DNA of 64,000 bases from an uncultured Gammaproteobacteria bacterium (GTDB lineage: Bacteria; Pseudomonadota; Gammaproteobacteria; Steroidobacterales; GCA-2729495). The stretch is from NCBI GenBank assembly GCA_937921935.1, contig CAKZWQ010000028.1, positions 62,001-126,000 on the forward strand, written 5' to 3'. The position numbers and the translations under genes were made by a program. The notes under the pieces were generated by a model. That model was not told the origin of the DNA, did no database searches, and saw nothing but the letters and a program-made list of their open reading frames with translations. Shown here piece after piece: positions 1-64,000 of this stretch; positions within the stretch are counted from its first letter, which is position 1, and the number at the start of each line of letters is the position of its first letter.

Positions 1-1571
1 GGTGCATCAGCCGCCAGTTGTGGTGGGGCCATCGGATTCCGGCCTGGTACGACGAGGCCGGCAACATCTGGGTAGGCCGTAATGAAGCCGAAGCACGCGC
101 TCGCGCGGGCCTGCCCGACGATGCACCCTTGCGCCAGGATGAGGACGTCCTGGATACCTGGTTCTCGTCTGCCTTGTGGCCTTTTTCTACTCTTGGCTGG
201 CCGGAAAACACCCCGGCGCTGCAGAAGTTCTACCCCACCAGCGTGCTGGTTACCGGCTTCGACATCATATTTTTCTGGGTCGCCCGGATGATCATGATGG
301 GTCTGAAGTTTACCGACGAGGTGCCCTTTCGCGATGTCTACATCACCGGCCTGATTCGCGATCACGACGGCCAGAAAATGTCCAAGTCCAAAGGCAATAT
401 TCTTGACCCCCTGGATCTTATCGACGGCTGCGAACTGGAGGCGCTGGTTAGCAAGCGCACCACTGGTCTCATGCAGCCGCAGATGAAACCGAAAATCGAG
501 GCCGCTACCCGTAAGCAGTTCCCCCAGGGCATCCCAGAGTTCGGCACTGACGCACTACGTTTCACCTTCGCCGCCCTGGCCAGTACCGGCCGCGATATCC
601 GCTTTGACCTGGGACGGATCGAGGGCTACCGCAATTTCTGTAACAAACTATGGAACGCAGCGCGTTACGTGATGATGAATGTGGAAGCACCACCGGCAAC
701 AGACAGTAAGCCGGCTTTCAGCCTGCCGGATCGCTGGATCAGGTCACGACTGGGCCAGACCATTGCTGATTTTCGCGAACACCTGGAAAGCTATCGCCTG
801 GATCTGGCGGCGCGGGATCTCTACGAGTTCACCTGGAACGAGTACTGCGACTGGTACCTGGAATTATCCAAGCCCGTCCTGCAGGGCGACGGCGGCGAGA
901 GAGAAAAGTCAGCAACACGCATGACCCTGGTCGCTGTGCTGGAGAACCTGCTGCGCTGCCTGCATCCCATCATGCCTTTTGTCACAGAAGAAATCTGGCA
1001 GAAGGCGGGGCCCCTGGCCGGCGCCCGGGGCGACACCATCATGCTGCAGGCTTTTCCGCGCGCGGATGATTTCGCCGCAGATGCATCGGCGGAAGCCGAA
1101 ATCCGCTGGATCCAGGGCTTCATTCTGGGTATCCGGCAAATACGCGGGGAAATGGATATTGCGCCGGGCAAGCCCCTCACCGTGCTTGTCCAGGGAGCCA
1201 GCCAGCAGGACACGGATCGGCTGGTTGAACACGGCCGCTACCTGCAGGACTTGGCACGGCTGGCCAGTATCGAAATCCTGGCCCCGGGTGCCGAAGCACC
1301 CCCGTCGGCCACGGCCCTGCTGGGCGACCTGCGCATCCTGGTGCCCATGGCCGGGTTAATCGATGTGGCCGCAGAACGTGCGCGCCTGGGCAAGAACCGG
1401 GAGCGGGCCCAAGCCGAGCTGGGCCGCAGCCAGGCCAAGCTGGAGAACGAAAAGTTCATCAGCCGGGCACCGGAAGCCGTGGTAGCCAAGGAGCGCGAAC
1501 GGCAGGCAGAACTGCGGCGCGCCCTGGACCAGTTCGACGAACAACTGGCCCGGCTGGACCAGCTGGACTGA
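1..1571 (+). CDS. valS: Valyl-tRNA synthetase, C-terminal part (5' end outside window)
   Basis: Class I aminoacyl-tRNA synthetase that charges tRNA-Val in the cytoplasm. The frame is open from base 3, so the N-terminal part is missing. Seen: the catalytic-domain block [13 protein letters not shown] at the very start, the signature loop KMSKSKGN from base 375, an anticodon-binding region with [12 protein letters not shown], and a final ~70-residue Arg/Glu/Ala-rich coiled-coil arm that is characteristic of ValS. Roughly 520 codons are visible out of about 900 or more in the family. The gene ends at TGA 1569-1571, and 111 bases without an obvious terminator separate it from the next operon. The identification is very secure. 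Confidence 0.97.
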
Positions 1572-1682
1572 GCGCGCTGCCAATCTGCGCACCAGTTCGC
1601 ACCTGACTAGCCTGCGGCCACTTATTATCAGCAGTTGATGGCGGATCCGCAGGGATCCGGCCGGTGGTAATCTGCGGGCACT

Positions 1683-2645
1683 ATGAGCGAACAGGTAGCA
1701 GTAATGGCTGACCATGACCGGCTGGCGCGGGCGAAAGCCCTGGCCGAGCCCGTCATCAGTTGCGTCGGAGAAATTTTGCTGGGCAAGGATCATGAAATCC
1801 GTCTGGCCATGACTTGCCTGCTAGCCCGCGGGCACCTGCTCATCGAGGATCTACCCGGGGTCGGCAAGACTTTGTTCGCCCGTTCTCTTGCAGGCGCGCT
1901 GGGCCTGGAATTTCGTCGCATCCAGTTCACCAGCGATCTATTGCCGGCCGATGTGATCGGCGTGTCCGTATTCGAGCAAGGCACCAATGAATTTCGCTTT
2001 CATCCGGGCCCGTTATTCGCCCAACTGGTGCTGGCCGATGAAGTCAATCGCGCTACACCGAAAGCGCAAAGTGCTTTGCTGGAGGCCATGGAAGAACACC
2101 AGGTGACTGCTGAGGGCGTCACCTATGATTTGCCCGAGCCCTACTTCGTCATCGCTACGCAGAATCCGCAACATCAGATCGGAACCTTTCCCTTGCCGGA
2201 ATCGCAGCTGGATCGGTTTCTGATGCGCCTGGGACTGGGTTATCCCGGTGAAGTGCTCGAGCGTGAATTACTCCGCGGCGGCGATCGTCGCGGCATGATC
2301 AAAGCGCTTAAGCCCCTGTTGACCGCGGAGCAGCTGACAGAGTTGCAGGCAGCGGCGAGCACCGTGCATGTCGCTGAACCACTCCTGGACTATGCCCAGG
2401 CTCTGATTGCCTACACGCGCCAGAGTCCGGAATTCGATTACGGCCTGTCGCCCCGCGCCGCTGTGGACTTGCTGGCTGCGGCCCGGGCCTGGGCCATGCT
2501 CAATGGCCATCGTGGCGTGCGGCCGGAAGATCTGAAAGCCGTTTTCCCTGCCGTGGCAGCGCACCGTTTAACCACGCGTGACCATAGCGGCCACCAGCCG
2601 GAAGAACTGGCGCAGCAACTCCTGGAGCGGGTCCCGCTGCCCTGA
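1683..2645 (+). CDS. MoxR family AAA+ ATPase
   Basis: Cytoplasmic AAA+ ATPase of the MoxR group, a chaperone-like family that matures partner proteins, often ones with VWA domains. In this 320-residue protein Walker A is GVGKT (residues 59-63) and Walker B is LVLADE (115-120), followed by NRATPKAQSALLEAMEE, the MoxR signature. Sensor and lid regions follow and the length is normal. It is the first gene of a three-gene plus-strand operon with a DUF58 protein and a membrane transglutaminase, a widespread arrangement. The client is unknown; by context it should act on the DUF58/transglutaminase pair. The start at 1683 is the first in-frame ATG; a second ATG lies eight codons in. Confidence 0.93.
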   Translation: MSEQVAVMADHDRLARAKALAEPVISCVGEILLGKDHEIRLAMTCLLARGHLLIEDLPGVGKTLFARSLAGALGLEFRRIQFTSDLLPADVIGVSVFEQGTNEFRFHPGPLFAQLVLADEVNRATPKAQSALLEAMEEHQVTAEGVTYDLPEPYFVIATQNPQHQIGTFPLPESQLDRFLMRLGLGYPGEVLERELLRGGDRRGMIKALKPLLTAEQLTELQAAASTVHVAEPLLDYAQALIAYTRQSPEFDYGLSPRAAVDLLAAARAWAMLNGHRGVRPEDLKAVFPAVAAHRLTTRDHSGHQPEELAQQLLERVPLP

Positions 2646-2649
2646 CCAG

Positions 2650-3636
2650 ATGATGGCCGCCGGGCTAGCCAACATCACCGCGGGCTTCGGCCGCGCCCTG
2701 CGCAGCTGGGCACAACGTCGCCAGGGGACCGATCCCCTTGAAGTGGAGTTGCACACGCGACGCATTTATATCCTGCCCACCCGGGCGGGCATGCTCTTCG
2801 CCATGATCACCTTCGTGATGCTCCTGGGCGCCATGAACTACAACAACAATCTCGGCTTTGCCCTGACCTTCCTCCTCGCTGCCGTGGCAATCGTCAGCAT
2901 CAATCAATGTCACTACAACCTGGCCGGGTTGCGCGTTGCTGCCCTGGGTGCTGAACCGGTTTTCGTGGGCGATAAATTTCAATTTCAGTTTGCCTTGCAT
3001 AATGCGCGTGACGGCAAGCGTTGGCAGATCCGCTTGAACTGGGACGGCCAGGACGAAGCACAGTATGTCGATGTGCCGGCGACTGGTCAGCAGATCATCG
3101 CCCTGTCCTTGGCAGCAGAGCAGCGCGGCCTGCAGCGGGCACCGAGACTGAGGGTCAGCACCCGCTTTCCCCTCGGACTGCTCCAGTCCTGGGCATGGCT
3201 GAATCTTGAACTCACGGGTCTGGCCTATCCTCGCCCCGCCGAACGCGCCTTTGGCGCAGCCGCAGGCAGCCTGACCCAGGCAGGCGCGAATACCAGCGGC
3301 GAAGATGATTACGCCGGCATGCGACAGTGGCGACCGGGCGATTCACCGCGACGTATTGCCTGGAAGGCCTTTGCCCGAACCGGTCAGCGCCTCGTGCACG
3401 AATACTCGGGCGCCGGTGCACCCGTGTGGATTGACTGGAGCTCCGAGCCGGACAGGAATACCGAACAACGCATCGCGAAACTTGCCCGGCGGATCCTGAA
3501 TGCCGAAACCAGTGGCTGCGAATTTGGCCTGCGAATACCCGGCGTTGAAGTGGCGCCGGCGCAGGGACCCGGGCAACGGCATCGATGTCTGCAAGCGCTC
3601 GCCCTGGTCGGCGCACCGGCGAAGGTGGCGGCATGA
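2650..3636 (+). CDS. DUF58 domain membrane protein
   Basis: A protein of about 328 residues. After a cytoplasmic N-terminus with a TRRIYILPTRAG motif come two closely spaced hydrophobic segments (around residues 45-90) and then the DUF58 domain. The hallmark stretch, with YAGMRQWRPGD and RRIAWKAFAR, lies near residues 220-245. The DUF58 family has no established enzymatic activity; its consistent partners are a MoxR ATPase and a TgpA-type transglutaminase, as here. The start is placed at the ATG-ATG pair at 2650/2653, four bases after the MoxR stop, rather than at an upstream in-frame codon inside moxR. The stop overlaps the next start (ATGA), so translation is probably coupled. Confidence 0.88.
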   Translation: MMAAGLANITAGFGRALRSWAQRRQGTDPLEVELHTRRIYILPTRAGMLFAMITFVMLLGAMNYNNNLGFALTFLLAAVAIVSINQCHYNLAGLRVAALGAEPVFVGDKFQFQFALHNARDGKRWQIRLNWDGQDEAQYVDVPATGQQIIALSLAAEQRGLQRAPRLRVSTRFPLGLLQSWAWLNLELTGLAYPRPAERAFGAAAGSLTQAGANTSGEDDYAGMRQWRPGDSPRRIAWKAFARTGQRLVHEYSGAGAPVWIDWSSEPDRNTEQRIAKLARRILNAETSGCEFGLRIPGVEVAPAQGPGQRHRCLQALALVGAPAKVAA

Positions 3637-5645
3637 GCAAGCAGACAGCAAAGGATCGCCGCAAGGAACCGGCACGGGGATCCCTGGGTCAGCTTTTATG
3701 GCTCGCCGGCGCCCTGGCCGTCGCTGCCCTGCCCCACCTGCCCTACATTGCCTTGTGGGTTCCCATCGTGGTCAGCGCGGTGGCGGGCTGGCGGCTGTTG
3801 GCCGCCGGCTATCGCTGGCCGCTGCCGTCGGCATGGGTCCGCGTACCCCTGGCTCTGAGCGGCTTCGCCGGCGTACTGCTCACTTATCGTCAGGTCACCG
3901 GCGTGGATGCCGGCTCCGCCCTGCTACTGGTCATGGCCACCATGAAACTGCTGGAAACCCGCGGCCAGCGAGATCGTGCCGTGGTGGTATTTCTTTGCTT
4001 CTTTTTGCTGTTTTCTGCTTTTCTGCGCGAACAGGCCCTGTGGGCTCCGGCCTACCTGTTTATCGGTGTGCTGGTGCTGATCACCGCCTTGCTACAGGTG
4101 GCGCGTTTCGATGGCACCGTCAAACCCGCAACAGCCCTGGTCACCTCTGGCCGGCTCCTGCTGCAAGCCCTGCCCCTGGCAGTACTTTTCTTCCTGCTGT
4201 TTCCGCGCATCCCAGGCCCCTTCTGGTCCCTGCCCCAACGAGGCAGCCAGGCCGAGACCGGCCTGTCCGAGTCCATGAGCCCGGGCGACATCACGAGCCT
4301 GGCCCTGTCGGACGCCATCGCTTTTCGCGTGCGTTTCGACGGTGATGCACCGCGTGGCTCGGATTTGTACTGGCGCGGCCCGGTGCTAAGCGAATTCGAC
4401 GGGCGTGAATGGGAGATGCGCGCACTCAGTTTCTTTCCGAAACTGACAGAACAGTTGCGCGACGAGGGCCGCTCCGCCGGCTATGAGATTACCCTGGAGC
4501 CCCACGGACGTCGCTGGCTGCTCGCCCTGGAAACTCCCATCGAATGGGATGCAAAAGCCGCCGTGATCAGTGCGCCTTATCAACTTGTGCGTTTCCGACC
4601 TATTGATAAAAGGACGACTTACCGCGCGCGCTCCCTGCTTAATGGGACGACGCCCGGCATCATGACGGAACGGGGTCGCACCGCTGACCTGAAATTACCC
4701 ACGGGCACGAACCCGCGCAGCCTGGCCCTGGCGCAAACCATGCGGGCTGATTCTGCCGATGATGCCGGCTATCTGAATGCCGTACTGCGAATGTTTCGTG
4801 AGCAGCCCTTCTTTTATAGCCTGACCCCGGCCGTCCTCGGTGCCCAGAGTGTCGATGACTTTCTATTCAACACCCGCGAGGGTTTCTGTGGTCACTACGC
4901 TTCCGCCTTCGTGGTGCTGGCCCGCGCCGCCGGTATTCCCGCCCGCGTAGTCACCGGTTACCAGGGCGGCGAACTCAATCCCCTGGCCAATCACTGGGTC
5001 GTTCGCCAGGCCGATGCCCATGCCTGGGCAGAAGTCTGGCTCAAGGATCGCTGGCTGCGCTACGACCCAACCGCGGCCGTCGCCCCGGAACGTATCGAAT
5101 GGGGGATGGACGGCGCCTTGAGTCGCGGCAGCATTGCCGGGGCAGAGGAGTTTCGTGGTCGCTTCCTGTCCAGCGGCCTGTCCATGAGCTGGGACGCACT
5201 CAACGCGGCGTGGAATCGCTGGGTGCTGGGATTCGGCCCGGACAGCCAGAGCGATTTAATGCGCTGGACAGGTGTAACGACTCCGTCCCTGCGCCACCTT
5301 GTGGTGGGGCTGGCCATTGGCATGATTGCGCTGCTTGGCCTGGCCGGCGCCTGGCACTACCGACAGCTGCAAGGCTCCCGCGAACCGCTGCTTCGCGCTT
5401 ACCGCCAACTGTGTCAGCGAACGGCCAGGATCTGGCGAGCGCGGCACCCCGCGGAAGGGCCGCAAGAGTATGCATGCGCAGTTGCGACAGTCAGACCGGA
5501 TCTGGCCACAGAACTGAACGCGCTGTTCGGCGCTTATGCCAGACTGCGTTATGACGGCGCACAGGATTGGCAACGCGTGTCCGCCTTCAGCCGGGCAGTC
5601 AGGCGTTTTCGGCCGACCCGCCGTCCTCCAGTTGCACACGACTGA
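3633..5645 (+). CDS. tgpA: TgpA-like membrane transglutaminase (DUF3488 / transglutaminase core)
   Basis: A 670-residue membrane protein. About five or six transmembrane helices occupy residues 20-200; then comes a large periplasmic domain holding a transglutaminase-like Cys-His-Asp triad, Cys419 (EGFCGHYASAF), His463 (HAWAEVW) and Asp478 (RYDPTAA); then one more helix near 560-580 and a cytoplasmic tail. The architecture matches Pseudomonas TgpA, a protein with a periplasmic transglutaminase domain; its physiological substrate is not settled. ATG 3633 overlaps the DUF58 stop. The upstream codon at 3585 only extends the frame into DUF58 and was rejected. The 3' end overlaps the convergent MFS gene by about 47 bases. 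Confidence 0.9.
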   Translation: MSKQTAKDRRKEPARGSLGQLLWLAGALAVAALPHLPYIALWVPIVVSAVAGWRLLAAGYRWPLPSAWVRVPLALSGFAGVLLTYRQVTGVDAGSALLLVMATMKLLETRGQRDRAVVVFLCFFLLFSAFLREQALWAPAYLFIGVLVLITALLQVARFDGTVKPATALVTSGRLLLQALPLAVLFFLLFPRIPGPFWSLPQRGSQAETGLSESMSPGDITSLALSDAIAFRVRFDGDAPRGSDLYWRGPVLSEFDGREWEMRALSFFPKLTEQLRDEGRSAGYEITLEPHGRRWLLALETPIEWDAKAAVISAPYQLVRFRPIDKRTTYRARSLLNGTTPGIMTERGRTADLKLPTGTNPRSLALAQTMRADSADDAGYLNAVLRMFREQPFFYSLTPAVLGAQSVDDFLFNTREGFCGHYASAFVVLARAAGIPARVVTGYQGGELNPLANHWVVRQADAHAWAEVWLKDRWLRYDPTAAVAPERIEWGMDGALSRGSIAGAEEFRGRFLSSGLSMSWDALNAAWNRWVLGFGPDSQSDLMRWTGVTTPSLRHLVVGLAIGMIALLGLAGAWHYRQLQGSREPLLRAYRQLCQRTARIWRARHPAEGPQEYACAVATVRPDLATELNALFGAYARLRYDGAQDWQRVSAFSRAVRRFRPTRRPPVAHD

Positions 5646-6864
5646 GCAGGAACAAGCCTGCAATCAGCAAGATCAGAATGGAGAGCAGCCCGACTCGCTG
5701 ACTACCCGTGATCACGGCAACAACGCCGACGAGCAGCGGACCCAGAATAGCCGCAAACTTGCCCAGCATGTTGTAAAACCCAAAATATTCACCGGTTTTA
5801 CCCGGCGGCACCAGCCGTGCAAACAGCGAGCGACTCAGGCTTTGCACGCCACCTTGCACCAGGCCGATGGCCACAGCCAGGGCATAAAACTCAGCTTCTG
5901 TGGTTACGGTCGTTGCAGCAATAGTGACCACAATGTAGATGGACAAACTGGCGTAGAGCCCGTTTCGAGCACCGAAACGATCGCCTACCCAGCCAAATAC
6001 CATAGCCGCCGGGAAGCCGACGAAATTGGTCACCAGGATGGCGCCGATCAGCGCCTCCATGCCCAGTCCCTGGGACAAGCCGAAATCGACCGCCATTTTG
6101 ATGATGGTGTAGACGCCGTCGATATACAGCCAGTACGCCATCAGGAATACCCACAGGTCGCGCTGAGCTCGCACTGAACGCAAGGTATTAAATAATTCCA
6201 GAAACGCTGCGCGGATTGCCCCGGGTGGCGGCTTTGGACCACGCTTCTCAGGCACGAACAGGGCCAGGGGCAAACTGAAAACCGCCCACCAGACCGCCAC
6301 CATCAAAAAGGCCACGCGCACTGCGTCTGCCTGACTATCCAGCCCGAATGTTTCCGGTGCAGAAATCATCCACACATTCACACTGAACAACAACGCCCCG
6401 CCCAGATAACCCACGCCAAAGCCGTAGGCAGAGACCCGGTCATACTCATCGGGTGAGGCAATGTCGACCAGTAAGGAGTCGTAGAGAGAGTTACCGGCTG
6501 CAAAACCAATAGAAGCCAGCAGATAACACGACAAACCCAGCAACCACTGCCCGGCACCGACCAGATACATGGCACCGGTCATCACCACGCCCAGGGCGGT
6601 AAAGATCAGCACACCCCGCTTGCGGCGACCCGCGCGATCCGCCAGCGCACCGATGGCCGGTGCAATGATCGCCACGATCAGGCTGCCAATGCCGTTGGCC
6701 AGACCCAGCCGGAAAGTTGTTACCGTGGACTCGGCGCCGTCATTCCAGTAACCGGCAAGCAAGACCGGTATAAAACTGGTCATCACGCTCAAGGCAAAAG
6801 CGGAATTTGCCCAGTCGTAAAGAGCCCAGGCCAGAATCGGCCGTCTGAACCAGATGGCGTTCAA
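5599..6864 (-). CDS. MFS transporter, UMF1/Atg22-like family
   Basis: Inner-membrane major facilitator with about 12 hydrophobic segments in about 421 residues. The N-terminal block PILAWALYDWANSAFA and the later DRAGRRKRG loop are typical of the UMF1 (Vps22/Atg22-like) group annotated as MFS transporters; the substrate is unknown. The start is uncertain. An ATG at 6924 or a codon at 6960 would overlap rimI by 56-92 bases and add a non-conserved leader, whereas TTG at 6864 sits just past the rimI stop and gives the short N-terminus usual in this family. No strong ribosome-binding site decides between them. It is the last gene of the minus-strand psd-like/pssA/udg/rimI operon. Confidence 0.82.
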   Translation of the reverse strand: MNAIWFRRPILAWALYDWANSAFALSVMTSFIPVLLAGYWNDGAESTVTTFRLGLANGIGSLIVAIIAPAIGALADRAGRRKRGVLIFTALGVVMTGAMYLVGAGQWLLGLSCYLLASIGFAAGNSLYDSLLVDIASPDEYDRVSAYGFGVGYLGGALLFSVNVWMISAPETFGLDSQADAVRVAFLMVAVWWAVFSLPLALFVPEKRGPKPPPGAIRAAFLELFNTLRSVRAQRDLWVFLMAYWLYIDGVYTIIKMAVDFGLSQGLGMEALIGAILVTNFVGFPAAMVFGWVGDRFGARNGLYASLSIYIVVTIAATTVTTEAEFYALAVAIGLVQGGVQSLSRSLFARLVPPGKTGEYFGFYNMLGKFAAILGPLLVGVVAVITGSQRVGLLSILILLIAGLFLLSRVQLEDGGSAENA

Positions 6865-6868
6865 CGCA

Positions 6869-7354
6869 TCAGCTGTCTGAGTTATCGCTGCCGAGTCGCA
6901 GCACCAGGACCACGGCGTCTTCATTACCGCCGTGGGCACGATAGTAGCCTTGCCGGACACCTATCACGTCAAAACCGGCCGCATGATACAAACGCAGCGC
7001 CTGTCGGTTCGAAGGCCGCACCTCCAGGTAAACACACTCGGCACCGGCGTCGTGGGCCGCCTGCAGCATATGCTTGAGCAGTCGTCTTCCCAGCCCGCAG
7101 CCACGCAGCGGCGGTGCCAGACAAATATTCAGCAAATGGGCTTCGCCGGCGGCGACGGACATGACGGCATAGCCAACCACCGCATCGTCACTCTGCAGGG
7201 CCACAGCAATGTAGCCCGCCAAAAGACAGTCACGAAAGATACCGGCACTCCACGGAAACTCGTAGGCCGCCTGCTCCAGCTCGGCAATGGCCGGCACATC
7301 TTCCTGGGACATGGGCCGCACGCGGGGCGGCAAATCTTTCACCGCGGCACTCAT
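6869..7354 (-). CDS. rimI: Ribosomal-protein-alanine N-acetyltransferase RimI
   Basis: GNAT-fold acetyltransferase of 161 residues that in E. coli acetylates the N-terminal alanine of ribosomal protein bS18. Seen: the acetyl-CoA loop in the form RGCGLGRRLLKHML, followed by YLEVRPSNRQALRLYHAAGF, which is the classic RimI substrate-strand block, and a C-terminal GYYRAHGGNEDAVVL. ATG 7354 overlaps the TGA of the upstream uracil-DNA glycosylase (ATGA); an upstream in-frame codon at 7390 lies inside that gene and was rejected. The glycosylase-rimI order is common in gammaproteobacteria. Confidence 0.93.
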   Translation of the reverse strand: MSAAVKDLPPRVRPMSQEDVPAIAELEQAAYEFPWSAGIFRDCLLAGYIAVALQSDDAVVGYAVMSVAAGEAHLLNICLAPPLRGCGLGRRLLKHMLQAAHDAGAECVYLEVRPSNRQALRLYHAAGFDVIGVRQGYYRAHGGNEDAVVLVLRLGSDNSDS

Positions 7355-8025
7355 GGGGCGATGGGCTCCAGTACAGATCGAGCCAGGCAAAGATCATCCC
7401 AGGCTTTGGGTTTCTGCGCCGGGCTGCGCAACAGGTAAGCAGGATGGTAGGTCACCACCAACGGAATTTCCTGCTCGCCATAGCGATGCACCTGGCCGCG
7501 CAAGCGACCGACGGGTGTCTTGGTATCGAGCAGGCTCTGGGCTGAAATTCTGCCCACGGCAAGAATCAGTCCAGGCTGCACCAACGCAACCTGGCGGGCG
7601 AGGTAGTCGGCGCAGGCTGAAATTTCTTCCGCCTGCGGATCCCGATTATCGGGCGGGCGACACTTCAGAATATTGGCGATATACACCTGCTCACGAGTAA
7701 CCCCGGCGGCGCGCAGCATTTGGTTCAGCAACTGACCACCGCGTCCCACGAAGGGCTCGCCCTGCCGATCCTCTTCGGCCCCTGGAGCCTCGCCAATCAG
7801 CATCCAGCGTGCCGCGGGGTCCCCAACACCAAAAACCGTTTGCCGCCGACTTTCGGCCAGGGCGCAGCGATGACAGCCTGCCACCTCCCCCTGCAAGTCC
7901 GCCCAGGCCGGGGCAACGGGCAAAACGGGCCGCGCCGGCTCGGGTACGGGGGCCCAGACGTCGATGCCCATTCCAGCCAAGGCGTGCCGCTGGCGAACCG
8001 TCAACTTGGCAGGGCTGGCATTCAT
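7351..8025 (-). CDS. Family 4 uracil-DNA glycosylase (4Fe-4S)
   Basis: Removes uracil from DNA during base-excision repair. The 224-residue protein has the family 4 motif 1 [18 protein letters not shown], a [11 protein letters not shown] block, and a C-terminal [11 protein letters not shown] segment. Four cysteines arranged as CHRC, KCRPP and SACADY fit the iron-sulfur ligands of this family. Such genes were often called phage-type DNA polymerase in older annotation. An N-terminal segment of about 50 residues before the domain is proline-rich and non-conserved, as usual. The gene sits four bases downstream of pssA and overlaps rimI. Confidence 0.93.
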
Positions 8026-8029
8026 CTGC

Positions 8030-8872
8030 TCAGGCCTTGCGGGTACTGCCCTCGTCTGCGCGACGGAGCTTGCGACGCCGCCAGCGCCATAAGCTCAGCA
8101 CCGGTCCGGAAACGGCATAGGTCGATGCCATGGAGAAAATAACCAGGGGGGGATTCAACGCGATCAGGACGAAGGTCAACGGAATGACGAAAAACCGGGC
8201 AAAGGAAACCCGCCCCTGAGGACTCAGGTCTTTGAAACTGTAAAACGCCAGGTGCGAGACCATCAGCACCGCGGCCAGCACCGTGACGGCGCCGCACAGA
8301 AACAAAGCAAAGCCGCCCGACCAGCCCAGGGTATCCCCCAACCAGACAGTGGAAACCACCAGTGCCGCAGCAGGCGGACTGGGCAAGCCTTCGAAGAAGC
8401 GGCGATCAACCGTGCGTGTACTGACATTAAAGCGGGCCAGACGCAGGCCAGCGGAAACCGTAAACAGAAAAGCTGCAAGCCAGCCGATCTTGCCCCAGGC
8501 CCAGCCGTACTCTGCCAGCCGGATCAATCCCCACTGGTAAACGATGATGGCTGGCGCCACACCAAAGGCGACCAGATCGGACAGGCTGTCATATTCGCGG
8601 CCGAAGTCAGACTCTGTGCCGGTCAGCCGCGCTACACGGCCGTCAAGACCATCCAGCGCCATGGCAATCAGCAGGGCGATGGCACTGTTCTGATAATTGC
8701 CGTCGATGGCACCGATGATGGCGTAGAAGCCAGCAAACAAGGCGCCCGTGGTCAGCAGGTTGGGCAGCAGATAGATGCCGCGACCTTTCAGGGACCCTTT
8801 AGAGTTGCTCTCATCCATGACCATGTCCGGTGAATACCGGCTCAGTTTGCCACGGTCGCGACTGAAACTCAC
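8030..8872 (-). CDS. pssA: CDP-diacylglycerol--serine O-phosphatidyltransferase
   Basis: Integral membrane enzyme making phosphatidylserine from CDP-diacylglycerol and serine. The CDP-alcohol phosphotransferase signature is intact near residues 90-120: DGLDGRVARLTG followed by FGREYDSLSD, giving the D-G-x2-A-R-x8-G-x3-D-x3-D pattern. About eight hydrophobic segments follow. This is the integral (type II) form, not the peripheral E. coli form. GTG 8872 lies six bases after the stop of the PSD-like gene; an ATG at 8824 is an alternative start. Its immediate upstream neighbour looks like the next enzyme of the pathway but lacks that enzyme's catalytic residues. Confidence 0.93.
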   Translation of the reverse strand: MSFSRDRGKLSRYSPDMVMDESNSKGSLKGRGIYLLPNLLTTGALFAGFYAIIGAIDGNYQNSAIALLIAMALDGLDGRVARLTGTESDFGREYDSLSDLVAFGVAPAIIVYQWGLIRLAEYGWAWGKIGWLAAFLFTVSAGLRLARFNVSTRTVDRRFFEGLPSPPAAALVVSTVWLGDTLGWSGGFALFLCGAVTVLAAVLMVSHLAFYSFKDLSPQGRVSFARFFVIPLTFVLIALNPPLVIFSMASTYAVSGPVLSLWRWRRRKLRRADEGSTRKA

Positions 8873-8878
8873 ATGGAC

Positions 8879-9511
8879 TCAGGCGCTTATCAGCTCTGCC
8901 AATACCGTGTCCCCGGCCTTCACAGCCTCACCCACGGCAACCTTCAGCCGGGCGCCGGCAGGCAATAAGACCTCGGCCACGGGCGCCAGACGCAGGTAGG
9001 CAAAGCGATGGCCCTGACCCAGGCGCTCCCCATAGCGCACGAAGGACCGGGGGGAACGCAGGGGTCCGCCGCGCGGAAAGGCCAGCAGGACATCATCGCC
9101 CTCCTCGCTGCGCAGCCGCAGCCCCTCGGGACTCTGGCCGGCAATGGCTGAGGACTCGATGGGCATGATCGTGCCCTCGATAGGCGCCCTAACCGTGTAA
9201 GCACCCAGGTGATTCACGCGAATGCGCAGGCGCCGCCAGGCAGCTTGCTCACCTGCGCCGGGTATCTGCTCCTCTGCCACGATCCGGCCATCAACCGGCG
9301 CGTAAATCGCCGCGGGCAGCGGCGGCACCGCGCGCGCGGGGTCGCGAAACAAAAAAAACAGCCAGACGGCGAACAGGCCCGCCGCCGCGGCTGCCGCTAA
9401 CCAGTCAAGACGCCAGCAGACCAGCGCCAGGGCTACACAGCCCAGCAGCAGCGGGATGCCTTCGGCCGCGATCGCCGACCGTCGCTTCGCAATGTTGTTG
9501 TTCATGGCCAT
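8879..9511 (-). CDS. Phosphatidylserine decarboxylase-like protein, catalytic residues lost
   Basis: A 210-residue protein with two N-terminal hydrophobic segments (residues 18-55). Its layout follows the short class of phosphatidylserine decarboxylases: an LFRDPARAVPP block after the helices, then YAPVDGRI, then VRAPIEGTI, then EVLLPAG near the end. Known family: these enzymes need a His in a HVNRAP-type motif and self-cleave at a Gly-Ser in an FGS-type motif to form the pyruvoyl group. Here the first motif reads AYTVRAP (His replaced by Tyr in register) and the second RLAPVAEVLLP (Gly-Ser replaced by Ala-Pro). The frame is intact across both sites. I infer a folded pseudoenzyme, probably cotranscribed with pssA. 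Start ATG 9511, with a second in-frame ATG at 9505. Confidence 0.8.
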   Translation of the reverse strand: MAMNNNIAKRRSAIAAEGIPLLLGCVALALVCWRLDWLAAAAAAGLFAVWLFFLFRDPARAVPPLPAAIYAPVDGRIVAEEQIPGAGEQAAWRRLRIRVNHLGAYTVRAPIEGTIMPIESSAIAGQSPEGLRLRSEEGDDVLLAFPRGGPLRSPRSFVRYGERLGQGHRFAYLRLAPVAEVLLPAGARLKVAVGEAVKAGDTVLAELISA

Positions 9512-9617
9512 TTAAGTCGCAATATTTCCCGTCCCGGCGCCAGGGTCAATGGTTCGCGTGCGGCCTTGCCGGTAGAATTGCGCGCCAGCAATCCCCGAGT
9601 CCGGCCTGGAAAAGACA

Positions 9618-11336
9618 ATGCGCCTGAGCTGCCTGCCCCTGACCACATTCAAGGAAGTCCCCGCCGAGGCGGAGGTTATCAGTCATCAGCTGATGCTGCG
9701 GGCCGGATTGCTGCGCCGCCTGGCTTCCGGCCTTTTCACCTGGATGCCTATCGGTTTGCGGGTGCTGCGCAAAGTGGAACAGGTTGTGCGCGAAGAGATG
9801 GACCGCGCCGGCGCCCTGGAACTGCTCATGCCCGCGGTACAGCCGGCAGAACTTTGGCAGGAAACGGGCCGCTGGGATGTCTACGGCAACCTGCTGCTGC
9901 GCATGCGTGATCGCCATGAACGGGAATTCTGTTTCGGACCGACCCACGAAGAGGTAATCACTGACATTGCCCGGCGCGAACTGAAAAGCTACAAGCAGTT
10001 GCCCGTTAACTACTACCAGATACAAACAAAATTTCGCGACGAGATCCGGCCCCGCTTTGGCCTGATGCGCGCGCGCGAGTTTTTGATGAAAGACGCCTAC
10101 TCCTTTCATCTGGACCAGGCATCGCTGAACGCAACCTACGAAGCCATGGCCGAAGCCTATGCGCGAATATTCACGCGCCTGGGGCTGGGCTTCCGTCCGG
10201 TAGAAGCGGACAGCGGTGAGATCGGCGGCGCTCGCTCGCAGGAATTTCATGTGCTGGCGGAATCAGGCGAAGATGCCATTGCCTATTGCGATGCCGACCA
10301 GTTCGCCGCCAATGTCGAGATGGCTGCCGCTTTGCCGCCGGACACGCCGCGACCGGCAGCCGGCGCAGCGATGGAACGCGTGAGCACCCCGGACACGCGC
10401 AGCATTGCCGACGTGGCCGGCTTTCTGGGTATACCCGCGGAGCAATGCCTTAAGACCCTGATTGTGGACGCTGAGGACGGGGGATTGATCGCCCTGGTCC
10501 TGCGCGGCGACCACGAACTGAATACTGTCAAAGCGACTGCCTTGCCCGGCGTCAGCTCACCCCTGAGCATGGCGAGTCCAGAACGCATACAGGCGGCCCT
10601 GTCGTGCCCGCCGGGATTCATCGGGCCGGTGGATCTGTCCGTACCCGTGATTGCCGACCACAGCGCCGCGGCGCTCGCTGACTTTGCCTGCGGAGCCAAT
10701 GCCGTCGACTGGCACCTGCAGGGTGTCAACTGGGGCCGCGACCTGCCTGAACCCACAACGGCCGACCTGCGCAATGTTGTGGCCGGCGACCCGAGCCCGG
10801 CCGGCGACGGCCAGCTGGCTATCGCGCGCGGTATCGAGGTGGGTCATATTTTTCAGTTGGGCGACAAATACAGTCGCAGCATGCAGGCCACAGTACTGGA
10901 TCAGGCTGGCAAGGACGTCCCCATGCTGATGGGTTGTTACGGTATCGGCGTTTCCCGCATCGTGGCTGCCGCCATCGAACAGAATCACGATGAGCACGGC
11001 ATCATCTGGCCCGAACCCATGGCACCCTTTCAGGTCATACTGATTGAACTGAATCCCAAAAAATCAGCGGAAGTCACCGCCGCTGCGCAAGCCATGTATG
11101 AGAGTCTGGTCACAGCAGGCATTGATGTGCTGCTTGATGATCGTAATGCGCGCCCGGGGGTGAAGTTCGCTGATGCCGACTTGCTGGGCATTCCCCATCG
11201 TCTGACCCTGGGCGATCGGGGCCTGAAGGCCGGAGCCATCGAGTATCGCGCCCGTCGCACGGGTAACGAGGAAAATATTGAACTGAATGATGTGGTCAAG
11301 TTCCTCCAGACGAAAGTTCTTGCCGGCGCGAATTAA
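9618..11336 (+). CDS. proS: Prolyl-tRNA synthetase (bacterial type with editing domain)
   Basis: Class II synthetase charging tRNA-Pro, 572 residues, the normal length of the bacterial form. Motif 1 lies near residues 40-75; motif 2 includes [21 protein letters not shown] around 135-155. An inserted YbaK-like editing domain, which clears mischarged Ala-tRNA-Pro, occupies roughly 225-390. Motif 3 is the [17 protein letters not shown] segment near 440, and the anticodon-binding domain closes the protein. The start gives the family's usual MRLS-type N-terminus. The 3' end overlaps the following lytic transglycosylase by 50 bases. Confidence 0.97.
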
Positions 11337-11904
11337 CGGCCTGACCGCCTGGCTGGTGGCCGCTTTACTGGCGACCGTCGTCTCGCCCATGGTCGCGGCA
11401 CAAGGGCCGGTAGATCCCGCCCTGCGGGAACGACTGCGGGCCGCCATGACCGACTCGTCCAGCTTCCCCGATCGTTTTGACGCCCAGGTCTGGCTGACGG
11501 ACATGGCCATTCGCCTGGGTAACCAGGTCGCCGATCCGGCCGAGCGCGTTTACATTCTCAGACGCGCCCACTGGGAAGCCACCCGGGTCGAACTGCCACC
11601 GGAAATGATCCTGGCGGTTATTGATATAGAAAGTGCTTTTGATTCCTATGCCGTCTCTGTAGCCGGCGCCCAGGGACTGATGCAGGTCATGCCCTTCTGG
11701 CTGGATGAAATCGGCCTGCCAGATGACAGGCTGGTGAACATCGACACCAATCTGCGCATGGGTTGCACCATTCTCAAGTACTACTACGACATGGAAAAAG
11801 GTGACTGGATCCGGGCCCTGGGTCGCTATAACGGCAGTCTGGGCAGCCGCAAGTACCCGGAAAAGGTTTTGGAACGTCTGCGCAGTCGCTGGTTTCGCCA
11901 GTAA
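11287..11904 (+). CDS. Secreted lytic transglycosylase, SLT domain
   Basis: A periplasmic peptidoglycan-cleaving enzyme of 205 residues. The first ~38 residues form a signal peptide: an Arg/Lys patch, a hydrophobic [14 protein letters not shown] core and an AQG cleavage region. The SLT goose-lysozyme-like domain contains [12 protein letters not shown] with the catalytic Glu, then [14 protein letters not shown], then a C-terminal [18 protein letters not shown] motif. This small single-domain form is often found next to proS. The start at 11287 lies inside proS (50-base overlap), so the two are probably translated from one message. Confidence 0.9.
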
Positions 11905-11917
11905 GGCTTGCAGGCAC

Positions 11918-13645
<1,728 letters not shown>

Positions 13646-13649
<4 letters not shown>

Positions 13650-14347
13650 GACTTTGGCGCGGCCTCGTCCAGCACCCGCCGCACGAAGGGGACGGTCAGC
13701 CGCTTCTGCGCCACCAGGGACTCACTGTCCAGACGGTCCAGCAACGCAAACAAGGCCGCTGTGCCCCGGGTCGCATGGGTCAACAGGTAGCGAGCGGCGT
13801 CATCCGGCAAGTCCAGGCCACGCCAGGCAGCCCGCCGTTGCAGGGCCGCCTGTTTTTGTTCGTCGTCCAGTGACCTGACCCGAAATGTCGCCCCGGAAGT
13901 CCACCGGGATGCCAGATCCGGTAACTGGAAACCGGCATGCAAAGGTGCACGCAGGGCCGAGACCACCAGGCGCGCGCGCCGTGCGCGCAGGGCTTCGAAT
14001 AACTGCAACAGGGCACGCTCCCAATCGGCTTCGCCGGCGACATGGTCGGCATCGTCAAGACAAACCAGGTCGAAGTCGCCCAGCCCGTCCAGGGCGCTGG
14101 GCTGCAGCGCCGGATCTGCGAGGGGCAGGAAGGCTGCTCGATAGCCGGCCGCATCAGCCGCCGTCACCGTCGCCTGCAATAGATGGGTGCGGCCGCTCTC
14201 GGCGGGTCCCCAGGCCCACAACATGGCGCGCGAGGCGACGCCGGCCAGTTCCTCCAGCGCGTGCAGCAGGGCCCCGTTGGGTCCGGGCAGAAAATTTTCG
14301 AAGACCGCGTAGTCAGCCGGACCCACTGCCAGGGGCAACTGTTGCAT
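13646..14347 (-). CDS. hda: DnaA regulatory inactivator Hda
   Basis: A DnaA-like AAA+ protein of about 233 residues that, with the loaded sliding clamp, stimulates ATP hydrolysis on DnaA and limits re-initiation. The N-terminus MQQLPLAV is a clamp-binding motif of the type found in Hda, which supports starting at ATG 14347 rather than at 14362. Walker A is degenerate (GPAESGRTHL), as in some DnaA/Hda-type proteins; Walker B is LVCLDDADHV, and the sensor region includes a SRWTSG block. The gene is minus strand, downstream of the CDP-alcohol phosphatidyltransferase, and its stop overlaps that of the convergent DUF2069 gene. Confidence 0.9.
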
Positions 14348-14379
14348 GGGACCGCCTGCCATCTGCCTGCCCTGCGACC

Positions 14380-14928
14380 TCAGGCCAGCCGAGCCCGACG
14401 GCTCCAGATCAGCACATAGTCCAGGCCACTAACCACGCTGGTAATCAGGACGGCGGCGCCCGCAACGGTCACGGCTGCGTCCATGGGCAAGCGCAAGGCC
14501 ATGGCAGCCAGAATCAAAGTGCAATAAATTAGTTGAAATAAAGTATTTAACTTACTGATTTTACTAGGTTCTGCTCTAACTTTTGCAATAAGCAAATTAA
14601 AGGCCAGGGCACCGCCGACAATCACCACGTCGCGCCCCAGCACCACCGCTGTGAGCCAGACCGGGCTCAGGCCCAACCAGGCCAGAGTCACAAACAGGGT
14701 AACCAGCAGCAGCTTGTCGGCCAGGGGATCCAGCCAGCCCCCGATGCGCGTTTGCCAGTTAAAGCGCCTGGCCAGCCAGCCATCCAGCACATCCGAAAAG
14801 GCCGCCACCATGACCAGCAGCAGAGCCAGGGGATAGCCTCCCCGCAGCAGGGCCATAACGGTGGGCGGAATCAGCGCAATGCGCAGAACGCAGATGGCGT
14901 TGGGAATCTGCGCCAGACTCAGCTTCAT
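14380..14928 (-). CDS. CDP-alcohol phosphatidyltransferase family protein (PgsA-like)
   Basis: Integral membrane phospholipid enzyme of 182 residues with about five helices. The CDP-alcohol phosphotransferase signature is intact near residues 46-72: DVLDGWLARRF followed by GGWLDPLADKL. Later PSKISKLNTLFQ resembles phosphatidylglycerophosphate synthases, and the length equals that of E. coli PgsA, but a main pgsA may exist elsewhere and the acceptor alcohol cannot be read from sequence. ATG 14928 overlaps the upstream DUF2066 stop (ATGA). A short AT-rich patch around 14520-14600, unusual for this window, lies within the gene. Confidence 0.87.
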   Translation of the reverse strand: MKLSLAQIPNAICVLRIALIPPTVMALLRGGYPLALLLVMVAAFSDVLDGWLARRFNWQTRIGGWLDPLADKLLLVTLFVTLAWLGLSPVWLTAVVLGRDVVIVGGALAFNLLIAKVRAEPSKISKLNTLFQLIYCTLILAAMALRLPMDAAVTVAGAAVLITSVVSGLDYVLIWSRRARLA

Positions 14929-15998
14929 GGGACCGCGTTGAGAGCAAACTGCAGATCGGCATCATTGGCGATGCCATCCACGGGCTGCAGCAGTCGCCGC
15001 AGCGCGATGATGCGCAGCAACTGGTCCGCATCGCCGCGCAGCTGCAGCTTGAACAGTACCCGTTCGCCATTGACGGCCGTGACTTCGAAGCGCTCCACCG
15101 GGTCCAGCTGGCTCATGTAGCGATAGACCTGTCCATAGGCATCCAGACTATTTACATTCTGCACTGCCACGGAAAGAGCTTGCAGGCTGCCGGCCGGGGT
15201 TCCCAGGCGTTCGGCGAACAGGTCGGCTGCCCGATCGGGCCCGGCACTCAGGGGACCGCTCCAATTGAACCGCTCCCCGCCGAATAACAAGGTCCAACGA
15301 ACCTGCGCCGTGGCCGGATTGGGCGTCCGCGCCCGCCCGATCAGCACGGCATCAGCGCGATAACGGGCCGATGCATCCAGCACCCGCTCACTGAAGTCAC
15401 CCCACAGATCCGGAAAACGGATGGACTGCAGGTCTGCTGAGTCCATCAGGGGCAACAGCACAGGCAAACCGCGTTCGGCAGCCACCTGCTCGAGAATTTC
15501 CCGCGAGCCGGACAAAGTATCAGTGGTGGACCCGACCGGGGCGACGCCGCCGTCAGTGCCCGCGGCAGCCGCCAGAATCTCGCGCTGCCCCCGACCCTGG
15601 TCCACGGCCAGCCAGACCAGGGTCGCCGGCCGCTCGTCACCCCAGACCGCTATGCCGGCGGCGTCAAAACGGGCGCGTAAGGCCACCGGGTCGAAGCCCA
15701 CCTGCCAGGTACCCGGCTCCGTGGCCCGGTACTGCTGGACCAGGATGGCCGGGTCGCCAAAGCTCGCCAGCGCAGCCGGGCTGGCAGCGGCCCGACTCCC
15801 GCTGACGCGCACCACCACCGCCGCCAGGGCCGCCTTAAATACCCCCGCCAGATCAGCGCCGGGCACGGTCACCTGCGCGCTATAAAGATCCGGCGCATTC
15901 GCTGCCTGCAGCGAGTAGCCGCTGCTCAAGGCCAGCAGCAACGCAGCCAGCCCACCGATGGCCGGCCGCAGCCGGATGCATTTAGTCGTCAGTCCCAT
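14925..15998 (-). CDS. DUF2066 domain exported protein
   Basis: A 357-residue protein with an N-terminal signal (hydrophobic [14 protein letters not shown], then SLQAA) and a periplasmic DUF2066 domain. Motifs include [29 protein letters not shown] and LFGGERFNW. The family has no assigned biochemical role but is consistently found divergent from purM and upstream of the phosphatidyltransferase and hda in gammaproteobacteria, as here. Only 40 bases separate its start from the purM start, so both promoters must overlap the other gene's 5' end. Confidence 0.85.
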
Positions 15999-16009
15999 TG
16001 CACTATCAT
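15981..16009 (+). promoter_or_regulatory. Possible purM promoter
   Basis: A TATCAT -10-like hexamer at 16004-16009 sits 17 bases after TTTAGT at 15981-15986 (weak -35) and about 30 bases before the purM start. It overlaps the first codons of the divergent DUF2066 gene. This rests on a pattern match only; the 40-base gap leaves few alternatives. Confidence 0.3.
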
Positions 16010-16038
16010 ACCGGCGCCCTCACCGCGTTGGGACGAAC

Positions 16039-17073
16039 ATGTCCACGGATAAACCACTCACTTATAAAGACGCCGGCGTCGATATCGATGCCGGTAATGA
16101 CCTGGTCGAGCGCATCAAGCCCCTGGTCAAGACGACCCGGCGCCCCGGCGTGCTCGGCGGGATTGGCGGCTTCGGCGGACTGTTCGAACTGGATCGGGCC
16201 CAATATCGCTCGCCGGTGCTGGTGGCAGGGACGGATGGTGTCGGCACCAAATTGCGCCTGGCCATCGACATGCAGCGGCTGGATAGCGTCGGTATCGACC
16301 TGGTCGCCATGTGCGTCAACGACGTCATCGTGCAGGGCGCCGAGCCCCTGTTTTTTCTTGACTACTACGCCACCGGCAAACTGGATGCCGAAGCGGGGGC
16401 GGCGGTAATCGGCGGCATTGCCGAGGGCTGTCGCCAAGCTGGCTGCGCCCTGCTGGGCGGGGAAACGGCGGAGATGCCAGGGATGTACGCGCCCGGCGAC
16501 CTGGACCTGGCAGGTTTCTGTGTCGGCGTCGTGGAGCGCGAAGGCTTGCTGGACGGCCAGCAGATCCAGCCTGGTGACCGGATTCTCGGCCTGGCCGCTT
16601 CAGGCCCCCACTCCAACGGTTACTCTTTAGTTCGCCGCATCGTGGAACAGGCGCCCGAGGGCCTCGCAAGCCAGGTGGACGGTCAGCCGGTGGGCGACCT
16701 GCTCATCACGCCCACCCGCATTTATGTGCGCGCTATCCTCGCCGCCCTGAAACACGGCGACGTCACGGGTATTGCCCACATTACCGGAGGCGGACTGGCA
16801 GAAAATCTTGCCCGGGTGCTGCCCGCCGGGGTTGATGCCAGCATCAGCACCAGCGCCTGGACCCAGCCGGCTGTTTTCCAGTGGCTGCAAGCCACCGGCC
16901 ACGTCGCCGACGCGGAAATGCTGCGCACCTTTAACTGCGGCGTCGGTATGGTGGTCATTGTGCGGCCCGCCGCCGCCGATGCTTTAACCGCCATCCTGGC
17001 GGAGCATGGCGAAACGGTTTTCGGCCTGGGCGAAATTTTCGCCGGCACCGGGCAGGTGCAACTGAAATCGTGA
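16039..17073 (+). CDS. purM: Phosphoribosylformylglycinamidine cyclo-ligase (AIR synthetase)
   Basis: Fifth step of purine biosynthesis, closing the imidazole ring using ATP; 344 residues, normal length. Seen: [15 protein letters not shown] at the N-terminus, GGFGG and [14 protein letters not shown] in the ATP-binding half, [23 protein letters not shown], and [11 protein letters not shown], all PurM hallmarks. ATG 16039 is chosen because the conserved N-terminus starts there; in-frame codons upstream at 15958 would run through the divergent DUF2066 gene. It overlaps purN by four bases (GTGA), the usual purMN pairing. Confidence 0.97.
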
Positions 17074-17753
17074 CCCAGGGCATCGGCCACGGGCCGTCCA
17101 CCGTTGTCCTGGTATCCGGCGGCGGCACCAACCTGCAAGCCATCATCGACCAGGTCACAAGCGGCGAACTGGGCATCACACTGACTGCGGTTATCAGCGA
17201 TGTGCCTGATGCCTTTGGCCTGGAACGTGCCCGACGAGCTGGCATTGCTGCCATCGCCATCGACTATCGTAGTTTTCCTGATCGGGCGACGGCGGAAACC
17301 GAACTGGCGCGGCAACTGGATGAACTGGCCCCGGAAATTATCGTATTGGCCGGCTTCATGCGGATTCTGCCTGCCGAACTGGTGTCGAGTTATGTCGGCC
17401 GGATGCTGAACGTGCACCCGTCCCTGCTACCCAAACACCGCGGTCTGAACACCTACGCCCGAGTTCTGGATGCCGGTGACGACTGGCATGGGTCAACGGT
17501 GCATTTCGTGGTACCGGAATTGGATGCCGGGCCTTCAATCATTCAGTACCGGGTCCGGGTTGGGCCCGCGGATGATGTAGCGAGCCTGCAGCAACGCGTT
17601 CAACAGGGCGAATACGAAATCTACCCGCGGGCCATCGACTGGCTCGCAACAGGCCGACTGCAGTTACGCTCGGGCGAGGCGTGGCTGGACGGTCAAGCCC
17701 TGGGTGAGCCGGAACGGGTGCTGGAAACCGGCGCAGGTTCAGGCCCGGGGTAG
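17070..17753 (+). CDS. purN: Phosphoribosylglycinamide formyltransferase
   Basis: Third step of purine biosynthesis, formylating GAR with 10-formyl-tetrahydrofolate; 227 residues. Seen: [15 protein letters not shown] at the N-terminus, [12 protein letters not shown] with the folate-site region, [23 protein letters not shown] carrying the catalytic Asn-His area, and a HGSTVHFV block. GTG 17070 overlaps the purM stop. The last 15 bases overlap the convergent dcd gene, and the tail after the conserved domain is slightly longer than in E. coli. Confidence 0.96.
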
Positions 17754-18305
17754 GGTCACCCCTTCCTGGCCCTGGTATTTGCCGCCCCGGTCTTTGTAAG
17801 AAGTCTCGCAGACCTCGTCCGACTCGAAGAACAGCATCTGGGCAACACCTTCATTGGCATAGATCTTCGCCGGCAAGGGCGTGGTGTTAGAAAATTCCAG
17901 GGTCACATGCCCTTCCCATTCAGGCTCCAGCGGCGTCACGTTGACGATGATGCCGCAGCGGGCATAGGTAGACTTGCCCAGGCAGATGGTCAGCACGTTG
18001 CGCGGGATACGGAAAAATTCCACCGTCCGTGCCAGGGCAAAGGAGTTGGGCGGGATAATGCAGACATCGCCATCCATATCAACGAAGCTGGTTTCATCAA
18101 AGGCCTTGGGATCGACCACGGCGGAATTGATGTTAGTAAAGACCTTAAAGTCCGCGGCGCAACGCACATCGTAACCGTAGCTTGAGGTCCCGTAGGACAC
18201 GATCCGCCCGGAGCCATTGGTGCGCACCTGACCAGGTTCGAAGGGCTCTATCATTCCCTGCTCTTCGGCCATCCGGCGAATCCAGCGATCGGACTTGATA
18301 CTCAT
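17739..18305 (-). CDS. dcd: dCTP deaminase
   Basis: Converts dCTP to dUTP for thymidylate synthesis; 188 residues, the standard length. Seen: [13 protein letters not shown], the [25 protein letters not shown] segment, and [22 protein letters not shown] with the catalytic Glu region. The strain's single deaminase type (monofunctional) is inferred from the proteobacterial motif set. The start codon overlaps the stop of apbC by one base (TGATG), a conserved apbC-dcd pairing. Confidence 0.97.
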
Positions 18306-19390
18306 CAGGCTCCCTCAACAACAATATCCGGAAAAGCGCCCTTGTGATCGACGGGCCGTCGCGCCAGCTCGAGCGCCAGTCGGCGAGCAATCGCCTGATA
18401 ACGCTGCGCCAGTTCACCCTCAGGTTCGGCCGCCACTGTCGGCCGGCCGTCATCGGCCTCGGTGCGAATACGGATATCCAGGGGCACCTGACCCAGCACC
18501 GGCACGGCACTTTCCCTGGCCAGCGTGTCGCCACCGCCGGCGCCGAACAAGGGTGCTTCATGGCCGCATTCCGGGCACACATAACTACTCATGTTTTCAA
18601 TCACACCCAGCACCGGCACAGAAACTTTTTCAAACATCTGTAATCCACGCCGCGCATCCAGCAGGGCGATGTCCTGGGGCGTCGTAACGATCACAGCGCC
18701 GCTCAGGGGCACCTTCTGCGTCAGGGTGAGCTGGGTGTCACCGGTCCCCGGCGGTAAATCCACGATGAGGTAGTCCAGGTCACGCCAGTTCGTCTGAAAC
18801 AGCATCTGCTGCAAGGCCTGCGTCACCATGGGTCCGCGCCAGATCACCGCCTGAGCCTGATCGACCAGAAAGCCAATGGAAATCACCTGCAGGCCATGGG
18901 CCTGGAGGGGCTCAAAATTCTCGCCGTCCTTGCTGACCGGCCGCTGCCCGGCAATACCCAGCAGCGTGGGCTGGCTGGGACCATAAATATCAGCATCCAG
19001 GATACCCACTCGAGCCCCGTCGGCCTGCAAAGCCAGGGCCAGGTTCACCGCCGTGGTGGACTTGCCCACGCCGCCCTTGCCTGACGCGATGGCTAGCACG
19101 TTACGGATGCCCGGCAGGGGTTTGAGCTGACCCTGCACGGCGTGGGCGCGGACATCCGTGCGCACTTGCACCTCGACCTGTGTCGGGGCCAGGGCTGCCT
19201 TGATGTCACGAACCAGGTCACCGGTCAGGCCATCAGCGGGAAAACCCAGGATAAGCTCGCAATGGGCCATACCGCCGGCCGCCAGCTCAAGGCTGATCCG
19301 CGCACCGGCCTGCTCCAGACTGCAGTCCAGCCCGGGCACCTGCACGGCGCCGGCGGTACGACGAAGTATTTCTATCTCTGCTGCTGGCAT
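18305..19390 (-). CDS. apbC: Iron-sulfur cluster carrier ATPase ApbC/Mrp
   Basis: P-loop ATPase of the Mrp/NBP35 group that binds and transfers Fe-S clusters; 361 residues. The N-terminal ~90 residues form a DUF59 (MIP18-like) domain. The deviant Walker A is [15 protein letters not shown] near 108-122, followed by [10 protein letters not shown]; the CPECG pair (CxxC, near residue 270) is the cluster-binding motif. In gammaproteobacteria this gene is normally found divergent from metG; here the kinase/PilT module occupies the space between the two. Confidence 0.96.
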
Positions 19391-19550
19391 GTTCCGTGAC
19401 GGGTTTAACAGTATCCGGGGGCGTTGAGGCGCGACATTCTAACAGCAGGGAAAGCTCAGGCCGGGCTTGTTTGACGAGCACCACAAAGCCCCGTATCGGG
19501 CCTCGCTGTGGGCGCCGCGCGAAGCAGGCGGGGCCGTTGGCTATGGCATA

Positions 19551-19571
19551 CTCGACGCCCTTGGGGTCGAG
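19551..19571. other. Small hairpin in the apbC/kinase intergenic region
   Basis: CTCGAC...GTCGAG inverted repeat with additional C/G pairing inside (CTCGACgCCC/GGGGTCGAG), about 80 bases before the kinase start in the 259-base divergent gap. It could be an operator or a leader stem. A TTGACG at 19471 resembles a -35 box but has no good -10 partner. Confidence 0.3.
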
Positions 19572-19649
19572 TGTGTCCGGCCCCTTGCTTTGTCATAAAC
19601 TTGCAACGGCTTACGGCCAGGGACGCTTAGGGACGGCTCAAAATAAACC

Positions 19650-22037
19650 ATGAAGTTCCTGAACACACTAAAAGCGGAACGCTCTATTGCTCAGTTCCTG
19701 GAGGAGCCGGACGTTGCCTCGCCCGGCGCCCGCAAGGCAGCTGAGTCCCTCAAGAAGGCTGGTCCCGGCGCCATTCCCAAAGTCATCGAAGCCATGGCCA
19801 TGGCCGACAAGTCCCAGAGCACGGTGCTCGTGGAGACCCTGGCCAGCCAGCTGAATGACAAGACCTTTGCCCAGTTTGCCGATGGCCTGCGTCACGGCAA
19901 TGCCCGCTGTGTCACTGGCGTGGCCCGGGCACTATCAAGCTCCGCCACCTACGACAGCACCCAGTTGCTGGCGCTATTGGGCGAGCAAGGTATCTCCACG
20001 CCGGCTGTCATTGATGTGCTGCGGACCAAGAAAGAGCGCCTGGGCGTGTCGCAACTGCTCCAGCGAGCCTATGCACTTGAGCCTCGCGAAAAGGCTGCGC
20101 TGTTTAAGATCGTCAGTGAAGTTGCCACGGATGCCAATGTGCCTGATCTGATCTCCCGGCTGAGCGGGAAGGATCTGGCTGTGCGAATACACCTGGTGCA
20201 GATTCTGTCGCGCTTCAACCGGCCCGATGTCGCCGCAGCCCTGCAGCAACAGCTGCGCGACAAAAACAAGACCATCCGCCAGGCTACCCTGGCTGCGCTG
20301 ATGCATATGGAAGGCGAGAAAGACATCAAGCTCATCAGCGAAATGCTCCTGGACCCCGATCTGGAAGTGCAGAGCAAGGCCGTGGACGTGCTGGTCAAGA
20401 CGCGCCACCCCGACACCATGAAATACCTGATCAAGGTATTAAAAGATGAAAACGAATACGCGCGTCGTTCCGCCGTAGAGGTGCTGAACGAGGTGGCAGA
20501 TCCATCGACCATTCGCCATTTACTCAATGCAATCGAAGACGACGACTGGTGGGTCCGGTCCAGGGCCTCGGACGCTCTGGCTACCATTGGCGGCCCGAAA
20601 GTCATGGATGCTGTGCTGCAGTTGATCCGCGACCAGAACGAAAATATTCGCCGCTCGGCCATTGAAATCCTGAACCAGACCAAGGATGTGCGCGCTGTTG
20701 ACCACCTGATCGCGGCCACTCGCGACGACGACTGGTGGGTGCGCGAGCGGGCGGCGGACGCCCTGGGTGAAATCGGCGACCCCAAAGCCAGCGCTGCCCT
20801 GACCCAGATGCTGGATGGCGACGCCCGCTCGGTGCCGGCCGCCCTGCGTGCCCTGGGCAAACTGGGCAGCGAGCAGGTACTGGCTGCGCTCCTGCCATTG
20901 CTGGAACGCCCGGAAAAGGACATTCGTGTCGAAGCTGTCAATGCCATCTCCAAGCTGACCAGCGAGAAAACTGCCGAGACCATCAAGGGGAAACTGCAGC
21001 CTTTGATGAGCGGTGCTGATGAAACCATCGCGAGAGTGGCGGCTGACGCAGTCGTGCGCATCGACAATCGCTTCTCGGCCACCATGACAACCGAATCCAA
21101 GCCCTCAGACAGCCTCGCTCAGCGCATGCAGGGCGGTGCAACCCTGCTTGAGGAGGCGCCTAAGACAGAAATCATTGCCCCGGTGGCCACCCCAGGCGGG
21201 CATCTGGATATCACCACCCTGAAACCGGGCGATGTGATTGATACTCGCTATCGCTTTATCGAACAGATCGGCAAGGGTGCCTTCGGCACCGTGCTGCTCG
21301 TGGAAGATATCGTCGTCGAAGAACGACTCATTCTTAAGTTCCTGAACGCCAATGTCAGCTCTGATGAAGAAATGATGAAACGCTTCGTTCATGAGCTGCG
21401 CTATTCACGCAAAATTACTCATGAGAATGTCATACGCATCTATGACTTCGTGAGCCTGGGCGGCAACTACGCCATTTCCATGGAATACTTCCCCTCACAT
21501 ACCCTGGGCGCCGAAATGACCGGCAAAAAACCCCTGCACTTTGACAAGGCGGTTGGCTGGGCAAAGGACATTGCCACTGGGATGTCTGTTGCTCACACGG
21601 TGGGCATCGTCCATCGGGATCTCAAGCCGGCAAATATCCTGATCAACGAATCCGGCCTGCTGAAGATCGTGGATTTCGGCGTTGCCGCCGCCGCCAGCAG
21701 CGGCGATACCCAACTAACCAAGACCGGCTACGTGATCGGCTCACCTAAATATATGGCGCCGGAGCAGATCCTGGGCAAGAAAGTGGACATTCGGGCGGAC
21801 ATTTACAGCCTGGGCGTCATTTTCTATGAGATGCTGACCGGGCTGCCGCCCTATACCAAAGGTGACCATATGGCCGTCATGTACCAGCATGTGCAGGGCA
21901 AAGCCCAACGCTGCGAGGAACTGAATCCGGACATCCCGCCGTCCCTGGCCAAACTCGTCGGTCAGGCGATGGAAGTGGACAAAACCAAGCGCTTCGCGTC
22001 CATGGATGAAATGCGCGAAGCACTTGAGGCCGCCTGA
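19650..22037 (+). CDS. HEAT-repeat protein fused to a Hanks-type Ser/Thr kinase
   Basis: A 795-residue cytoplasmic protein. Residues ~20-475 are helical HEAT/PBS-lyase-type repeats; two copies share the DDDWWVR motif at 297-303 and 359-365, giving a 62-residue period (two HEAT units). A linker (475-525) leads into a complete eukaryotic-like kinase: G-loop GKGAFG 541-546, catalytic Lys563 (LILKFLN), HRDLKPAN 655-662, DFG 675-677, APE 703-705. All key catalytic residues are present, so activity is expected. No transmembrane segment is seen. The gene starts a three-gene unit with two PilT-type ATPases (20 bases to the next gene). I infer phosphorylation control of pilus retraction; substrates are unknown. 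Confidence 0.93.
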   Translation: MKFLNTLKAERSIAQFLEEPDVASPGARKAAESLKKAGPGAIPKVIEAMAMADKSQSTVLVETLASQLNDKTFAQFADGLRHGNARCVTGVARALSSSATYDSTQLLALLGEQGISTPAVIDVLRTKKERLGVSQLLQRAYALEPREKAALFKIVSEVATDANVPDLISRLSGKDLAVRIHLVQILSRFNRPDVAAALQQQLRDKNKTIRQATLAALMHMEGEKDIKLISEMLLDPDLEVQSKAVDVLVKTRHPDTMKYLIKVLKDENEYARRSAVEVLNEVADPSTIRHLLNAIEDDDWWVRSRASDALATIGGPKVMDAVLQLIRDQNENIRRSAIEILNQTKDVRAVDHLIAATRDDDWWVRERAADALGEIGDPKASAALTQMLDGDARSVPAALRALGKLGSEQVLAALLPLLERPEKDIRVEAVNAISKLTSEKTAETIKGKLQPLMSGADETIARVAADAVVRIDNRFSATMTTESKPSDSLAQRMQGGATLLEEAPKTEIIAPVATPGGHLDITTLKPGDVIDTRYRFIEQIGKGAFGTVLLVEDIVVEERLILKFLNANVSSDEEMMKRFVHELRYSRKITHENVIRIYDFVSLGGNYAISMEYFPSHTLGAEMTGKKPLHFDKAVGWAKDIATGMSVAHTVGIVHRDLKPANILINESGLLKIVDFGVAAAASSGDTQLTKTGYVIGSPKYMAPEQILGKKVDIRADIYSLGVIFYEMLTGLPPYTKGDHMAVMYQHVQGKAQRCEELNPDIPPSLAKLVGQAMEVDKTKRFASMDEMREALEAA

Positions 22038-22057
22038 GCGGCGCCTGCCCTTCCTCT

Positions 22058-23149
22058 ATGGCAAGAATTGACGCCTTTCTGAAGCTGGGACTCGCCCAGG
22101 GTTGTTCAGACGTGCACCTGGCTGTCGGAGTCCCGCCTATGCTGCGGATGCATGGCGACCTGATGCCCATCAAGTTTCGCGAACTGGCTGACACGGAACT
22201 GGAAACCTACGTTAACGAGATCCTCTCCCCCGCCCTGCGTGAACGCTTTGTCGAAGGCAACGACATCGACTTCTCCTACGTATCCGAAGACGGGGGCCGC
22301 TTCCGTGTCAACGTTTTCCGCAAAGATACCGGTATCGGCGCCACCTTCCGTTTTATTCCGGCAGAAGTCCCCAGCCTGGAGCAACTTGGTCTGCCCCAGG
22401 TGCTGGCCGGCCTGTGCGACCACCACCAGGGCATGGTTCTGGTCACTGGCTCCACGGGAACCGGGAAATCCACCACGCTGGCGGCGATGATCGACTATCT
22501 GAATAACACGCGTAATGCGAACATCATCAGCCTGGAAGACCCCATCGAATTTGTGCATGAGAGTCGCAATGCTCAGGTCATTCAACGCGAGCTTGGCACG
22601 CACCTGCACAGCTTCGCGGATGGCATTCGAGCGAGCCTGCGTGAAGACCCGGATGTCATCCTGGTGGGTGAATTGCGCGACGCGGAAACCATCTCCATGG
22701 CCATGACCGCAGCGGAAACAGGCCACCTGGTGCTGGGCACCCTGCATACCACGGGCGCAGTCAAGACCATCGACCGCTTTATTGATGCGCTGCCAGGTGA
22801 TATGCGAGAACAGACCAAGAGCTTCCTGGGCCAGAGCCTGAACGCCGTGGTAACCCAGAACCTGATCAAGACCCCGGATGGCCGGGGCCGACGCGCCTGC
22901 CTGGAAATCATGATCATGACCCGGGCCATCGGCAAACTCATTGCGACGGATCAGACGCACCAGATTCCCGCTCAATTGCAAACGGGCAAAGACCTGGGCA
23001 TGCAAACCATGGACCAGGCCCTGATGGAGGCGATCCAGGCCAAGGAGATTGATCCGGATGATGCGTTCCGCTATGCCAGTGACAAAAGCGTCTTCCAGAA
23101 GTTTGTGACCGATACCTCGCTGCTGCCGAAAATCGATATGGCCCACTAG
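22058..23149 (+). CDS. PilT/PilU-type twitching motility ATPase (first of pair)
   Basis: A hexameric secretion-family ATPase that would drive type IV pilus retraction; 363 residues. Walker A GSTGTGKSTT near residue 130, an Asp box (ISLEDPIEFVHE), Walker B VILVGELRDAET and the His box TLHTTGAV are all intact. The C-terminal region has AIGKLIATDQTHQIPAQLQ in place of the canonical AIRNLIRE motif of PilT, so it is closer to the PilU-like/alternative retraction ATPases. It lies 20 bases after the HEAT-kinase gene and 14 before a second paralogue. No pilus structural genes are in the window. Confidence 0.92.
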   Translation: MARIDAFLKLGLAQGCSDVHLAVGVPPMLRMHGDLMPIKFRELADTELETYVNEILSPALRERFVEGNDIDFSYVSEDGGRFRVNVFRKDTGIGATFRFIPAEVPSLEQLGLPQVLAGLCDHHQGMVLVTGSTGTGKSTTLAAMIDYLNNTRNANIISLEDPIEFVHESRNAQVIQRELGTHLHSFADGIRASLREDPDVILVGELRDAETISMAMTAAETGHLVLGTLHTTGAVKTIDRFIDALPGDMREQTKSFLGQSLNAVVTQNLIKTPDGRGRRACLEIMIMTRAIGKLIATDQTHQIPAQLQTGKDLGMQTMDQALMEAIQAKEIDPDDAFRYASDKSVFQKFVTDTSLLPKIDMAH

Positions 23150-23163
23150 CCCCGGATACGGAC

Positions 23164-24225
23164 ATGACCACAATCGATGAGCATCTCAAGCACCTGACCG
23201 CCAAGAGCGGCTCTGATCTGCACATCATTGCCGGCCAGCCAATTCGCATGCGCGTATTCGGGGACCTGGCGCCCGTAAACGCCGACGTCTTGTCCGCCGA
23301 GGATGCCAGGGAGATGCTGTTTCCCATCATGTCGGCCCAGACGCAAACAGATTTTGACGCCCACGACGCGGCGGACTTCGCCTATGCCGTCGAGGACGTC
23401 GCCCGTTTCCGCGTCAATGTATTGCGCCATCTGGGCGGCATAGGAGCGGTATTCCGCGCCATCCCCTCCCAGGCCAAAACCCTGGATGAACTGGAAATGC
23501 CCGCGGTGGTTTCCAACCTGTGCAGAACCAATCAGGGAATGATCCTGGTCACGGGCAAGACCGGATCGGGCAAGTCCACCACCCTGGCTGCCATGATCGA
23601 TGCCATCAATAAACAGATCCACGGCCATATCATTACCATCGAAGACCCGATCGAATTCGTGCATACCCGCAAGCGCTGCCTGATCAGTCAGCGCGAGATC
23701 GGCCGCCACACCTCAAGCTTCGCGGCAGCACTGCACTCGGCCCTGCGGGAAGACCCGGATGTCATCCTGGTGGGCGAAATGCGTGATCTGGAGACCGTCA
23801 GCATCGCGGTGACAGCGGCGGAAATGGGTATCCTGGTCATGGGTACCCTGCATACCAACGGCGCAGCCGCGACCGTTGACCGAATTGTGAATAGCTTTCC
23901 GGCTGACAAGCAGCCCCATGTGCGCACCATGCTCTCGACCTCGCTGCGAGGCGTGATTTCCCAGCAACTAATCAAGCGCAAAGACCGTCCCGGCATGGCC
24001 GCCGCGCTGGAGGTGCTGGTCAACACACCGGCGGTATCCAACCTGATTCGCCAGGGCAAACTGGATCAACTGGAAAACGCCATGCAGAGCGGCGGGCAGC
24101 AGGGCATGCGCACCATGGACTCGACCCTGAAAGACATGGTGGACAAGGGCATCATCTCGGGCAAGATCGCCTACGAGGCGGCCATCGAGAAAAGCCATCT
24201 GCAGGACCTGCGCGAGCTCGACTGA
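23164..24225 (+). CDS. PilT/PilU-type twitching motility ATPase (second of pair)
   Basis: A second retraction-type ATPase, 353 residues, a diverged paralogue of its neighbour. Seen: Walker A GKTGSGKSTT, ITIEDPIEFVHT, Walker B VILVGEMRDLET, and the His box TLHTNGAA. The C-terminal AVSNLIRQGKLDQLENAMQ resembles the PilT AIRNLIRE region, followed by GGQQGMRTMD. This suggests that this copy, more than the first, keeps the PilT-like effector motif. The two probably work together, as PilT and PilU do in Pseudomonas, but the kinase partner upstream sets this locus apart from the canonical pilTU pair. Confidence 0.92.
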   Translation: MTTIDEHLKHLTAKSGSDLHIIAGQPIRMRVFGDLAPVNADVLSAEDAREMLFPIMSAQTQTDFDAHDAADFAYAVEDVARFRVNVLRHLGGIGAVFRAIPSQAKTLDELEMPAVVSNLCRTNQGMILVTGKTGSGKSTTLAAMIDAINKQIHGHIITIEDPIEFVHTRKRCLISQREIGRHTSSFAAALHSALREDPDVILVGEMRDLETVSIAVTAAEMGILVMGTLHTNGAAATVDRIVNSFPADKQPHVRTMLSTSLRGVISQQLIKRKDRPGMAAALEVLVNTPAVSNLIRQGKLDQLENAMQSGGQQGMRTMDSTLKDMVDKGIISGKIAYEAAIEKSHLQDLRELD

Positions 24226-24303
24226 AGCGGCGCAGAAACTCGCGCCCGGCGCTGCCCGGCTGCTAGCATATGCCTCCCGCAGCCCTGCCGACGATCCTCC
24301 CTC

Positions 24304-26328
24304 ATGGCCGAAAAATCCCGCCGGATACTTGTAACCAGCGCCCTGCCCTACGCCAATAACTCCATCCATATCGGGCACCTGGTCGAGTACATTCAGACCG
24401 ACATCTGGGTGCGGTTTCAGCGGCTGGTGGGCAACGACTGCACCTATGTCTGCGCCAGCGATGCGCACGGCACGCCGGTGATGCTGCGAGCCCGGGAACT
24501 GGGCGTGGAACCGGAAGCCCTGGTGGACCGCTTTCGCACTGAACACCAGCGCGACTTCGCCGGCTTCGGGGTGGTTTTCGACAACTATCACTCCACCCAT
24601 TCGCCCGAAAATGAAGCCCTGGTCACCGACATCTATGCTCGTCTGCGTGACAAGGACCTGATCACCCGGCGCACCATCAGCCAGGCCTACGATGCCCAGG
24701 CCGGCATGTTCCTCCCGGACCGCTTCGTGCGCGGCATCTGTCCGCGCTGCAAGGCTGAAGATCAGTACGGTGACAGCTGCGAGGTCTGCGGCAGCACCTA
24801 CTCGCCGTCGGAACTGATTGATGCCAAGTCCGTTATCAGCGGCACAGCTCCTGTGGAGCGAGAATCAGAACATTATTTCTTCCGCCTGGGTGCCTTTGAG
24901 GAATCTCTGCAGGCCTACACCCAGTCAGGCGTGGTCGACGCAGGCGTGGCTAAAAAGCTCAACGAATGGTTCCAGGCCGGCCTGCAGGACTGGGACATCT
25001 CCCGGGACTCGCCCTACTTTGGTTTCCGCATACCGGATACTGAAGATAAGTACTTCTATGTCTGGCTGGACGCGCCCGTCGGTTACCTGGCCAGCCTGCA
25101 GGATCTTGCGGCGCGCACCGGCGGGCCGGGCGTGGAGGACTTCTTCGCCGCTGATTCGGCGACCGAGCTGTATCACTTCATCGGCAAGGACATCGCCTAT
25201 TTCCACACGCTGTTCTGGCCAGCCGTGCTGGAAGGCGTAGGCTTTCGCCGGCCCACAGGCGTATTCGTGCATGGTTTTCTGACGGTCAACGGGGAGAAAA
25301 TGTCCAAGTCACGGGGCTCATTCATCCCCGCGGCCACTTTCCTGGAGCACCTGAACCCGGAATACCTGCGCTACTACTACGCCTGCAAGCTGGGCCCGGG
25401 ACTGGATGACATCGATCTGAATCTCGAGGACTTTGTGAACCGGAATAATTCCGACCTGGTGGGCAAGTTCGTCAACATCGCCAGTCGCTGCGCCGGCTTT
25501 ATCAGTCGTAAATTTGATGGTCAGCTGGCCGACAAACTGGATGACAAGGCGCTATACAAGGACTTTGTGGCCGCCGGCGACAGTATCGCCGCCTGTTATG
25601 AAAGACGGGAATTTGGCCGCGCCATGCGTGAAATTATGGCCCTGGCTGACCGGGCCAACCAGTACATTGACGAACATAAACCCTGGGCTATGGCCAAGGA
25701 TGAGGCGCAGCTGCCGCGTGTCCAGTTGGTTTGTACCCAGGGCATTAATTTATTCCGCGTACTGCTGGGCTATTTAAAACCGGTGTTGCCGTCCCTGGCC
25801 GACCAGGCCGAGGCATTTCTCAATGCCGGCACCATGAACTGGACCAGCAGCCGCCAGCCGTTACTGAAGCACCAGATCAATCAGTTCCAGCCCCTGATGA
25901 CCCGGGTGGAGGAAAAATCCGTCGCGGCCATGGTGGCGCAGGTTCGTGAGTCAGCGAGTCCTCCGGCGCAGCCGCCGGCGACTGAAGCCGACGATCAGGC
26001 ACAGACCATCAGCATCGAAGAATTTCTGCGTATCGATCTGCGCATCGGCACGGTCACCAAGGCAGAAACCGTGGATGGCGCTGACAAACTCCTGCGCCTG
26101 AGTATTGACCTGGGCAGCGAGCAGCGCACGATCCTGGCCGGCATTCGCTCGGCCTATTCCCCGGCAGACCTGGAAGGACGCCAGGTGGTGGTGGTTGCCA
26201 ACCTGGCGCCAAGGAAAATGCGCTTCGGCGTGTCCGAAGGCATGGTGCTCGCAGCCGGCAGCGGCGGCGAAGAAATCTTCCTGCTCTCGCCGGACCAGGG
26301 GGCGGGGCCGGGAATGCGCGTACGCTGA
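24304..26328 (+). CDS. metG: Methionyl-tRNA synthetase
   Basis: Class I synthetase charging initiator and elongator tRNA-Met; 674 residues, the long E. coli-like form. Seen: [16 protein letters not shown] with the HIGH motif, a zinc knuckle [18 protein letters not shown], the signature loop [10 protein letters not shown], an anticodon-binding domain, and a C-terminal EMAP/Trbp111-type tRNA-binding domain ([11 protein letters not shown] through [12 protein letters not shown]) that supports dimerisation. Its stop overlaps the rsxA start by one base. Confidence 0.97.
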
Positions 26329-26912
26329 TGACGGACCTGGTACTGGTCATCGTCGGTACGGTGCTGGTCAACAACCTGGTCCTGGTGAAATTCCTCGGTC
26401 TTTGCCCCTTGCTCGGCGCCAGCCAGGGACTGGAGTCAGCGGCCGGCATGGCTCTGGCCACGGGCTTTGTGCTCACCCTGGCGGCTACCTGCAGCTACCT
26501 GATCGAGGTCTACCTGCTGCTGCCGTTTGATCTGGGCTATCTGCGCCTGATCAGTTTCATTCTGGTCATTGCGGCGGCCGTGCAACTGACGGAAATGATG
26601 GTGCGACAAGTCAGTCCGCTGCTCCATCAGGTCCTGGGCATCTACCTGCCCCTGATTACCACCAACTGCGCTGTCCTGGGTGTGGCCCTGCTAAACAGTC
26701 GGCAGGCTGACTCACTGCTTGATGCCATGGCACGCGGTCTGGGGGCAGGCCTGGGCTTTGGCCTGGTCCTGGTCCTGTTCGCCGGCCTGCGCGAGCGACT
26801 GGCCGGTGCCCAGGTGCCGGCGGCCTTTCGCGGCCCGGCCATCGCCCTGCTCACGGCCGGCATCATGTCCATGGCCTTCCTTGGTTTCTCTGGTTTAACA
26901 AAGGGTTACTAG
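26328..26912 (+). CDS. rsxA: Electron transport complex subunit RsxA/RnfA
   Basis: Integral membrane subunit with six helices of the ion-pumping Rnf/Rsx complex, which couples NADH and ferredoxin or other low-potential electron transfer and in E. coli keeps SoxR reduced; 194 residues. Seen: [21 protein letters not shown] at the N-terminus and a [15 protein letters not shown] repeat in the middle. The start overlaps the metG stop (TGATG). It is the first of six tightly packed genes A-B-C-D-G-E. Confidence 0.96.
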
Positions 26913-26965
26913 ATTTTCCTTATGCACTACTGGAGACTCCTTCGGGCAACATTCCACCTGCCGCC

Positions 26966-27469
26966 ATGCTGGCGGTAGTGGTGCTGGCCGGACTGGCCGG
27001 ACTGGCGGGCGCGGGCCTGCTGTTCGCGGCCGGTCGCCTGCGCACCGATGCCACGGCGCAGGTGGTCAACCAGGTCGATGAGCTGCTGCCCCAGTCCCAG
27101 TGCGCCCAGTGCGGCTACCCGGGGTGTCGACCCTATGCTGCGGCCATTGTCGCCGGAGAAGCCCCGATCAATCGCTGCGCGCCGGGCGGCGACAGCACCA
27201 TCCAGGCCCTGTCCCACCTGTTACAACGTGAAGCCCTGCCCCTGGATACGCGTTTCGGCGAACATCAGCCAGCGCAACTGGCGCTGATCGATGAGGCGCT
27301 ATGCATCGGCTGCGCGCGCTGCCTGGAAGTCTGTCCCGTCGATGCCATCATCGGCGCGCCGCGCTTCATGCACACGGTGTTGCAGGATGCCTGCACGGGG
27401 TGCGAGCTTTGCCTGCCACCCTGCCCCGTTGACTGCATTGACCTGGTGCCCCGGCCCCCGGACTCATGA
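26966..27469 (+). CDS. rsxB: Electron transport complex subunit RsxB/RnfB
   Basis: Membrane-anchored ferredoxin-like subunit, 167 residues. A single N-terminal helix (residues 2-22) precedes the four-Cys Fe-S domain CAQCGYPGC with a downstream NRCAPGG, and two 4Fe-4S ferredoxin motifs, CIGCARCLEVCPVDAI and CTGCELCLPPCPVDCI, follow near the C-terminus. It is shorter than E. coli RsxB after the second cluster, but all cluster ligands are present. ATG 26966 is the first in-frame start after rsxA (53-base gap). The stop overlaps rsxC (ATGA). Confidence 0.95.
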   Translation: MLAVVVLAGLAGLAGAGLLFAAGRLRTDATAQVVNQVDELLPQSQCAQCGYPGCRPYAAAIVAGEAPINRCAPGGDSTIQALSHLLQREALPLDTRFGEHQPAQLALIDEALCIGCARCLEVCPVDAIIGAPRFMHTVLQDACTGCELCLPPCPVDCIDLVPRPPDS

Positions 27470-28983
27470 GCGCGCCCCTGTCATACGATCCGCAGCCACC
27501 GCGGCCGGCCTGGGGCGTGCGCGTCGAGCCCCACAAAGCCTTGTCCATGGGCCAAGGCATCCGCATCGCGCCGTTGCCCCGCCAGGTGCGTGTTCCCCTG
27601 GACCTGACTGCGATGCGGGTTGCCGAAGCCATCGTCGCACCCGGCGACAGCATACTGACCGGCCAGGTCATTGCCCGCTTCCCCGGACCTGGCGGCAACG
27701 CAATTTGCGCGCCCGTGACTGGCCGCGTGCGTGACATCGCACCCTGCCCGGTGCCGGTGGCCGGCAACTATCAGGCCCGCTGCATCAGCATCGATACCGC
27801 TGGCGAGGATCGCTGGTCCGAGGACTGTAAACCGCTGGAACCAGCCGGCTCCCTGTCTCGCGAGAACCTGCAGGCACGCATTGCCAGGGCGGGCATCGTG
27901 GGCCTGGGCGGCGCCCTGTTCCCAACGGCGGACAAACTGCGAACCCGGACCCCGGTCAATTTGCTCATTCTCAACGGCGCCGAGTGCGAGCCCTATATCA
28001 CCTGTGACGAAATGCTCATGCGAGACCGCCCTGAGCGTGTGATTCACGGCGCCGCCATCATGCTGCGAGCCCTGGGAGCCCGGCAGGCCGTCATCGCGGT
28101 GGAATCAGACATGCCCGAGGCCCGCCTGGCCCTGAAAGCCGCGCTGGCTGAGACCGATGAGCCGGGCATCGGGGTGGCGGTGGTTACCGCCAAGTACCCG
28201 GCCGGCGGCGAACGGCAGCTGATAGAACTCCTGACGGGCCAGGAAGTGCCCCTGGGTGGTCTGCCCGGTGACCTGGGTATCGTTTGCCAGAATGTGGCCA
28301 CCGCCGCCGCCGTGAGTGATCTGTTTCGCCAGGGCCGGCCGCTGATTTCAAGAATCGTGACGGTGACGGGCAATGGCATCGGGCAGCCCGGCAACTTCGA
28401 AGTGCGACTCGGTACACCGTTGCGGGAACTCATCGCGGCGGCCGGCGGCTACGCCCAGCCCGACTGCCAGCTCTATATGGGCGGACCGATGATGGGTATT
28501 GCCCTGGACAGTGATGAGCTGCCGGTCACTGAAGCAAGCAATTGCCTGATCGTCAGCACCCCGGAGGAGATGGCCGCACCCCGACCCGAGTTCCCCTGTA
28601 TTCGCTGCGGCGAGTGCAGCCGGGTCTGTCCGGCCAGGCTCATGCCCCAGGATTTACTCATTGCTTGCATGGCCGGGGATGCCGAACGCCAGGCAGCCTT
28701 GCAGGTGGATGCCTGCATTGAGTGCGGCTGTTGCGATTACGTTTGCCCCAGCCAGATCGCCCTGACTGCGCGCTTTGTGCAAGCCAAGGCGCAGCAGCGT
28801 CACTGGCGCCTGGACCAGGCCCGCGCCGCTGAAGCCCGCGAACGCAGCGACGCCCATGCCCGGCGCCAGGCTGAACGCGCAGCACAATACGCGGACGGAC
28901 CCAAAGCTGATCCGGCGTCGGGTGAGCAGGCAATGAAGGACTTGATGGCGCGCCTTGGCCAACGGGATCCGACGGATGACTGA
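27466..28983 (+). CDS. rsxC: Electron transport complex subunit RsxC/RnfC
   Basis: Peripheral subunit that binds NADH/FMN and carries two 4Fe-4S clusters; 505 residues. Seen: a GLGGALFPTADKL nucleotide-binding block, an NGAECEPYITCDE segment, and cluster motifs CIRCGECSRVCP and CIECGCCDYVCP near residues 375-425. It ends in a short charged Ala/Arg-rich helix and lacks the long alanine-rich C-terminal extension of the E. coli protein. It overlaps rsxB and rsxD. Confidence 0.95.
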   Translation: MSAPLSYDPQPPRPAWGVRVEPHKALSMGQGIRIAPLPRQVRVPLDLTAMRVAEAIVAPGDSILTGQVIARFPGPGGNAICAPVTGRVRDIAPCPVPVAGNYQARCISIDTAGEDRWSEDCKPLEPAGSLSRENLQARIARAGIVGLGGALFPTADKLRTRTPVNLLILNGAECEPYITCDEMLMRDRPERVIHGAAIMLRALGARQAVIAVESDMPEARLALKAALAETDEPGIGVAVVTAKYPAGGERQLIELLTGQEVPLGGLPGDLGIVCQNVATAAAVSDLFRQGRPLISRIVTVTGNGIGQPGNFEVRLGTPLRELIAAAGGYAQPDCQLYMGGPMMGIALDSDELPVTEASNCLIVSTPEEMAAPRPEFPCIRCGECSRVCPARLMPQDLLIACMAGDAERQAALQVDACIECGCCDYVCPSQIALTARFVQAKAQQRHWRLDQARAAEARERSDAHARRQAERAAQYADGPKADPASGEQAMKDLMARLGQRDPTDD

Positions 28984-30037
28984 CCACCGCAGCGCCAGCC
29001 CGGGGCCCCACGCACCGCACATTCGCACCCCGGTGGGCGTCGCCCTGATCATGCGTCGCGTGCTGTACGCCCTGGCTCCGGCCCTGGTTGCCTACGTATG
29101 GTTCTTCGGCTTCGGAATCGTCTTCAATATCATCATTGCCGTGGTCGCAGCCCTGGTCACCGAGACTGTCTGCCTGCGGGTTCGCGGCCAGGAACTGCCG
29201 GTCTTCCTGGGGGATTACAGCGCCGTGGTGACGGGCGTGCTGCTGGCCTTCGCACTACCGCCCCTGACACCGTGGTGGATTACCGCCCTGGGCAGTGTAT
29301 TTGCCATTGCCGTGGCCAAACAGGCTTACGGGGGCGTGGGCAATAATCTCTTCAATCCGGCCATGGCCGGCTATGTCGCGCTGCTGGTGTCTTTTCCTGA
29401 ACAACTGACGAACTGGCTGCCACCGCGCATGGGCGATCTGGACTATGAACCCCTGAGCTTGCTGGCCAGCCTTCAGTTCACCCTGACCGGCGCCCTGCCG
29501 GCCGGTTTCAGCCTGGATGCCATCGCGCGTGCAACGCCCCTGGATCTGATGCAGAACGAACTGGGGCAGATGCGAACCGTGGAAGAAATTCGCGGCAGTT
29601 TCCTGTTTGGTGATTTCGGCGGCCGCGGCTGGGAATGGATCGGTAACTTTATCGCCCTGGGCGGTTTCTGGTTGCTGACCCGGGGAATTATTCGCTGGCA
29701 CATCCCCGTGGGCGTGCTGTCAGGTTTGCTCGTCTGCGCTACCGTGTTCTTTCTCATTGATTCCGGCATACATCCTTCACCGGGTTTTCATCTGTTCAGT
29801 GGCGGCGCCTTGCTGTGTGCATTTTTCATCGCCACGGATCCAGTATCGGCACCGTCCACCGAGCGCGGGCGATTGATATTCGGCGTGGGTATAGGCGTGC
29901 TGACTTACGTCATTCGCAGCTGGGGCAGTTACCCGGACGGGATTGCCTTTGCCGTACTGCTGATGAACCTGGCGGTGCCGCTGATCGATCGCTACACCCA
30001 ACCAACGGTTTATGGCACCGGAGCCTCGAACCGGTGA
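28976..30037 (+). CDS. rsxD: Electron transport complex subunit RsxD/RnfD
   Basis: Membrane subunit of about 353 residues and eight to ten helices that carries covalently bound FMN on a Thr; the motif DAIARATPLD near residue 190 is the expected attachment site. Other family blocks are GDYSAVVTGVLLAFALPP, YGGVGNNLFNPAM and ATDPVSAPST. ATG 28976 overlaps the rsxC stop; an in-frame codon at 28955 lies deeper in rsxC and was not used. Confidence 0.94.
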   Translation: MTDHRSASPGPHAPHIRTPVGVALIMRRVLYALAPALVAYVWFFGFGIVFNIIIAVVAALVTETVCLRVRGQELPVFLGDYSAVVTGVLLAFALPPLTPWWITALGSVFAIAVAKQAYGGVGNNLFNPAMAGYVALLVSFPEQLTNWLPPRMGDLDYEPLSLLASLQFTLTGALPAGFSLDAIARATPLDLMQNELGQMRTVEEIRGSFLFGDFGGRGWEWIGNFIALGGFWLLTRGIIRWHIPVGVLSGLLVCATVFFLIDSGIHPSPGFHLFSGGALLCAFFIATDPVSAPSTERGRLIFGVGIGVLTYVIRSWGSYPDGIAFAVLLMNLAVPLIDRYTQPTVYGTGASNR

Positions 30038-30660
30038 GCAGGGCCCGCGCTTTGCTGGCCCTGGTTGGTATCGCCGCCGCCGCCGCGGCACTCCTGGCTG
30101 GTATGGATCAGCTGACACACACGCGTATTGCGGAAAATGAAGCCCGCAAGCTACTGGCAACACTGGTCACCGTGTTACCGCCCAGCGGCTATGACAATGA
30201 ACCCCACCTGGACCGGGCCTGGGTGACGGACCCGGCAGCCCTGGGAAGCACCGATGCGCTGCCGGTCTATCGGGCCCGGCTTGGCGGTGAACCGGCTGTG
30301 CTGGTACTCAGTGTGGTGTCTCCGGACGGCTATGTGGATCGGATTCGCCTGCTTGTCGGCATAGATAGCAATGGCAGGATCAGCGGCGTGCGCGTGGTCT
30401 CCCACGCGGAAACACCGGGCCTGGGTGACGGTATCCAGACGGATGTCAGCGACTGGATACTGGGCTTTGACGGGCGGAGCCTGAACGACCCTGCCAACAG
30501 TTGGGTCCTGCGGCGTGACGGCGGCGACTTTGATCAATTAACGGGTGCAACCATCACCAGCCGCGCCGTCGTCAATGCCGTCCGCACCGCCCTTGGCTAT
30601 GCCCAGACCAATTCATCGGCCCTGTTTGCGCTGGCCCCCGTCACGGAGACAGTCGAATGA
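30034..30660 (+). CDS. rsxG: Electron transport complex subunit RsxG/RnfG
   Basis: Periplasmic subunit of 208 residues anchored by one N-terminal helix (LLALVGIAAAAAALLAG). The FMN-binding domain carries the flavinylation motif LTGATITS near residue 170, where Thr is covalently linked to FMN. Blocks SHAETPGLGDGIQ and RDGGDFDQL are also typical. GTG 30034 overlaps the rsxD stop (GTGA), and the C-terminal stop overlaps rsxE. Upstream in-frame extensions run through rsxD and were rejected. Confidence 0.94.
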   Translation: MSRARALLALVGIAAAAAALLAGMDQLTHTRIAENEARKLLATLVTVLPPSGYDNEPHLDRAWVTDPAALGSTDALPVYRARLGGEPAVLVLSVVSPDGYVDRIRLLVGIDSNGRISGVRVVSHAETPGLGDGIQTDVSDWILGFDGRSLNDPANSWVLRRDGGDFDQLTGATITSRAVVNAVRTALGYAQTNSSALFALAPVTETVE

Positions 30661-31322
30661 GTCCCGGCACCGGCCAGGGCTTTACCCAGGGCTTGTGGCA
30701 CGCCAACCCCGCGCTGGTGCAATTGCTCGGCCTGTGCCCCCTGCTCGCCGTGACCACCTCGCTGGTCAACGGGATCGGCCTGGGGCTGGCTACCTTGTTT
30801 GTCCTCTGCGCCACCAATGTACTGGTCTCCGCCAGCCGCGCCTGGGTACATCGTGATCTGCGACTACCCGCCTACGTGCTGATCATTGCGGCCTTCGTCA
30901 CGGCCGTTGACCTGGCATTCCGGGCCTGGCTGTTCGATCTGCATGAAAGCCTGGGCCTGTTTATTCCCCTGATCGTGACCAACTGCATCATTCTCGGACG
31001 CGCAGAAGCCTTCGCCTCACGTCAGCCCGTATGGCCCTCATTGCTGGATGCCATTGGTCAGGGCCTGGGCTTTGCCGCGGTGCTGATCAGCCTGGGCGCC
31101 ATCCGGGAGTTGCTGGGCCGGGGCAGCCTGTTCAGCGGCGCCGACATGCTCTTCGGACCGGCGGCAGCGTCCCTGCAAATCAACCTGTTACCGGATCAGC
31201 AGGGACTGTTACTGGCAATCCTGCCGCCGGGCGCCTTTATCGGGCTGGCGGTGTTGATCGCCTTGCGCAATCGCTATCTGCAACGCGCCGGGGCCAAAGA
31301 AAAAACCAGGCAACTCACGTGA
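30657..31322 (+). CDS. rsxE: Electron transport complex subunit RsxE/RnfE
   Basis: Six-helix membrane subunit, 221 residues, paralogous to RsxA in inverted topology. Seen: NPALVQLLGLCPLLAVTTSLVN, FIPLIVTNCIILGRAEAFAS and the REL block LGAIRELLGRGSLF. ATG 30657 overlaps the rsxG stop, and the gene's own stop overlaps the GTG of nth, so the complex and endonuclease III are read as one chain. Confidence 0.95.
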   Translation: MSPGTGQGFTQGLWHANPALVQLLGLCPLLAVTTSLVNGIGLGLATLFVLCATNVLVSASRAWVHRDLRLPAYVLIIAAFVTAVDLAFRAWLFDLHESLGLFIPLIVTNCIILGRAEAFASRQPVWPSLLDAIGQGLGFAAVLISLGAIRELLGRGSLFSGADMLFGPAAASLQINLLPDQQGLLLAILPPGAFIGLAVLIALRNRYLQRAGAKEKTRQLT

Positions 31323-31954
31323 ACCCGGCCAAGCGCCAGGAAATCTATCGCCGCTTGCGAGCCGCGAACCCCGAACCGACCACTGAACTGCGCTATCACA
31401 GTCCCTTTGAATTACTGGTGGCGGTGATTCTTTCCGCCCAGGCCACCGACGTAGGCGTCAATAAGGCCACGGCGCGACTCTACCCCGTCGCGAATACACC
31501 GCAGGCCATCCTGGACCTGGGCGAAGCGGGCCTGAAGCAATACATCAAAACCATTGGTCTGTTTAACAGCAAGGCCGCCAACATCATCAAGACCTGCCGG
31601 ATGTTGCTGGAGCTGCACAAGGGCGAGGTACCCCGGACCCGTGAAGCCCTGGAACAACTCCCCGGCGTTGGTCGCAAGACCGCTAATGTCATTCTGAACA
31701 CGGCCTTCGGCGAACCCACCATCGCGGTCGATACGCATATATTCCGAGTCTCTAACCGCACGGGCCTGGCGCCGGGCAAGACGCCCCTGGAAGTGGAAAA
31801 GCGACTGCTGAAATTCACCGCCGATGAGTTCAAACAGGATGCGCACCACTGGTTGATCCTGCATGGCCGCTACGTGTGCAAGGCCCGCAAACCCGACTGC
31901 CCGAATTGCAGCATTCGGGAACTGTGTGAATTCAGGCAGAAGACGCCGGCCTAA
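31319..31954 (+). CDS. nth: Endonuclease III
   Basis: DNA N-glycosylase/AP lyase of base-excision repair, acting on oxidised pyrimidines; 211 residues, exactly the usual length. The helix-hairpin-helix LPGVGRKTANVILN carries the catalytic Lys, VDTHIFRVSNR holds the catalytic Asp, and the C-terminal 4Fe-4S loop has C-x6-C-x2-C-x5-C as CKARKPDCPNCSIRELC. GTG 31319 overlaps the rsxE stop. It converges with the lipoprotein gene, sharing bases of the stop codons. Confidence 0.96.
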   Translation: MNPAKRQEIYRRLRAANPEPTTELRYHSPFELLVAVILSAQATDVGVNKATARLYPVANTPQAILDLGEAGLKQYIKTIGLFNSKAANIIKTCRMLLELHKGEVPRTREALEQLPGVGRKTANVILNTAFGEPTIAVDTHIFRVSNRTGLAPGKTPLEVEKRLLKFTADEFKQDAHHWLILHGRYVCKARKPDCPNCSIRELCEFRQKTPA

Positions 31955-33642
31955 TCCGCCTGCTGAAGGCGCGGGAATTCGGGCTGGTATTCGGGAAATT
32001 TGCCGGCTTCACTGGGCAGGTAACGCCGCTCACTGACAGGCACCCGCGGCGGCCGCAGGCTGCGCTTCACATCCAGCTCCAGTTCGCCATCATCCGTGGC
32101 CAGGGCCACCTTGAGAGTCTTGCCGCCCCTGCATTCCAGGCTTTGAGTCCGGGTCAGCAGGCCACCGGGAGCATTCAGCCAGTCAACCTGAACTTCACTC
32201 ACACCATCAGCCAGTTCCCAGATAAATACGCCATCGGGCCAGATATCGTTGTACAGATAACCCTGCGTCACGCCATTAAGGCCGACGCGAAAACTACCGG
32301 CCACTGCCTCACTCCACAGGTAGGCCACGCAGGTACCTGCCGGTGCCCTGCGCACCTTGGTCACATAGTCCTGTGCCGCGAGCTCCACCTGGGTGCTTGC
32401 GAAGCGCGCCGCCAGACCATCCGCACTGAAACACACGCCGTACTCAGTGCATTGGAGAAAATTACTGGCCCCGAAACTGCGCTCCTCCTGCGCCCCCTCC
32501 ATGTTGCCAACACGCAGTTGCTGAAGATGCAGGGGATTGGCCAGCATCACTTCGGAGCGCAACAGCAGGCCGGCGTCATCAAAGCGCGCGACCAGCAGGT
32601 ACAAGTCGTTAAAACGTGCATCCCCCAGTTCCAGGCCGGTTATCTGGGCCCAGCGCGGCGCCCCCGCCGCGTAGACCAGCATTAGCGGCTCCCGGAGACG
32701 CAGGTCCGGCGGCCCCAGCCGTTGCTCCAACTCTGCCGGGGTCGTGACGCCCTGACTGAACCACGGCAGCCGCATATCCGGCGCCGCACCGATACCAGGG
32801 CGCAAGGGGCCCCGGGGCCAGTCACTCAGCACGAGTGTCTTCCTGGCCAGTTTCTTGCGTGCCTCCTTCGGCTCGACCATCTCCAGCCGGCCATCGTCCT
32901 TGGAACGAAAGCGCAAATAGATTGAATCACCGGCTTTGCAGTCGACAGGCTGCAGCGCGGAGTCCCAGCGCGAGCGCACATAGAGCTCATGCTGACCCGG
33001 GGGCACTTCCCAGCGCTGGTAAGAGTCCTGGGAAAATAACCAGCCGGCCGGCGCCCCATCAAGCCAGATGCGCGCACCACTGCTGCGCATGCGCCGGGTG
33101 TCGTAGAGATACAGGCTGCAGGCGTCAGCCGGCGCAGCGTCCCTCAGCGCCTGCGCGTGCCACTCGGGCGCATCGACAGTAAAAGCCCCGGTGTAGGCCA
33201 CCATCAACGGTATAAAGAGGGCCTCGTCGGGCAGCCCACGGGAAATACAAATCCCGTCGTCGCAGCGCTTCTCTCCCGGTACCCGGCGCTGGGCAATTAC
33301 CGCACCAGCCTGATCGAATTCAAAGATCCGAAAAATCGGAACGTCCGTTGCATAGGTGTCGACAAGCGGGACAGGGGGGCTGGTCAGGACCGGCGCCATG
33401 GCGAGCCATCGGCCTTGAAAGGTCTCTTCATAGACCCAGACCCGCCCGTCCAGGTAGGTCCGGATGGGCTCTCCCAGGGAGGCTTTAACCGAGGCCTGGC
33501 TGGTCCAGGTCGATACCAGGGCAGGATCATCTCCCCGGTACTTGCTGGTCACTTCCGGTTCGCCGGCGACTTTGGCTGCACAGCCAGCCAAGGCCGACAG
33601 CAGCGCCGCTGACAGGCACAAGGACGCAAGGCGCGCCAACAT
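31951..33642 (-). CDS. Large lipoprotein with two tandem BamE-like/DUF2846-like modules
   Basis: A predicted lipoprotein of about 563 residues; the signal ASLCLSAALLSALAGC ends in a lipobox Cys near residue 20, which supports ATG 33642 over an in-frame codon at 33738. The mature part looks like an internal duplication. Each half has a segment resembling SmpA/BamE-type lipoprotein domains, then a C-x3-G-[IV]-C-[IF]-S element (CDDGICIS and CTEYGVCFS), then a DUF2846-like beta domain beginning C-[SV]-x-YL (ACSLYLYD and TCVAYLWS) with a GW/GYL turn (AGWLFSQD and QGYLYNDI). Function unknown. It converges with nth and is divergent from a LuxR-type regulator. Confidence 0.72.
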   Translation of the reverse strand: MLARLASLCLSAALLSALAGCAAKVAGEPEVTSKYRGDDPALVSTWTSQASVKASLGEPIRTYLDGRVWVYEETFQGRWLAMAPVLTSPPVPLVDTYATDVPIFRIFEFDQAGAVIAQRRVPGEKRCDDGICISRGLPDEALFIPLMVAYTGAFTVDAPEWHAQALRDAAPADACSLYLYDTRRMRSSGARIWLDGAPAGWLFSQDSYQRWEVPPGQHELYVRSRWDSALQPVDCKAGDSIYLRFRSKDDGRLEMVEPKEARKKLARKTLVLSDWPRGPLRPGIGAAPDMRLPWFSQGVTTPAELEQRLGPPDLRLREPLMLVYAAGAPRWAQITGLELGDARFNDLYLLVARFDDAGLLLRSEVMLANPLHLQQLRVGNMEGAQEERSFGASNFLQCTEYGVCFSADGLAARFASTQVELAAQDYVTKVRRAPAGTCVAYLWSEAVAGSFRVGLNGVTQGYLYNDIWPDGVFIWELADGVSEVQVDWLNAPGGLLTRTQSLECRGGKTLKVALATDDGELELDVKRSLRPPRVPVSERRYLPSEAGKFPEYQPEFPRLQQAD

Positions 33643-34051
33643 CGGTCGCAAGGAACCGCAGCCTCCAACAGGCATAAGACATCTCTGGCTGGCTAAAGAG
33701 CCAAGAATATCTCCTTTGACGCCCTGCCCCCACCCCATATGACGCCTGAACCCGAATCGCCTGAATATCAGTTGTTGCTCGGTTAATACCGCAACTCACT
33801 CCCGATAATGATTTCGTCGGCGGCGCAAACGCTCAATTGAAACCAGAGAGAGCAAAATAAAATTGTTAGCTCACAAAGGGATACCCTTGCACTCAGGACT
33901 GCGTTGCCGCATATTTATTGCCAATAATGGCATCACTGCTTGGCCACTTGGTCCAAGTAGCAGGCGAGTCACAAAGACCCTGCCAAAAATAGCGTGTCCG
34001 CCCCATATGACTTGCCACAGTGGGGATAAGAAGAAGAATTAAGGGAACGGC
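33643..34051. promoter_or_regulatory. 409-base divergent intergenic region with repeats and palindromes
   Basis: No credible gene. It contains the 11-mer CCCCATATGAC twice in the same orientation (33733-33743 and 34001-34011), the inverted repeat TGCCA-ataa-TGGCA at 33919-33932, and the perfect palindrome ACTTGG-T-CCAAGT at 33946-33958. The stretch 33840-33880 is A/T-rich. These are reasonable binding-site candidates for the adjacent LuxR-type regulator, controlling itself and the lipoprotein. The region 33643-33738 is also open in the lipoprotein frame, so a longer leader cannot be excluded. Confidence 0.5.
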
Positions 34052-34726
34052 ATGAACTCCAAGGCGACCAGCAAACCGCAGCTTGAAAGTATCGATGTAT
34101 TCGAAACCGACGAGCGCTACCATCACAAGCTCAGTGATATCCTGCGCAAGCGACGGCGCCCCCTGCTCATGGTGATCGATAATGAGGGCGAACTGGTCTA
34201 TTCCTCCGTGCCGGACAGCGCCATATCCCATGACCACCGACTGCTGGGCCAGGCCCTGGCCGAAGCTCGCAGCCTGTTCAACAACACTGAGTTTCGCCAG
34301 GCGGACGTGGCTCGGCAGCTAATAGTCGACAAACCCGGCGAACGCAGCGCACTGGTATTGCTGGAGAATGAATTTTTTAGTCTGAAACTGTTTCCCCTGC
34401 ACGGCCCGATCGACGACCTAAGCACGGAAAAATACGCAGCCCTGGTAGAACCAATTGTGAAACCCCTGTCCGAGGGCGTGGAATTCGACCGCGTTCAGGA
34501 AAAGTGGCATTTATCCAAACGTGAAGTTGACGTACTAAAAGCGCTGATGGGGGGCGACACGGACAAGGAAATAGCCCGGGTACTTGAAGTGAGTGTCGAA
34601 ACCGTGCGCGCCTACCTGAAATCAATCCGCGCCAAGCTTGGCGTTGCCACCCGGACCGCCATCGTACATGCAGTCCATACGCTGAACAGTGAGGCCCACC
34701 GGGAGGACGTGGACAGACGGATTTAG
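34052..34726 (+). CDS. LuxR-family transcriptional regulator
   Basis: A 224-residue DNA-binding protein. Residues 1-145 form a sensor-like domain not matched to a named family (it includes RRPLLMVIDNEGELVYSS, which resembles a PAS-like beta hairpin). Residues ~152-212 are a LuxR/GerE helix-turn-helix: LSKREVDVLKALMGG, then DKEIARVLEVSVETVRAYLKSIRAKLGV. No receiver-domain phosphorylation site and no obvious autoinducer-binding motifs were seen. A ribosome-binding site AAGGGA precedes the ATG. It probably regulates the divergent lipoprotein and itself. A purine-rich AAGAAGAAGAA tract precedes the start. Confidence 0.85.
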   Translation: MNSKATSKPQLESIDVFETDERYHHKLSDILRKRRRPLLMVIDNEGELVYSSVPDSAISHDHRLLGQALAEARSLFNNTEFRQADVARQLIVDKPGERSALVLLENEFFSLKLFPLHGPIDDLSTEKYAALVEPIVKPLSEGVEFDRVQEKWHLSKREVDVLKALMGGDTDKEIARVLEVSVETVRAYLKSIRAKLGVATRTAIVHAVHTLNSEAHREDVDRRI

Positions 34727-35057
34727 CAGCACAGGATCATGTGTCGTTTCAGGTTAGTCAATTCAAAAAATATTTCCGACGCAGCGTTTAAGGCTGCCAT
34801 TAGTGTACTGACACTCATTCGTCCGGCAGCCAAATCCTTGTAAAGCAGACGCAGCGTTACCGCAGACCCTGGCGGGGCGGGGATAGGGCTGAGACCCAGG
34901 CCAATCTCCGCTTAGGACCCAAAGCGGGCTTTCGAGGTGCCTGCGGTTTCAGTGATTTCGCCAAGGCATTCTGTCCATCATTTGGCCCTGGCGCTTACCA
35001 CTGGTGACGTGGTCGATTGGCCAACAAATTCATAGCCCAGAACATTAAGATGGTCCG
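34727..35057. other. 331-base intergenic region with a repeat-flanked hairpin
   Basis: No gene found. The 11-base direct repeat GACGCAGCGTT occurs at 34778-34788 and 34848-34858, exactly 70 bases apart. Between the copies, GGCTGCC (34792-34798) pairs with GGCAGCC (34825-34831) and AGTGT/ACACT (34802-34806/34811-34815) forms an inner stem with loop ACTG. There is no T-run, so a simple rho-independent terminator is not indicated. The rest appears unremarkable; a promoter for the antiporter is not obvious. Confidence 0.5.
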
Positions 35058-36242
35058 ATGTACACAGAGCTAGCGATCTTCGCCCTGTTCGTTTTCTGCT
35101 ACAGCATCGTGGCAGGTCGAATAGAACGTGCTGCAGCGTCCGGGCCCATCGTATTTGTTTCTGCCGGCCTGATTATGGGGCCTTACGGTCTGGCCTGGTT
35201 TGACGGCGACGTAACAAAAACCTGGTTACGCATACTCGCCGATCTGACGCTGGCAATAATTCTCTTTATTGATGCCGCGAGTTCGAACCTGCGCGTCCTT
35301 AAAAGGCATGTGCAGATTCCCGCTCGAATGCTGCTATTGGGTTTGCCGATCACGATAGGATTGGGCACCATCCTGGCACTTCTGATATTCGACCAGTTGA
35401 CGATTTATCAGGCTGCCATCCTCGGCACCATGCTGGCTGCAACCGATGCGGCACTTGGTAAGGCGGTCATTACCAACAAGTCCGTGCCTTCGCGGGTTCG
35501 CGAAAGCCTGAACTTCGAGAGCGGCCTGAACGACGGTCTTTGCGTTCCGGTGTTGCTGCTGTTTATTGCACTTGCCCTTGGCAGCCAGCAGGGAGAAGGG
35601 ACATCAATGGCGTTTATTCTGGTGGCCGAAGAACTGGGGATCGGTTTGGCCGTTGGCCTTGTGCTGGCCGGCGTGGGCTACGGGTTGCTACGCTGGTGCC
35701 ATGAGCATGGGTGGATCACCGAGGTTTGGGTGCAGATAACTTCTGTGGCGCTTGCCATCAGTTGTTTTGCCGTTGCCCATTCGTTGCACGGCAGCGGTTA
35801 CATAGCCGCCTTCAGTGGCGGCATCCTTTTTGGTTTCTTATCGAAGGAAACCCACAAGCTGGTGCATCCAGCCGAGGGCATTGGCGAAACATTAGCGCTG
35901 CTCACATGGTTCATTTTCGGTGCGGCGGTGATAGGCCAGTCGTTCGGCGAGTTCACCTGGAAAATGCTCGCCTATGCCCTGCTAAGTCTTACGGTGATAC
36001 GTATGCTGCCAATTTTCCTGTCGTTGACGGGCACAGGTGAGCGGGCAAGCACGAAGCTATTCCTGGGCTGGTTCGGGCCACGTGGGCTGGCCAGCATCGT
36101 TTTCGCGATTGTCGTCGCTAATGAGGGCGTTCCAGAAGCGCGCTTTCTGGCCATGATTGTGGTGCTAACCGTGTTGCTGAGCCTGATCTCACACGGTATT
36201 TCTGCTAATCCGCTGGCCCGGAGGATAGGCAGGATCGAGTAG
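35058..36242 (+). CDS. CPA1-type cation:proton antiporter
   Basis: Inner-membrane Na+(K+)/H+ exchanger of about 394 residues with 11-13 hydrophobic segments. Seen: the AATDAALGKAV segment in helix 4 with a Thr-Asp unwound region, and ESGLNDGL in helix 5, the Asn-Asp pair typical of electroneutral CPA1 exchangers. It ends soon after the last helix, with no long regulatory tail. Codon usage looks less GC-biased than in neighbouring housekeeping genes, and flanking intergenic regions are long, so recent acquisition is possible. Direct ion specificity is not readable. Confidence 0.88.
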   Translation: MYTELAIFALFVFCYSIVAGRIERAAASGPIVFVSAGLIMGPYGLAWFDGDVTKTWLRILADLTLAIILFIDAASSNLRVLKRHVQIPARMLLLGLPITIGLGTILALLIFDQLTIYQAAILGTMLAATDAALGKAVITNKSVPSRVRESLNFESGLNDGLCVPVLLLFIALALGSQQGEGTSMAFILVAEELGIGLAVGLVLAGVGYGLLRWCHEHGWITEVWVQITSVALAISCFAVAHSLHGSGYIAAFSGGILFGFLSKETHKLVHPAEGIGETLALLTWFIFGAAVIGQSFGEFTWKMLAYALLSLTVIRMLPIFLSLTGTGERASTKLFLGWFGPRGLASIVFAIVVANEGVPEARFLAMIVVLTVLLSLISHGISANPLARRIGRIE

Positions 36243-36365
36243 TCACGAGCCACACCAAGGTGCTATCTTTTTCAAAAATTAGAACAACTAAAAAACGGCT
36301 GTCTGCTGATACGGCTGCAAATGATCCTGGGAGCGGCCACGAGCGAAAAATGGCTGAGCGAGCAT

Positions 36366-36389
36366 GCCGGCACACCCGAGGGTGCCGGC
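36366..36389. repeat. Hairpin upstream of the secreted-protein gene
   Basis: Perfect 8-base inverted repeat GCCGGCAC/GTGCCGGC around an 8-base loop (ACCCGAGG), about 125 bases after the antiporter stop and 70 before the next start. No poly-T follows. It may be a factor-dependent terminator or a leader structure. Confidence 0.4.
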
Positions 36390-36458
36390 GAAGCATTTCC
36401 CAGCGCCTTGCCGCCAAAGCGATCTCCTGTCAGAAGCGTCGTCTTGTGAGGAAACGGA

Positions 36459-38366
36459 ATGGCGCCTTATCGCGTGGTGCTTGCAGGCATCGTCAGTCTG
36501 CTTGCAGTGAGCATTGAACCCGGGACGAATGGTCTCGCCTTGGCCGCTGACACGAGCGAGCCGCCGGCAACCATTACCTACGTCCGCAAAGCGTCCACCA
36601 CCAATTTCCTCGGCTGGGGGCAGTCAGGTTTCTATTTTCCTCAATTCGCCTCGGACAGCATCGTCGGGCCCAAGCGGACGGACGACAACATGCAGTTCTG
36701 GGTCCCCGACTGGCTGGAATTTAATTTCGACTGCTTTGATCTCGAGGACACGACCTTTTCCGCGGACGAACCGGATTGTTACGATGACTGCAAGGGCCGC
36801 GGCGTCTATACCCGGGGCGGTTACGATGATTGGGATGCCTTCATCCTGCCTAATGGATTCAATGGCCATTCCGGGTCGATTGTCGATGAGAGGGCCGATA
36901 ACAACACCAACAACACCGTCAATCAAATCTACCTGAAGGCCGGCGTGCCGGACTCCTTCTGCATGCACCTGGTGACGGACAACACGGCCAACGACCACGA
37001 TTCCGGCGGCTCGATCATCGTGCGAGGTGGCAGACCAAACCAGGGGAGCTTCGATCCGAACGTACCCATTCCCGGCCTGAGCTTCGACGGGGTGACAGAC
37101 GTGCACACCTTCCGCTTCGATAACTTCGTGGCGGACGATTTCATCAAGATCAGGCTCAACTCGGGTACGCCGGGTGTCGATCCGGGCTTTGGCGGCATCA
37201 TGTTCGACGAGAGCTGTGATGCCCTGCCCAATGAAAACTGCGGCAACAACATCTGTGAGCTGGAACTCGGCGAGAGCTGCGAGAGCTGCCCGGGGGACTG
37301 CGGCGCGTGTATACCGGGGGCGACACCTGGCAGAACCTGGCTGCATCACGGCACGGCGACCCAGCCCCACTATGTGGAAGGCTCCAACCGACTGCTGATA
37401 TTTATCGCCCATGGCGTCGATGATCAAAGCCACCGCGTCGAGGGGGTCCGCTATGGCACCCAGCAGATGCATTTTTTGGAGGGCAGGTCCCAGAAGCGCA
37501 ATGACCGGGCCACCCTCTCTGTCTGGTACCTGAAGGAAGCGGAGATCGCAGCCGCAGGCGGGACCGACTTCAGCGTGGACTGGTATCACAAACCCGGACA
37601 ACGATCGTTCGAAAGCATCTTTTTCACGGACGTGAGCCAGACCCAGAGCTTTGGTACCGTGGACGAAGCCGGCTGCAATGACTGCTATGCCATCGCGTGC
37701 CCGTGGGAGACCGTCGAGCCCGGCCACACATCTCTGTATGCCGGCACGCACGAGCGAGCAGCGGCCAGCTTCTGGCCCTTGAATGACTTTACTCAGGACG
37801 CAGACCTGTGGATGGGAAATAACGGCCGGGCGACGTTGGGCCACCGGGATGGTGACGGCAGTCTGGAGTCGGCAGGCGCCCAGTACGGCCGCGAGGGTGC
37901 CTTTTCGCTGATTTGCTTCGAGGTCCAGGATATTCCACAGAATGATCAGGACAGAGACGGCATCGGTGACCCCGTGGACAATTGCCCGACAGTCCAGAAT
38001 TCAGCCGAATTTCGCGATGCAGAAGGCTGGGCGCCCCAGCAGGACGACGACGGCGACGGTATCGGCAACGCCTGCGACCTGGTTATCCCACCGCAGGTGC
38101 TGCCCAGTGCCAGCAGCAGCTCGCCCTACAGTTACAACCTGACGGCCCTGCGCGGGGAATGGCCCTGGCTATGGACCCTGGTCGACGGCAGCCTGCCGCC
38201 TGGCCTGAGCTTGAGCCCTTACGGAGTAATTTCCGGGAACGCACCTGGCGGGACCGGCTCCTTCAGTTTCACCGTACAGGTAATGGAACGAAGCGCCGAT
38301 ACGGCGAGGCGCGAAATGATCATCCAGTCCAACGCGCCCTGCTGCCCCGGCTGTCACTCCGAGTAG
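36459..38366 (+). CDS. Secreted multidomain protein with Cys-rich motif, TSP3 repeats and Ig-like domain
   Basis: A 635-residue exported protein of unknown function. Residues 1-30 are a signal peptide (VVLAGIVSLLAVSI, then LALAA). Residues ~35-258 form an unrecognised acidic domain; 261-283 is a CGNNICELELGESC...CPGDCGAC motif, a compact disulfide-rich element common in myxobacterial and other secreted proteins; 290-490 is a second unrecognised domain; 496-540 holds two thrombospondin type 3 calcium-binding repeats (DQDRDGIGDPVDNCP and DDDGDGIGNACD); 545-610 matches a putative Ig/cadherin-like fold (LPPGLSLSPYGVISG); the tail ends in CCPGC. A Gram-negative cell-surface or extracellular location is inferred. 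It may be horizontally acquired. Confidence 0.85.
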   Translation: MAPYRVVLAGIVSLLAVSIEPGTNGLALAADTSEPPATITYVRKASTTNFLGWGQSGFYFPQFASDSIVGPKRTDDNMQFWVPDWLEFNFDCFDLEDTTFSADEPDCYDDCKGRGVYTRGGYDDWDAFILPNGFNGHSGSIVDERADNNTNNTVNQIYLKAGVPDSFCMHLVTDNTANDHDSGGSIIVRGGRPNQGSFDPNVPIPGLSFDGVTDVHTFRFDNFVADDFIKIRLNSGTPGVDPGFGGIMFDESCDALPNENCGNNICELELGESCESCPGDCGACIPGATPGRTWLHHGTATQPHYVEGSNRLLIFIAHGVDDQSHRVEGVRYGTQQMHFLEGRSQKRNDRATLSVWYLKEAEIAAAGGTDFSVDWYHKPGQRSFESIFFTDVSQTQSFGTVDEAGCNDCYAIACPWETVEPGHTSLYAGTHERAAASFWPLNDFTQDADLWMGNNGRATLGHRDGDGSLESAGAQYGREGAFSLICFEVQDIPQNDQDRDGIGDPVDNCPTVQNSAEFRDAEGWAPQQDDDGDGIGNACDLVIPPQVLPSASSSSPYSYNLTALRGEWPWLWTLVDGSLPPGLSLSPYGVISGNAPGGTGSFSFTVQVMERSADTARREMIIQSNAPCCPGCHSE

Positions 38367-38499
38367 CGGGGTGAATGCCCGCTTTCGGCTGCCGTTTCAA
38401 CCGGTCGATGCAACTCTTTGTCGGCAAGAGATTGCCCTGCCCCATTGAGGCACCCGCGATCCGGGTTTCGCCGACCCCAATGCACGGCCACCACCCGAC

Positions 38500-40281
38500 T
38501 CAGCCGCGAGGCTTTTTCTTCTTCGGCAGATAAAGATCGGTCAGCGTGCCGTCAAAGGCCTCGGCGGCCATGGCGACTGTCTCGGACAGCGTCGGATGCG
38601 GGTGCACCGTCAGACCAATGTCTTCCGCATCGCAGCCCATCTCGATGGCCAGGCCGACTTCGGCAATCAGGTCACCGGCATTCGGTCCGACGATGCCGGC
38701 ACCGATCACCCGGTCGGTGGCCTCGTCAAACAGAATCTTCGTCATGCCCTCGTCGCGGTTCAGGGCCAGGGCACGACCGCTGGCCGCCCAGGGAAAGACA
38801 CCTTTGCCGTATTTAATGCCTTGGGCTTTCGCTTCGGCTTCGGTCACCCCGACCCAGGCAATCTCCGGATCGGTATAAGCCACCGAGGGGATCACCCGCG
38901 CATCGAAGAAGCGTTTTTCACCGGCGGCCACTTCCGCGGCCACCTTGGCCTCATGAGTCGCCTTGTGGGCGAGCATGGGCTGGCCGACGATGTCGCCGAT
39001 GGCAAAAATATGGGGCACGTTGGTGCGTTGCTGACGATCCACCGGAATAAAGCCGTGATCATTCACGGTGACCCCGGCCTTGTCTGCATCGATGACCGGG
39101 CCATTGGGCTTGCGACCGACAGCGACTAAAACCAGGCCGTAGGTCTGCGGCCCATCGGGTGCCTGCTCGCCGTCGAAGTGCACCCTGATGCCCTCCTTCG
39201 CCGCTTCAACCCGGGTCACCCCGGTCTTGAGCATGATGGCTTCGTAGCGTTTGCGAATGCGTTTGTCGAAGGGCCTCAGCAAGTCCTTGTCGACCCCCGG
39301 CATCAGCTGGTCGGTCAGCTCCACCACGGAAATCTTTACGCCCAGGGCATCGTAAACGCAGGCCATCTCCAGGCCGATGATGCCACCGCCGACCACCAGC
39401 ATGCGCTCGGGCAAATCACGCAGCTCCAGGGCGCCGGTGGAATCCACAATACGGGGATCGTCCGGTAACTTGGGCAGCATGGCCGCTTCGGAGCCGGCAG
39501 CAATGATGCATTGCTTAAAGGCGATGACCTGTTCGCCGCCGTCGCTACTCACCCGCAGGTGATTGGCCGAGACGAAACGCCCCTGGCCATGCACCACCTT
39601 AACTTTGCGCTGCTTGGCCAGGGCACTCAAACCACCGACCAGGCGGCCGACCACCTTGTCTTTCCAGCCCCGCAAGGCATCGGTATCGATTTTCGGCGCG
39701 CCGAAACTGATACCGCATTCACCCATCTCCTGGGCTTCTTCGATGACCCTGGCTGCGTGCAACAAGGCCTTGGACGGAATGCACCCGACATTCAGACAAA
39801 CACCACCCAGCACCGGCCAGCGTTCAACGAGCGTGACATTCAAACCCAGATCCGCGGCTCGAAAGGCCGCGGTATACCCACCGGGCCCGGCACCCAGCAC
39901 CAGCAGGTCAGCTTCCTGATCCACCTGACCGTCATAACCAGCCGCGGCAATGGGCGCGCCGGCGGCGGGCGGAGCTGCCGGCTCGGCTGGCGCTGCAGTC
40001 GCGGCCGCTGCGGCGGGCTCGTCGTCTGTTGCGGGCGCGTCGGTCGCCTGGATCCGGGCAATCAGGGTGCCGGTGGAGACCCGATCCCCCATGCCCACCA
40101 ACAGCTCGAGCACCTGACCGGCCATGGGAGCCGGCACCTCCATGGCAGCCTTGTCGCTTTCCAGGGTGATCAGCGGCTCTTCCGCAGCAATGCTGTCGCC
40201 GGCCTGGGCGTGAACCTCGATCACTTCCACATCCTCGAACTCGCCGAGGTCGGGTACGTGAATATCCGTTGCGCTGCTCAT
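38500..40281 (-). CDS. lpdA: Dihydrolipoyl dehydrogenase (E3) with N-terminal lipoyl domain
   Basis: FAD-dependent E3 of the pyruvate dehydrogenase complex, reoxidising dihydrolipoamide with NAD+; 593 residues because it carries its own lipoyl domain (attachment block [14 protein letters not shown] near residue 45) and an Ala/Pro linker before the E3 fold. FAD-binding VLGAGPGGYTAAFRA is near 130, the redox disulfide GGVCLNVGCIPSKAL follows, the NAD loop VVGGGIIGLEMA comes later, and the His-Glu pair lies in HPHPTLSE. It is the last gene of the aceE-aceF-lpdA operon. Confidence 0.96.
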   Translation of the reverse strand: MSSATDIHVPDLGEFEDVEVIEVHAQAGDSIAAEEPLITLESDKAAMEVPAPMAGQVLELLVGMGDRVSTGTLIARIQATDAPATDDEPAAAAATAAPAEPAAPPAAGAPIAAAGYDGQVDQEADLLVLGAGPGGYTAAFRAADLGLNVTLVERWPVLGGVCLNVGCIPSKALLHAARVIEEAQEMGECGISFGAPKIDTDALRGWKDKVVGRLVGGLSALAKQRKVKVVHGQGRFVSANHLRVSSDGGEQVIAFKQCIIAAGSEAAMLPKLPDDPRIVDSTGALELRDLPERMLVVGGGIIGLEMACVYDALGVKISVVELTDQLMPGVDKDLLRPFDKRIRKRYEAIMLKTGVTRVEAAKEGIRVHFDGEQAPDGPQTYGLVLVAVGRKPNGPVIDADKAGVTVNDHGFIPVDRQQRTNVPHIFAIGDIVGQPMLAHKATHEAKVAAEVAAGEKRFFDARVIPSVAYTDPEIAWVGVTEAEAKAQGIKYGKGVFPWAASGRALALNRDEGMTKILFDEATDRVIGAGIVGPNAGDLIAEVGLAIEMGCDAEDIGLTVHPHPTLSETVAMAAEAFDGTLTDLYLPKKKKPRG

Positions 40282-40291
40282 GACTTGGCGC

Positions 40292-41953
40292 TCAACTGCC
40301 CAGCAGGATGCGATCTACGTCAGCCAGGATGCTGCGCAGGTGGGTGGTAAAGCGGACGCCGTTCGCCCCATCGATCACGCGATGATCGTAGGACAGGGAC
40401 AACGGCAGAATCAGCCGCGGCACAAACTCGCCGTCCTGGTAAACCGGTCGATAGTCTGAGCGCCCGGCGCCGAGAATGGCGACTTCGGGTGCATTAATAA
40501 TGGGCGTGAAATGCGTGCCGCCGATACCACCCAGGCTGGATACAGTAAAGCTGCCGCCCTGCATCTCCTTCGCCGTGATCTTGCCTTCCCGGGCTTTGGC
40601 ACTCAGCGCACCCAGTTCCTGGGCAATGCTCATCACATCCTTGAGGTCGGCATCGCGAATAACCGGGACCACCAGGCCATTGGGTGTGTCGGCGGCAAAA
40701 CCAACGTGGAAATATTTTTTCCACACCAGGCTTTCACCGTCGGCCGACATGGAAGTATTGAACAAGGGGAATTCTTTCAGGGCGATGACCGTCGCCTTGA
40801 TCAGGAAGGCCAGGGGTGTGAGCTTGACCTTCTGTTCAGCAGCGGCTTCCTTGAGCTTCTTGCGACGCTCTTCGATACCGGTGATGTCCGCTTCGTCAAA
40901 CTGGGTGACGTGGGGATAGTTCAGCCAGCTGGCCTGCAGCCGCGGCCCGGAAATTTTCTGAATGCGGCCGAGGGGCTTGACCTCGATCTCGCCATACTTG
41001 GCGAAGTCCACCTCGGGCACCGCCGGCAGGGCACTGCCGGCGGCAGGACCGGCCGCCTGCCCCGTCATGACGGCCTTGACGAAGGCCGTCACGTCTTCTT
41101 TCAGCGCGCGGCCTTTCTGACCCGTGCCTTTAACCTGACCAAGATCTACGCCCAGCTCGCGGGCAAACTTGCGCACCGCCGGGCTGGCATGGGCGCGACC
41201 GAAAGTTGCCTCATTGATGGGGGGCAGACTGCGCGACACGGCGGGCGCTGCAACAGCAGCCGCAGCGGCGGGCGCAGACGGCGGCGCCGGGCTATCGGCA
41301 GTGAACTCGGGCTTGATGGTGGCCGTGTCTTCCGTCACCGGTGCCGGGCCGGAGAGCTCCAGTTCACCGATCACGCCACCGGTACCGATCTGATCACCGC
41401 TGGCAACATTGACCGCAAGCACCTTGCCGGCTGCCGGGGCCGGCACTTCCATGGCCGCCTTGTCCGTCTCCAGGGTGATCAGCGGATCATCCACCGCGAC
41501 GACGTCACCGACCTTGATATGGACCTCGGCAATATCCGCTGCATCGAAGTCACCGAGATCAGGCACCACCAGCGGAAAAGGCCCTGAGGCTGCTGGCGCT
41601 GGCGCTTGTCCTGGTGCCTTGGCCGCGCTGCTGGCGTGGGCCGGCAGTGCAGTCGCCGTGGCTTGAGCAGCAGCCGGAGCCGCTGTTGCATCAGGCTGGG
41701 ATTCAGCCGCTGCAGCCGTGTCCAGGTAGAGAATCAGATCGCCTTCGGAAACCTTGTCGCCCGAGGCCACGGCCAGCTCAGCGACGGTGCCGGCGACCGG
41801 GGCCGGCACTTCCATGGCAGCCTTATCCGTTTCCAGCGTGATCAGGGGATCTTCGGCGTTTACCTGGTCGCCGACCTGCACGTTGATCTCAACGATTTCG
41901 ACCTCGGCGAATTCCCCGAGGTCGGGCACGCGGATTTCCTGACGGTTACTCAT
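40292..41953 (-). CDS. aceF: Dihydrolipoamide acetyltransferase (E2 of pyruvate dehydrogenase)
   Basis: Core of the pyruvate dehydrogenase complex, 553 residues. Two lipoyl domains (each with the [14 protein letters not shown] attachment motif, near residues 40 and 155), separated by Ala/Pro-rich hinges, precede a peripheral subunit-binding domain ([16 protein letters not shown] near 260) and a C-terminal catalytic domain ending in the active site [13 protein letters not shown]. coli has three lipoyl domains here; this enzyme has two plus one on E3. The gap to lpdA is ten bases. Confidence 0.97.
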
Positions 41954-41974
41954 TGCGGCGCGCTTCTCCTTACC

Positions 41975-44644
41975 TCAAACCGTGGTGGGATCAGGCTGAT
42001 CCGGATCAATGCCCAGCTTTTCCCGGGCAGCTTTCACCGTTCCCGGGTCCACCGTGCCTTCCTCGGACAGGGCCTTCAGAGCCGCCAGCACGATATGCCG
42101 GCGATCGACCTCAAAAAAGTCTCGCAGGGCCTTGCGCGAATCACTGCGCCCGTAACCATCGGTACCCAGCACGCGGTAGCGGCCGGGCACCCACTGACGA
42201 ATCTGATCGCCCAGGGCTTTCATGTAATCCGTGGCCACGACAAAGGGACCCGGGTTGCCGGACAGCATGCGCGTGACGTAGGCCTCCCGCGGCGGCTCAT
42301 CCGGATGCAGCAGGTTCCAGCGCTCGCAGTCCAGTCCGTCGCGACGTAATTCGTTAAAGCTGGTCACACTCCAGACGTCGGCCGGAATGTTGTAGTCCGC
42401 TTCGAGCATCTCGGCGGCGGCCTGCACCTCTCTTAATATAGTGCCGGCCCCCAGCAACTGCACCCGGACCTTGCCGCGGCCGCCGTTACTCAGGGGATAC
42501 AGGCCTTTCAGGATGCCGTCCTCGGCGCCCTTGGGCATGGCCGGCTGCACATAGGCTTCATTCATCGCGGTGATGTAATAGAACACCCGCTCCTGCTCCT
42601 CCAGCATGCGCCGCAGGCCGTCCTGCACGATCACGGCCAGTTCGTAGGCAAAGGCGGGGTCATAAGAGCGGCAATTCGGCACGGTGGCGGCCAGCAAATG
42701 ACTGTGGCCATCCTGGTGCTGCAGCCCCTCCCCGGCCAGGGTGGTGCGCCCGGCGGTCCCGCCGATCAAAAAGCCGCGCGCCTGCATGTCGCCGCCGGCC
42801 CAGATGAAATCGCCGATGCGCTGGAAGCCGAACATGGAATAAAAAATATAGAAGGGAATCATCGGCACGCCGTGGTTGGCGTAGGAGGTCGCCGCCGCCA
42901 GCCACGAACAGAAAGCACCGGCCTCGTTGATGCCTTCCTGCAGAATCTGGCCCTCCTTGTCCTCGCGGTAGTACATGAGCTGCTCGCGATCCTGCGGCGT
43001 ATACAGCTGCCCCATGGAGGAATAGATACCGATCTGGCGGAACATGCCCTCCATGCCGAAGGTCCGCGCTTCATCCGGCACGATGGGTACGATGTTCTTG
43101 CCCAGCTGCTTGTCACGCACCAGGGCAGTCAGAATCCTGACCAGTGCCATGGTGGTGGAAGCCTCACGCTCGCCCGAACCCTCCAGCTGGTTTTTGAACA
43201 CATCCAGCGGCGGCACCTGCAAAACCTGGGTGCTGGGTTTGCGGACGGGCAGGAAGCCACCCAGCTTCTCCCGCCGGGCGCGCATGTACTGCAACTCTTC
43301 GCTGCCTTCGGCCGGCCGGTAGTAGGGCACCTTTTCGATGTCCGCGTCGGAAATGGGGATATTGAAGCGATCCCGGAAAGTCTTCAGATCGTCGACGTCG
43401 AGCTTTTTGGCCTGGTGGGCCGTCATCTTGCCCTCCGCCGCCTCACCCAGACCAAAGCCCTTCACGGTCTTGGCCAGGATCAGCACCGGGCGACCCTGGT
43501 GCTCGACAGCCCGCTTATAAGCCGCGTGCACCTTGATGGTATCCAGGCCGCCGCGCTTCAAACGCCAGATCTCTTCGTCTGACATATTTGCAACCATTTC
43601 AAGAAGTTCTGGATACTTCCCAAAAAAGTTCTTACGGGTATAAGCGCCGCCCAGGGCTTTGAAATTCTGGTACTCGCCATCCACGCACTCTTCCATCACG
43701 CGCTGCAGAATGCCGTCCCGGTCACGCTCCAGCAGCTCGTCCCAGTTGCTGCCCCAGAGCACCTTGATCACCGCCCAGCCGGCGCCGCGGAAGGCGGCTT
43801 CCAGCTCCTGGATGATCTTGCCGTTGCCGCGCACCGGGCCGTCCAGGCGCTGCAGGTTGCAGTTAATGACGAAAATCAGGTTATCGAGCTTTTCGAACAC
43901 GGGCATGGTCAATGCGCCCATGGATTCGGGCTCGTCCATCTCGCCGTCACCGAGGAAACACCACACCTTGCGATCGCTGGTATCGGCCAGGCCGCGGTGT
44001 TCCAGGTAGCGTATGAAGCGCGCCTGGTAGATGGCCATCATCGGGCCCAGGCCCATGGACACGGTCGGGAACTGCCAGAAATCGGGCATCAGCCAGGGGT
44101 GCGGATAAGATGACAGGCCGTCATCCCCGCCCACCACTTCCTGGCGGAAATTGTTCAGCTGGTTCTCCGTCAGACGCCCTTCCAGGTAGGCGCGGGCATA
44201 AATGCCCGGCGAAGAATGCCCCTGCATGAAGACCAGGTCGCCGCCGAAATCCTCGGTGGGCGCCCGCCAGAAATGGTTAAACCCGACTTCGTACAGGGCG
44301 GCCGCCGATGCATAGCTGGCAATGTGGCCACCGTACTCGCTGCTGTGCCGGTTGGCCTGGACCACCATGGCCATGGCATTCCAGCGAATATAGGCCTCGA
44401 TCCGCCGCTCCAGGGCGCGGTCACCCGGATACTCGGGCTGCTGGTGCACCGGAATAGTGTTCAGGTAAGCGGTGGTTGCGCTGTAGGGCAGATACGCCCC
44501 CGAGCGCCGGGCGTGATCGATCATGCTGTTGAGCAGGAAGTGAGCCCGATCCGTGCCATGACTGCGCAATACGGAGTCGATGGAGTCCAGCCACTCCTGC
44601 GTCTCTTGAGGATCTACATCTTCGAAACGATTGAATTCGACCAC
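41975..44644 (-). CDS. aceE: Pyruvate dehydrogenase E1 component (homodimeric)
   Basis: Thiamine-diphosphate enzyme that decarboxylates pyruvate, about 889 residues, the normal size of the homodimeric AceE type. Seen: NTIPVHQQPEYPGD near the N-terminus, the ThDP motif GDGEMDEPES through INCNLQRLDGPVRGNGKI, FFGKYPEL, and NEAGAFCSWLAAATSYANHGV. The start is uncertain: GTG 44644 gives an N-terminus aligned with E. coli AceE (VEFNRFEDVDP), while TTG 44674 would add ten residues; neither has a strong ribosome-binding site. It is the first gene of the aceEF-lpdA operon. Confidence 0.96.
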   Translation of the reverse strand: MVEFNRFEDVDPQETQEWLDSIDSVLRSHGTDRAHFLLNSMIDHARRSGAYLPYSATTAYLNTIPVHQQPEYPGDRALERRIEAYIRWNAMAMVVQANRHSSEYGGHIASYASAAALYEVGFNHFWRAPTEDFGGDLVFMQGHSSPGIYARAYLEGRLTENQLNNFRQEVVGGDDGLSSYPHPWLMPDFWQFPTVSMGLGPMMAIYQARFIRYLEHRGLADTSDRKVWCFLGDGEMDEPESMGALTMPVFEKLDNLIFVINCNLQRLDGPVRGNGKIIQELEAAFRGAGWAVIKVLWGSNWDELLERDRDGILQRVMEECVDGEYQNFKALGGAYTRKNFFGKYPELLEMVANMSDEEIWRLKRGGLDTIKVHAAYKRAVEHQGRPVLILAKTVKGFGLGEAAEGKMTAHQAKKLDVDDLKTFRDRFNIPISDADIEKVPYYRPAEGSEELQYMRARREKLGGFLPVRKPSTQVLQVPPLDVFKNQLEGSGEREASTTMALVRILTALVRDKQLGKNIVPIVPDEARTFGMEGMFRQIGIYSSMGQLYTPQDREQLMYYREDKEGQILQEGINEAGAFCSWLAAATSYANHGVPMIPFYIFYSMFGFQRIGDFIWAGGDMQARGFLIGGTAGRTTLAGEGLQHQDGHSHLLAATVPNCRSYDPAFAYELAVIVQDGLRRMLEEQERVFYYITAMNEAYVQPAMPKGAEDGILKGLYPLSNGGRGKVRVQLLGAGTILREVQAAAEMLEADYNIPADVWSVTSFNELRRDGLDCERWNLLHPDEPPREAYVTRMLSGNPGPFVVATDYMKALGDQIRQWVPGRYRVLGTDGYGRSDSRKALRDFFEVDRRHIVLAALKALSEEGTVDPGTVKAAREKLGIDPDQPDPTTV

Positions 44645-44788
44645 GGTGCGCCTGTTTGCTCGCGAGCCTGTCAATTATTGCCGGGGCTGACAGGTGGCGC
44701 CCTTCCCGCACGTTTTATTTCAGGGCGGGCCGACACGATTTGCTTATAATCCCGGCGCAGACGAAGCCACGCCTGCGAAAGCCCCGGT

Positions 44789-44817
44789 ATGATCGGGGTT
44801 TACCCCAAACCGGTCAA
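44789..44817 (-). promoter_or_regulatory. Candidate aceE operon promoter
   Basis: On the minus strand TTGACC (44817-44812) is followed after exactly 17 bases by GATCAT (44794-44789), giving a 5/6 match to the -35 and 4/6 to the -10 consensus, about 145 bases before aceE. The spacer also carries GGGGTaaACCCC symmetry. On the plus strand a perfect TATAAT at 44745-44750 could be the -10 of the M17 peptidase gene, but no -35 was seen for it. Confidence 0.4.
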
Positions 44818-44828
44818 GCCAAACCCCC

Positions 44829-46319
44829 ATGAAAGAGCTGCTCCCCCCGTCAGCTGATCTGCGCCTGAGCCAGGGCCCGACAAAAATCACCCGGGCAGAA
44901 CTCGCTCGCCTTGATCAGGCCGTGATCGTGCTACCGGCAAAGCCGGCCGATGCCGACTGGCGGGGCGTGCCGGGCGGCGCCCAATTGCGGGCAGCCAGCC
45001 GCCGGGCCGGCGCCGGCACCGCTGTGCACAGCCGACTGGCCAATCCCCGCGGCACGGGACTGTCAGCCCAGGCACTACCCGGTGGCGAGCTGGACAGCTT
45101 CAGGCTGCTGCAATTCGCCGGCAAGCTGGTGGCCGAGGCTCTGGCGACACAACCGCGCAGCCTGGCTTTCATCTTGAGCCGCCTCGATGGTGAGTCTGCC
45201 GAGCGCCTGGCCGAAGCCCTGGTGCTGGCTGCCTACGCCCAAAATTTTGCCTTGCCGACCGCACAGACCAAAGCGAAAGCCAAGGCCAACTTGAAGAGCA
45301 TCAAAATTTTCGGCGTCAAACAGCCGCTGGAACTGCCTCCGATTGCCATCGCCGCGCGCGCCCAGAATCTGGCGCGTTGGCTAACCAGTTTGCCGCCCAA
45401 CCGACTTAATGCATCAGGCTACCGGGAACTGGCCAAGCAACTGGCGAAGGAATACGGCTGGCAAATGCAGTTCCTGGATGAGAAAAAACTTGCCAGGGAA
45501 AAAGCCGGCGCCTTCCTGGCGGTCTCCCAGGGCAATGCCGCGCGGGATGCCGGCATCATTCATCTGCGCTACGAGCCGAAAAAGGCCAGTAAGCAGAAAC
45601 CCCTGGCGCTGGTAGGCAAGGGCATTGTCTTCGATACCGGCGGCAATAACCTCAAGCCGCACAAGTCCATGCTGGATATGCATGAAGATATGGCCGGCAG
45701 CGCCGTGGCCCTGGCTACTCTGCAAGCTCTGACGGAACTGGACTACCCGCGGACCGTCGATTGCTGGCTGGCGGTTACCGAGAATCGCATCAGCGCGACG
45801 GCCTACCTGCCCCGGGATGTCATCACGGCCAGCAATGGCACCACCATCGAAATCATCCATACAGATGCCGAGGGCCGCCTGGTGCTGGCCGATACCCTGG
45901 CCATTGCCGGCCGCCAGGAACCGGAACTGATCATCGACTACGCCACCCTGACCGGGGCCTGCGTGTACTCCCTGACCGAACGCTACAGCGGCGTATTCAC
46001 CAACCGCGACAGCTTTAACGAGGCACTGGTGGCGGCCGGACGGCGCAGCGGCGAGCGGGTCTGGCCCTTCCCGATGGACCGAGACTTCGACGAGGCCCTC
46101 AAGTCCAAGGCGGCTGACATCCTGCAATGCTCAACAGACGGCAGCGGCGATCACATCCTGGCCGCGCGCTTCCTGCAGCGCTTCGTCCCCAAAGGCAGCG
46201 ACTGGGTGCACATGGATTTGAGTTCGGCCAGCCGCAAGGAGGGCCTGGGGCAGGTGCCCGGCGGCGCCACGGGTTTCGGGGTCCGGCTGACGCTGGAATT
46301 CCTGCAGGCACACAAATGA
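44829..46319 (+). CDS. M17 leucyl aminopeptidase family protein
   Basis: Cytoplasmic two-zinc aminopeptidase, 496 residues. Metal-ligand and catalytic motifs are [11 protein letters not shown], the aspartate in MHEDMAG and the TDAEGRL signature, followed by an ATLTGA helix. The signature's first residue is His (HTDAEGRL) rather than the usual Asn, a small departure. Residues 1-170 form a diverged N-terminal domain with a Lys-rich patch ([11 protein letters not shown]). The protein is shorter and diverged from PepA, so DNA-binding PepA functions should not be assumed. Its stop overlaps the RNase T start. Confidence 0.9.
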
Positions 46320-46936
46320 ACCCGGCTATTGCCCAGCGCTTCCGGGGCTTCCTGCCTGTCGTGGTCGATGTAGAAACCGGTGGCTTCAATCATCAAACCG
46401 ATGCCTTGCTGGAAATTGCCGCCGTCATTCTGCGTATGAACGATCAGGGCCAGATTGCGCGTGCAGATACCTTCCGTTACCACGTGACCCCTTTCCAGGG
46501 CGCCAACATCGAGACCGCCGCCCTGCAGGTCAATGGCATTGATCCTCACCACCCGCTGCGACCGGCCATTCCGGAACGGGATGCCCTGCAACGGATATTC
46601 CGGGATGTGCGGGCCGAGCTGCGGGCCACGGAGTGCCGCCGCGCCATCCTGGTGGGCCACAACGCGCAGTTTGATCTGAATTTCCTGAATGAGGCGGTGA
46701 CTCGCACCGGCATCAAGCGCAACCCCTTTCACCCATTCAGCGTCTTCGACACCGCCACGCTGGGCGGGGTGGCCCTGGGACAAACCGTGCTGGCGCGTGC
46801 CGCAGCCGCAGCCGGCCTACCGTGGGACGCCGATGCAGCCCATTCAGCGGCCTACGACGCGGAACAAACGGCTGATCTGTTCTGTACCATCGTCGATCGT
46901 TTCCGGCCCGTTTATGACAGCGCGCTGCCTGTCTGA
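46316..46936 (+). CDS. rnt: Ribonuclease T
   Basis: DEDDh exonuclease that trims the 3' ends of tRNA and other stable RNAs; 206 residues. Exo I motif [22 protein letters not shown] carries the Asp-Glu pair, exo II is [13 protein letters not shown], and exo III has [15 protein letters not shown], giving the final His and Asp. N-terminal [16 protein letters not shown] is typical of RNase T rather than the DNA polymerase III epsilon subunit. ATG 46316 overlaps the upstream peptidase stop; longer in-frame starts run into that gene. Confidence 0.95.
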
Positions 46937-47073
46937 AGTGCTCACAGGGCAAGGCTTTCAGCGCGAGTCTTGATTGAATAAATCCCGCCCCTCGCCTATC
47001 CTCTGCGGTCATTCAAACCGGGGCGCGCCAGCTTGGCTCGCCACCTACAGCGCTTCACCAACAGGGGACCATC

Positions 47074-47676
47074 ATGAATCCACTCAAGAGTGCCTGGGGC
47101 ACCATTATTTGCGGGCTAGTCATCGCCGTTATCGTTGCGCTGCTTACAGACCTGCAGGGTCCCGACAGTGCACGCTTCATGATCTGGGCCCATGTGGTTG
47201 TCGGCATCACCTGGATTGGCCTGCTCTACTATTTCAATTTCGTGCAGGTGCAGGCGCTGGCAGAAGCTGCCGGCGATGAAGGCGGTCCCGGCGGTGGTGG
47301 TATCACCAAGTATGTCGCCCCGCGTGCCTTGCTCTGGTTTCGCTGGGCCGCACTGGCAACCTGGCTGACAGGCGCCATTTACCTGCTTGAAAAAGGCAAC
47401 TTCGCCAGCGCATTCCTGCTGGGACAGGGTGGCGGCGGCGACCCGGTTTACGGGCTGACCATCGGCATCGGCGCCTGGATGGGCACGATCATGCTGTTCA
47501 ATGTCTGGATACTGATCTGGCCCAACCAGAAAAAAATTCTTGGCATGGTTGAAGCCTCGGCTGAGCAAATCGCGAAAGCGAAAAGCACCGCGTTGATGGC
47601 ATCCCGCACCAACACCATGCTGTCGATCCCCATGCTGATGAGCATGGTGGGCGCGCACCACGGCTTTTTCATGTAA
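47074..47676 (+). CDS. PuuD-like (urate oxidase N-terminal domain) membrane protein
   Basis: A 200-residue protein with four or five hydrophobic segments: an N-terminal helix (residues 9-25), a helix with AHVVVGITWIGLLYYFNFVQ, and further helices at 90-105 and 130-150. It matches the membrane domain related to the N-terminus of PuuD, but no cytochrome c domain follows. A function in urate catabolism is not supported by neighbours. Related proteins in gammaproteobacteria are also annotated as generic membrane proteins. The gene stands alone with its own terminator downstream; a ribosome-binding site CAGGGG precedes the ATG. Confidence 0.72.
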   Translation: MNPLKSAWGTIICGLVIAVIVALLTDLQGPDSARFMIWAHVVVGITWIGLLYYFNFVQVQALAEAAGDEGGPGGGGITKYVAPRALLWFRWAALATWLTGAIYLLEKGNFASAFLLGQGGGGDPVYGLTIGIGAWMGTIMLFNVWILIWPNQKKILGMVEASAEQIAKAKSTALMASRTNTMLSIPMLMSMVGAHHGFFM

Positions 47677-47717
47677 GCAGCCGCGGCCGTGTGGCTGCGA
47701 AAGCTAAAGTCCATGGT

Positions 47718-47746
47718 GGGGGTGACTGCAAACCGTAGTCACCCCC
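47718..47746 (+). terminator. Hairpin terminator after the PuuD-like gene
   Basis: Perfect 10-base stem GGGGGTGACT/AGTCACCCCC (47718-47727 with 47737-47746) and a 9-base loop, 42 bases after the stop, followed by GCTTTATTTC. The T-run is imperfect, but stem strength and position support a rho-independent terminator. Confidence 0.75.
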
Positions 47747-47780
47747 GCTTTATTTCAGGGTGGCGAATCCGCATCAGATC

Positions 47781-48638
47781 ATGACCCAGCAACAGCCTCT
47801 GACACCACCGGCGGACCTTAATGAACAAGTGCGCCTGGCCCTGGCCGAAGACGTGGGCGACGGCGACCGCACCGCTGCCCTGGTGCCGGCAAGCCAGCAG
47901 GCCGATGCCACCATCATTGCCCGCCACGAAGCCGTCCTGTGCGGTCAGGCCTGGGTGGAGGCAGTGTTCACGCAAACCGATCCGGCCATCGCGGTGCAGT
48001 GGCATGTGGGTGAAGGCGACAGCGCGCAGGCTGACCAGACCATCTGCGAACTGCGCGGTCCGGCGCGCGGCCTGCTGACAGCCGAGCGCACGGCCCTGAA
48101 TTTCCTGCAGACCTTGTCAGCAACCGCCACGGTGGCCCGGCGTTATGTGGAGGCTGTCGCCGGCACCGGCACGATCATCCTGGACACACGCAAGACGCTG
48201 CCGGGCCTGAGACTGGCGCAAAAGTATGCCGTGCGTTGCGGCGGCGCCAGTAATCATCGCATCGGCCTGTTCGATGCCATCCTGATCAAGGAAAATCATA
48301 TTGCCGCGGCCGGCAGCATCGCCGCCGCGGCTGACGCCACCCGCAGCAGCGGCGTGCTGGTGGAAATAGAAGTGGAGAATCTGGCCCAGCTGGATGAGGC
48401 CCTGCAGGTCAGGACAGACCGGCTGTTACTCGACAATTTCAGCGTCGCCGATTTACGCACGGCGGTACAAAAGCGAGATGCAAAGGCAACCGGCATTCAA
48501 CTGGAAGCTTCCGGCGGTATTACCCTGGCAAACATTCGGACCATTGCAGAAACGGGCGTAGACTTTATTTCCGTCGGTGCATTGACCAAAGATGTCGAGG
48601 CTGTCGATCTGTCCATGCGCTTCCGGTTCACGACCTAG
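47781..48638 (+). CDS. nadC: Nicotinate-nucleotide pyrophosphorylase (quinolinate phosphoribosyltransferase)
   Basis: Converts quinolinate and PRPP to nicotinate mononucleotide in de novo NAD synthesis; 285 residues. Seen: LAEDVGDGDRTAA at the N-terminus, TAERTALNFLQTLSATAT, LDTRKTLPGLRLAQKYAVRCGGASNHR split over the PRPP/quinolinate site, KENHI, and LEASGGI...SVGALT near the end. ATG 47781 gives the usual N-terminus; a GTG at 47760 lies within the sequence following the terminator and is less likely. Confidence 0.96.
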   Translation: MTQQQPLTPPADLNEQVRLALAEDVGDGDRTAALVPASQQADATIIARHEAVLCGQAWVEAVFTQTDPAIAVQWHVGEGDSAQADQTICELRGPARGLLTAERTALNFLQTLSATATVARRYVEAVAGTGTIILDTRKTLPGLRLAQKYAVRCGGASNHRIGLFDAILIKENHIAAAGSIAAAADATRSSGVLVEIEVENLAQLDEALQVRTDRLLLDNFSVADLRTAVQKRDAKATGIQLEASGGITLANIRTIAETGVDFISVGALTKDVEAVDLSMRFRFTT

Positions 48639-48650
48639 TCCGCTCATTTG

Positions 48651-49202
48651 ATGGCTCAAACTGATCGCCAGTACACCGCCCCGGCCCGGCTCTTCCACTG
48701 GGTAATCGCCGGCCTGATCCTGTATCAGATCCCGCTGGCCTACTACATGATCGGCTTGCCCCTGAGTCCGGACAAGCTGGGCAGTTATGCGCTGCACAAG
48801 TCCATCGGTATCACCATCTTCGCCGTCTCGGCCGCGCGCCTGGCCTGGCGCTGGCTGCGCCCGCCGCCACCGCTGCCAGCCAATTTAGGCCCGGCCACAC
48901 GCCGCGTGGGCGCCTTCACCCACGGGCTGCTTTATTGCCTGACCTTCGCCATGCCCCTGGTCGGCTGGCTCAGCTCCTCGGCAGCAAATTTCCCCGTCAG
49001 CCCGTTTGGCTGGTTCACCCTGCCCAACCTGGTGGCCCCGGATGGTGAGCTGCATGAGCGCCTGGAACTGGCGCACCGACTGCTGGCCTACATGCTGTTC
49101 GGCACCCTGAGCCTGCACGCGGGCGCGGCCCTTTATCACCACTTCATATTGCGTGACGGCGTGCTGCGCGCCATGCTGCCATTCACCGGCAATCGGAGCT
49201 AA
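48651..49202 (+). CDS. Cytochrome b561 family protein
   Basis: A four-helix membrane dihaem b-type cytochrome, 183 residues, proposed to pass electrons between quinol and periplasmic acceptors. Likely haem-ligand His residues lie in the four helices: LFHWVIAGLI, ALHKSIGITI, FTHGLLYCL and LELAHRLLAY with HAGAALYHHF. The ATG at 48651 follows an in-frame TTG and has no close competitor. It is immediately followed, three bases apart, by a YceI-family gene, a recurrent pairing. Confidence 0.92.
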   Translation: MAQTDRQYTAPARLFHWVIAGLILYQIPLAYYMIGLPLSPDKLGSYALHKSIGITIFAVSAARLAWRWLRPPPPLPANLGPATRRVGAFTHGLLYCLTFAMPLVGWLSSSAANFPVSPFGWFTLPNLVAPDGELHERLELAHRLLAYMLFGTLSLHAGAALYHHFILRDGVLRAMLPFTGNRS

Positions 49203-49204
49203 AC

Positions 49205-49771
49205 ATGCGTGTCCTACCCATCGGCCTGTCCTTCCTGGGGGCCCTTGCCATGAGTGCCCAGGCCCAGGCAGAACTATGGACACCGGTAGCCGCCGACAGC
49301 ACCCTGAGTTTCAGCGCCGAACAGCAGGGCGCGGCCTTTGAAGGTCTGTTTAATAAGTTCACGGCCACCTTTGACCTGGACCCCGCCGATCCGACCACCG
49401 CACGTATCGAGGCCACCATCGACATGGATTCGGTGGATACCCTGTATGACGAGCGCGATGAAGCCCTGCGGGAACCGGAATGGTTTGATGTGGAGCGTTT
49501 TCCTGAAGGCCGCTTCGTCTCCGAACAAATCCAGAAAGCCGAATCCGGTTACCTGGCGGATGCCTTCCTGACGCTGCGGGATGCAACCCAGCCCATCGCC
49601 CTGCAGTTCACCCTCGAGACGCTGCCCGACGGCCGACTGCGGTTTGAAGGCCAGAGCGTCGTGAGTCGCCTTGCCTTCGGCGTCGGCAACGGCCAATGGG
49701 AAAACACGGACTGGGTCGGCGACGCGGTCACCATCCGGGTCAGCCTGATCCTGGAACAGAGCTTGCCCTGA
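49205..49771 (+). CDS. YceI family periplasmic protein
   Basis: A 188-residue lipocalin-like protein predicted to bind isoprenoid or other lipids in the periplasm. The signal peptide is LPIGLSFLGALAMSAQAQA (cleavage near residue 23). The beta-barrel domain shows ATIDMDSVDT, the FDVERFPEGRFVS element, and LRFEGQSVVSRLAFGVGNGQW. YceI proteins often accompany cytochrome b561, as here. The stop at 49771 faces the convergent ligase stop three bases away. Confidence 0.92.
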   Translation: MRVLPIGLSFLGALAMSAQAQAELWTPVAADSTLSFSAEQQGAAFEGLFNKFTATFDLDPADPTTARIEATIDMDSVDTLYDERDEALREPEWFDVERFPEGRFVSEQIQKAESGYLADAFLTLRDATQPIALQFTLETLPDGRLRFEGQSVVSRLAFGVGNGQWENTDWVGDAVTIRVSLILEQSLP

Positions 49772-49774
49772 CGC

Positions 49775-51709
49775 TTAGTCGGCCGGCGCCAGCACCTTTT
49801 CGAAAAACTCCAGGGCCTCGGGATTGGCCAGGGCCTCGCGATTCGTCACGGGTCGGCCGTGCAACAACTCCCTGACCGCCAGCTCGGTAAGCTTGCCTGA
49901 GCGCGTGCGCGGTATAGCCGGTGCCTGCAGGATCAGGGCCGGCACATGCCGGGGACTGGCGCCCGCGCGAATGCCCGCGCGAATTCGGTCTTCAAGTGCA
50001 TCATCCAGCACCTGGTCCGCCCGCAGTTTCACAAACAGCACCACACGCTCCTGGCCCTGCCACTGCTGACCGACGGCCAGGGCCTCGAGCACTTCATCCA
50101 ATTGCTCAACCTGACGGTAAATTTCCGCGGTGCCGATGCGCACGCCACCCGGGTTCAGCACCGCATCGGAACGGCCATGAATCACATAGCCGCCGTGCAC
50201 GGTTTCCTCAGCCAGATCACCGTGCCGCCAGACGCCGGGAAAATGTTCGAAATAGGCAGCCCGGTAGCGGCTGCCGTCAGGGTCTGCGCCAAAGCCCAGG
50301 GGCAGGGACGGAAACGGCCGGGTGCAAACGAGTTCGCCCGGCTGCCCTACAAGCCGCTGCCCGGCCTCGTCCCAGATTTCCACCGCCATGCCCAGACCCG
50401 GTGCCTGAATTTCGCCGCGTCGAACGGGGGCCGTGGGATCGGGGCCCACAAAGCAGGACAAGATATCGGTGCCGCCCGAAATAGAGGCCAGCTGCACATT
50501 GTCGCTGATGGCCTGATAAACATAGTCGAAGCCCTCCGGCGCCAGGGGCGAACCCGTGGAGGCCAGGGTGCGCAGGCTGCCCAGGTCAAAGTGCTCATTC
50601 GGTCGCAGTCCGGCCTTGGCGGCAGCCCCCAGAAAGCGCGCCGAGGTGCCGAAGAAAGTGCAGCGCTCCTGCGCCGCGAAGGCGAACAAACGGTAGCCGT
50701 CAGGTTCAAACGGCGAGCCGTCATACAGCAACAGCGTCGCGCCGCTGGCCAGTGCCGAGGCCAGCCAGTTCCACATCATCCAGCCACAGGTGGTGAAGTA
50801 AAAAACCCGGTCTCCTTCATGCAAATCACACTGCAGCTGGTGTTCCTTCAGGTGTTGCAGCAGCACCCCGCCGGCACGATGCACGATGCACTTGGGGGCG
50901 CCCGTGGTACCGCTGGAAAACACCACATACAAAGGATGATCGAAGGGCAGTCGCTGGAATACTGGCGTGCCCGTACCAGCCCGATCAATTGACGCGTCCC
51001 AGTCCACCCTGCCCGGTTCGCACGGCTCCTGCAGTCGCGACACCTGGATGACCAATCGCACGGACGGCAAACCGGCGACGATTTCCCGGCACTTGTCAGC
51101 GATAGACACACGCTTGCCGGCATAGTGATAGCCGTCGCACAGGATCAGCACAGCGGGGGCCACCTGGGTGAAGCGATCGAGCACTGCCCGGGCGCCGAAA
51201 TCCGGTGACGCCGAACAAAACACTGCCCCGCTCGCCGCACTGCCGAGCATGGCAATGATGGCCTCCGGTCCATTGGGCAGAATGGCGGCTACGCCTTCGC
51301 CGGGCATGACCTGCGCCTGCTGCAGCAAGTCCTGAAAAGCAGCGGTCTGCGCGTGCAGGGCATCCCAACTGACGCGCCGGGTCCGGCCGGTTTCATCCAG
51401 GGAAACCAGGGCCTCACCGGGCCCGGTCCGCTGCAACAGGTTCTCCGCGAAATTCAGCTGCGCCTGGGGAAAATATTTTGCGGCCCACATGGCCTCTCCG
51501 GGCACAAAGACTGTGTCCCCCGCCTCACCCATCACCGGGCCGAATTGCCACACGGCGGACCAGAAACCCTCAGGGTCGGCCAGGCTCCAGGCATGGGCCC
51601 TGGCGTAATCCACCTGGCCGTCGGCCCCAAGCTGACCCTGACCGCGCAAGAAGGTGGTCAGGCGTGCCTGGGCCACGCGAGCCGCCGACGGGCGCCAGAG
51701 CACTGTCAT
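49775..51709 (-). CDS. aacS: Acetoacetyl-CoA synthetase (acetoacetate--CoA ligase)
   Basis: ANL-superfamily adenylating enzyme activating acetoacetate or a related short acid; about 644 residues. The AMP-binding P-loop is SSGTTGAPKCIVH near residue 270, with FYFTTCGWMMWNW following, then a SGGTDILSCFVG block and the C-terminal DAVLNPGGVRIGTAEIYR hinge with a late catalytic Lys in RTRSGKLTEL. The FTTCGWMMW motif and overall length match the acetoacetate ligases rather than acetyl-CoA synthetase. ATG 51709 is preferred over the codon at 51736. Confidence 0.92.
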   Translation of the reverse strand: MTVLWRPSAARVAQARLTTFLRGQGQLGADGQVDYARAHAWSLADPEGFWSAVWQFGPVMGEAGDTVFVPGEAMWAAKYFPQAQLNFAENLLQRTGPGEALVSLDETGRTRRVSWDALHAQTAAFQDLLQQAQVMPGEGVAAILPNGPEAIIAMLGSAASGAVFCSASPDFGARAVLDRFTQVAPAVLILCDGYHYAGKRVSIADKCREIVAGLPSVRLVIQVSRLQEPCEPGRVDWDASIDRAGTGTPVFQRLPFDHPLYVVFSSGTTGAPKCIVHRAGGVLLQHLKEHQLQCDLHEGDRVFYFTTCGWMMWNWLASALASGATLLLYDGSPFEPDGYRLFAFAAQERCTFFGTSARFLGAAAKAGLRPNEHFDLGSLRTLASTGSPLAPEGFDYVYQAISDNVQLASISGGTDILSCFVGPDPTAPVRRGEIQAPGLGMAVEIWDEAGQRLVGQPGELVCTRPFPSLPLGFGADPDGSRYRAAYFEHFPGVWRHGDLAEETVHGGYVIHGRSDAVLNPGGVRIGTAEIYRQVEQLDEVLEALAVGQQWQGQERVVLFVKLRADQVLDDALEDRIRAGIRAGASPRHVPALILQAPAIPRTRSGKLTELAVRELLHGRPVTNREALANPEALEFFEKVLAPAD

Positions 51710-51772
51710 GATCGGGCAGGCTCGCGGGAATACCACTCAGCGATCACTGCGAAGACCGGGGGCAAGTTGTAT

Positions 51773-51801
51773 TTGACAAGCTGGCACGGGGATGGAATTT
51801 T
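51773..51801 (+). promoter_or_regulatory. Candidate promoter of the cytochrome c' gene
   Basis: Perfect TTGACA at 51773-51778, then a 17-base spacer to AATTTT (51796-51801, weak -10), 42 bases before the ATG. A GGAG ribosome-binding site at 51832-51835 sits eight bases before the start. Confidence 0.45.
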
Positions 51802-51843
51802 AGCCCAGCCAAAAAAACACCTTTTAGCTCTGGAGAAACACCC

Positions 51844-52302
51844 ATGAATCATGCCATCAAGGCCCTCCTGCTGGGTCTGTGCTGCGCTTTGCCCGTGCTG
51901 GTCTCGGCCGCCGATGAAGACCCGGATCAGGCAGCGGCGCATACCCGTCATGCACTGATGGAACTGATGGGCTGGAACATGAAGACCGTGGTGGCCATGT
52001 CAACGGGTAAGCAGGAATTTTCCGTCGAAGCCGCCGTGATTCAGGGCGAACGACTGGCCCAGCTGGGCGCCATGATCGGTGATGCCTTTGCCCGTGATAC
52101 CTCGGCTGCGGAAGTGAAGACAGCGGCCCTGCCGGCAGTCTGGCAAGACTCCGAAGATTTCGCTGCCAAAAGCCAGGCTCTGATTGATAATGCCACCGCC
52201 TACGCCGAGGCCGCTGCCGGCGGCGCGGGCCCGGCGCGGAAGGCCTTTATTCAGTTGGGCGGCAGCTGTAAAGGCTGCCACGAGAACTACAAAGCGGAAT
52301 AG
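51844..52302 (+). CDS. Cytochrome c' family protein
   Basis: A periplasmic four-helix-bundle c-type cytochrome, 152 residues. The signal peptide is IKALLLGLCCALPVLVSA (cleavage near 22). The single haem motif CKGCHENYK is at the C-terminus, as in cytochromes c' and c-556. In the family the proximal His is in this motif and the opposite position is left open to NO or CO; whether a distal ligand is present cannot be read. Likely roles are electron transfer or NO handling. The gene has its own promoter-like sequence. Confidence 0.92.
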   Translation: MNHAIKALLLGLCCALPVLVSAADEDPDQAAAHTRHALMELMGWNMKTVVAMSTGKQEFSVEAAVIQGERLAQLGAMIGDAFARDTSAAEVKTAALPAVWQDSEDFAAKSQALIDNATAYAEAAAGGAGPARKAFIQLGGSCKGCHENYKAE

Positions 52303-52316
52303 GCCCGGGGTGGCCG

Positions 52317-54965
52317 TCAGCCGTTCGAGGCGGCCATTAGCACCCGCTTCGGCTCGGCCACACCATAGCCCTGGGCGTAGTCCAGACCCATGCCGCGAAG
52401 CATGGTGATGATTTCTTCATTTTCGGCGAATTCGGCGATGGTCTGCTTGCCGGTCAGGTGACCGATCTCGTTAATCGAGCGCACCATTTCCCGATCGATG
52501 GGGTCGTGGAGTATCTCCTTCACGAAGCTGCCGTCAATCTTGAGAAAGTCCACGGGGAAATGCTTCAGGTAGCCGAAGGATGACAGCCCGGTGCCGAAAT
52601 CATCGAGGGCGAAATTGCAGCCCAGTTCTTTCAGCGCATTGATGAAGCGGCTGGCCTGGGCATAGCTGGCGATGGCCGCCGTCTCGGTAATCTCGAAACA
52701 GATCTTGGTGGCATCCAGGCCACTGGTCTGGAACTGCTGCACCACGTAAGGCAGGAAACCATCATCCGTCAGACTCTGGCCGGACAGGTTGATAGAGCAC
52801 AGGGAGAGGCGTTCGCGTTCATCGGCTTCAGAAACCAGCCAGCGGAAAGCCTGGTTCACGACCCAGCGATCAATATTCGGGGTAATGCCATAGCGCTCGG
52901 CGGCGGAGATAAACAGGTCGGGTGAGACCAGTTTGCCGTTCTCATCACGCATGCGCAGCAACAACTCATAGTGCGCACCCTCTCCCTGACCCTGCAGCGG
53001 GAGAATGGTCTGGCGGAATAATTCAAAGCGGTTTTCTTCCAGCGCGTTACTGATGCGAGCGGCCCATTGCATTTCGCGCCGACGCCGCATCAGGTCGATA
53101 TCATTTTCCTGGTAGCTGTAAATGCGATTGCGCCCGGCTTCCTTGGCGGCCTGACAGGCACTGTCAGCTGCTGAAAGCAAAGCCGCCACGTCCTCCGTCT
53201 CCGCCGACACGGGCACGACACCGACGCTGGCCCCGAGCTGGAAGTTGCGGTCATCCCAGCTGAAGCGATGTTCCCGAATGGCCTCGCGCAGCTTGTCCGC
53301 CGTGCGCATGGCCTCATCCAGGCTGCAGCTTTCCAGCAGCAAACCAAACTCGTCGCCGCCCAGGCGCGCCAGCGTGTCGCGCCAGCGGATCTTACCCTTG
53401 AGCAAGGCACCCAGCTGACTGAGCAGGGCATCGCCCGCATTGTGTCCGCAGGAATCATTAACGATCTTGAACTGATCCAGATCGACATAGCACAAGGCGT
53501 AGGAGGTTTCCCGCGCCTTGGCGCTTTTCAGCGCTCGCTCCAGACGGCTTTCAAATTCTCGCCGGTTGACCAGCCCCGTCAGGATGTCATGACTGGCGTG
53601 ATAACTCAGCTTGCGATTGAGTTCGCGCGCTTCGCTGACATCATGGAACACCAGCACACCGCCGGTGACCTCGCCCTTGTCATCACGAATGGGTGAGGCC
53701 GTATTCTCTATATAGATTTCGTTGCCGTCACGACGAATCAGCAAAGTCGGCCGCACGGACTTGATGGAACGATTGCGGCGAATGGAGACTGCCAGGGGGT
53801 TTTCCAGCGGCTCGCAGGTCTCTTCGTGGAAACCCCGGAATATCTCGTCAATAGGCCGACCGGTGGCATCGTCGACACGCCAGCCGGTGAGTTCCTCGGC
53901 CACGGGATTCAGGTATTCCACATTGCAGTCTTCATCGGTGGTAACCACACCATCACCAATGGATTGCAAAGTGATCTGGGCACTTTCCTTTTCGCGGAAC
54001 AGCGCCTCTTCGTAGATCTTCTGCTCCGTGATATCCGTTTCAACACCGATCAGGCGCCGCAAACGACCCCGCTCATCCATCAGGCCCTTGGCCCGGCAAA
54101 GTACCCAGCGCCACTCGCCGTCACGCCGGCACATGCGGTGCACGCTTTCAAAAATTTCCCGCTTGCCGGCCAGGTGCTCGCGCAACTTGGCCTGCACTTT
54201 TGCCAGGTCATCCGGGTGCACCAGGCGTCGCCAGTCCGGCGGCGTTTCAGCCAGGGATTCATCGGTGTAACCCATGATGGCTTTCCAGCGCGGCGAAAAG
54301 CGCATCACGTTATTCAGGGCATCAAAATCCCAGGTGCCGTCATTGGCCGTGCGGATCATGACCTCTTCGCGCTCTTCCAGCAGGCGCAGACTGCGATCAT
54401 CACGCAACTGGGCCAGCCCGGCCGCAAAACTTGAGCCCAGCAATTTCAGCAGTAACTGGTGATCGGCACTCCAGGCCGGCTGGGGGTGGCCATAACAAAA
54501 AGCCAGAAAACCAGCCGGCCGCCCCCGCACGTGAAAGCCGATGGCCAGCATGGAACTAATACGCAGGCCAGTCAGGCGAGCCCCATCGACTTCCTGCTCG
54601 GGCGCGGGATGCGCGCTGTCCAGGATGCCCCGCAGGCGCAGATGCACCAGGCCGTCCTGAAACCAGGGCAACTCGTCCAGGCGACAGGACTGCAAGACTT
54701 CAGGATTACACTGGGCGAAAGTGGCGCGCGCGGTGTGCACGCGTTCGAAGGATTCCCCGGCTCCATCCAGCAAGGCAATGCACACAGCATCGCAGTCAAC
54801 AGACTCGCGCAGGGATTCCAGGCTGCGACGGACCACGTCCTCCGCGCCCTCATCAGGCAGGTTCTGCAGATCAACGGCTAACTTGGTGTACAGCACGTCC
54901 AGGCCGCCGATGGTTTTCCCGCCCAGCGCCTGATGCAACCCTGTCAGGGTCGAGGTGTGATCCAC
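52317..54965 (-). CDS. GAF-PAS-PAS-GGDEF-EAL cyclic-di-GMP enzyme
   Basis: An 882-residue cytoplasmic sensor that could both make and break c-di-GMP. Domains in order: GAF (~25-185), PAS (~205-315, ending VETDITEQ), PAS (~330-445), GGDEF (~455-620) and EAL (~635-875). GGDEF is intact at 536-540 with an RxxD inhibitory site RWRD at 527-530. The EAL signature reads ELL (667-669), but the metal and catalytic residues in FEITE (757-761), DDFGTG (788-793) and KID (809-811) remain, so phosphodiesterase activity is plausible. No transmembrane segment was seen. It is read from a GTG start. It may influence the pilus ATPases, but there is no direct link. Confidence 0.94.
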   Translation of the reverse strand: MDHTSTLTGLHQALGGKTIGGLDVLYTKLAVDLQNLPDEGAEDVVRRSLESLRESVDCDAVCIALLDGAGESFERVHTARATFAQCNPEVLQSCRLDELPWFQDGLVHLRLRGILDSAHPAPEQEVDGARLTGLRISSMLAIGFHVRGRPAGFLAFCYGHPQPAWSADHQLLLKLLGSSFAAGLAQLRDDRSLRLLEEREEVMIRTANDGTWDFDALNNVMRFSPRWKAIMGYTDESLAETPPDWRRLVHPDDLAKVQAKLREHLAGKREIFESVHRMCRRDGEWRWVLCRAKGLMDERGRLRRLIGVETDITEQKIYEEALFREKESAQITLQSIGDGVVTTDEDCNVEYLNPVAEELTGWRVDDATGRPIDEIFRGFHEETCEPLENPLAVSIRRNRSIKSVRPTLLIRRDGNEIYIENTASPIRDDKGEVTGGVLVFHDVSEARELNRKLSYHASHDILTGLVNRREFESRLERALKSAKARETSYALCYVDLDQFKIVNDSCGHNAGDALLSQLGALLKGKIRWRDTLARLGGDEFGLLLESCSLDEAMRTADKLREAIREHRFSWDDRNFQLGASVGVVPVSAETEDVAALLSAADSACQAAKEAGRNRIYSYQENDIDLMRRRREMQWAARISNALEENRFELFRQTILPLQGQGEGAHYELLLRMRDENGKLVSPDLFISAAERYGITPNIDRWVVNQAFRWLVSEADERERLSLCSINLSGQSLTDDGFLPYVVQQFQTSGLDATKICFEITETAAIASYAQASRFINALKELGCNFALDDFGTGLSSFGYLKHFPVDFLKIDGSFVKEILHDPIDREMVRSINEIGHLTGKQTIAEFAENEEIITMLRGMGLDYAQGYGVAEPKRVLMAASNG

Positions 54966-55065
54966 TCTGGCCTCCGATTAACCCCGGCTCCCGTTAGCCG
55001 AAGTCTGGTCTTCTGCGACAATTGCAGAAGCCCGCACACAAACGCCTTCATTTTGACACGGATTC

Positions 55066-55099
55066 GCCGTAATACAAGCTAAGTTGATGTAATTACGGC
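55066..55099. repeat. Inverted repeat between lyase and GGDEF-EAL genes
   Basis: GCCGTAAT (55066-55073) and ATTACGGC (55092-55099) form an 8-base stem that is extended by ACA/TGT pairing around a short bulge. It lies 24 bases past the stop of the isocitrate-lyase-family gene (minus) and about 100 bases before the GGDEF-EAL start. It may be a weak terminator for the first or an operator for the second; no T-run is present. Confidence 0.45.
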
Positions 55100-55122
55100 A
55101 AATAACCATGGCCGGAATTCCC

Positions 55123-55998
55123 TCAGGGTTCGTAGCGCTCAGCCAGGCTCAACATGGCATCGGTGCCAATCAACGCATTGATCTGACTGAAATCATTCAT
55201 ACGATCTCGCAAGCTATCCGTGGTGCCGTCGCGCTTGAGAACCTGAAGGTATTCGGCACCGGCACGGCTGAGCACGCGCACCATGGCACCGGGGAATATC
55301 ACGATCTTGAAGCCCAGTTCGCCCAACTCCGCGGCCGGCAGCACGGGGGTCTTGCCGCCCTCCACCATATTGGCGAGCAGCGGGATCCGGTCGCCCAGGG
55401 CTGCACCGATCTGCTGCAACTCCGCCCGATCGCCCGGCGACTCCACAAACAGAATTTGCGCGCCGGCTTCCCGGTAGGCCTCCGCCCGCTCCAGGGCAGC
55501 TGCCAGCCCTTCCACGGCAACGGCATCGGTGCGGGCAATAATCAGGGTCTCATCACTGCGCCGGGCATCCAGGGCGGCGCGAATCTTGCCGCACATCTCG
55601 GCCGCCGGGATCAGGCGCTTACCTTCCAGATGGCCGCAACGCTTGGGCATCTGCTGATCTTCCAATTGAATGGCAGACGCACCACGGTTCTCGAACAGTT
55701 GCACGGTCCGCTGGACATTCAGCGCGTTACCGAAGCCGTTATCACCATCCACAATCAAAGGCAGGGACACCCGGTCGCGAATGCAGCCGATGGTATCGGC
55801 CACTTCCGTCAGGGTGGTCAGGCCCAGATCCGGTCGACCCAGGCGAGTAAAGGCAATACTTGCGCCGCTGAGATAGGCGCAGGAAAAACCCGCCTGTTCG
55901 ATCAGCAATGCCGTCAGCGCGTCGTAGCAACCCGGTGCAATGACGGGTTGCGCACCGGCAATGGCCTCGACCAGTTGGTGTGCAGCTTTATTTTCCAT
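55123..55998 (-). CDS. Isocitrate lyase/PEP mutase superfamily C-C lyase
   Basis: A 291-residue TIM-barrel lyase. Seen: LPLIVDGDNGFGNALNV with the DxD metal motif, an IQLEDQQMPKRCGH segment carrying the KRCGH catalytic Cys loop, and LIIARTDAVAVEGL. Superfamily members with this loop include 2-methylisocitrate lyase and 2,3-dimethylmalate lyase; oxaloacetate decarboxylases of this fold lack it. Its partners are LeuD- and LeuC-like dehydratase subunits in the same operon (11-base overlap), pointing to a dehydration/hydration plus retro-aldol pathway such as methylisocitrate or dimethylmalate metabolism. The substrate is not determined. Confidence 0.85.
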   Translation of the reverse strand: MENKAAHQLVEAIAGAQPVIAPGCYDALTALLIEQAGFSCAYLSGASIAFTRLGRPDLGLTTLTEVADTIGCIRDRVSLPLIVDGDNGFGNALNVQRTVQLFENRGASAIQLEDQQMPKRCGHLEGKRLIPAAEMCGKIRAALDARRSDETLIIARTDAVAVEGLAAALERAEAYREAGAQILFVESPGDRAELQQIGAALGDRIPLLANMVEGGKTPVLPAAELGELGFKIVIFPGAMVRVLSRAGAEYLQVLKRDGTTDSLRDRMNDFSQINALIGTDAMLSLAERYEP

Positions 55999-56500
55999 GC
56001 CCGGCCTCCTCAGCCAGTCGATTCTTTAAATAGGGCATCAAGCCGCCGGCTGCAACCAGGCGCAGCAGGTGGGGCGGCAGGGACGCGACCTGCGCGTCAT
56101 CGCCCCGGCTCTGGTTACTGATCTCACCCGTGGCGGCATCGATACGCAGGCGGTCTCCGGCCTGGATTTCCATGTCCGCCGGCAGCAGCAGCGCCGGGAT
56201 GCCAAAGTTAAGAGCATTGCGGTAAAAAATCCGGCCAAAGGATCGGGCCAGGACCGCCCCAACACCCAGGTGCTGCAATGCCATGGCAGCCTGCTCCCGC
56301 GCCGAACCCATCCCGAAGTTCAAACCGCCCACCACCACATCACCGGCTTGCACCGAACCGGCGAAGGCCGGGTCCAGGGTTTCCAGGCAGTGCCGGGCCA
56401 TTTCATCCATGGAGGATTTGAAATACAGGCCGGGTGCCATGGCGTCCGTATTGACGTTGTCGCCGAATACCCAGGCTCGACCGCTGATCACCAGGCTCAT
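55988..56500 (-). CDS. Aconitase/LeuD-like small subunit (hydro-lyase)
   Basis: A 170-residue swivel-domain subunit of an aconitase-family hydro-lyase. Seen: GRAWVFGDNVNTDAM at the start and GMGSAREQAAMALQHLGV with IFYRNALNFGIP, the family's small-subunit signature. It is of the short archaeal-type LeuD/HacB kind. ATG 56500 overlaps the large-subunit stop (ATGA). No leuA or leuB is near, so leucine biosynthesis is unlikely; the downstream lyase suggests a branched dicarboxylic acid substrate. Confidence 0.87.
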   Translation of the reverse strand: MSLVISGRAWVFGDNVNTDAMAPGLYFKSSMDEMARHCLETLDPAFAGSVQAGDVVVGGLNFGMGSAREQAAMALQHLGVGAVLARSFGRIFYRNALNFGIPALLLPADMEIQAGDRLRIDAATGEISNQSRGDDAQVASLPPHLLRLVAAGGLMPYLKNRLAEEAGHGK

Positions 56501-57762
56501 GTCAGCATCTCCCGGGGATCGGTAATGCGCCCGGCGACAGCCGACGCCGCCACCGTATAAGGCGAACCCAGGTAAACCTCGGCGGAGTTCGCGCCCATGC
56601 GACCCTGAAAATTCCGGTTGGTAGACGAGATACAAACCTCGTTCTCGGCCAGAATGCCTGCGCCAAGGGCCGCACAGGCACCACAGCCCGTGGGCAATAA
56701 ATAGGCGCCTGCCGCGCTGATAATTTCCAGCGTGCCGTCGGCGGCGGCTTCCCGGTAGGCGCGCTGAGATGCAGGCGCAACCAGCAGCCGTGTGTCGGCG
56801 GCAACACGGCGACCCCGCAGCACCTGCGCGACCATTTGCAGATCTTCGAGCTTGGCGCCCACGCAGGCACCAATATACGCCTGGTTGATCACCGTCCCGG
56901 CATGGGTGGAGACCGGGCCGGAGTTGGCCGGTGAATGCGGCGCTGCCACCTGGGGCTCCAGGTCCGCAGCCTCGAACTGATGAACCGCGGCGTAATCCGC
57001 ATCCGCATCACTGCACCACTCCAGGGCGTCCGCTGCCGGTTGTTGCCCGGCGACTCGCAAGGCAACCAGGGTCTGTTCGTCAGCGGGCACCACGCCGGTT
57101 TCCGCGCCCAGTTCCGCGGCCATATTGCACAGCACGCCACGCTCGGCCATGGACATGCGGGCAATGCTGTCACCACCGAATTCCATCACACGGCCTGCGT
57201 TGTCCGTCCCCACTTCCCGACAAAGCTTGAGCATGATGTCTTTAGCTGACGTACCCGCACCGAACTCACCGCTCCAGTCGATGCGCACCGTCTGCGGCAC
57301 CTGGATCCAGATCTCGCCCGTCACGGCAACACCGGTCATCTCGATGGCGCCGAAACCCATCATCAGACAACCGAAAGCACCCCCCATGCTGGAATGGGAA
57401 TCACCGCCCACGGCAAACATGCCTGGCTCAAGCAAGCCCTGCTCGGCCAGCAGCACATGCCCGATGCCCTGCATATCGAAAAAACGCTGAATGCCGAATT
57501 CCCGCGCAAAGTCACGAGTCAGGCGCAGGATCTCGGCAGACTGGGCATCCACGGCGGGCGTGAAATGATCGGTAACCAGCACCACCTTGTCCGGGTCCCA
57601 GACCCCTGCCCCCAGCTCTTTCAGCCGCGGCCAGATGCGCCGGGGACCGCCCGAGTCCAGTAGCAGGCACAGGTCCACCTGGCAGGTGATGATTTCGCCA
57701 GGTGCTGCGGATGCCTGGCCCGATGCGCGGGACAGGATTTTCTGAGTCAGGGTTTGTGCCAT
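56497..57762 (-). CDS. Aconitase/LeuC-like large subunit (hydro-lyase)
   Basis: A 421-residue catalytic subunit of a 4Fe-4S hydro-lyase. Seen: TDHFTPAVDAQSAEI, GGDSHSSMGGAFGCLMMGFG, and the Cys ligands in AYIGACVGAKLEDL and LPTGCGACAALGAG, plus NRNFQGRMG. The first Ser-containing loop and Cys arrangement fit the archaeal-type LeuC/HacA and dimethylmalate-dehydratase group rather than aconitase AcnA/B. ATG 57762 is chosen over a codon at 57840, which would add a non-conserved leader. It heads the three-gene operon, with a hairpin (57846-57873) just upstream. Confidence 0.88.
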   Translation of the reverse strand: MAQTLTQKILSRASGQASAAPGEIITCQVDLCLLLDSGGPRRIWPRLKELGAGVWDPDKVVLVTDHFTPAVDAQSAEILRLTRDFAREFGIQRFFDMQGIGHVLLAEQGLLEPGMFAVGGDSHSSMGGAFGCLMMGFGAIEMTGVAVTGEIWIQVPQTVRIDWSGEFGAGTSAKDIMLKLCREVGTDNAGRVMEFGGDSIARMSMAERGVLCNMAAELGAETGVVPADEQTLVALRVAGQQPAADALEWCSDADADYAAVHQFEAADLEPQVAAPHSPANSGPVSTHAGTVINQAYIGACVGAKLEDLQMVAQVLRGRRVAADTRLLVAPASQRAYREAAADGTLEIISAAGAYLLPTGCGACAALGAGILAENEVCISSTNRNFQGRMGANSAEVYLGSPYTVAASAVAGRITDPREMLT

Positions 57763-57845
57763 GGGGCTGAGGATAACCGGCTTCGACGGGCAGCTGTCGA
57801 ACGCCCTAAGCAGCTGGCCAGGGAAAAGCCAATGCGCCAAGACAC

Positions 57846-57873
57846 GGGGTCAGGCCCGACCAGGCCTGACCCC
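57846..57873. repeat. Strong palindrome between UbiD and LeuC-like genes
   Basis: Perfect 11-base inverted repeat GGGGTCAGGCC/GGCCTGACCCC with a 6-base loop CGACCA. It is 8 bases past the UbiD-family stop (minus) and about 84 bases upstream of the LeuC-like start. There is no T-run on either side. It resembles REP-type hairpins carrying a GGGGTCAGG core, found associated with small transposases in some proteobacteria. Confidence 0.6.
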
Positions 57874-57880
57874 GATGCAT

Positions 57881-59380
57881 CTAGCCCAGCACGTCCTTTA
57901 ATTTTTCCGCGATGGCGGCTACGGCGGCCGGGTCAGCCTGGCTGACAGGCGCATAGTCACTGAAGCGCTCGGGAATCTTCACCGTGGCATCAATACCCAG
58001 TTGCGAACCCGTCATCGGGAAACCCTGCGGGCCCTTGGCAGCTGAAGGGTCCAGGATCATCGCCTGCCCGGAACGATTCATGATGCTGTCCTCATAGGGC
58101 TGGACGCGCGTACCGATCGCAAACTCCACGGCCTGCAGATCGTAGGGATCGATGTCCGGGCCGACGACAACGACAATTTTCGCCGTGCGTCCCCAGCGCC
58201 CCGCCGCACCCCAGACGGCATGTAGCACGAACTTGCCGAATTCCGGGTGGGGCTTCTGGGCACCGTCCACCGTTAGCTGCACGATATAGGTCATGTTGGG
58301 TGTCACGACGACATCCTTGACCTCCGGAATCTTGCGCTGCAGGTCACTGAGGACCTCGCCTTCCACGGGCATCAGCCCCAGGTAGTTGTGATCAAACGGC
58401 GGCATCATTTCGATGGTTGCGTACCACAGGGGATCCTTGCGGTGGGTAATTCGCTTGACGTCGAACACCGGGAATATCTGCAGCTTGTCGTAGTAACCCA
58501 CGGAGTTGGAATGCCAGCCGATGGTGACGTCATCGGCATCGGGCTGGAAGACCCCTTCGATAACCCACTCAGCCGTCGCCGGCACTTCCAGGTCCACCGT
58601 GTCGCACTTGACCAGTTCTACCGGCGAACCGCGCAGGCCGCCGGCAAAGGCAAACTCGTCGCTGCCGAAGGGCGTGCCCGTGCAGGCAGCCAGATGCACA
58701 GCAGGATCACAAAGCTTGGCAACAGCAACTTCCAGGGGCTTGCCCATGGCCTTGGCCTTGGCCAGGTGAATCCCGATGTGATTCATCGGCGGATTCCAGA
58801 AGGCGAAAATCGACAGCTGCTGCTTCTGCTGACGATCAGTGTAGGAGCCCCCGGTGGGATGCCGGCATTCCCACAACTGCGTCAGGCGATACCAGCCCAC
58901 GTTGCGCGCGCCCGTTTCCGGATCCTTGGTCACCACGATGGCACCACATATATAGGAGGAGCCCTCCTGGCCGATCCAGGTATGGGGCAACTGCTTGTCG
59001 AGGGAAATATCGGCCTCTTCAATAACCACCTGCTTGCAGGGGGCGTCTGTGCCATCGACCACCACGGGGGCCTGCCACTTTGCCTGGTCCGCCAGGATAT
59101 CCGCATGCTTGAGCTTGGCAGCCAGGGGGTCGCGCTCGCCCAGGATCATGGCCGTGCGTTCTCGCGTACCGAAGGGGTTGTAGAGGACGGGAATGCCGGG
59201 GGTGTTGTAGCCCTGAAGATTGTTCAGAACCACACCCGGACCATCCGTCTCATGCAGGTGGCGCATCAGGGACTGGAGCTCATTGCTCTCATATTCACAG
59301 TTGATGGGCGCATCCACTTGCTTGAGCTGGCCATCTTCTTCCAGCACCGACAGATACTCGCGCATGTCCTTGAAAGCCAT
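57881..59380 (-). CDS. UbiD family (prFMN-dependent) decarboxylase
   Basis: A 499-residue enzyme of the UbiD fold, which decarboxylates or carboxylates unsaturated acids with prenylated FMN. Seen: NVGWYRLTQLWECRHPTGG, GTPFGSDEFAFAGGLRG, and the catalytic EWVIEGVF Glu pair. ATG 59380 is preceded by AAGGGGAG at 8-base spacing, which favours it over GTG 59389. A UbiX-like prFMN synthase is not in the window. Given the adjacent SDR, MDR and aconitase-type genes, a catabolic aromatic or aliphatic acid decarboxylase is likelier than the UbiD of ubiquinone synthesis. Confidence 0.9.
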   Translation of the reverse strand: MAFKDMREYLSVLEEDGQLKQVDAPINCEYESNELQSLMRHLHETDGPGVVLNNLQGYNTPGIPVLYNPFGTRERTAMILGERDPLAAKLKHADILADQAKWQAPVVVDGTDAPCKQVVIEEADISLDKQLPHTWIGQEGSSYICGAIVVTKDPETGARNVGWYRLTQLWECRHPTGGSYTDRQQKQQLSIFAFWNPPMNHIGIHLAKAKAMGKPLEVAVAKLCDPAVHLAACTGTPFGSDEFAFAGGLRGSPVELVKCDTVDLEVPATAEWVIEGVFQPDADDVTIGWHSNSVGYYDKLQIFPVFDVKRITHRKDPLWYATIEMMPPFDHNYLGLMPVEGEVLSDLQRKIPEVKDVVVTPNMTYIVQLTVDGAQKPHPEFGKFVLHAVWGAAGRWGRTAKIVVVVGPDIDPYDLQAVEFAIGTRVQPYEDSIMNRSGQAMILDPSAAKGPQGFPMTGSQLGIDATVKIPERFSDYAPVSQADPAAVAAIAEKLKDVLG

Positions 59381-59586
59381 CGGCTTCACTCCCCTTGGTT
59401 TTAATTCTTGAACGTGATTCCACGGGCCGATGACCCGGGCGCGGTCACCTTAGCACTTCTGCGGCGACGGCGGCAGCCTTGGCCCGCCGGCCGAATCCGG
59501 CCACGGGCGGCCTTGTCTGCTAAGATTCGCGACCTTTCGGCGAGGGTCCCACGGCTGCTCGCGCAGGCAAACTCAGGAGTAAAAGC

Positions 59587-60384
59587 ATGAGCGAGAGGAA
59601 AGTCGCCATTGTCACGGGCTCAGCGACCGGCGTCGGTGCCGCCGCGGCGATTCTGTTGGCCGAAAAAGGCTGCAATGTGGTGATCAACTACACCCGCAGC
59701 AAAGCCGAGGCCGAGGAAACGGCCGCCGAGTGCCGCAGCAAGGGTGCCGAGGCGATCTGCGTGCAGGCCGACGTATCTGACGATGCCAACTGCCGCGCGA
59801 TGGCCCAGGCAGCCGTCGATGAATGGGGCCGCATCGATTACCTGATCAACAATGCCGCGCGCACCAAGTTCAATCCCTATCCGCAGCTGGACGGCGTGAC
59901 CAAGCAGGACTTTTTGGATATCTACGCCGTCAATGTCGTGGGTGCCTACCAGATGATTCGCGCCGTCGAGCCCCATATCCGCAAAAACCGCGGCGCCATC
60001 GTGAACGATTCATCCATCGGCGGCGTTACCGGCATTGCTTCGTCGATTCCCTATGCGGCATCCAAGGCTGCCCTGAACCTGATGACCAAGTCCCTGGCCC
60101 ACGTGCTGGCGCCGGAAGTTCGTATCAATACGGTGGTGCCGGGCATGATTCAGACCCGCTGGCTCAAGGGCGGCATGGGTGACGAACAATACGAAGCCAT
60201 GCTGGAGTCCACCCGTGAACAACTGCCGCTAAAAGATGTGGCGACGGCGGAAGACATCGCCGAAACCCTGGTGTTCTTCCTGATTGGCGCCGGCTCACGC
60301 CTGGTCACGGGTGAAACCCTGATCGTGGACAGCGGCATTCACATCGGCCAGTTGCCGCCCTACTCCAGCGGCGAAGACTACTGA
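59587..60384 (+). CDS. Short-chain dehydrogenase/reductase (SDR)
   Basis: A 265-residue classical SDR. The NAD(P)-binding loop is TGSATGVGAAAA, the NNAAR segment follows, Ser is in DSSIGGV and the catalytic YAASK is near residue 156. Substrate is unknown; a C-terminal HIGQLPPYSSGEDY tail is unusual but short. A good ribosome-binding site CAGGAG is located before the ATG. It is divergent from the UbiD-family gene and precedes an MDR gene by 25 bases, suggesting a two-gene operon. Confidence 0.92.
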   Translation: MSERKVAIVTGSATGVGAAAAILLAEKGCNVVINYTRSKAEAEETAAECRSKGAEAICVQADVSDDANCRAMAQAAVDEWGRIDYLINNAARTKFNPYPQLDGVTKQDFLDIYAVNVVGAYQMIRAVEPHIRKNRGAIVNDSSIGGVTGIASSIPYAASKAALNLMTKSLAHVLAPEVRINTVVPGMIQTRWLKGGMGDEQYEAMLESTREQLPLKDVATAEDIAETLVFFLIGAGSRLVTGETLIVDSGIHIGQLPPYSSGEDY

Positions 60385-60409
60385 CCGGAGCACCTGACCA
60401 ACCGTCCGG

Positions 60410-61453
60410 ATGAGCGAACGCGTCAACAGGCAGTGGCGGGTCGCCCGCTACCTGGAACCGGGCGAAATGCCCGGCGAAGATCAGTTCGAGTGGGTCCAGG
60501 GCGAAGTCCCTGAGCCCGGTGAGGAAGAGTTCCTGGTGCAGGTCGCCTGCCTGGCGCCCGGACCTGCCCAGCGAGGTTACCTGCTGCCCGGCCGCGGCGA
60601 TTTCCTGCCGCTGGTAAAACCGGGTGAGGTGATGCGCGGTCGCGGCGTCGGCCGAATCGTTGCGTCCCGTCATGCCGATTACCCGGTCGGCGAGGTTTTC
60701 CTCGGGTCACTCGGCTGGCAGGATTATTCGATCCAGCGCCCGCGCGGCGCTGAATTCGTATTCAGCACCGCGTTAATACCTGATCCCGCCGAACCCCTGT
60801 CCCTCGAACTGGGCATGCTGGGCCAGGCCGGGGCCACCGCCTACTTCGGCCTGTTCGAAGCCGCCGGGCTCGTACCGGGCGACACGGTGCTCGTGTCGGC
60901 CGCCGCCGGCGGCGTTGGCTCGATGGTTGGCCAGATCGCGCGCATCCACGGGGCCAAGCGCGTCGTCGGTATTGCCGGCGGCGCAGAAAAATGCGCGTGG
61001 CTTACCAATACGCTGGGCTTCGACACGGCAATTGACTACCGCGACGACAATCTGGAAATACGACTCGCCGAGGAATTTCCGGATGGTATAGACGTGTTCT
61101 TCGACTGTGTCGGTGGCGACACACTGGACACAGCATTGACGCACCTCGCGATGCATGCGCGCGTGGCGATCTGTGGCTACATTTCGACCCAGTACCTCGC
61201 TGACTCCGCGCCAGGGCCTCACAACTACAACTACCTGCTGCGCCGTCGCGCGCGCATGCAGGGCTTTGTGGTTTTCGATTACTGGGAGCGCTTCCCCGCC
61301 GCCCGCGAGAAATTATTCGCCTGGCACAAGGCGGGACAGTTACACAATTGCCAGGATGAAGAACAGGGACTGGAAAAAATGCCCGACTGTCTGGCCAGCC
61401 TGTTCACGGGCGCCAATCGGGGCATCAAGCTGTGTCGCGTCGCGCCTGACTAA
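60410..61453 (+). CDS. NADP-dependent MDR oxidoreductase (alkene/prostaglandin reductase-like)
   Basis: A 347-residue zinc-free medium-chain reductase of the LTB4-dehydrogenase/prostaglandin-reductase group, which reduces the C=C bond of alpha,beta-unsaturated ketones. Seen: an N-terminal catalytic domain, LGMLGQAGATAYFGLFE, the AAAGGVGSMVGQIARI nucleotide loop, the CVGGDTLD block and a C-terminal GANRGIKLCRV. There are no zinc-ligand cysteines. With the preceding SDR and the divergent UbiD decarboxylase it may form an enoate or enone-processing route; this is inferred from neighbours only. Confidence 0.9.
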   Translation: MSERVNRQWRVARYLEPGEMPGEDQFEWVQGEVPEPGEEEFLVQVACLAPGPAQRGYLLPGRGDFLPLVKPGEVMRGRGVGRIVASRHADYPVGEVFLGSLGWQDYSIQRPRGAEFVFSTALIPDPAEPLSLELGMLGQAGATAYFGLFEAAGLVPGDTVLVSAAAGGVGSMVGQIARIHGAKRVVGIAGGAEKCAWLTNTLGFDTAIDYRDDNLEIRLAEEFPDGIDVFFDCVGGDTLDTALTHLAMHARVAICGYISTQYLADSAPGPHNYNYLLRRRARMQGFVVFDYWERFPAAREKLFAWHKAGQLHNCQDEEQGLEKMPDCLASLFTGANRGIKLCRVAPD

Positions 61454-61617
61454 AAAGGCCGTCGCGAGCTGCCGGCGTCGATCAGGGCCCGGCTTGTTCA
61501 GCCGGTTCACCCGCAACGATGTCCAGGCGGACGGGCCCGCTGGCAACCGCAAATACGACCAGCGAACCCGCCCACATCACTGGCTCGACGATTCACCCGA
61601 TGCGCTCTAAAGCAACG

Positions 61618-62511
61618 CTATTTTTTAAAAGGATTCGGGGCGATGGGCGAGACAAACACCTTCAGATTGAATTCAGGCGCCGCCTCATCCGACTGCATCA
61701 CGAAATCCTGGGCCTCGATCCCCCATCGCACGGGTACCCGGCCCCAGCGAAACAAGCCGATAGTACCCAGCCCCACCGGCACAGAAAACCGATCCGAACC
61801 GCTCTTCTGCCAGTCGATAAGAATATTGGGCGTCATACCAATCAGAGTCGTCGAGTCTTTCCGCCAGTTGATGAAATACTGAATATTGGACTGATTGGTG
61901 CTTTCACGATCCCCATCACCAGCGAAATCCCACCAGTGCTGACCCAGAACGCCCAGATTCCAGTTATTCAGTCCGAGGCCACCTGATTCATTCCCCAGGC
62001 GCGCGACCAGGGCAGCGGGACCTGCCTGCCATTTCTCCTGCCCAAGTACGTCCTGACTGGCTGTCGGCAACACAAAAGTCGGCCCAACTCCCCAGATAAA
62101 TCCATCATCCCGGTTCGGCGCTGCCAGAGAGAAAAAAATCGTATCGGTATTGCCCGTCGTCCGCTGCTTGTAGAAAGTATCCGGATCGAAGCCATTGCTG
62201 CCAGGCAGATCTTCACCAACAGGCGCGGTCACCACCCCGGTGATGATTCGATTCACGAGATTCCAGTCACCACCCAGGATGGGTACGGGAAGAATCGGCT
62301 GCAAACTCAGGGTGTTTTGCCACCGACTGCTGCCGTCGGGGTTCTTGCGGAGCGTGAGGTCATTCTGAGACAAAAGCAGCCAGGCATCGGAGACCGGGTT
62401 GTTGGACTTTTGCGCTGCTTTCTCCAGACTCATCTCTGCCTGTTGCGCGGTCGCGGGTGCGCTGATAAAGGACAGCAGTAACAAATAGCAGGTCAGACGA
62501 ATAGCTCTCAT
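61618..62511 (-). CDS. Predicted outer-membrane protein of the 'neuromedin U'-named family
   Basis: A 297-residue exported protein. The signal peptide is AIRLTCYLLLLSFISAPATAQ (cleavage near residue 23); an in-frame extension upstream to 62649 overlaps the RND gene and was rejected. The mature part is beta-rich with alternating hydrophobic strands (PILPVPILGGDWNLVNRIITG, IWGVGPTFVLPTAS, WNLGVLGQHWW), consistent with an outer-membrane barrel. It resembles a proteobacterial family mislabelled neuromedin U in databases. It lies downstream of an RND efflux gene on the same strand, perhaps as an accessory outer-membrane component, but it is not a TolC-type channel. Confidence 0.75.
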   Translation of the reverse strand: MRAIRLTCYLLLLSFISAPATAQQAEMSLEKAAQKSNNPVSDAWLLLSQNDLTLRKNPDGSSRWQNTLSLQPILPVPILGGDWNLVNRIITGVVTAPVGEDLPGSNGFDPDTFYKQRTTGNTDTIFFSLAAPNRDDGFIWGVGPTFVLPTASQDVLGQEKWQAGPAALVARLGNESGGLGLNNWNLGVLGQHWWDFAGDGDRESTNQSNIQYFINWRKDSTTLIGMTPNILIDWQKSGSDRFSVPVGLGTIGLFRWGRVPVRWGIEAQDFVMQSDEAAPEFNLKVFVSPIAPNPFKK

Positions 62512-62614
62512 AACGCGGGCGCCTTTGTTCTCAATCTGGTAATCAGGGGTTGATGCAATAGAGCGAGGCAAATCCAGTAAAACCAGGTTCGCCACGCGCG
62601 TGTCTCGATGTGGA

Positions 62615-64000
62615 TCAGGGACCGACTTGTTTCGCTGTTTGAGCTGCAACGGTGCCCCGGCGTTGCCGGAAACGTTCAGCCAGCGAATAGACCGCCGGCA
62701 CCACCAGCAAGCTCAGCAGCGTCGAACTGACCATACCGCCGATCACAGCCACGGCCAGCGGTCCGGAGAGTTCGACCGCTTTACCGATACCCAGTGCCGG
62801 GACCAGCATCGCGAAGATGATGGTCAGGGACGTCATCAGGATCGGTCGCAACCGCCGCGGGCAGGCAGCCAATAGTGCCGTGTTCACACCCTGCCCCTGC
62901 TCGCGATATTGATTGGTCAGATCCACCAGCAGAATCGAGTTTTTGGCCACCAGCCCAATCAGCAATACCAGGCCGACCATGGAGTAGAGATTCAACGTGG
63001 TCCCGGTGATCGCCAGGGCGGCGACACCACCGATGATCGCCAGGGGTTGCGCGACCATGATGATCAGCGGCTGCGAATAGGAGTGGAACTGGCTGGCCAG
63101 GATCATGTAGACCAGCACCAGTGCCAGCAGGAAGGTAAAGCCGACCCCGCCGGAGGTTTCTTCCAGCTGTTCAGAGCCGCCCTGCAGCCGCAATGTGTAG
63201 CCAGGCGGCAAATAGCCCTGAGCAGCCTCGCGCACGCGATCGACTGCTTCGCCCAGGGAAATGGTCGGGTCCGAGTAGAAAGTAACCGCATACTGTCGGT
63301 TGATGCGCGTAATAACGGCGGGTCCGACCAGTTCCTCGAAGCGCGCAACGGTGTCCAGGCGCACCAGCGCACGGTCGGGGCTGCGCAGGTAAATCTTCGA
63401 CAGGTCATTGAGATCGACATCCTGGCCGGCCTTCAGCCGGATGTCATAAAGTTCGCCGTCACCTGGATCGTCAGTGTACTTCGCCACATTCAGACCACCG
63501 GCCAGCACGTTGGCAGCCTGCGCAATTTCCCGCGAAGACAGGCCAAGTTCCTGGGCAAGTTCCCGATTAACCTGCAGACGCACCTGGGGCAGATCAAGCC
63601 GCAAATCGATGTCGATTTGACCCAGTTCGGAATCCTCGGATAACAGGTCGCGAAATCCTCTGCCGAGTTCCGCGACCCGGTCGAGATCCGGACCCTGTAG
63701 CACAAAGCTCAGTGCTTCACCCCGGGCCGTTCCGGAAATGCCGTAGGGCGCCGGCAGGGCCACGATGCCGGGGACCTTCGCAAATTCCTCACGGAGTATC
63801 GGAATCAGCTCGTACTGTTTCAGCTCGCGTTCTTCCGGCGGCACCATGTTCACGTAGATCAGGCCCTCGTTCACACCACCGGTCCGACCGCCGCCGAGGG
63901 TAGCGAAAATATTGCCGATCTCAGGCCGGGCCATCAGGATGGCCTCGATTTCGAGCATGCGCGCGTTGCCGTAGGCCAGGCTCGTGCCCGTCGGCGTGCG
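62615..64000 (-). CDS. RND (HAE1-type) efflux transporter, C-terminal part, N-terminus beyond window
   Basis: Inner-membrane proton-driven efflux pump subunit; the frame is open to base 64000. The visible part (about 460 codons) covers the second large periplasmic loop (GNIFATLGGGRTGG, YGISGTARGEALSFVLQGPDL, the LGQIDIDLRLDLPQ region) and the last membrane segments, including GLVLLIGLVAKNSILLVDLTNQ with the conserved Lys/Asn region and RRLRPILMTSLTIIFAMLVPALG. It belongs to the hydrophobe/amphiphile group. The membrane-fusion protein would be expected upstream, outside the window. Confidence 0.93.
   Translation of the reverse strand, partial: RTPTGTSLAYGNARMLEIEAILMARPEIGNIFATLGGGRTGGVNEGLIYVNMVPPEERELKQYELIPILREEFAKVPGIVALPAPYGISGTARGEALSFVLQGPDLDRVAELGRGFRDLLSEDSELGQIDIDLRLDLPQVRLQVNRELAQELGLSSREIAQAANVLAGGLNVAKYTDDPGDGELYDIRLKAGQDVDLNDLSKIYLRSPDRALVRLDTVARFEELVGPAVITRINRQYAVTFYSDPTISLGEAVDRVREAAQGYLPPGYTLRLQGGSEQLEETSGGVGFTFLLALVLVYMILASQFHSYSQPLIIMVAQPLAIIGGVAALAITGTTLNLYSMVGLVLLIGLVAKNSILLVDLTNQYREQGQGVNTALLAACPRRLRPILMTSLTIIFAMLVPALGIGKAVELSGPLAVAVIGGMVSSTLLSLLVVPAVYSLAERFRQRRGTVAAQTAKQVGP

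Follow-up and report, generated by a model that had tools for sequence, protein, structure and literature searches.

A degenerate phosphatidylserine decarboxylase homologue conserved across Gammaproteobacteria, probably retained as a pseudoenzyme of phospholipid synthesis

The psdL gene, its neighbours and the predicted protein

The window, that is, the whole stretch of 64,000 nucleotides that was analysed, carries on its minus strand an open reading frame for a 210-residue protein related to short-type phosphatidylserine decarboxylases (PSDs), which we named psdL, a name coined in this work (Table 1). As the original prediction had stated, the frame is intact, running from an ATG start to a TGA stop with no internal stops, and its product contains the framework motifs LFRDPARAVPP, PVDGRI, RAPIEG and EVLLP. 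pssA lies directly downstream on the same strand, its earliest possible start codon 6 nt beyond the end of psdL, and the two genes are likely co-transcribed. Farther out, the presumed uracil-DNA glycosylase family gene follows pssA in the window and directly follows psdL in most Woeseiaceae, the gene taken to encode a RimI-like acetyltransferase is conserved further downstream, and the presumed proS is the divergent upstream neighbour in the clade of the window.

Table 1. Genes and protein features at the psdL locus (window coordinates)
Feature	Position	Strand	Basis or remark
psdL, degenerate short-type PSD homologue, 210 aa	8879..9511	-	Open reading frame and family profile matches
Predicted membrane hairpin, residues 16-54 (helices 16-34 and 38-54)	9350..9466	-	AlphaFold2 model
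PVDG, residues 72-75, Asp74 kept (E. coli D90 position)	9287..9298	-	D in 184/193 homologues
GAYTVRAP, residues 103-110, Tyr105 in place of the catalytic His (E. coli H144)	9182..9205	-	Alignment
SEEGDD, residues 135-140, acidic motif [ST][DE]ExDD	9092..9109	-	Near-invariant in the degenerate clade
GERLGQG, residues 161-167, signature of the degenerate clade	9011..9031	-	G, R, G, G at 99-100%
Ala-Pro, residues 176-177, replacing the Gly-Ser self-cleavage site	8981..8986	-	Alignment
pssA, type II CDP-diacylglycerol-serine O-phosphatidyltransferase	8030..8872	-	TIGR00473 above cut-off
Uracil-DNA glycosylase family gene	7351..8025	-	Name presumed
rimI-like acetyltransferase	6869..7390	-	Name presumed
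proS	9618..11336	+	Name presumed

The psdL product matches PF02666 with 29.4 bits (gathering score 22, E 7.9e-7) as well as all eleven NCBIfam PSD-type models, with E values of 1e-6 to 1e-23 and scores that are all far under the cut-offs; with 84 bits against a cut-off of 262 for the best model, it does not qualify as an equivalog. Thus, psdL is a true PSD homologue rather than a chance reading frame. PF02666 is matched at E <= 0.001 by 60 of the 61 aligned family members. The Pfam and NCBIfam releases that were searched yielded no dedicated family for the degenerate PSD, and a sequence search of solved structures with the psdL product returned no relative.

The AlphaFold2 model of the product (61 sequences; pLDDT 91.7) consists of two hydrophobic helices and a beta domain. 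The helices are predicted to form a hairpin that would anchor the protein in the membrane with both termini inside. The PSD-like domain (model residues 66-209) has its best match among solved structures in EIIA-Glc (Z 13.5 over 126 residues), and it also resembles M23/LytM domains (Z about 7-9), including the LytM domain of EnvC (Z 7.5-7.7). The chains of E. coli PSD score 6.6-6.8, perhaps because they are split by self-cleavage. Judging from the model, the likeness to EIIA-Glc and M23 proteins is one of fold level only, namely the shared duplicated-hybrid-motif fold, and the psdL product has no Pfam match to the EIIA-Glc or M23-LytM families. EIIA-Glc and EnvC-type degenerate LytM domains, which are among the best fold matches, act by protein contact; in psdL a link to a phospho-His or an amidase is not apparent. 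The EIIA-Glc match suggests that PSDs are linked by fold to proteins with the duplicated hybrid motif.

Loss of the active site in a single clade

In the alignment with canonical short-type PSDs, VFNVHSNRAP corresponds to HLGAYTVRAP of psdL, which places Tyr105 at the position of the catalytic His, and RFGSRVDVYLP corresponds to RLAPVAEVLLP, with Ala176-Pro177 at the Gly-Ser cleavage site. Both catalytic elements are thus missing, as originally proposed. The PSD of E. coli loses decarboxylation through the H144A/N substitutions and cleavage through S254A (PMC7952604). The losses extend well beyond these residues. Of the columns conserved to 90% or more in canonical short PSDs (L157 numbering), those gone from the degenerate clade include the head-group loop with its NER motif, shortened by deletion (G118, F120, N122, A123, K127-A-S129 and N132-E-R134), Q151, the AGLxAR segment (A153-G-L-x-A-R-R159), R180-F-G-S-R184 and the FMNxFxVHxN strand. 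Between them, these losses have removed the whole active site from the clade. Retained are FRDPxR, PxDG, RxP, G108 and GxxxxxGxR, and newly conserved (window numbering) are Glu112, at 97%, and the [ST][DE]ExDD (135-140) and GERxGQG (161-167) motifs. By its residues, the psdL product is almost certainly non-catalytic, with no decarboxylation of phosphatidylserine (PS), and it would not be self-cleaved.

The gene is nevertheless under strong purifying selection, with a median dN/dS of 0.105, obtained by simple Nei-Gojobori counting over 97 non-independent pairs of related loci whose proteins are 70-99% identical.

To place the degenerate proteins among PSDs, a maximum-likelihood tree of 119 sequences was built with the catalytic columns excluded and alphaproteobacterial canonical PSDs as the outgroup. 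All 89 degenerate representatives fall into a single clade (SH-aLRT 100, quick search), which is itself nested among the canonical gammaproteobacterial short PSDs; support is poor for many inner branches of the tree. In 80 of the 89 representatives the catalytic His is replaced by an aromatic residue (Y/F/W), whereas Gly-Ser survives in 11, and about 11 changes inside the clade are required to account for the distribution of this state. From this pattern, it is probable that decarboxylation went first, in a single event, and that self-cleavage disappeared afterwards on repeated occasions. Two members of the clade (L151 and L165) have His at the catalytic position and Pro-Ala instead of Gly-Ser.

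Short-type PSDs (PF02666; the PRK05305/TIGR00164 group, Burkholderiales-like and alphaproteobacterial) are among the closest known systems. In addition to sequence homology, they share with psdL the N-terminal hydrophobic hairpin, the FRDPxR, PxDG, RxP..G and GxRxGxG motifs, the ilvC-psd-pssA slot and a nested position in the tree. In contrast, psdL lacks their His, Gly-Ser, FFNxxLDKASxENER loop and AGLxARR segment, and falls under the NCBIfam cut-offs.

Distribution, synteny and the second decarboxylase

A psdL match was found in 15 of 60 related genomes. The 14 full-length sequences (13 from relatives and that of the window itself) are intact and all read G[AT]YTxR[AS]P, and none of them has Gly-Ser at the cleavage site, where L015 has Ala-Ser. 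Thus, the AYTVRAP and RLAPVAEV replacements, on whose conservation in orthologues the original prediction depended, are no recent local mutation. In a same-genus homologue (L016, at the end of contig C47 of genome G003), the sequence departs from the family after about residue 72 near the contig end, through a frameshift or an assembly fault. A single-sequence scan of genome contigs for psdL homologues gave no match, whereas the alignment-based profile search yielded 80 named loci, from Woeseiaceae, Chromatiales, Thiogranum, Thiohalobacter, Ectothiorhodospiraceae and unclassified MAGs.

The psdL profile is matched by 125 genomes out of an evenly drawn sample of 369 from the class, and 17 of the fetched profile-matching loci proved to be canonical short PSDs, judged Burkholderiales-like by motif. 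Across 193 aligned homologues, His and Gly-Ser occur together only in these 17 canonical sequences; in the other 176, the His position is mostly occupied by Tyr or Phe, and the cleavage site reads GG, GA, GR, TR, AR, AP, GS or another pair. The degenerate homologues span dozens of gammaproteobacterial families. About two thirds of the sampled class genomes have no psdL, so that its role must be dispensable.

The genome of the window encodes one canonical PSD (L001), unlinked to pssA, which from its sequence only (SPADG, YHRFH, NLGST) belongs to the LGST class and has HxxH. The original prediction, which called for a canonical psd elsewhere in the genome, is borne out in this respect as well as by the close orthologues, which lack the usual HVNR and GS. 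This E. coli-type (M/LGST) PSD is a distant homologue of psdL, and unlike psdL such enzymes keep HxxH and M/LGST and are about 290 aa long. More generally, a separate strong PSD is present in 79 of the 81 genomes that carry the degenerate gene; among 20 such second PSDs that were read, HxxH is invariably present and M/LGST is seen in at least 18. Conversely, none of the 17 genomes with the canonical gene in the slot has another PSD. Clean as it is, the association coincides with a single split in the tree, so that this mutual exclusion represents one historical event rather than a series of independent repeats. Two MAGs, G145 (L202) and G248 (L165), carry the degenerate gene and no other PF02666 match; they may be incomplete or represent a real oddity.

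At the level of the class, the degenerate gene lies mostly in an ilvC-[gene]-pssA arrangement, in the slot that canonical psd occupies in the canonical loci. pssA adjoins the degenerate gene in 91 of 95 loci and the canonical gene in 15 of 17. In the relatives of the window, ilvC is gone from the psdL locus, and in most sampled Woeseiaceae it is pssA that is gone; pssA is adjacent in 23 of the 80 named loci, and of the 20 genomes searched that have none beside psdL, 18 contain a strong pssA match at another site. These changes indicate that the adjacency is inherited from an ancestral ilvC-psd-pssA operon and not strictly needed; by itself, it is therefore weak evidence of a role with PssA. 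In most Woeseiaceae MAG loci (L023-L096), a pssA-like gene lies outside the psdL locus, and the genome of L044 (G434) has both an adjacent and a second pssA, which suggests that the operonic pssA was replaced by a paralogue in Woeseiaceae.

By profile, no diverged psdL copy occupies the slot in 20 genomes without the gene, several of which have ilvC directly adjoining pssA; the two slots with large gaps contain unrelated reading frames. In a psdL-less genome, a small reading frame between ilvC and pssA (L265, 1330-1656) is unrelated to psd and has what we take to be an excalibur-like cysteine pattern. No psdL-pssA fusion was present among the loci checked for it, and two apparent fusions (L172 and L159) were stop-to-stop runs upstream of a gene of normal length. 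Of the 369 class genomes, 343 have type II pssA and 1 has the PLD type, so the type of PssA does not discriminate between genomes with and without psdL.

A probable membrane-anchored partner in phosphatidylserine metabolism, and the alternatives

The reading that we favour, and consider reasonably probable, is that psdL is an ancient PSD pseudoenzyme retained as a membrane-anchored partner in the synthesis of PS and phosphatidylethanolamine (PE). By position, it would descend from the short-type PSD encoded in the ancestral ilvC-psd-pssA operon. A second, E. coli-type PSD would have made catalysis by the slot enzyme redundant in an ancestor of many Gammaproteobacteria; the catalytic His would then have been replaced by Tyr or Phe, probably once, and the Gly-Ser site eroded afterwards, many times. 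The gene, kept by the purifying selection described above, would now encode a non-cleaved cytoplasmic protein anchored in the membrane, which most likely works by binding: close to newly made PS it would contact PssA, and perhaps, in prozyme-like fashion, a PSD, or PS itself, tuning or organising the PS-to-PE step. Channelling of substrate to another PSD, raised as a possibility in the original prediction, would be compatible with the near-constant second PSD.

Not all parts of this scheme are equally firm. That a pseudoenzyme is retained beside pssA agrees with the original prediction, but the PssA-specific role that it had added is still conjectural, given the inherited adjacency and the Woeseiaceae without an adjacent pssA. 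PssA, with which psdL shares an operon in most genomes, is the likeliest partner, though only tentatively the main one. A more far-reaching version makes psdL a class-wide regulator dedicated to PssA and to PE homeostasis and takes the same non-catalytic role to be a second function of active operonic short PSDs, so that PssA would have a partner of PSD fold in many bacteria; we consider it rather doubtful. The two MAGs lacking another PSD, the inherited adjacency, the absence of psdL from most class genomes and the single origin of the mutual exclusion count against the partner model. Strong selection on a PSD homologue whose active site is erased, kept mostly in the pssA operon and in lineages that have another PSD, suggests that short PSDs do more than catalysis in PS/PE synthesis. 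Moreover, many gammaproteobacterial genomes contain a Pfam-labelled PSD that very probably is not one, and annotations of 'two PSDs' are likely wrong. Pseudoenzymes are already known; in the literature searched, which was mostly non-subscription, we found no description of a PSD pseudoenzyme, let alone one this widespread and located in a pssA operon, or of a PSD in Woeseia.

Among the alternatives, the strongest is that psdL acts as a prozyme-like activator or stabiliser that binds the separate M/LGST PSD and controls PE formation. Its near-constant co-occurrence with such a PSD would fit this analogy, but the E. coli enzyme works without psdL, most genomes of the class do without the gene, and the two classes of PSD are only distantly related, with no case of adjacency among the loci read. 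A precedent exists in another pyruvoyl-dependent enzyme, the trypanosome AdoMetDC, whose prozyme is a catalytically dead paralogue kept beside the active decarboxylase (PMC5201418). That family is unrelated, however, and its prozyme heterodimerises with a close paralogue, whereas the active PSD here belongs to another class. On balance, we regard a prozyme-like role as unlikely.

Less likely still is a new, non-pyruvoyl function, such as lipid binding or transfer or a new chemistry, mediated by Glu112 and the [ST]DExDD and GERxGQG motifs. These residues are 78-100% conserved in the clade and variable in canonical PSDs, but they may be structural parts of acidic and glycine loops, and since the catalytic His has given way to an aromatic residue and the Ser position is free, no obvious catalytic set is left.

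That psdL remains active as a PSD, with cleavage and decarboxylation taken over by other residues, is highly improbable: Asp74 and the overall fold are retained and some clade members keep Gly-Ser, but the His144 equivalent, without which the E. coli enzyme does not decarboxylate (PMC7952604), is lost together with the head-group loop and the NER motif, and the cleavage position has no conserved Ser, Thr or Cys. Finally, although catalytic residues are lost and many lineages have discarded the gene outright, a functionless, decaying pseudogene can be dismissed as scarcely credible, being contradicted by clade-wide invariant residues and by conservation across dozens of families, and most strongly by a dN/dS of about 0.1 combined with frames that are intact in nearly all loci.
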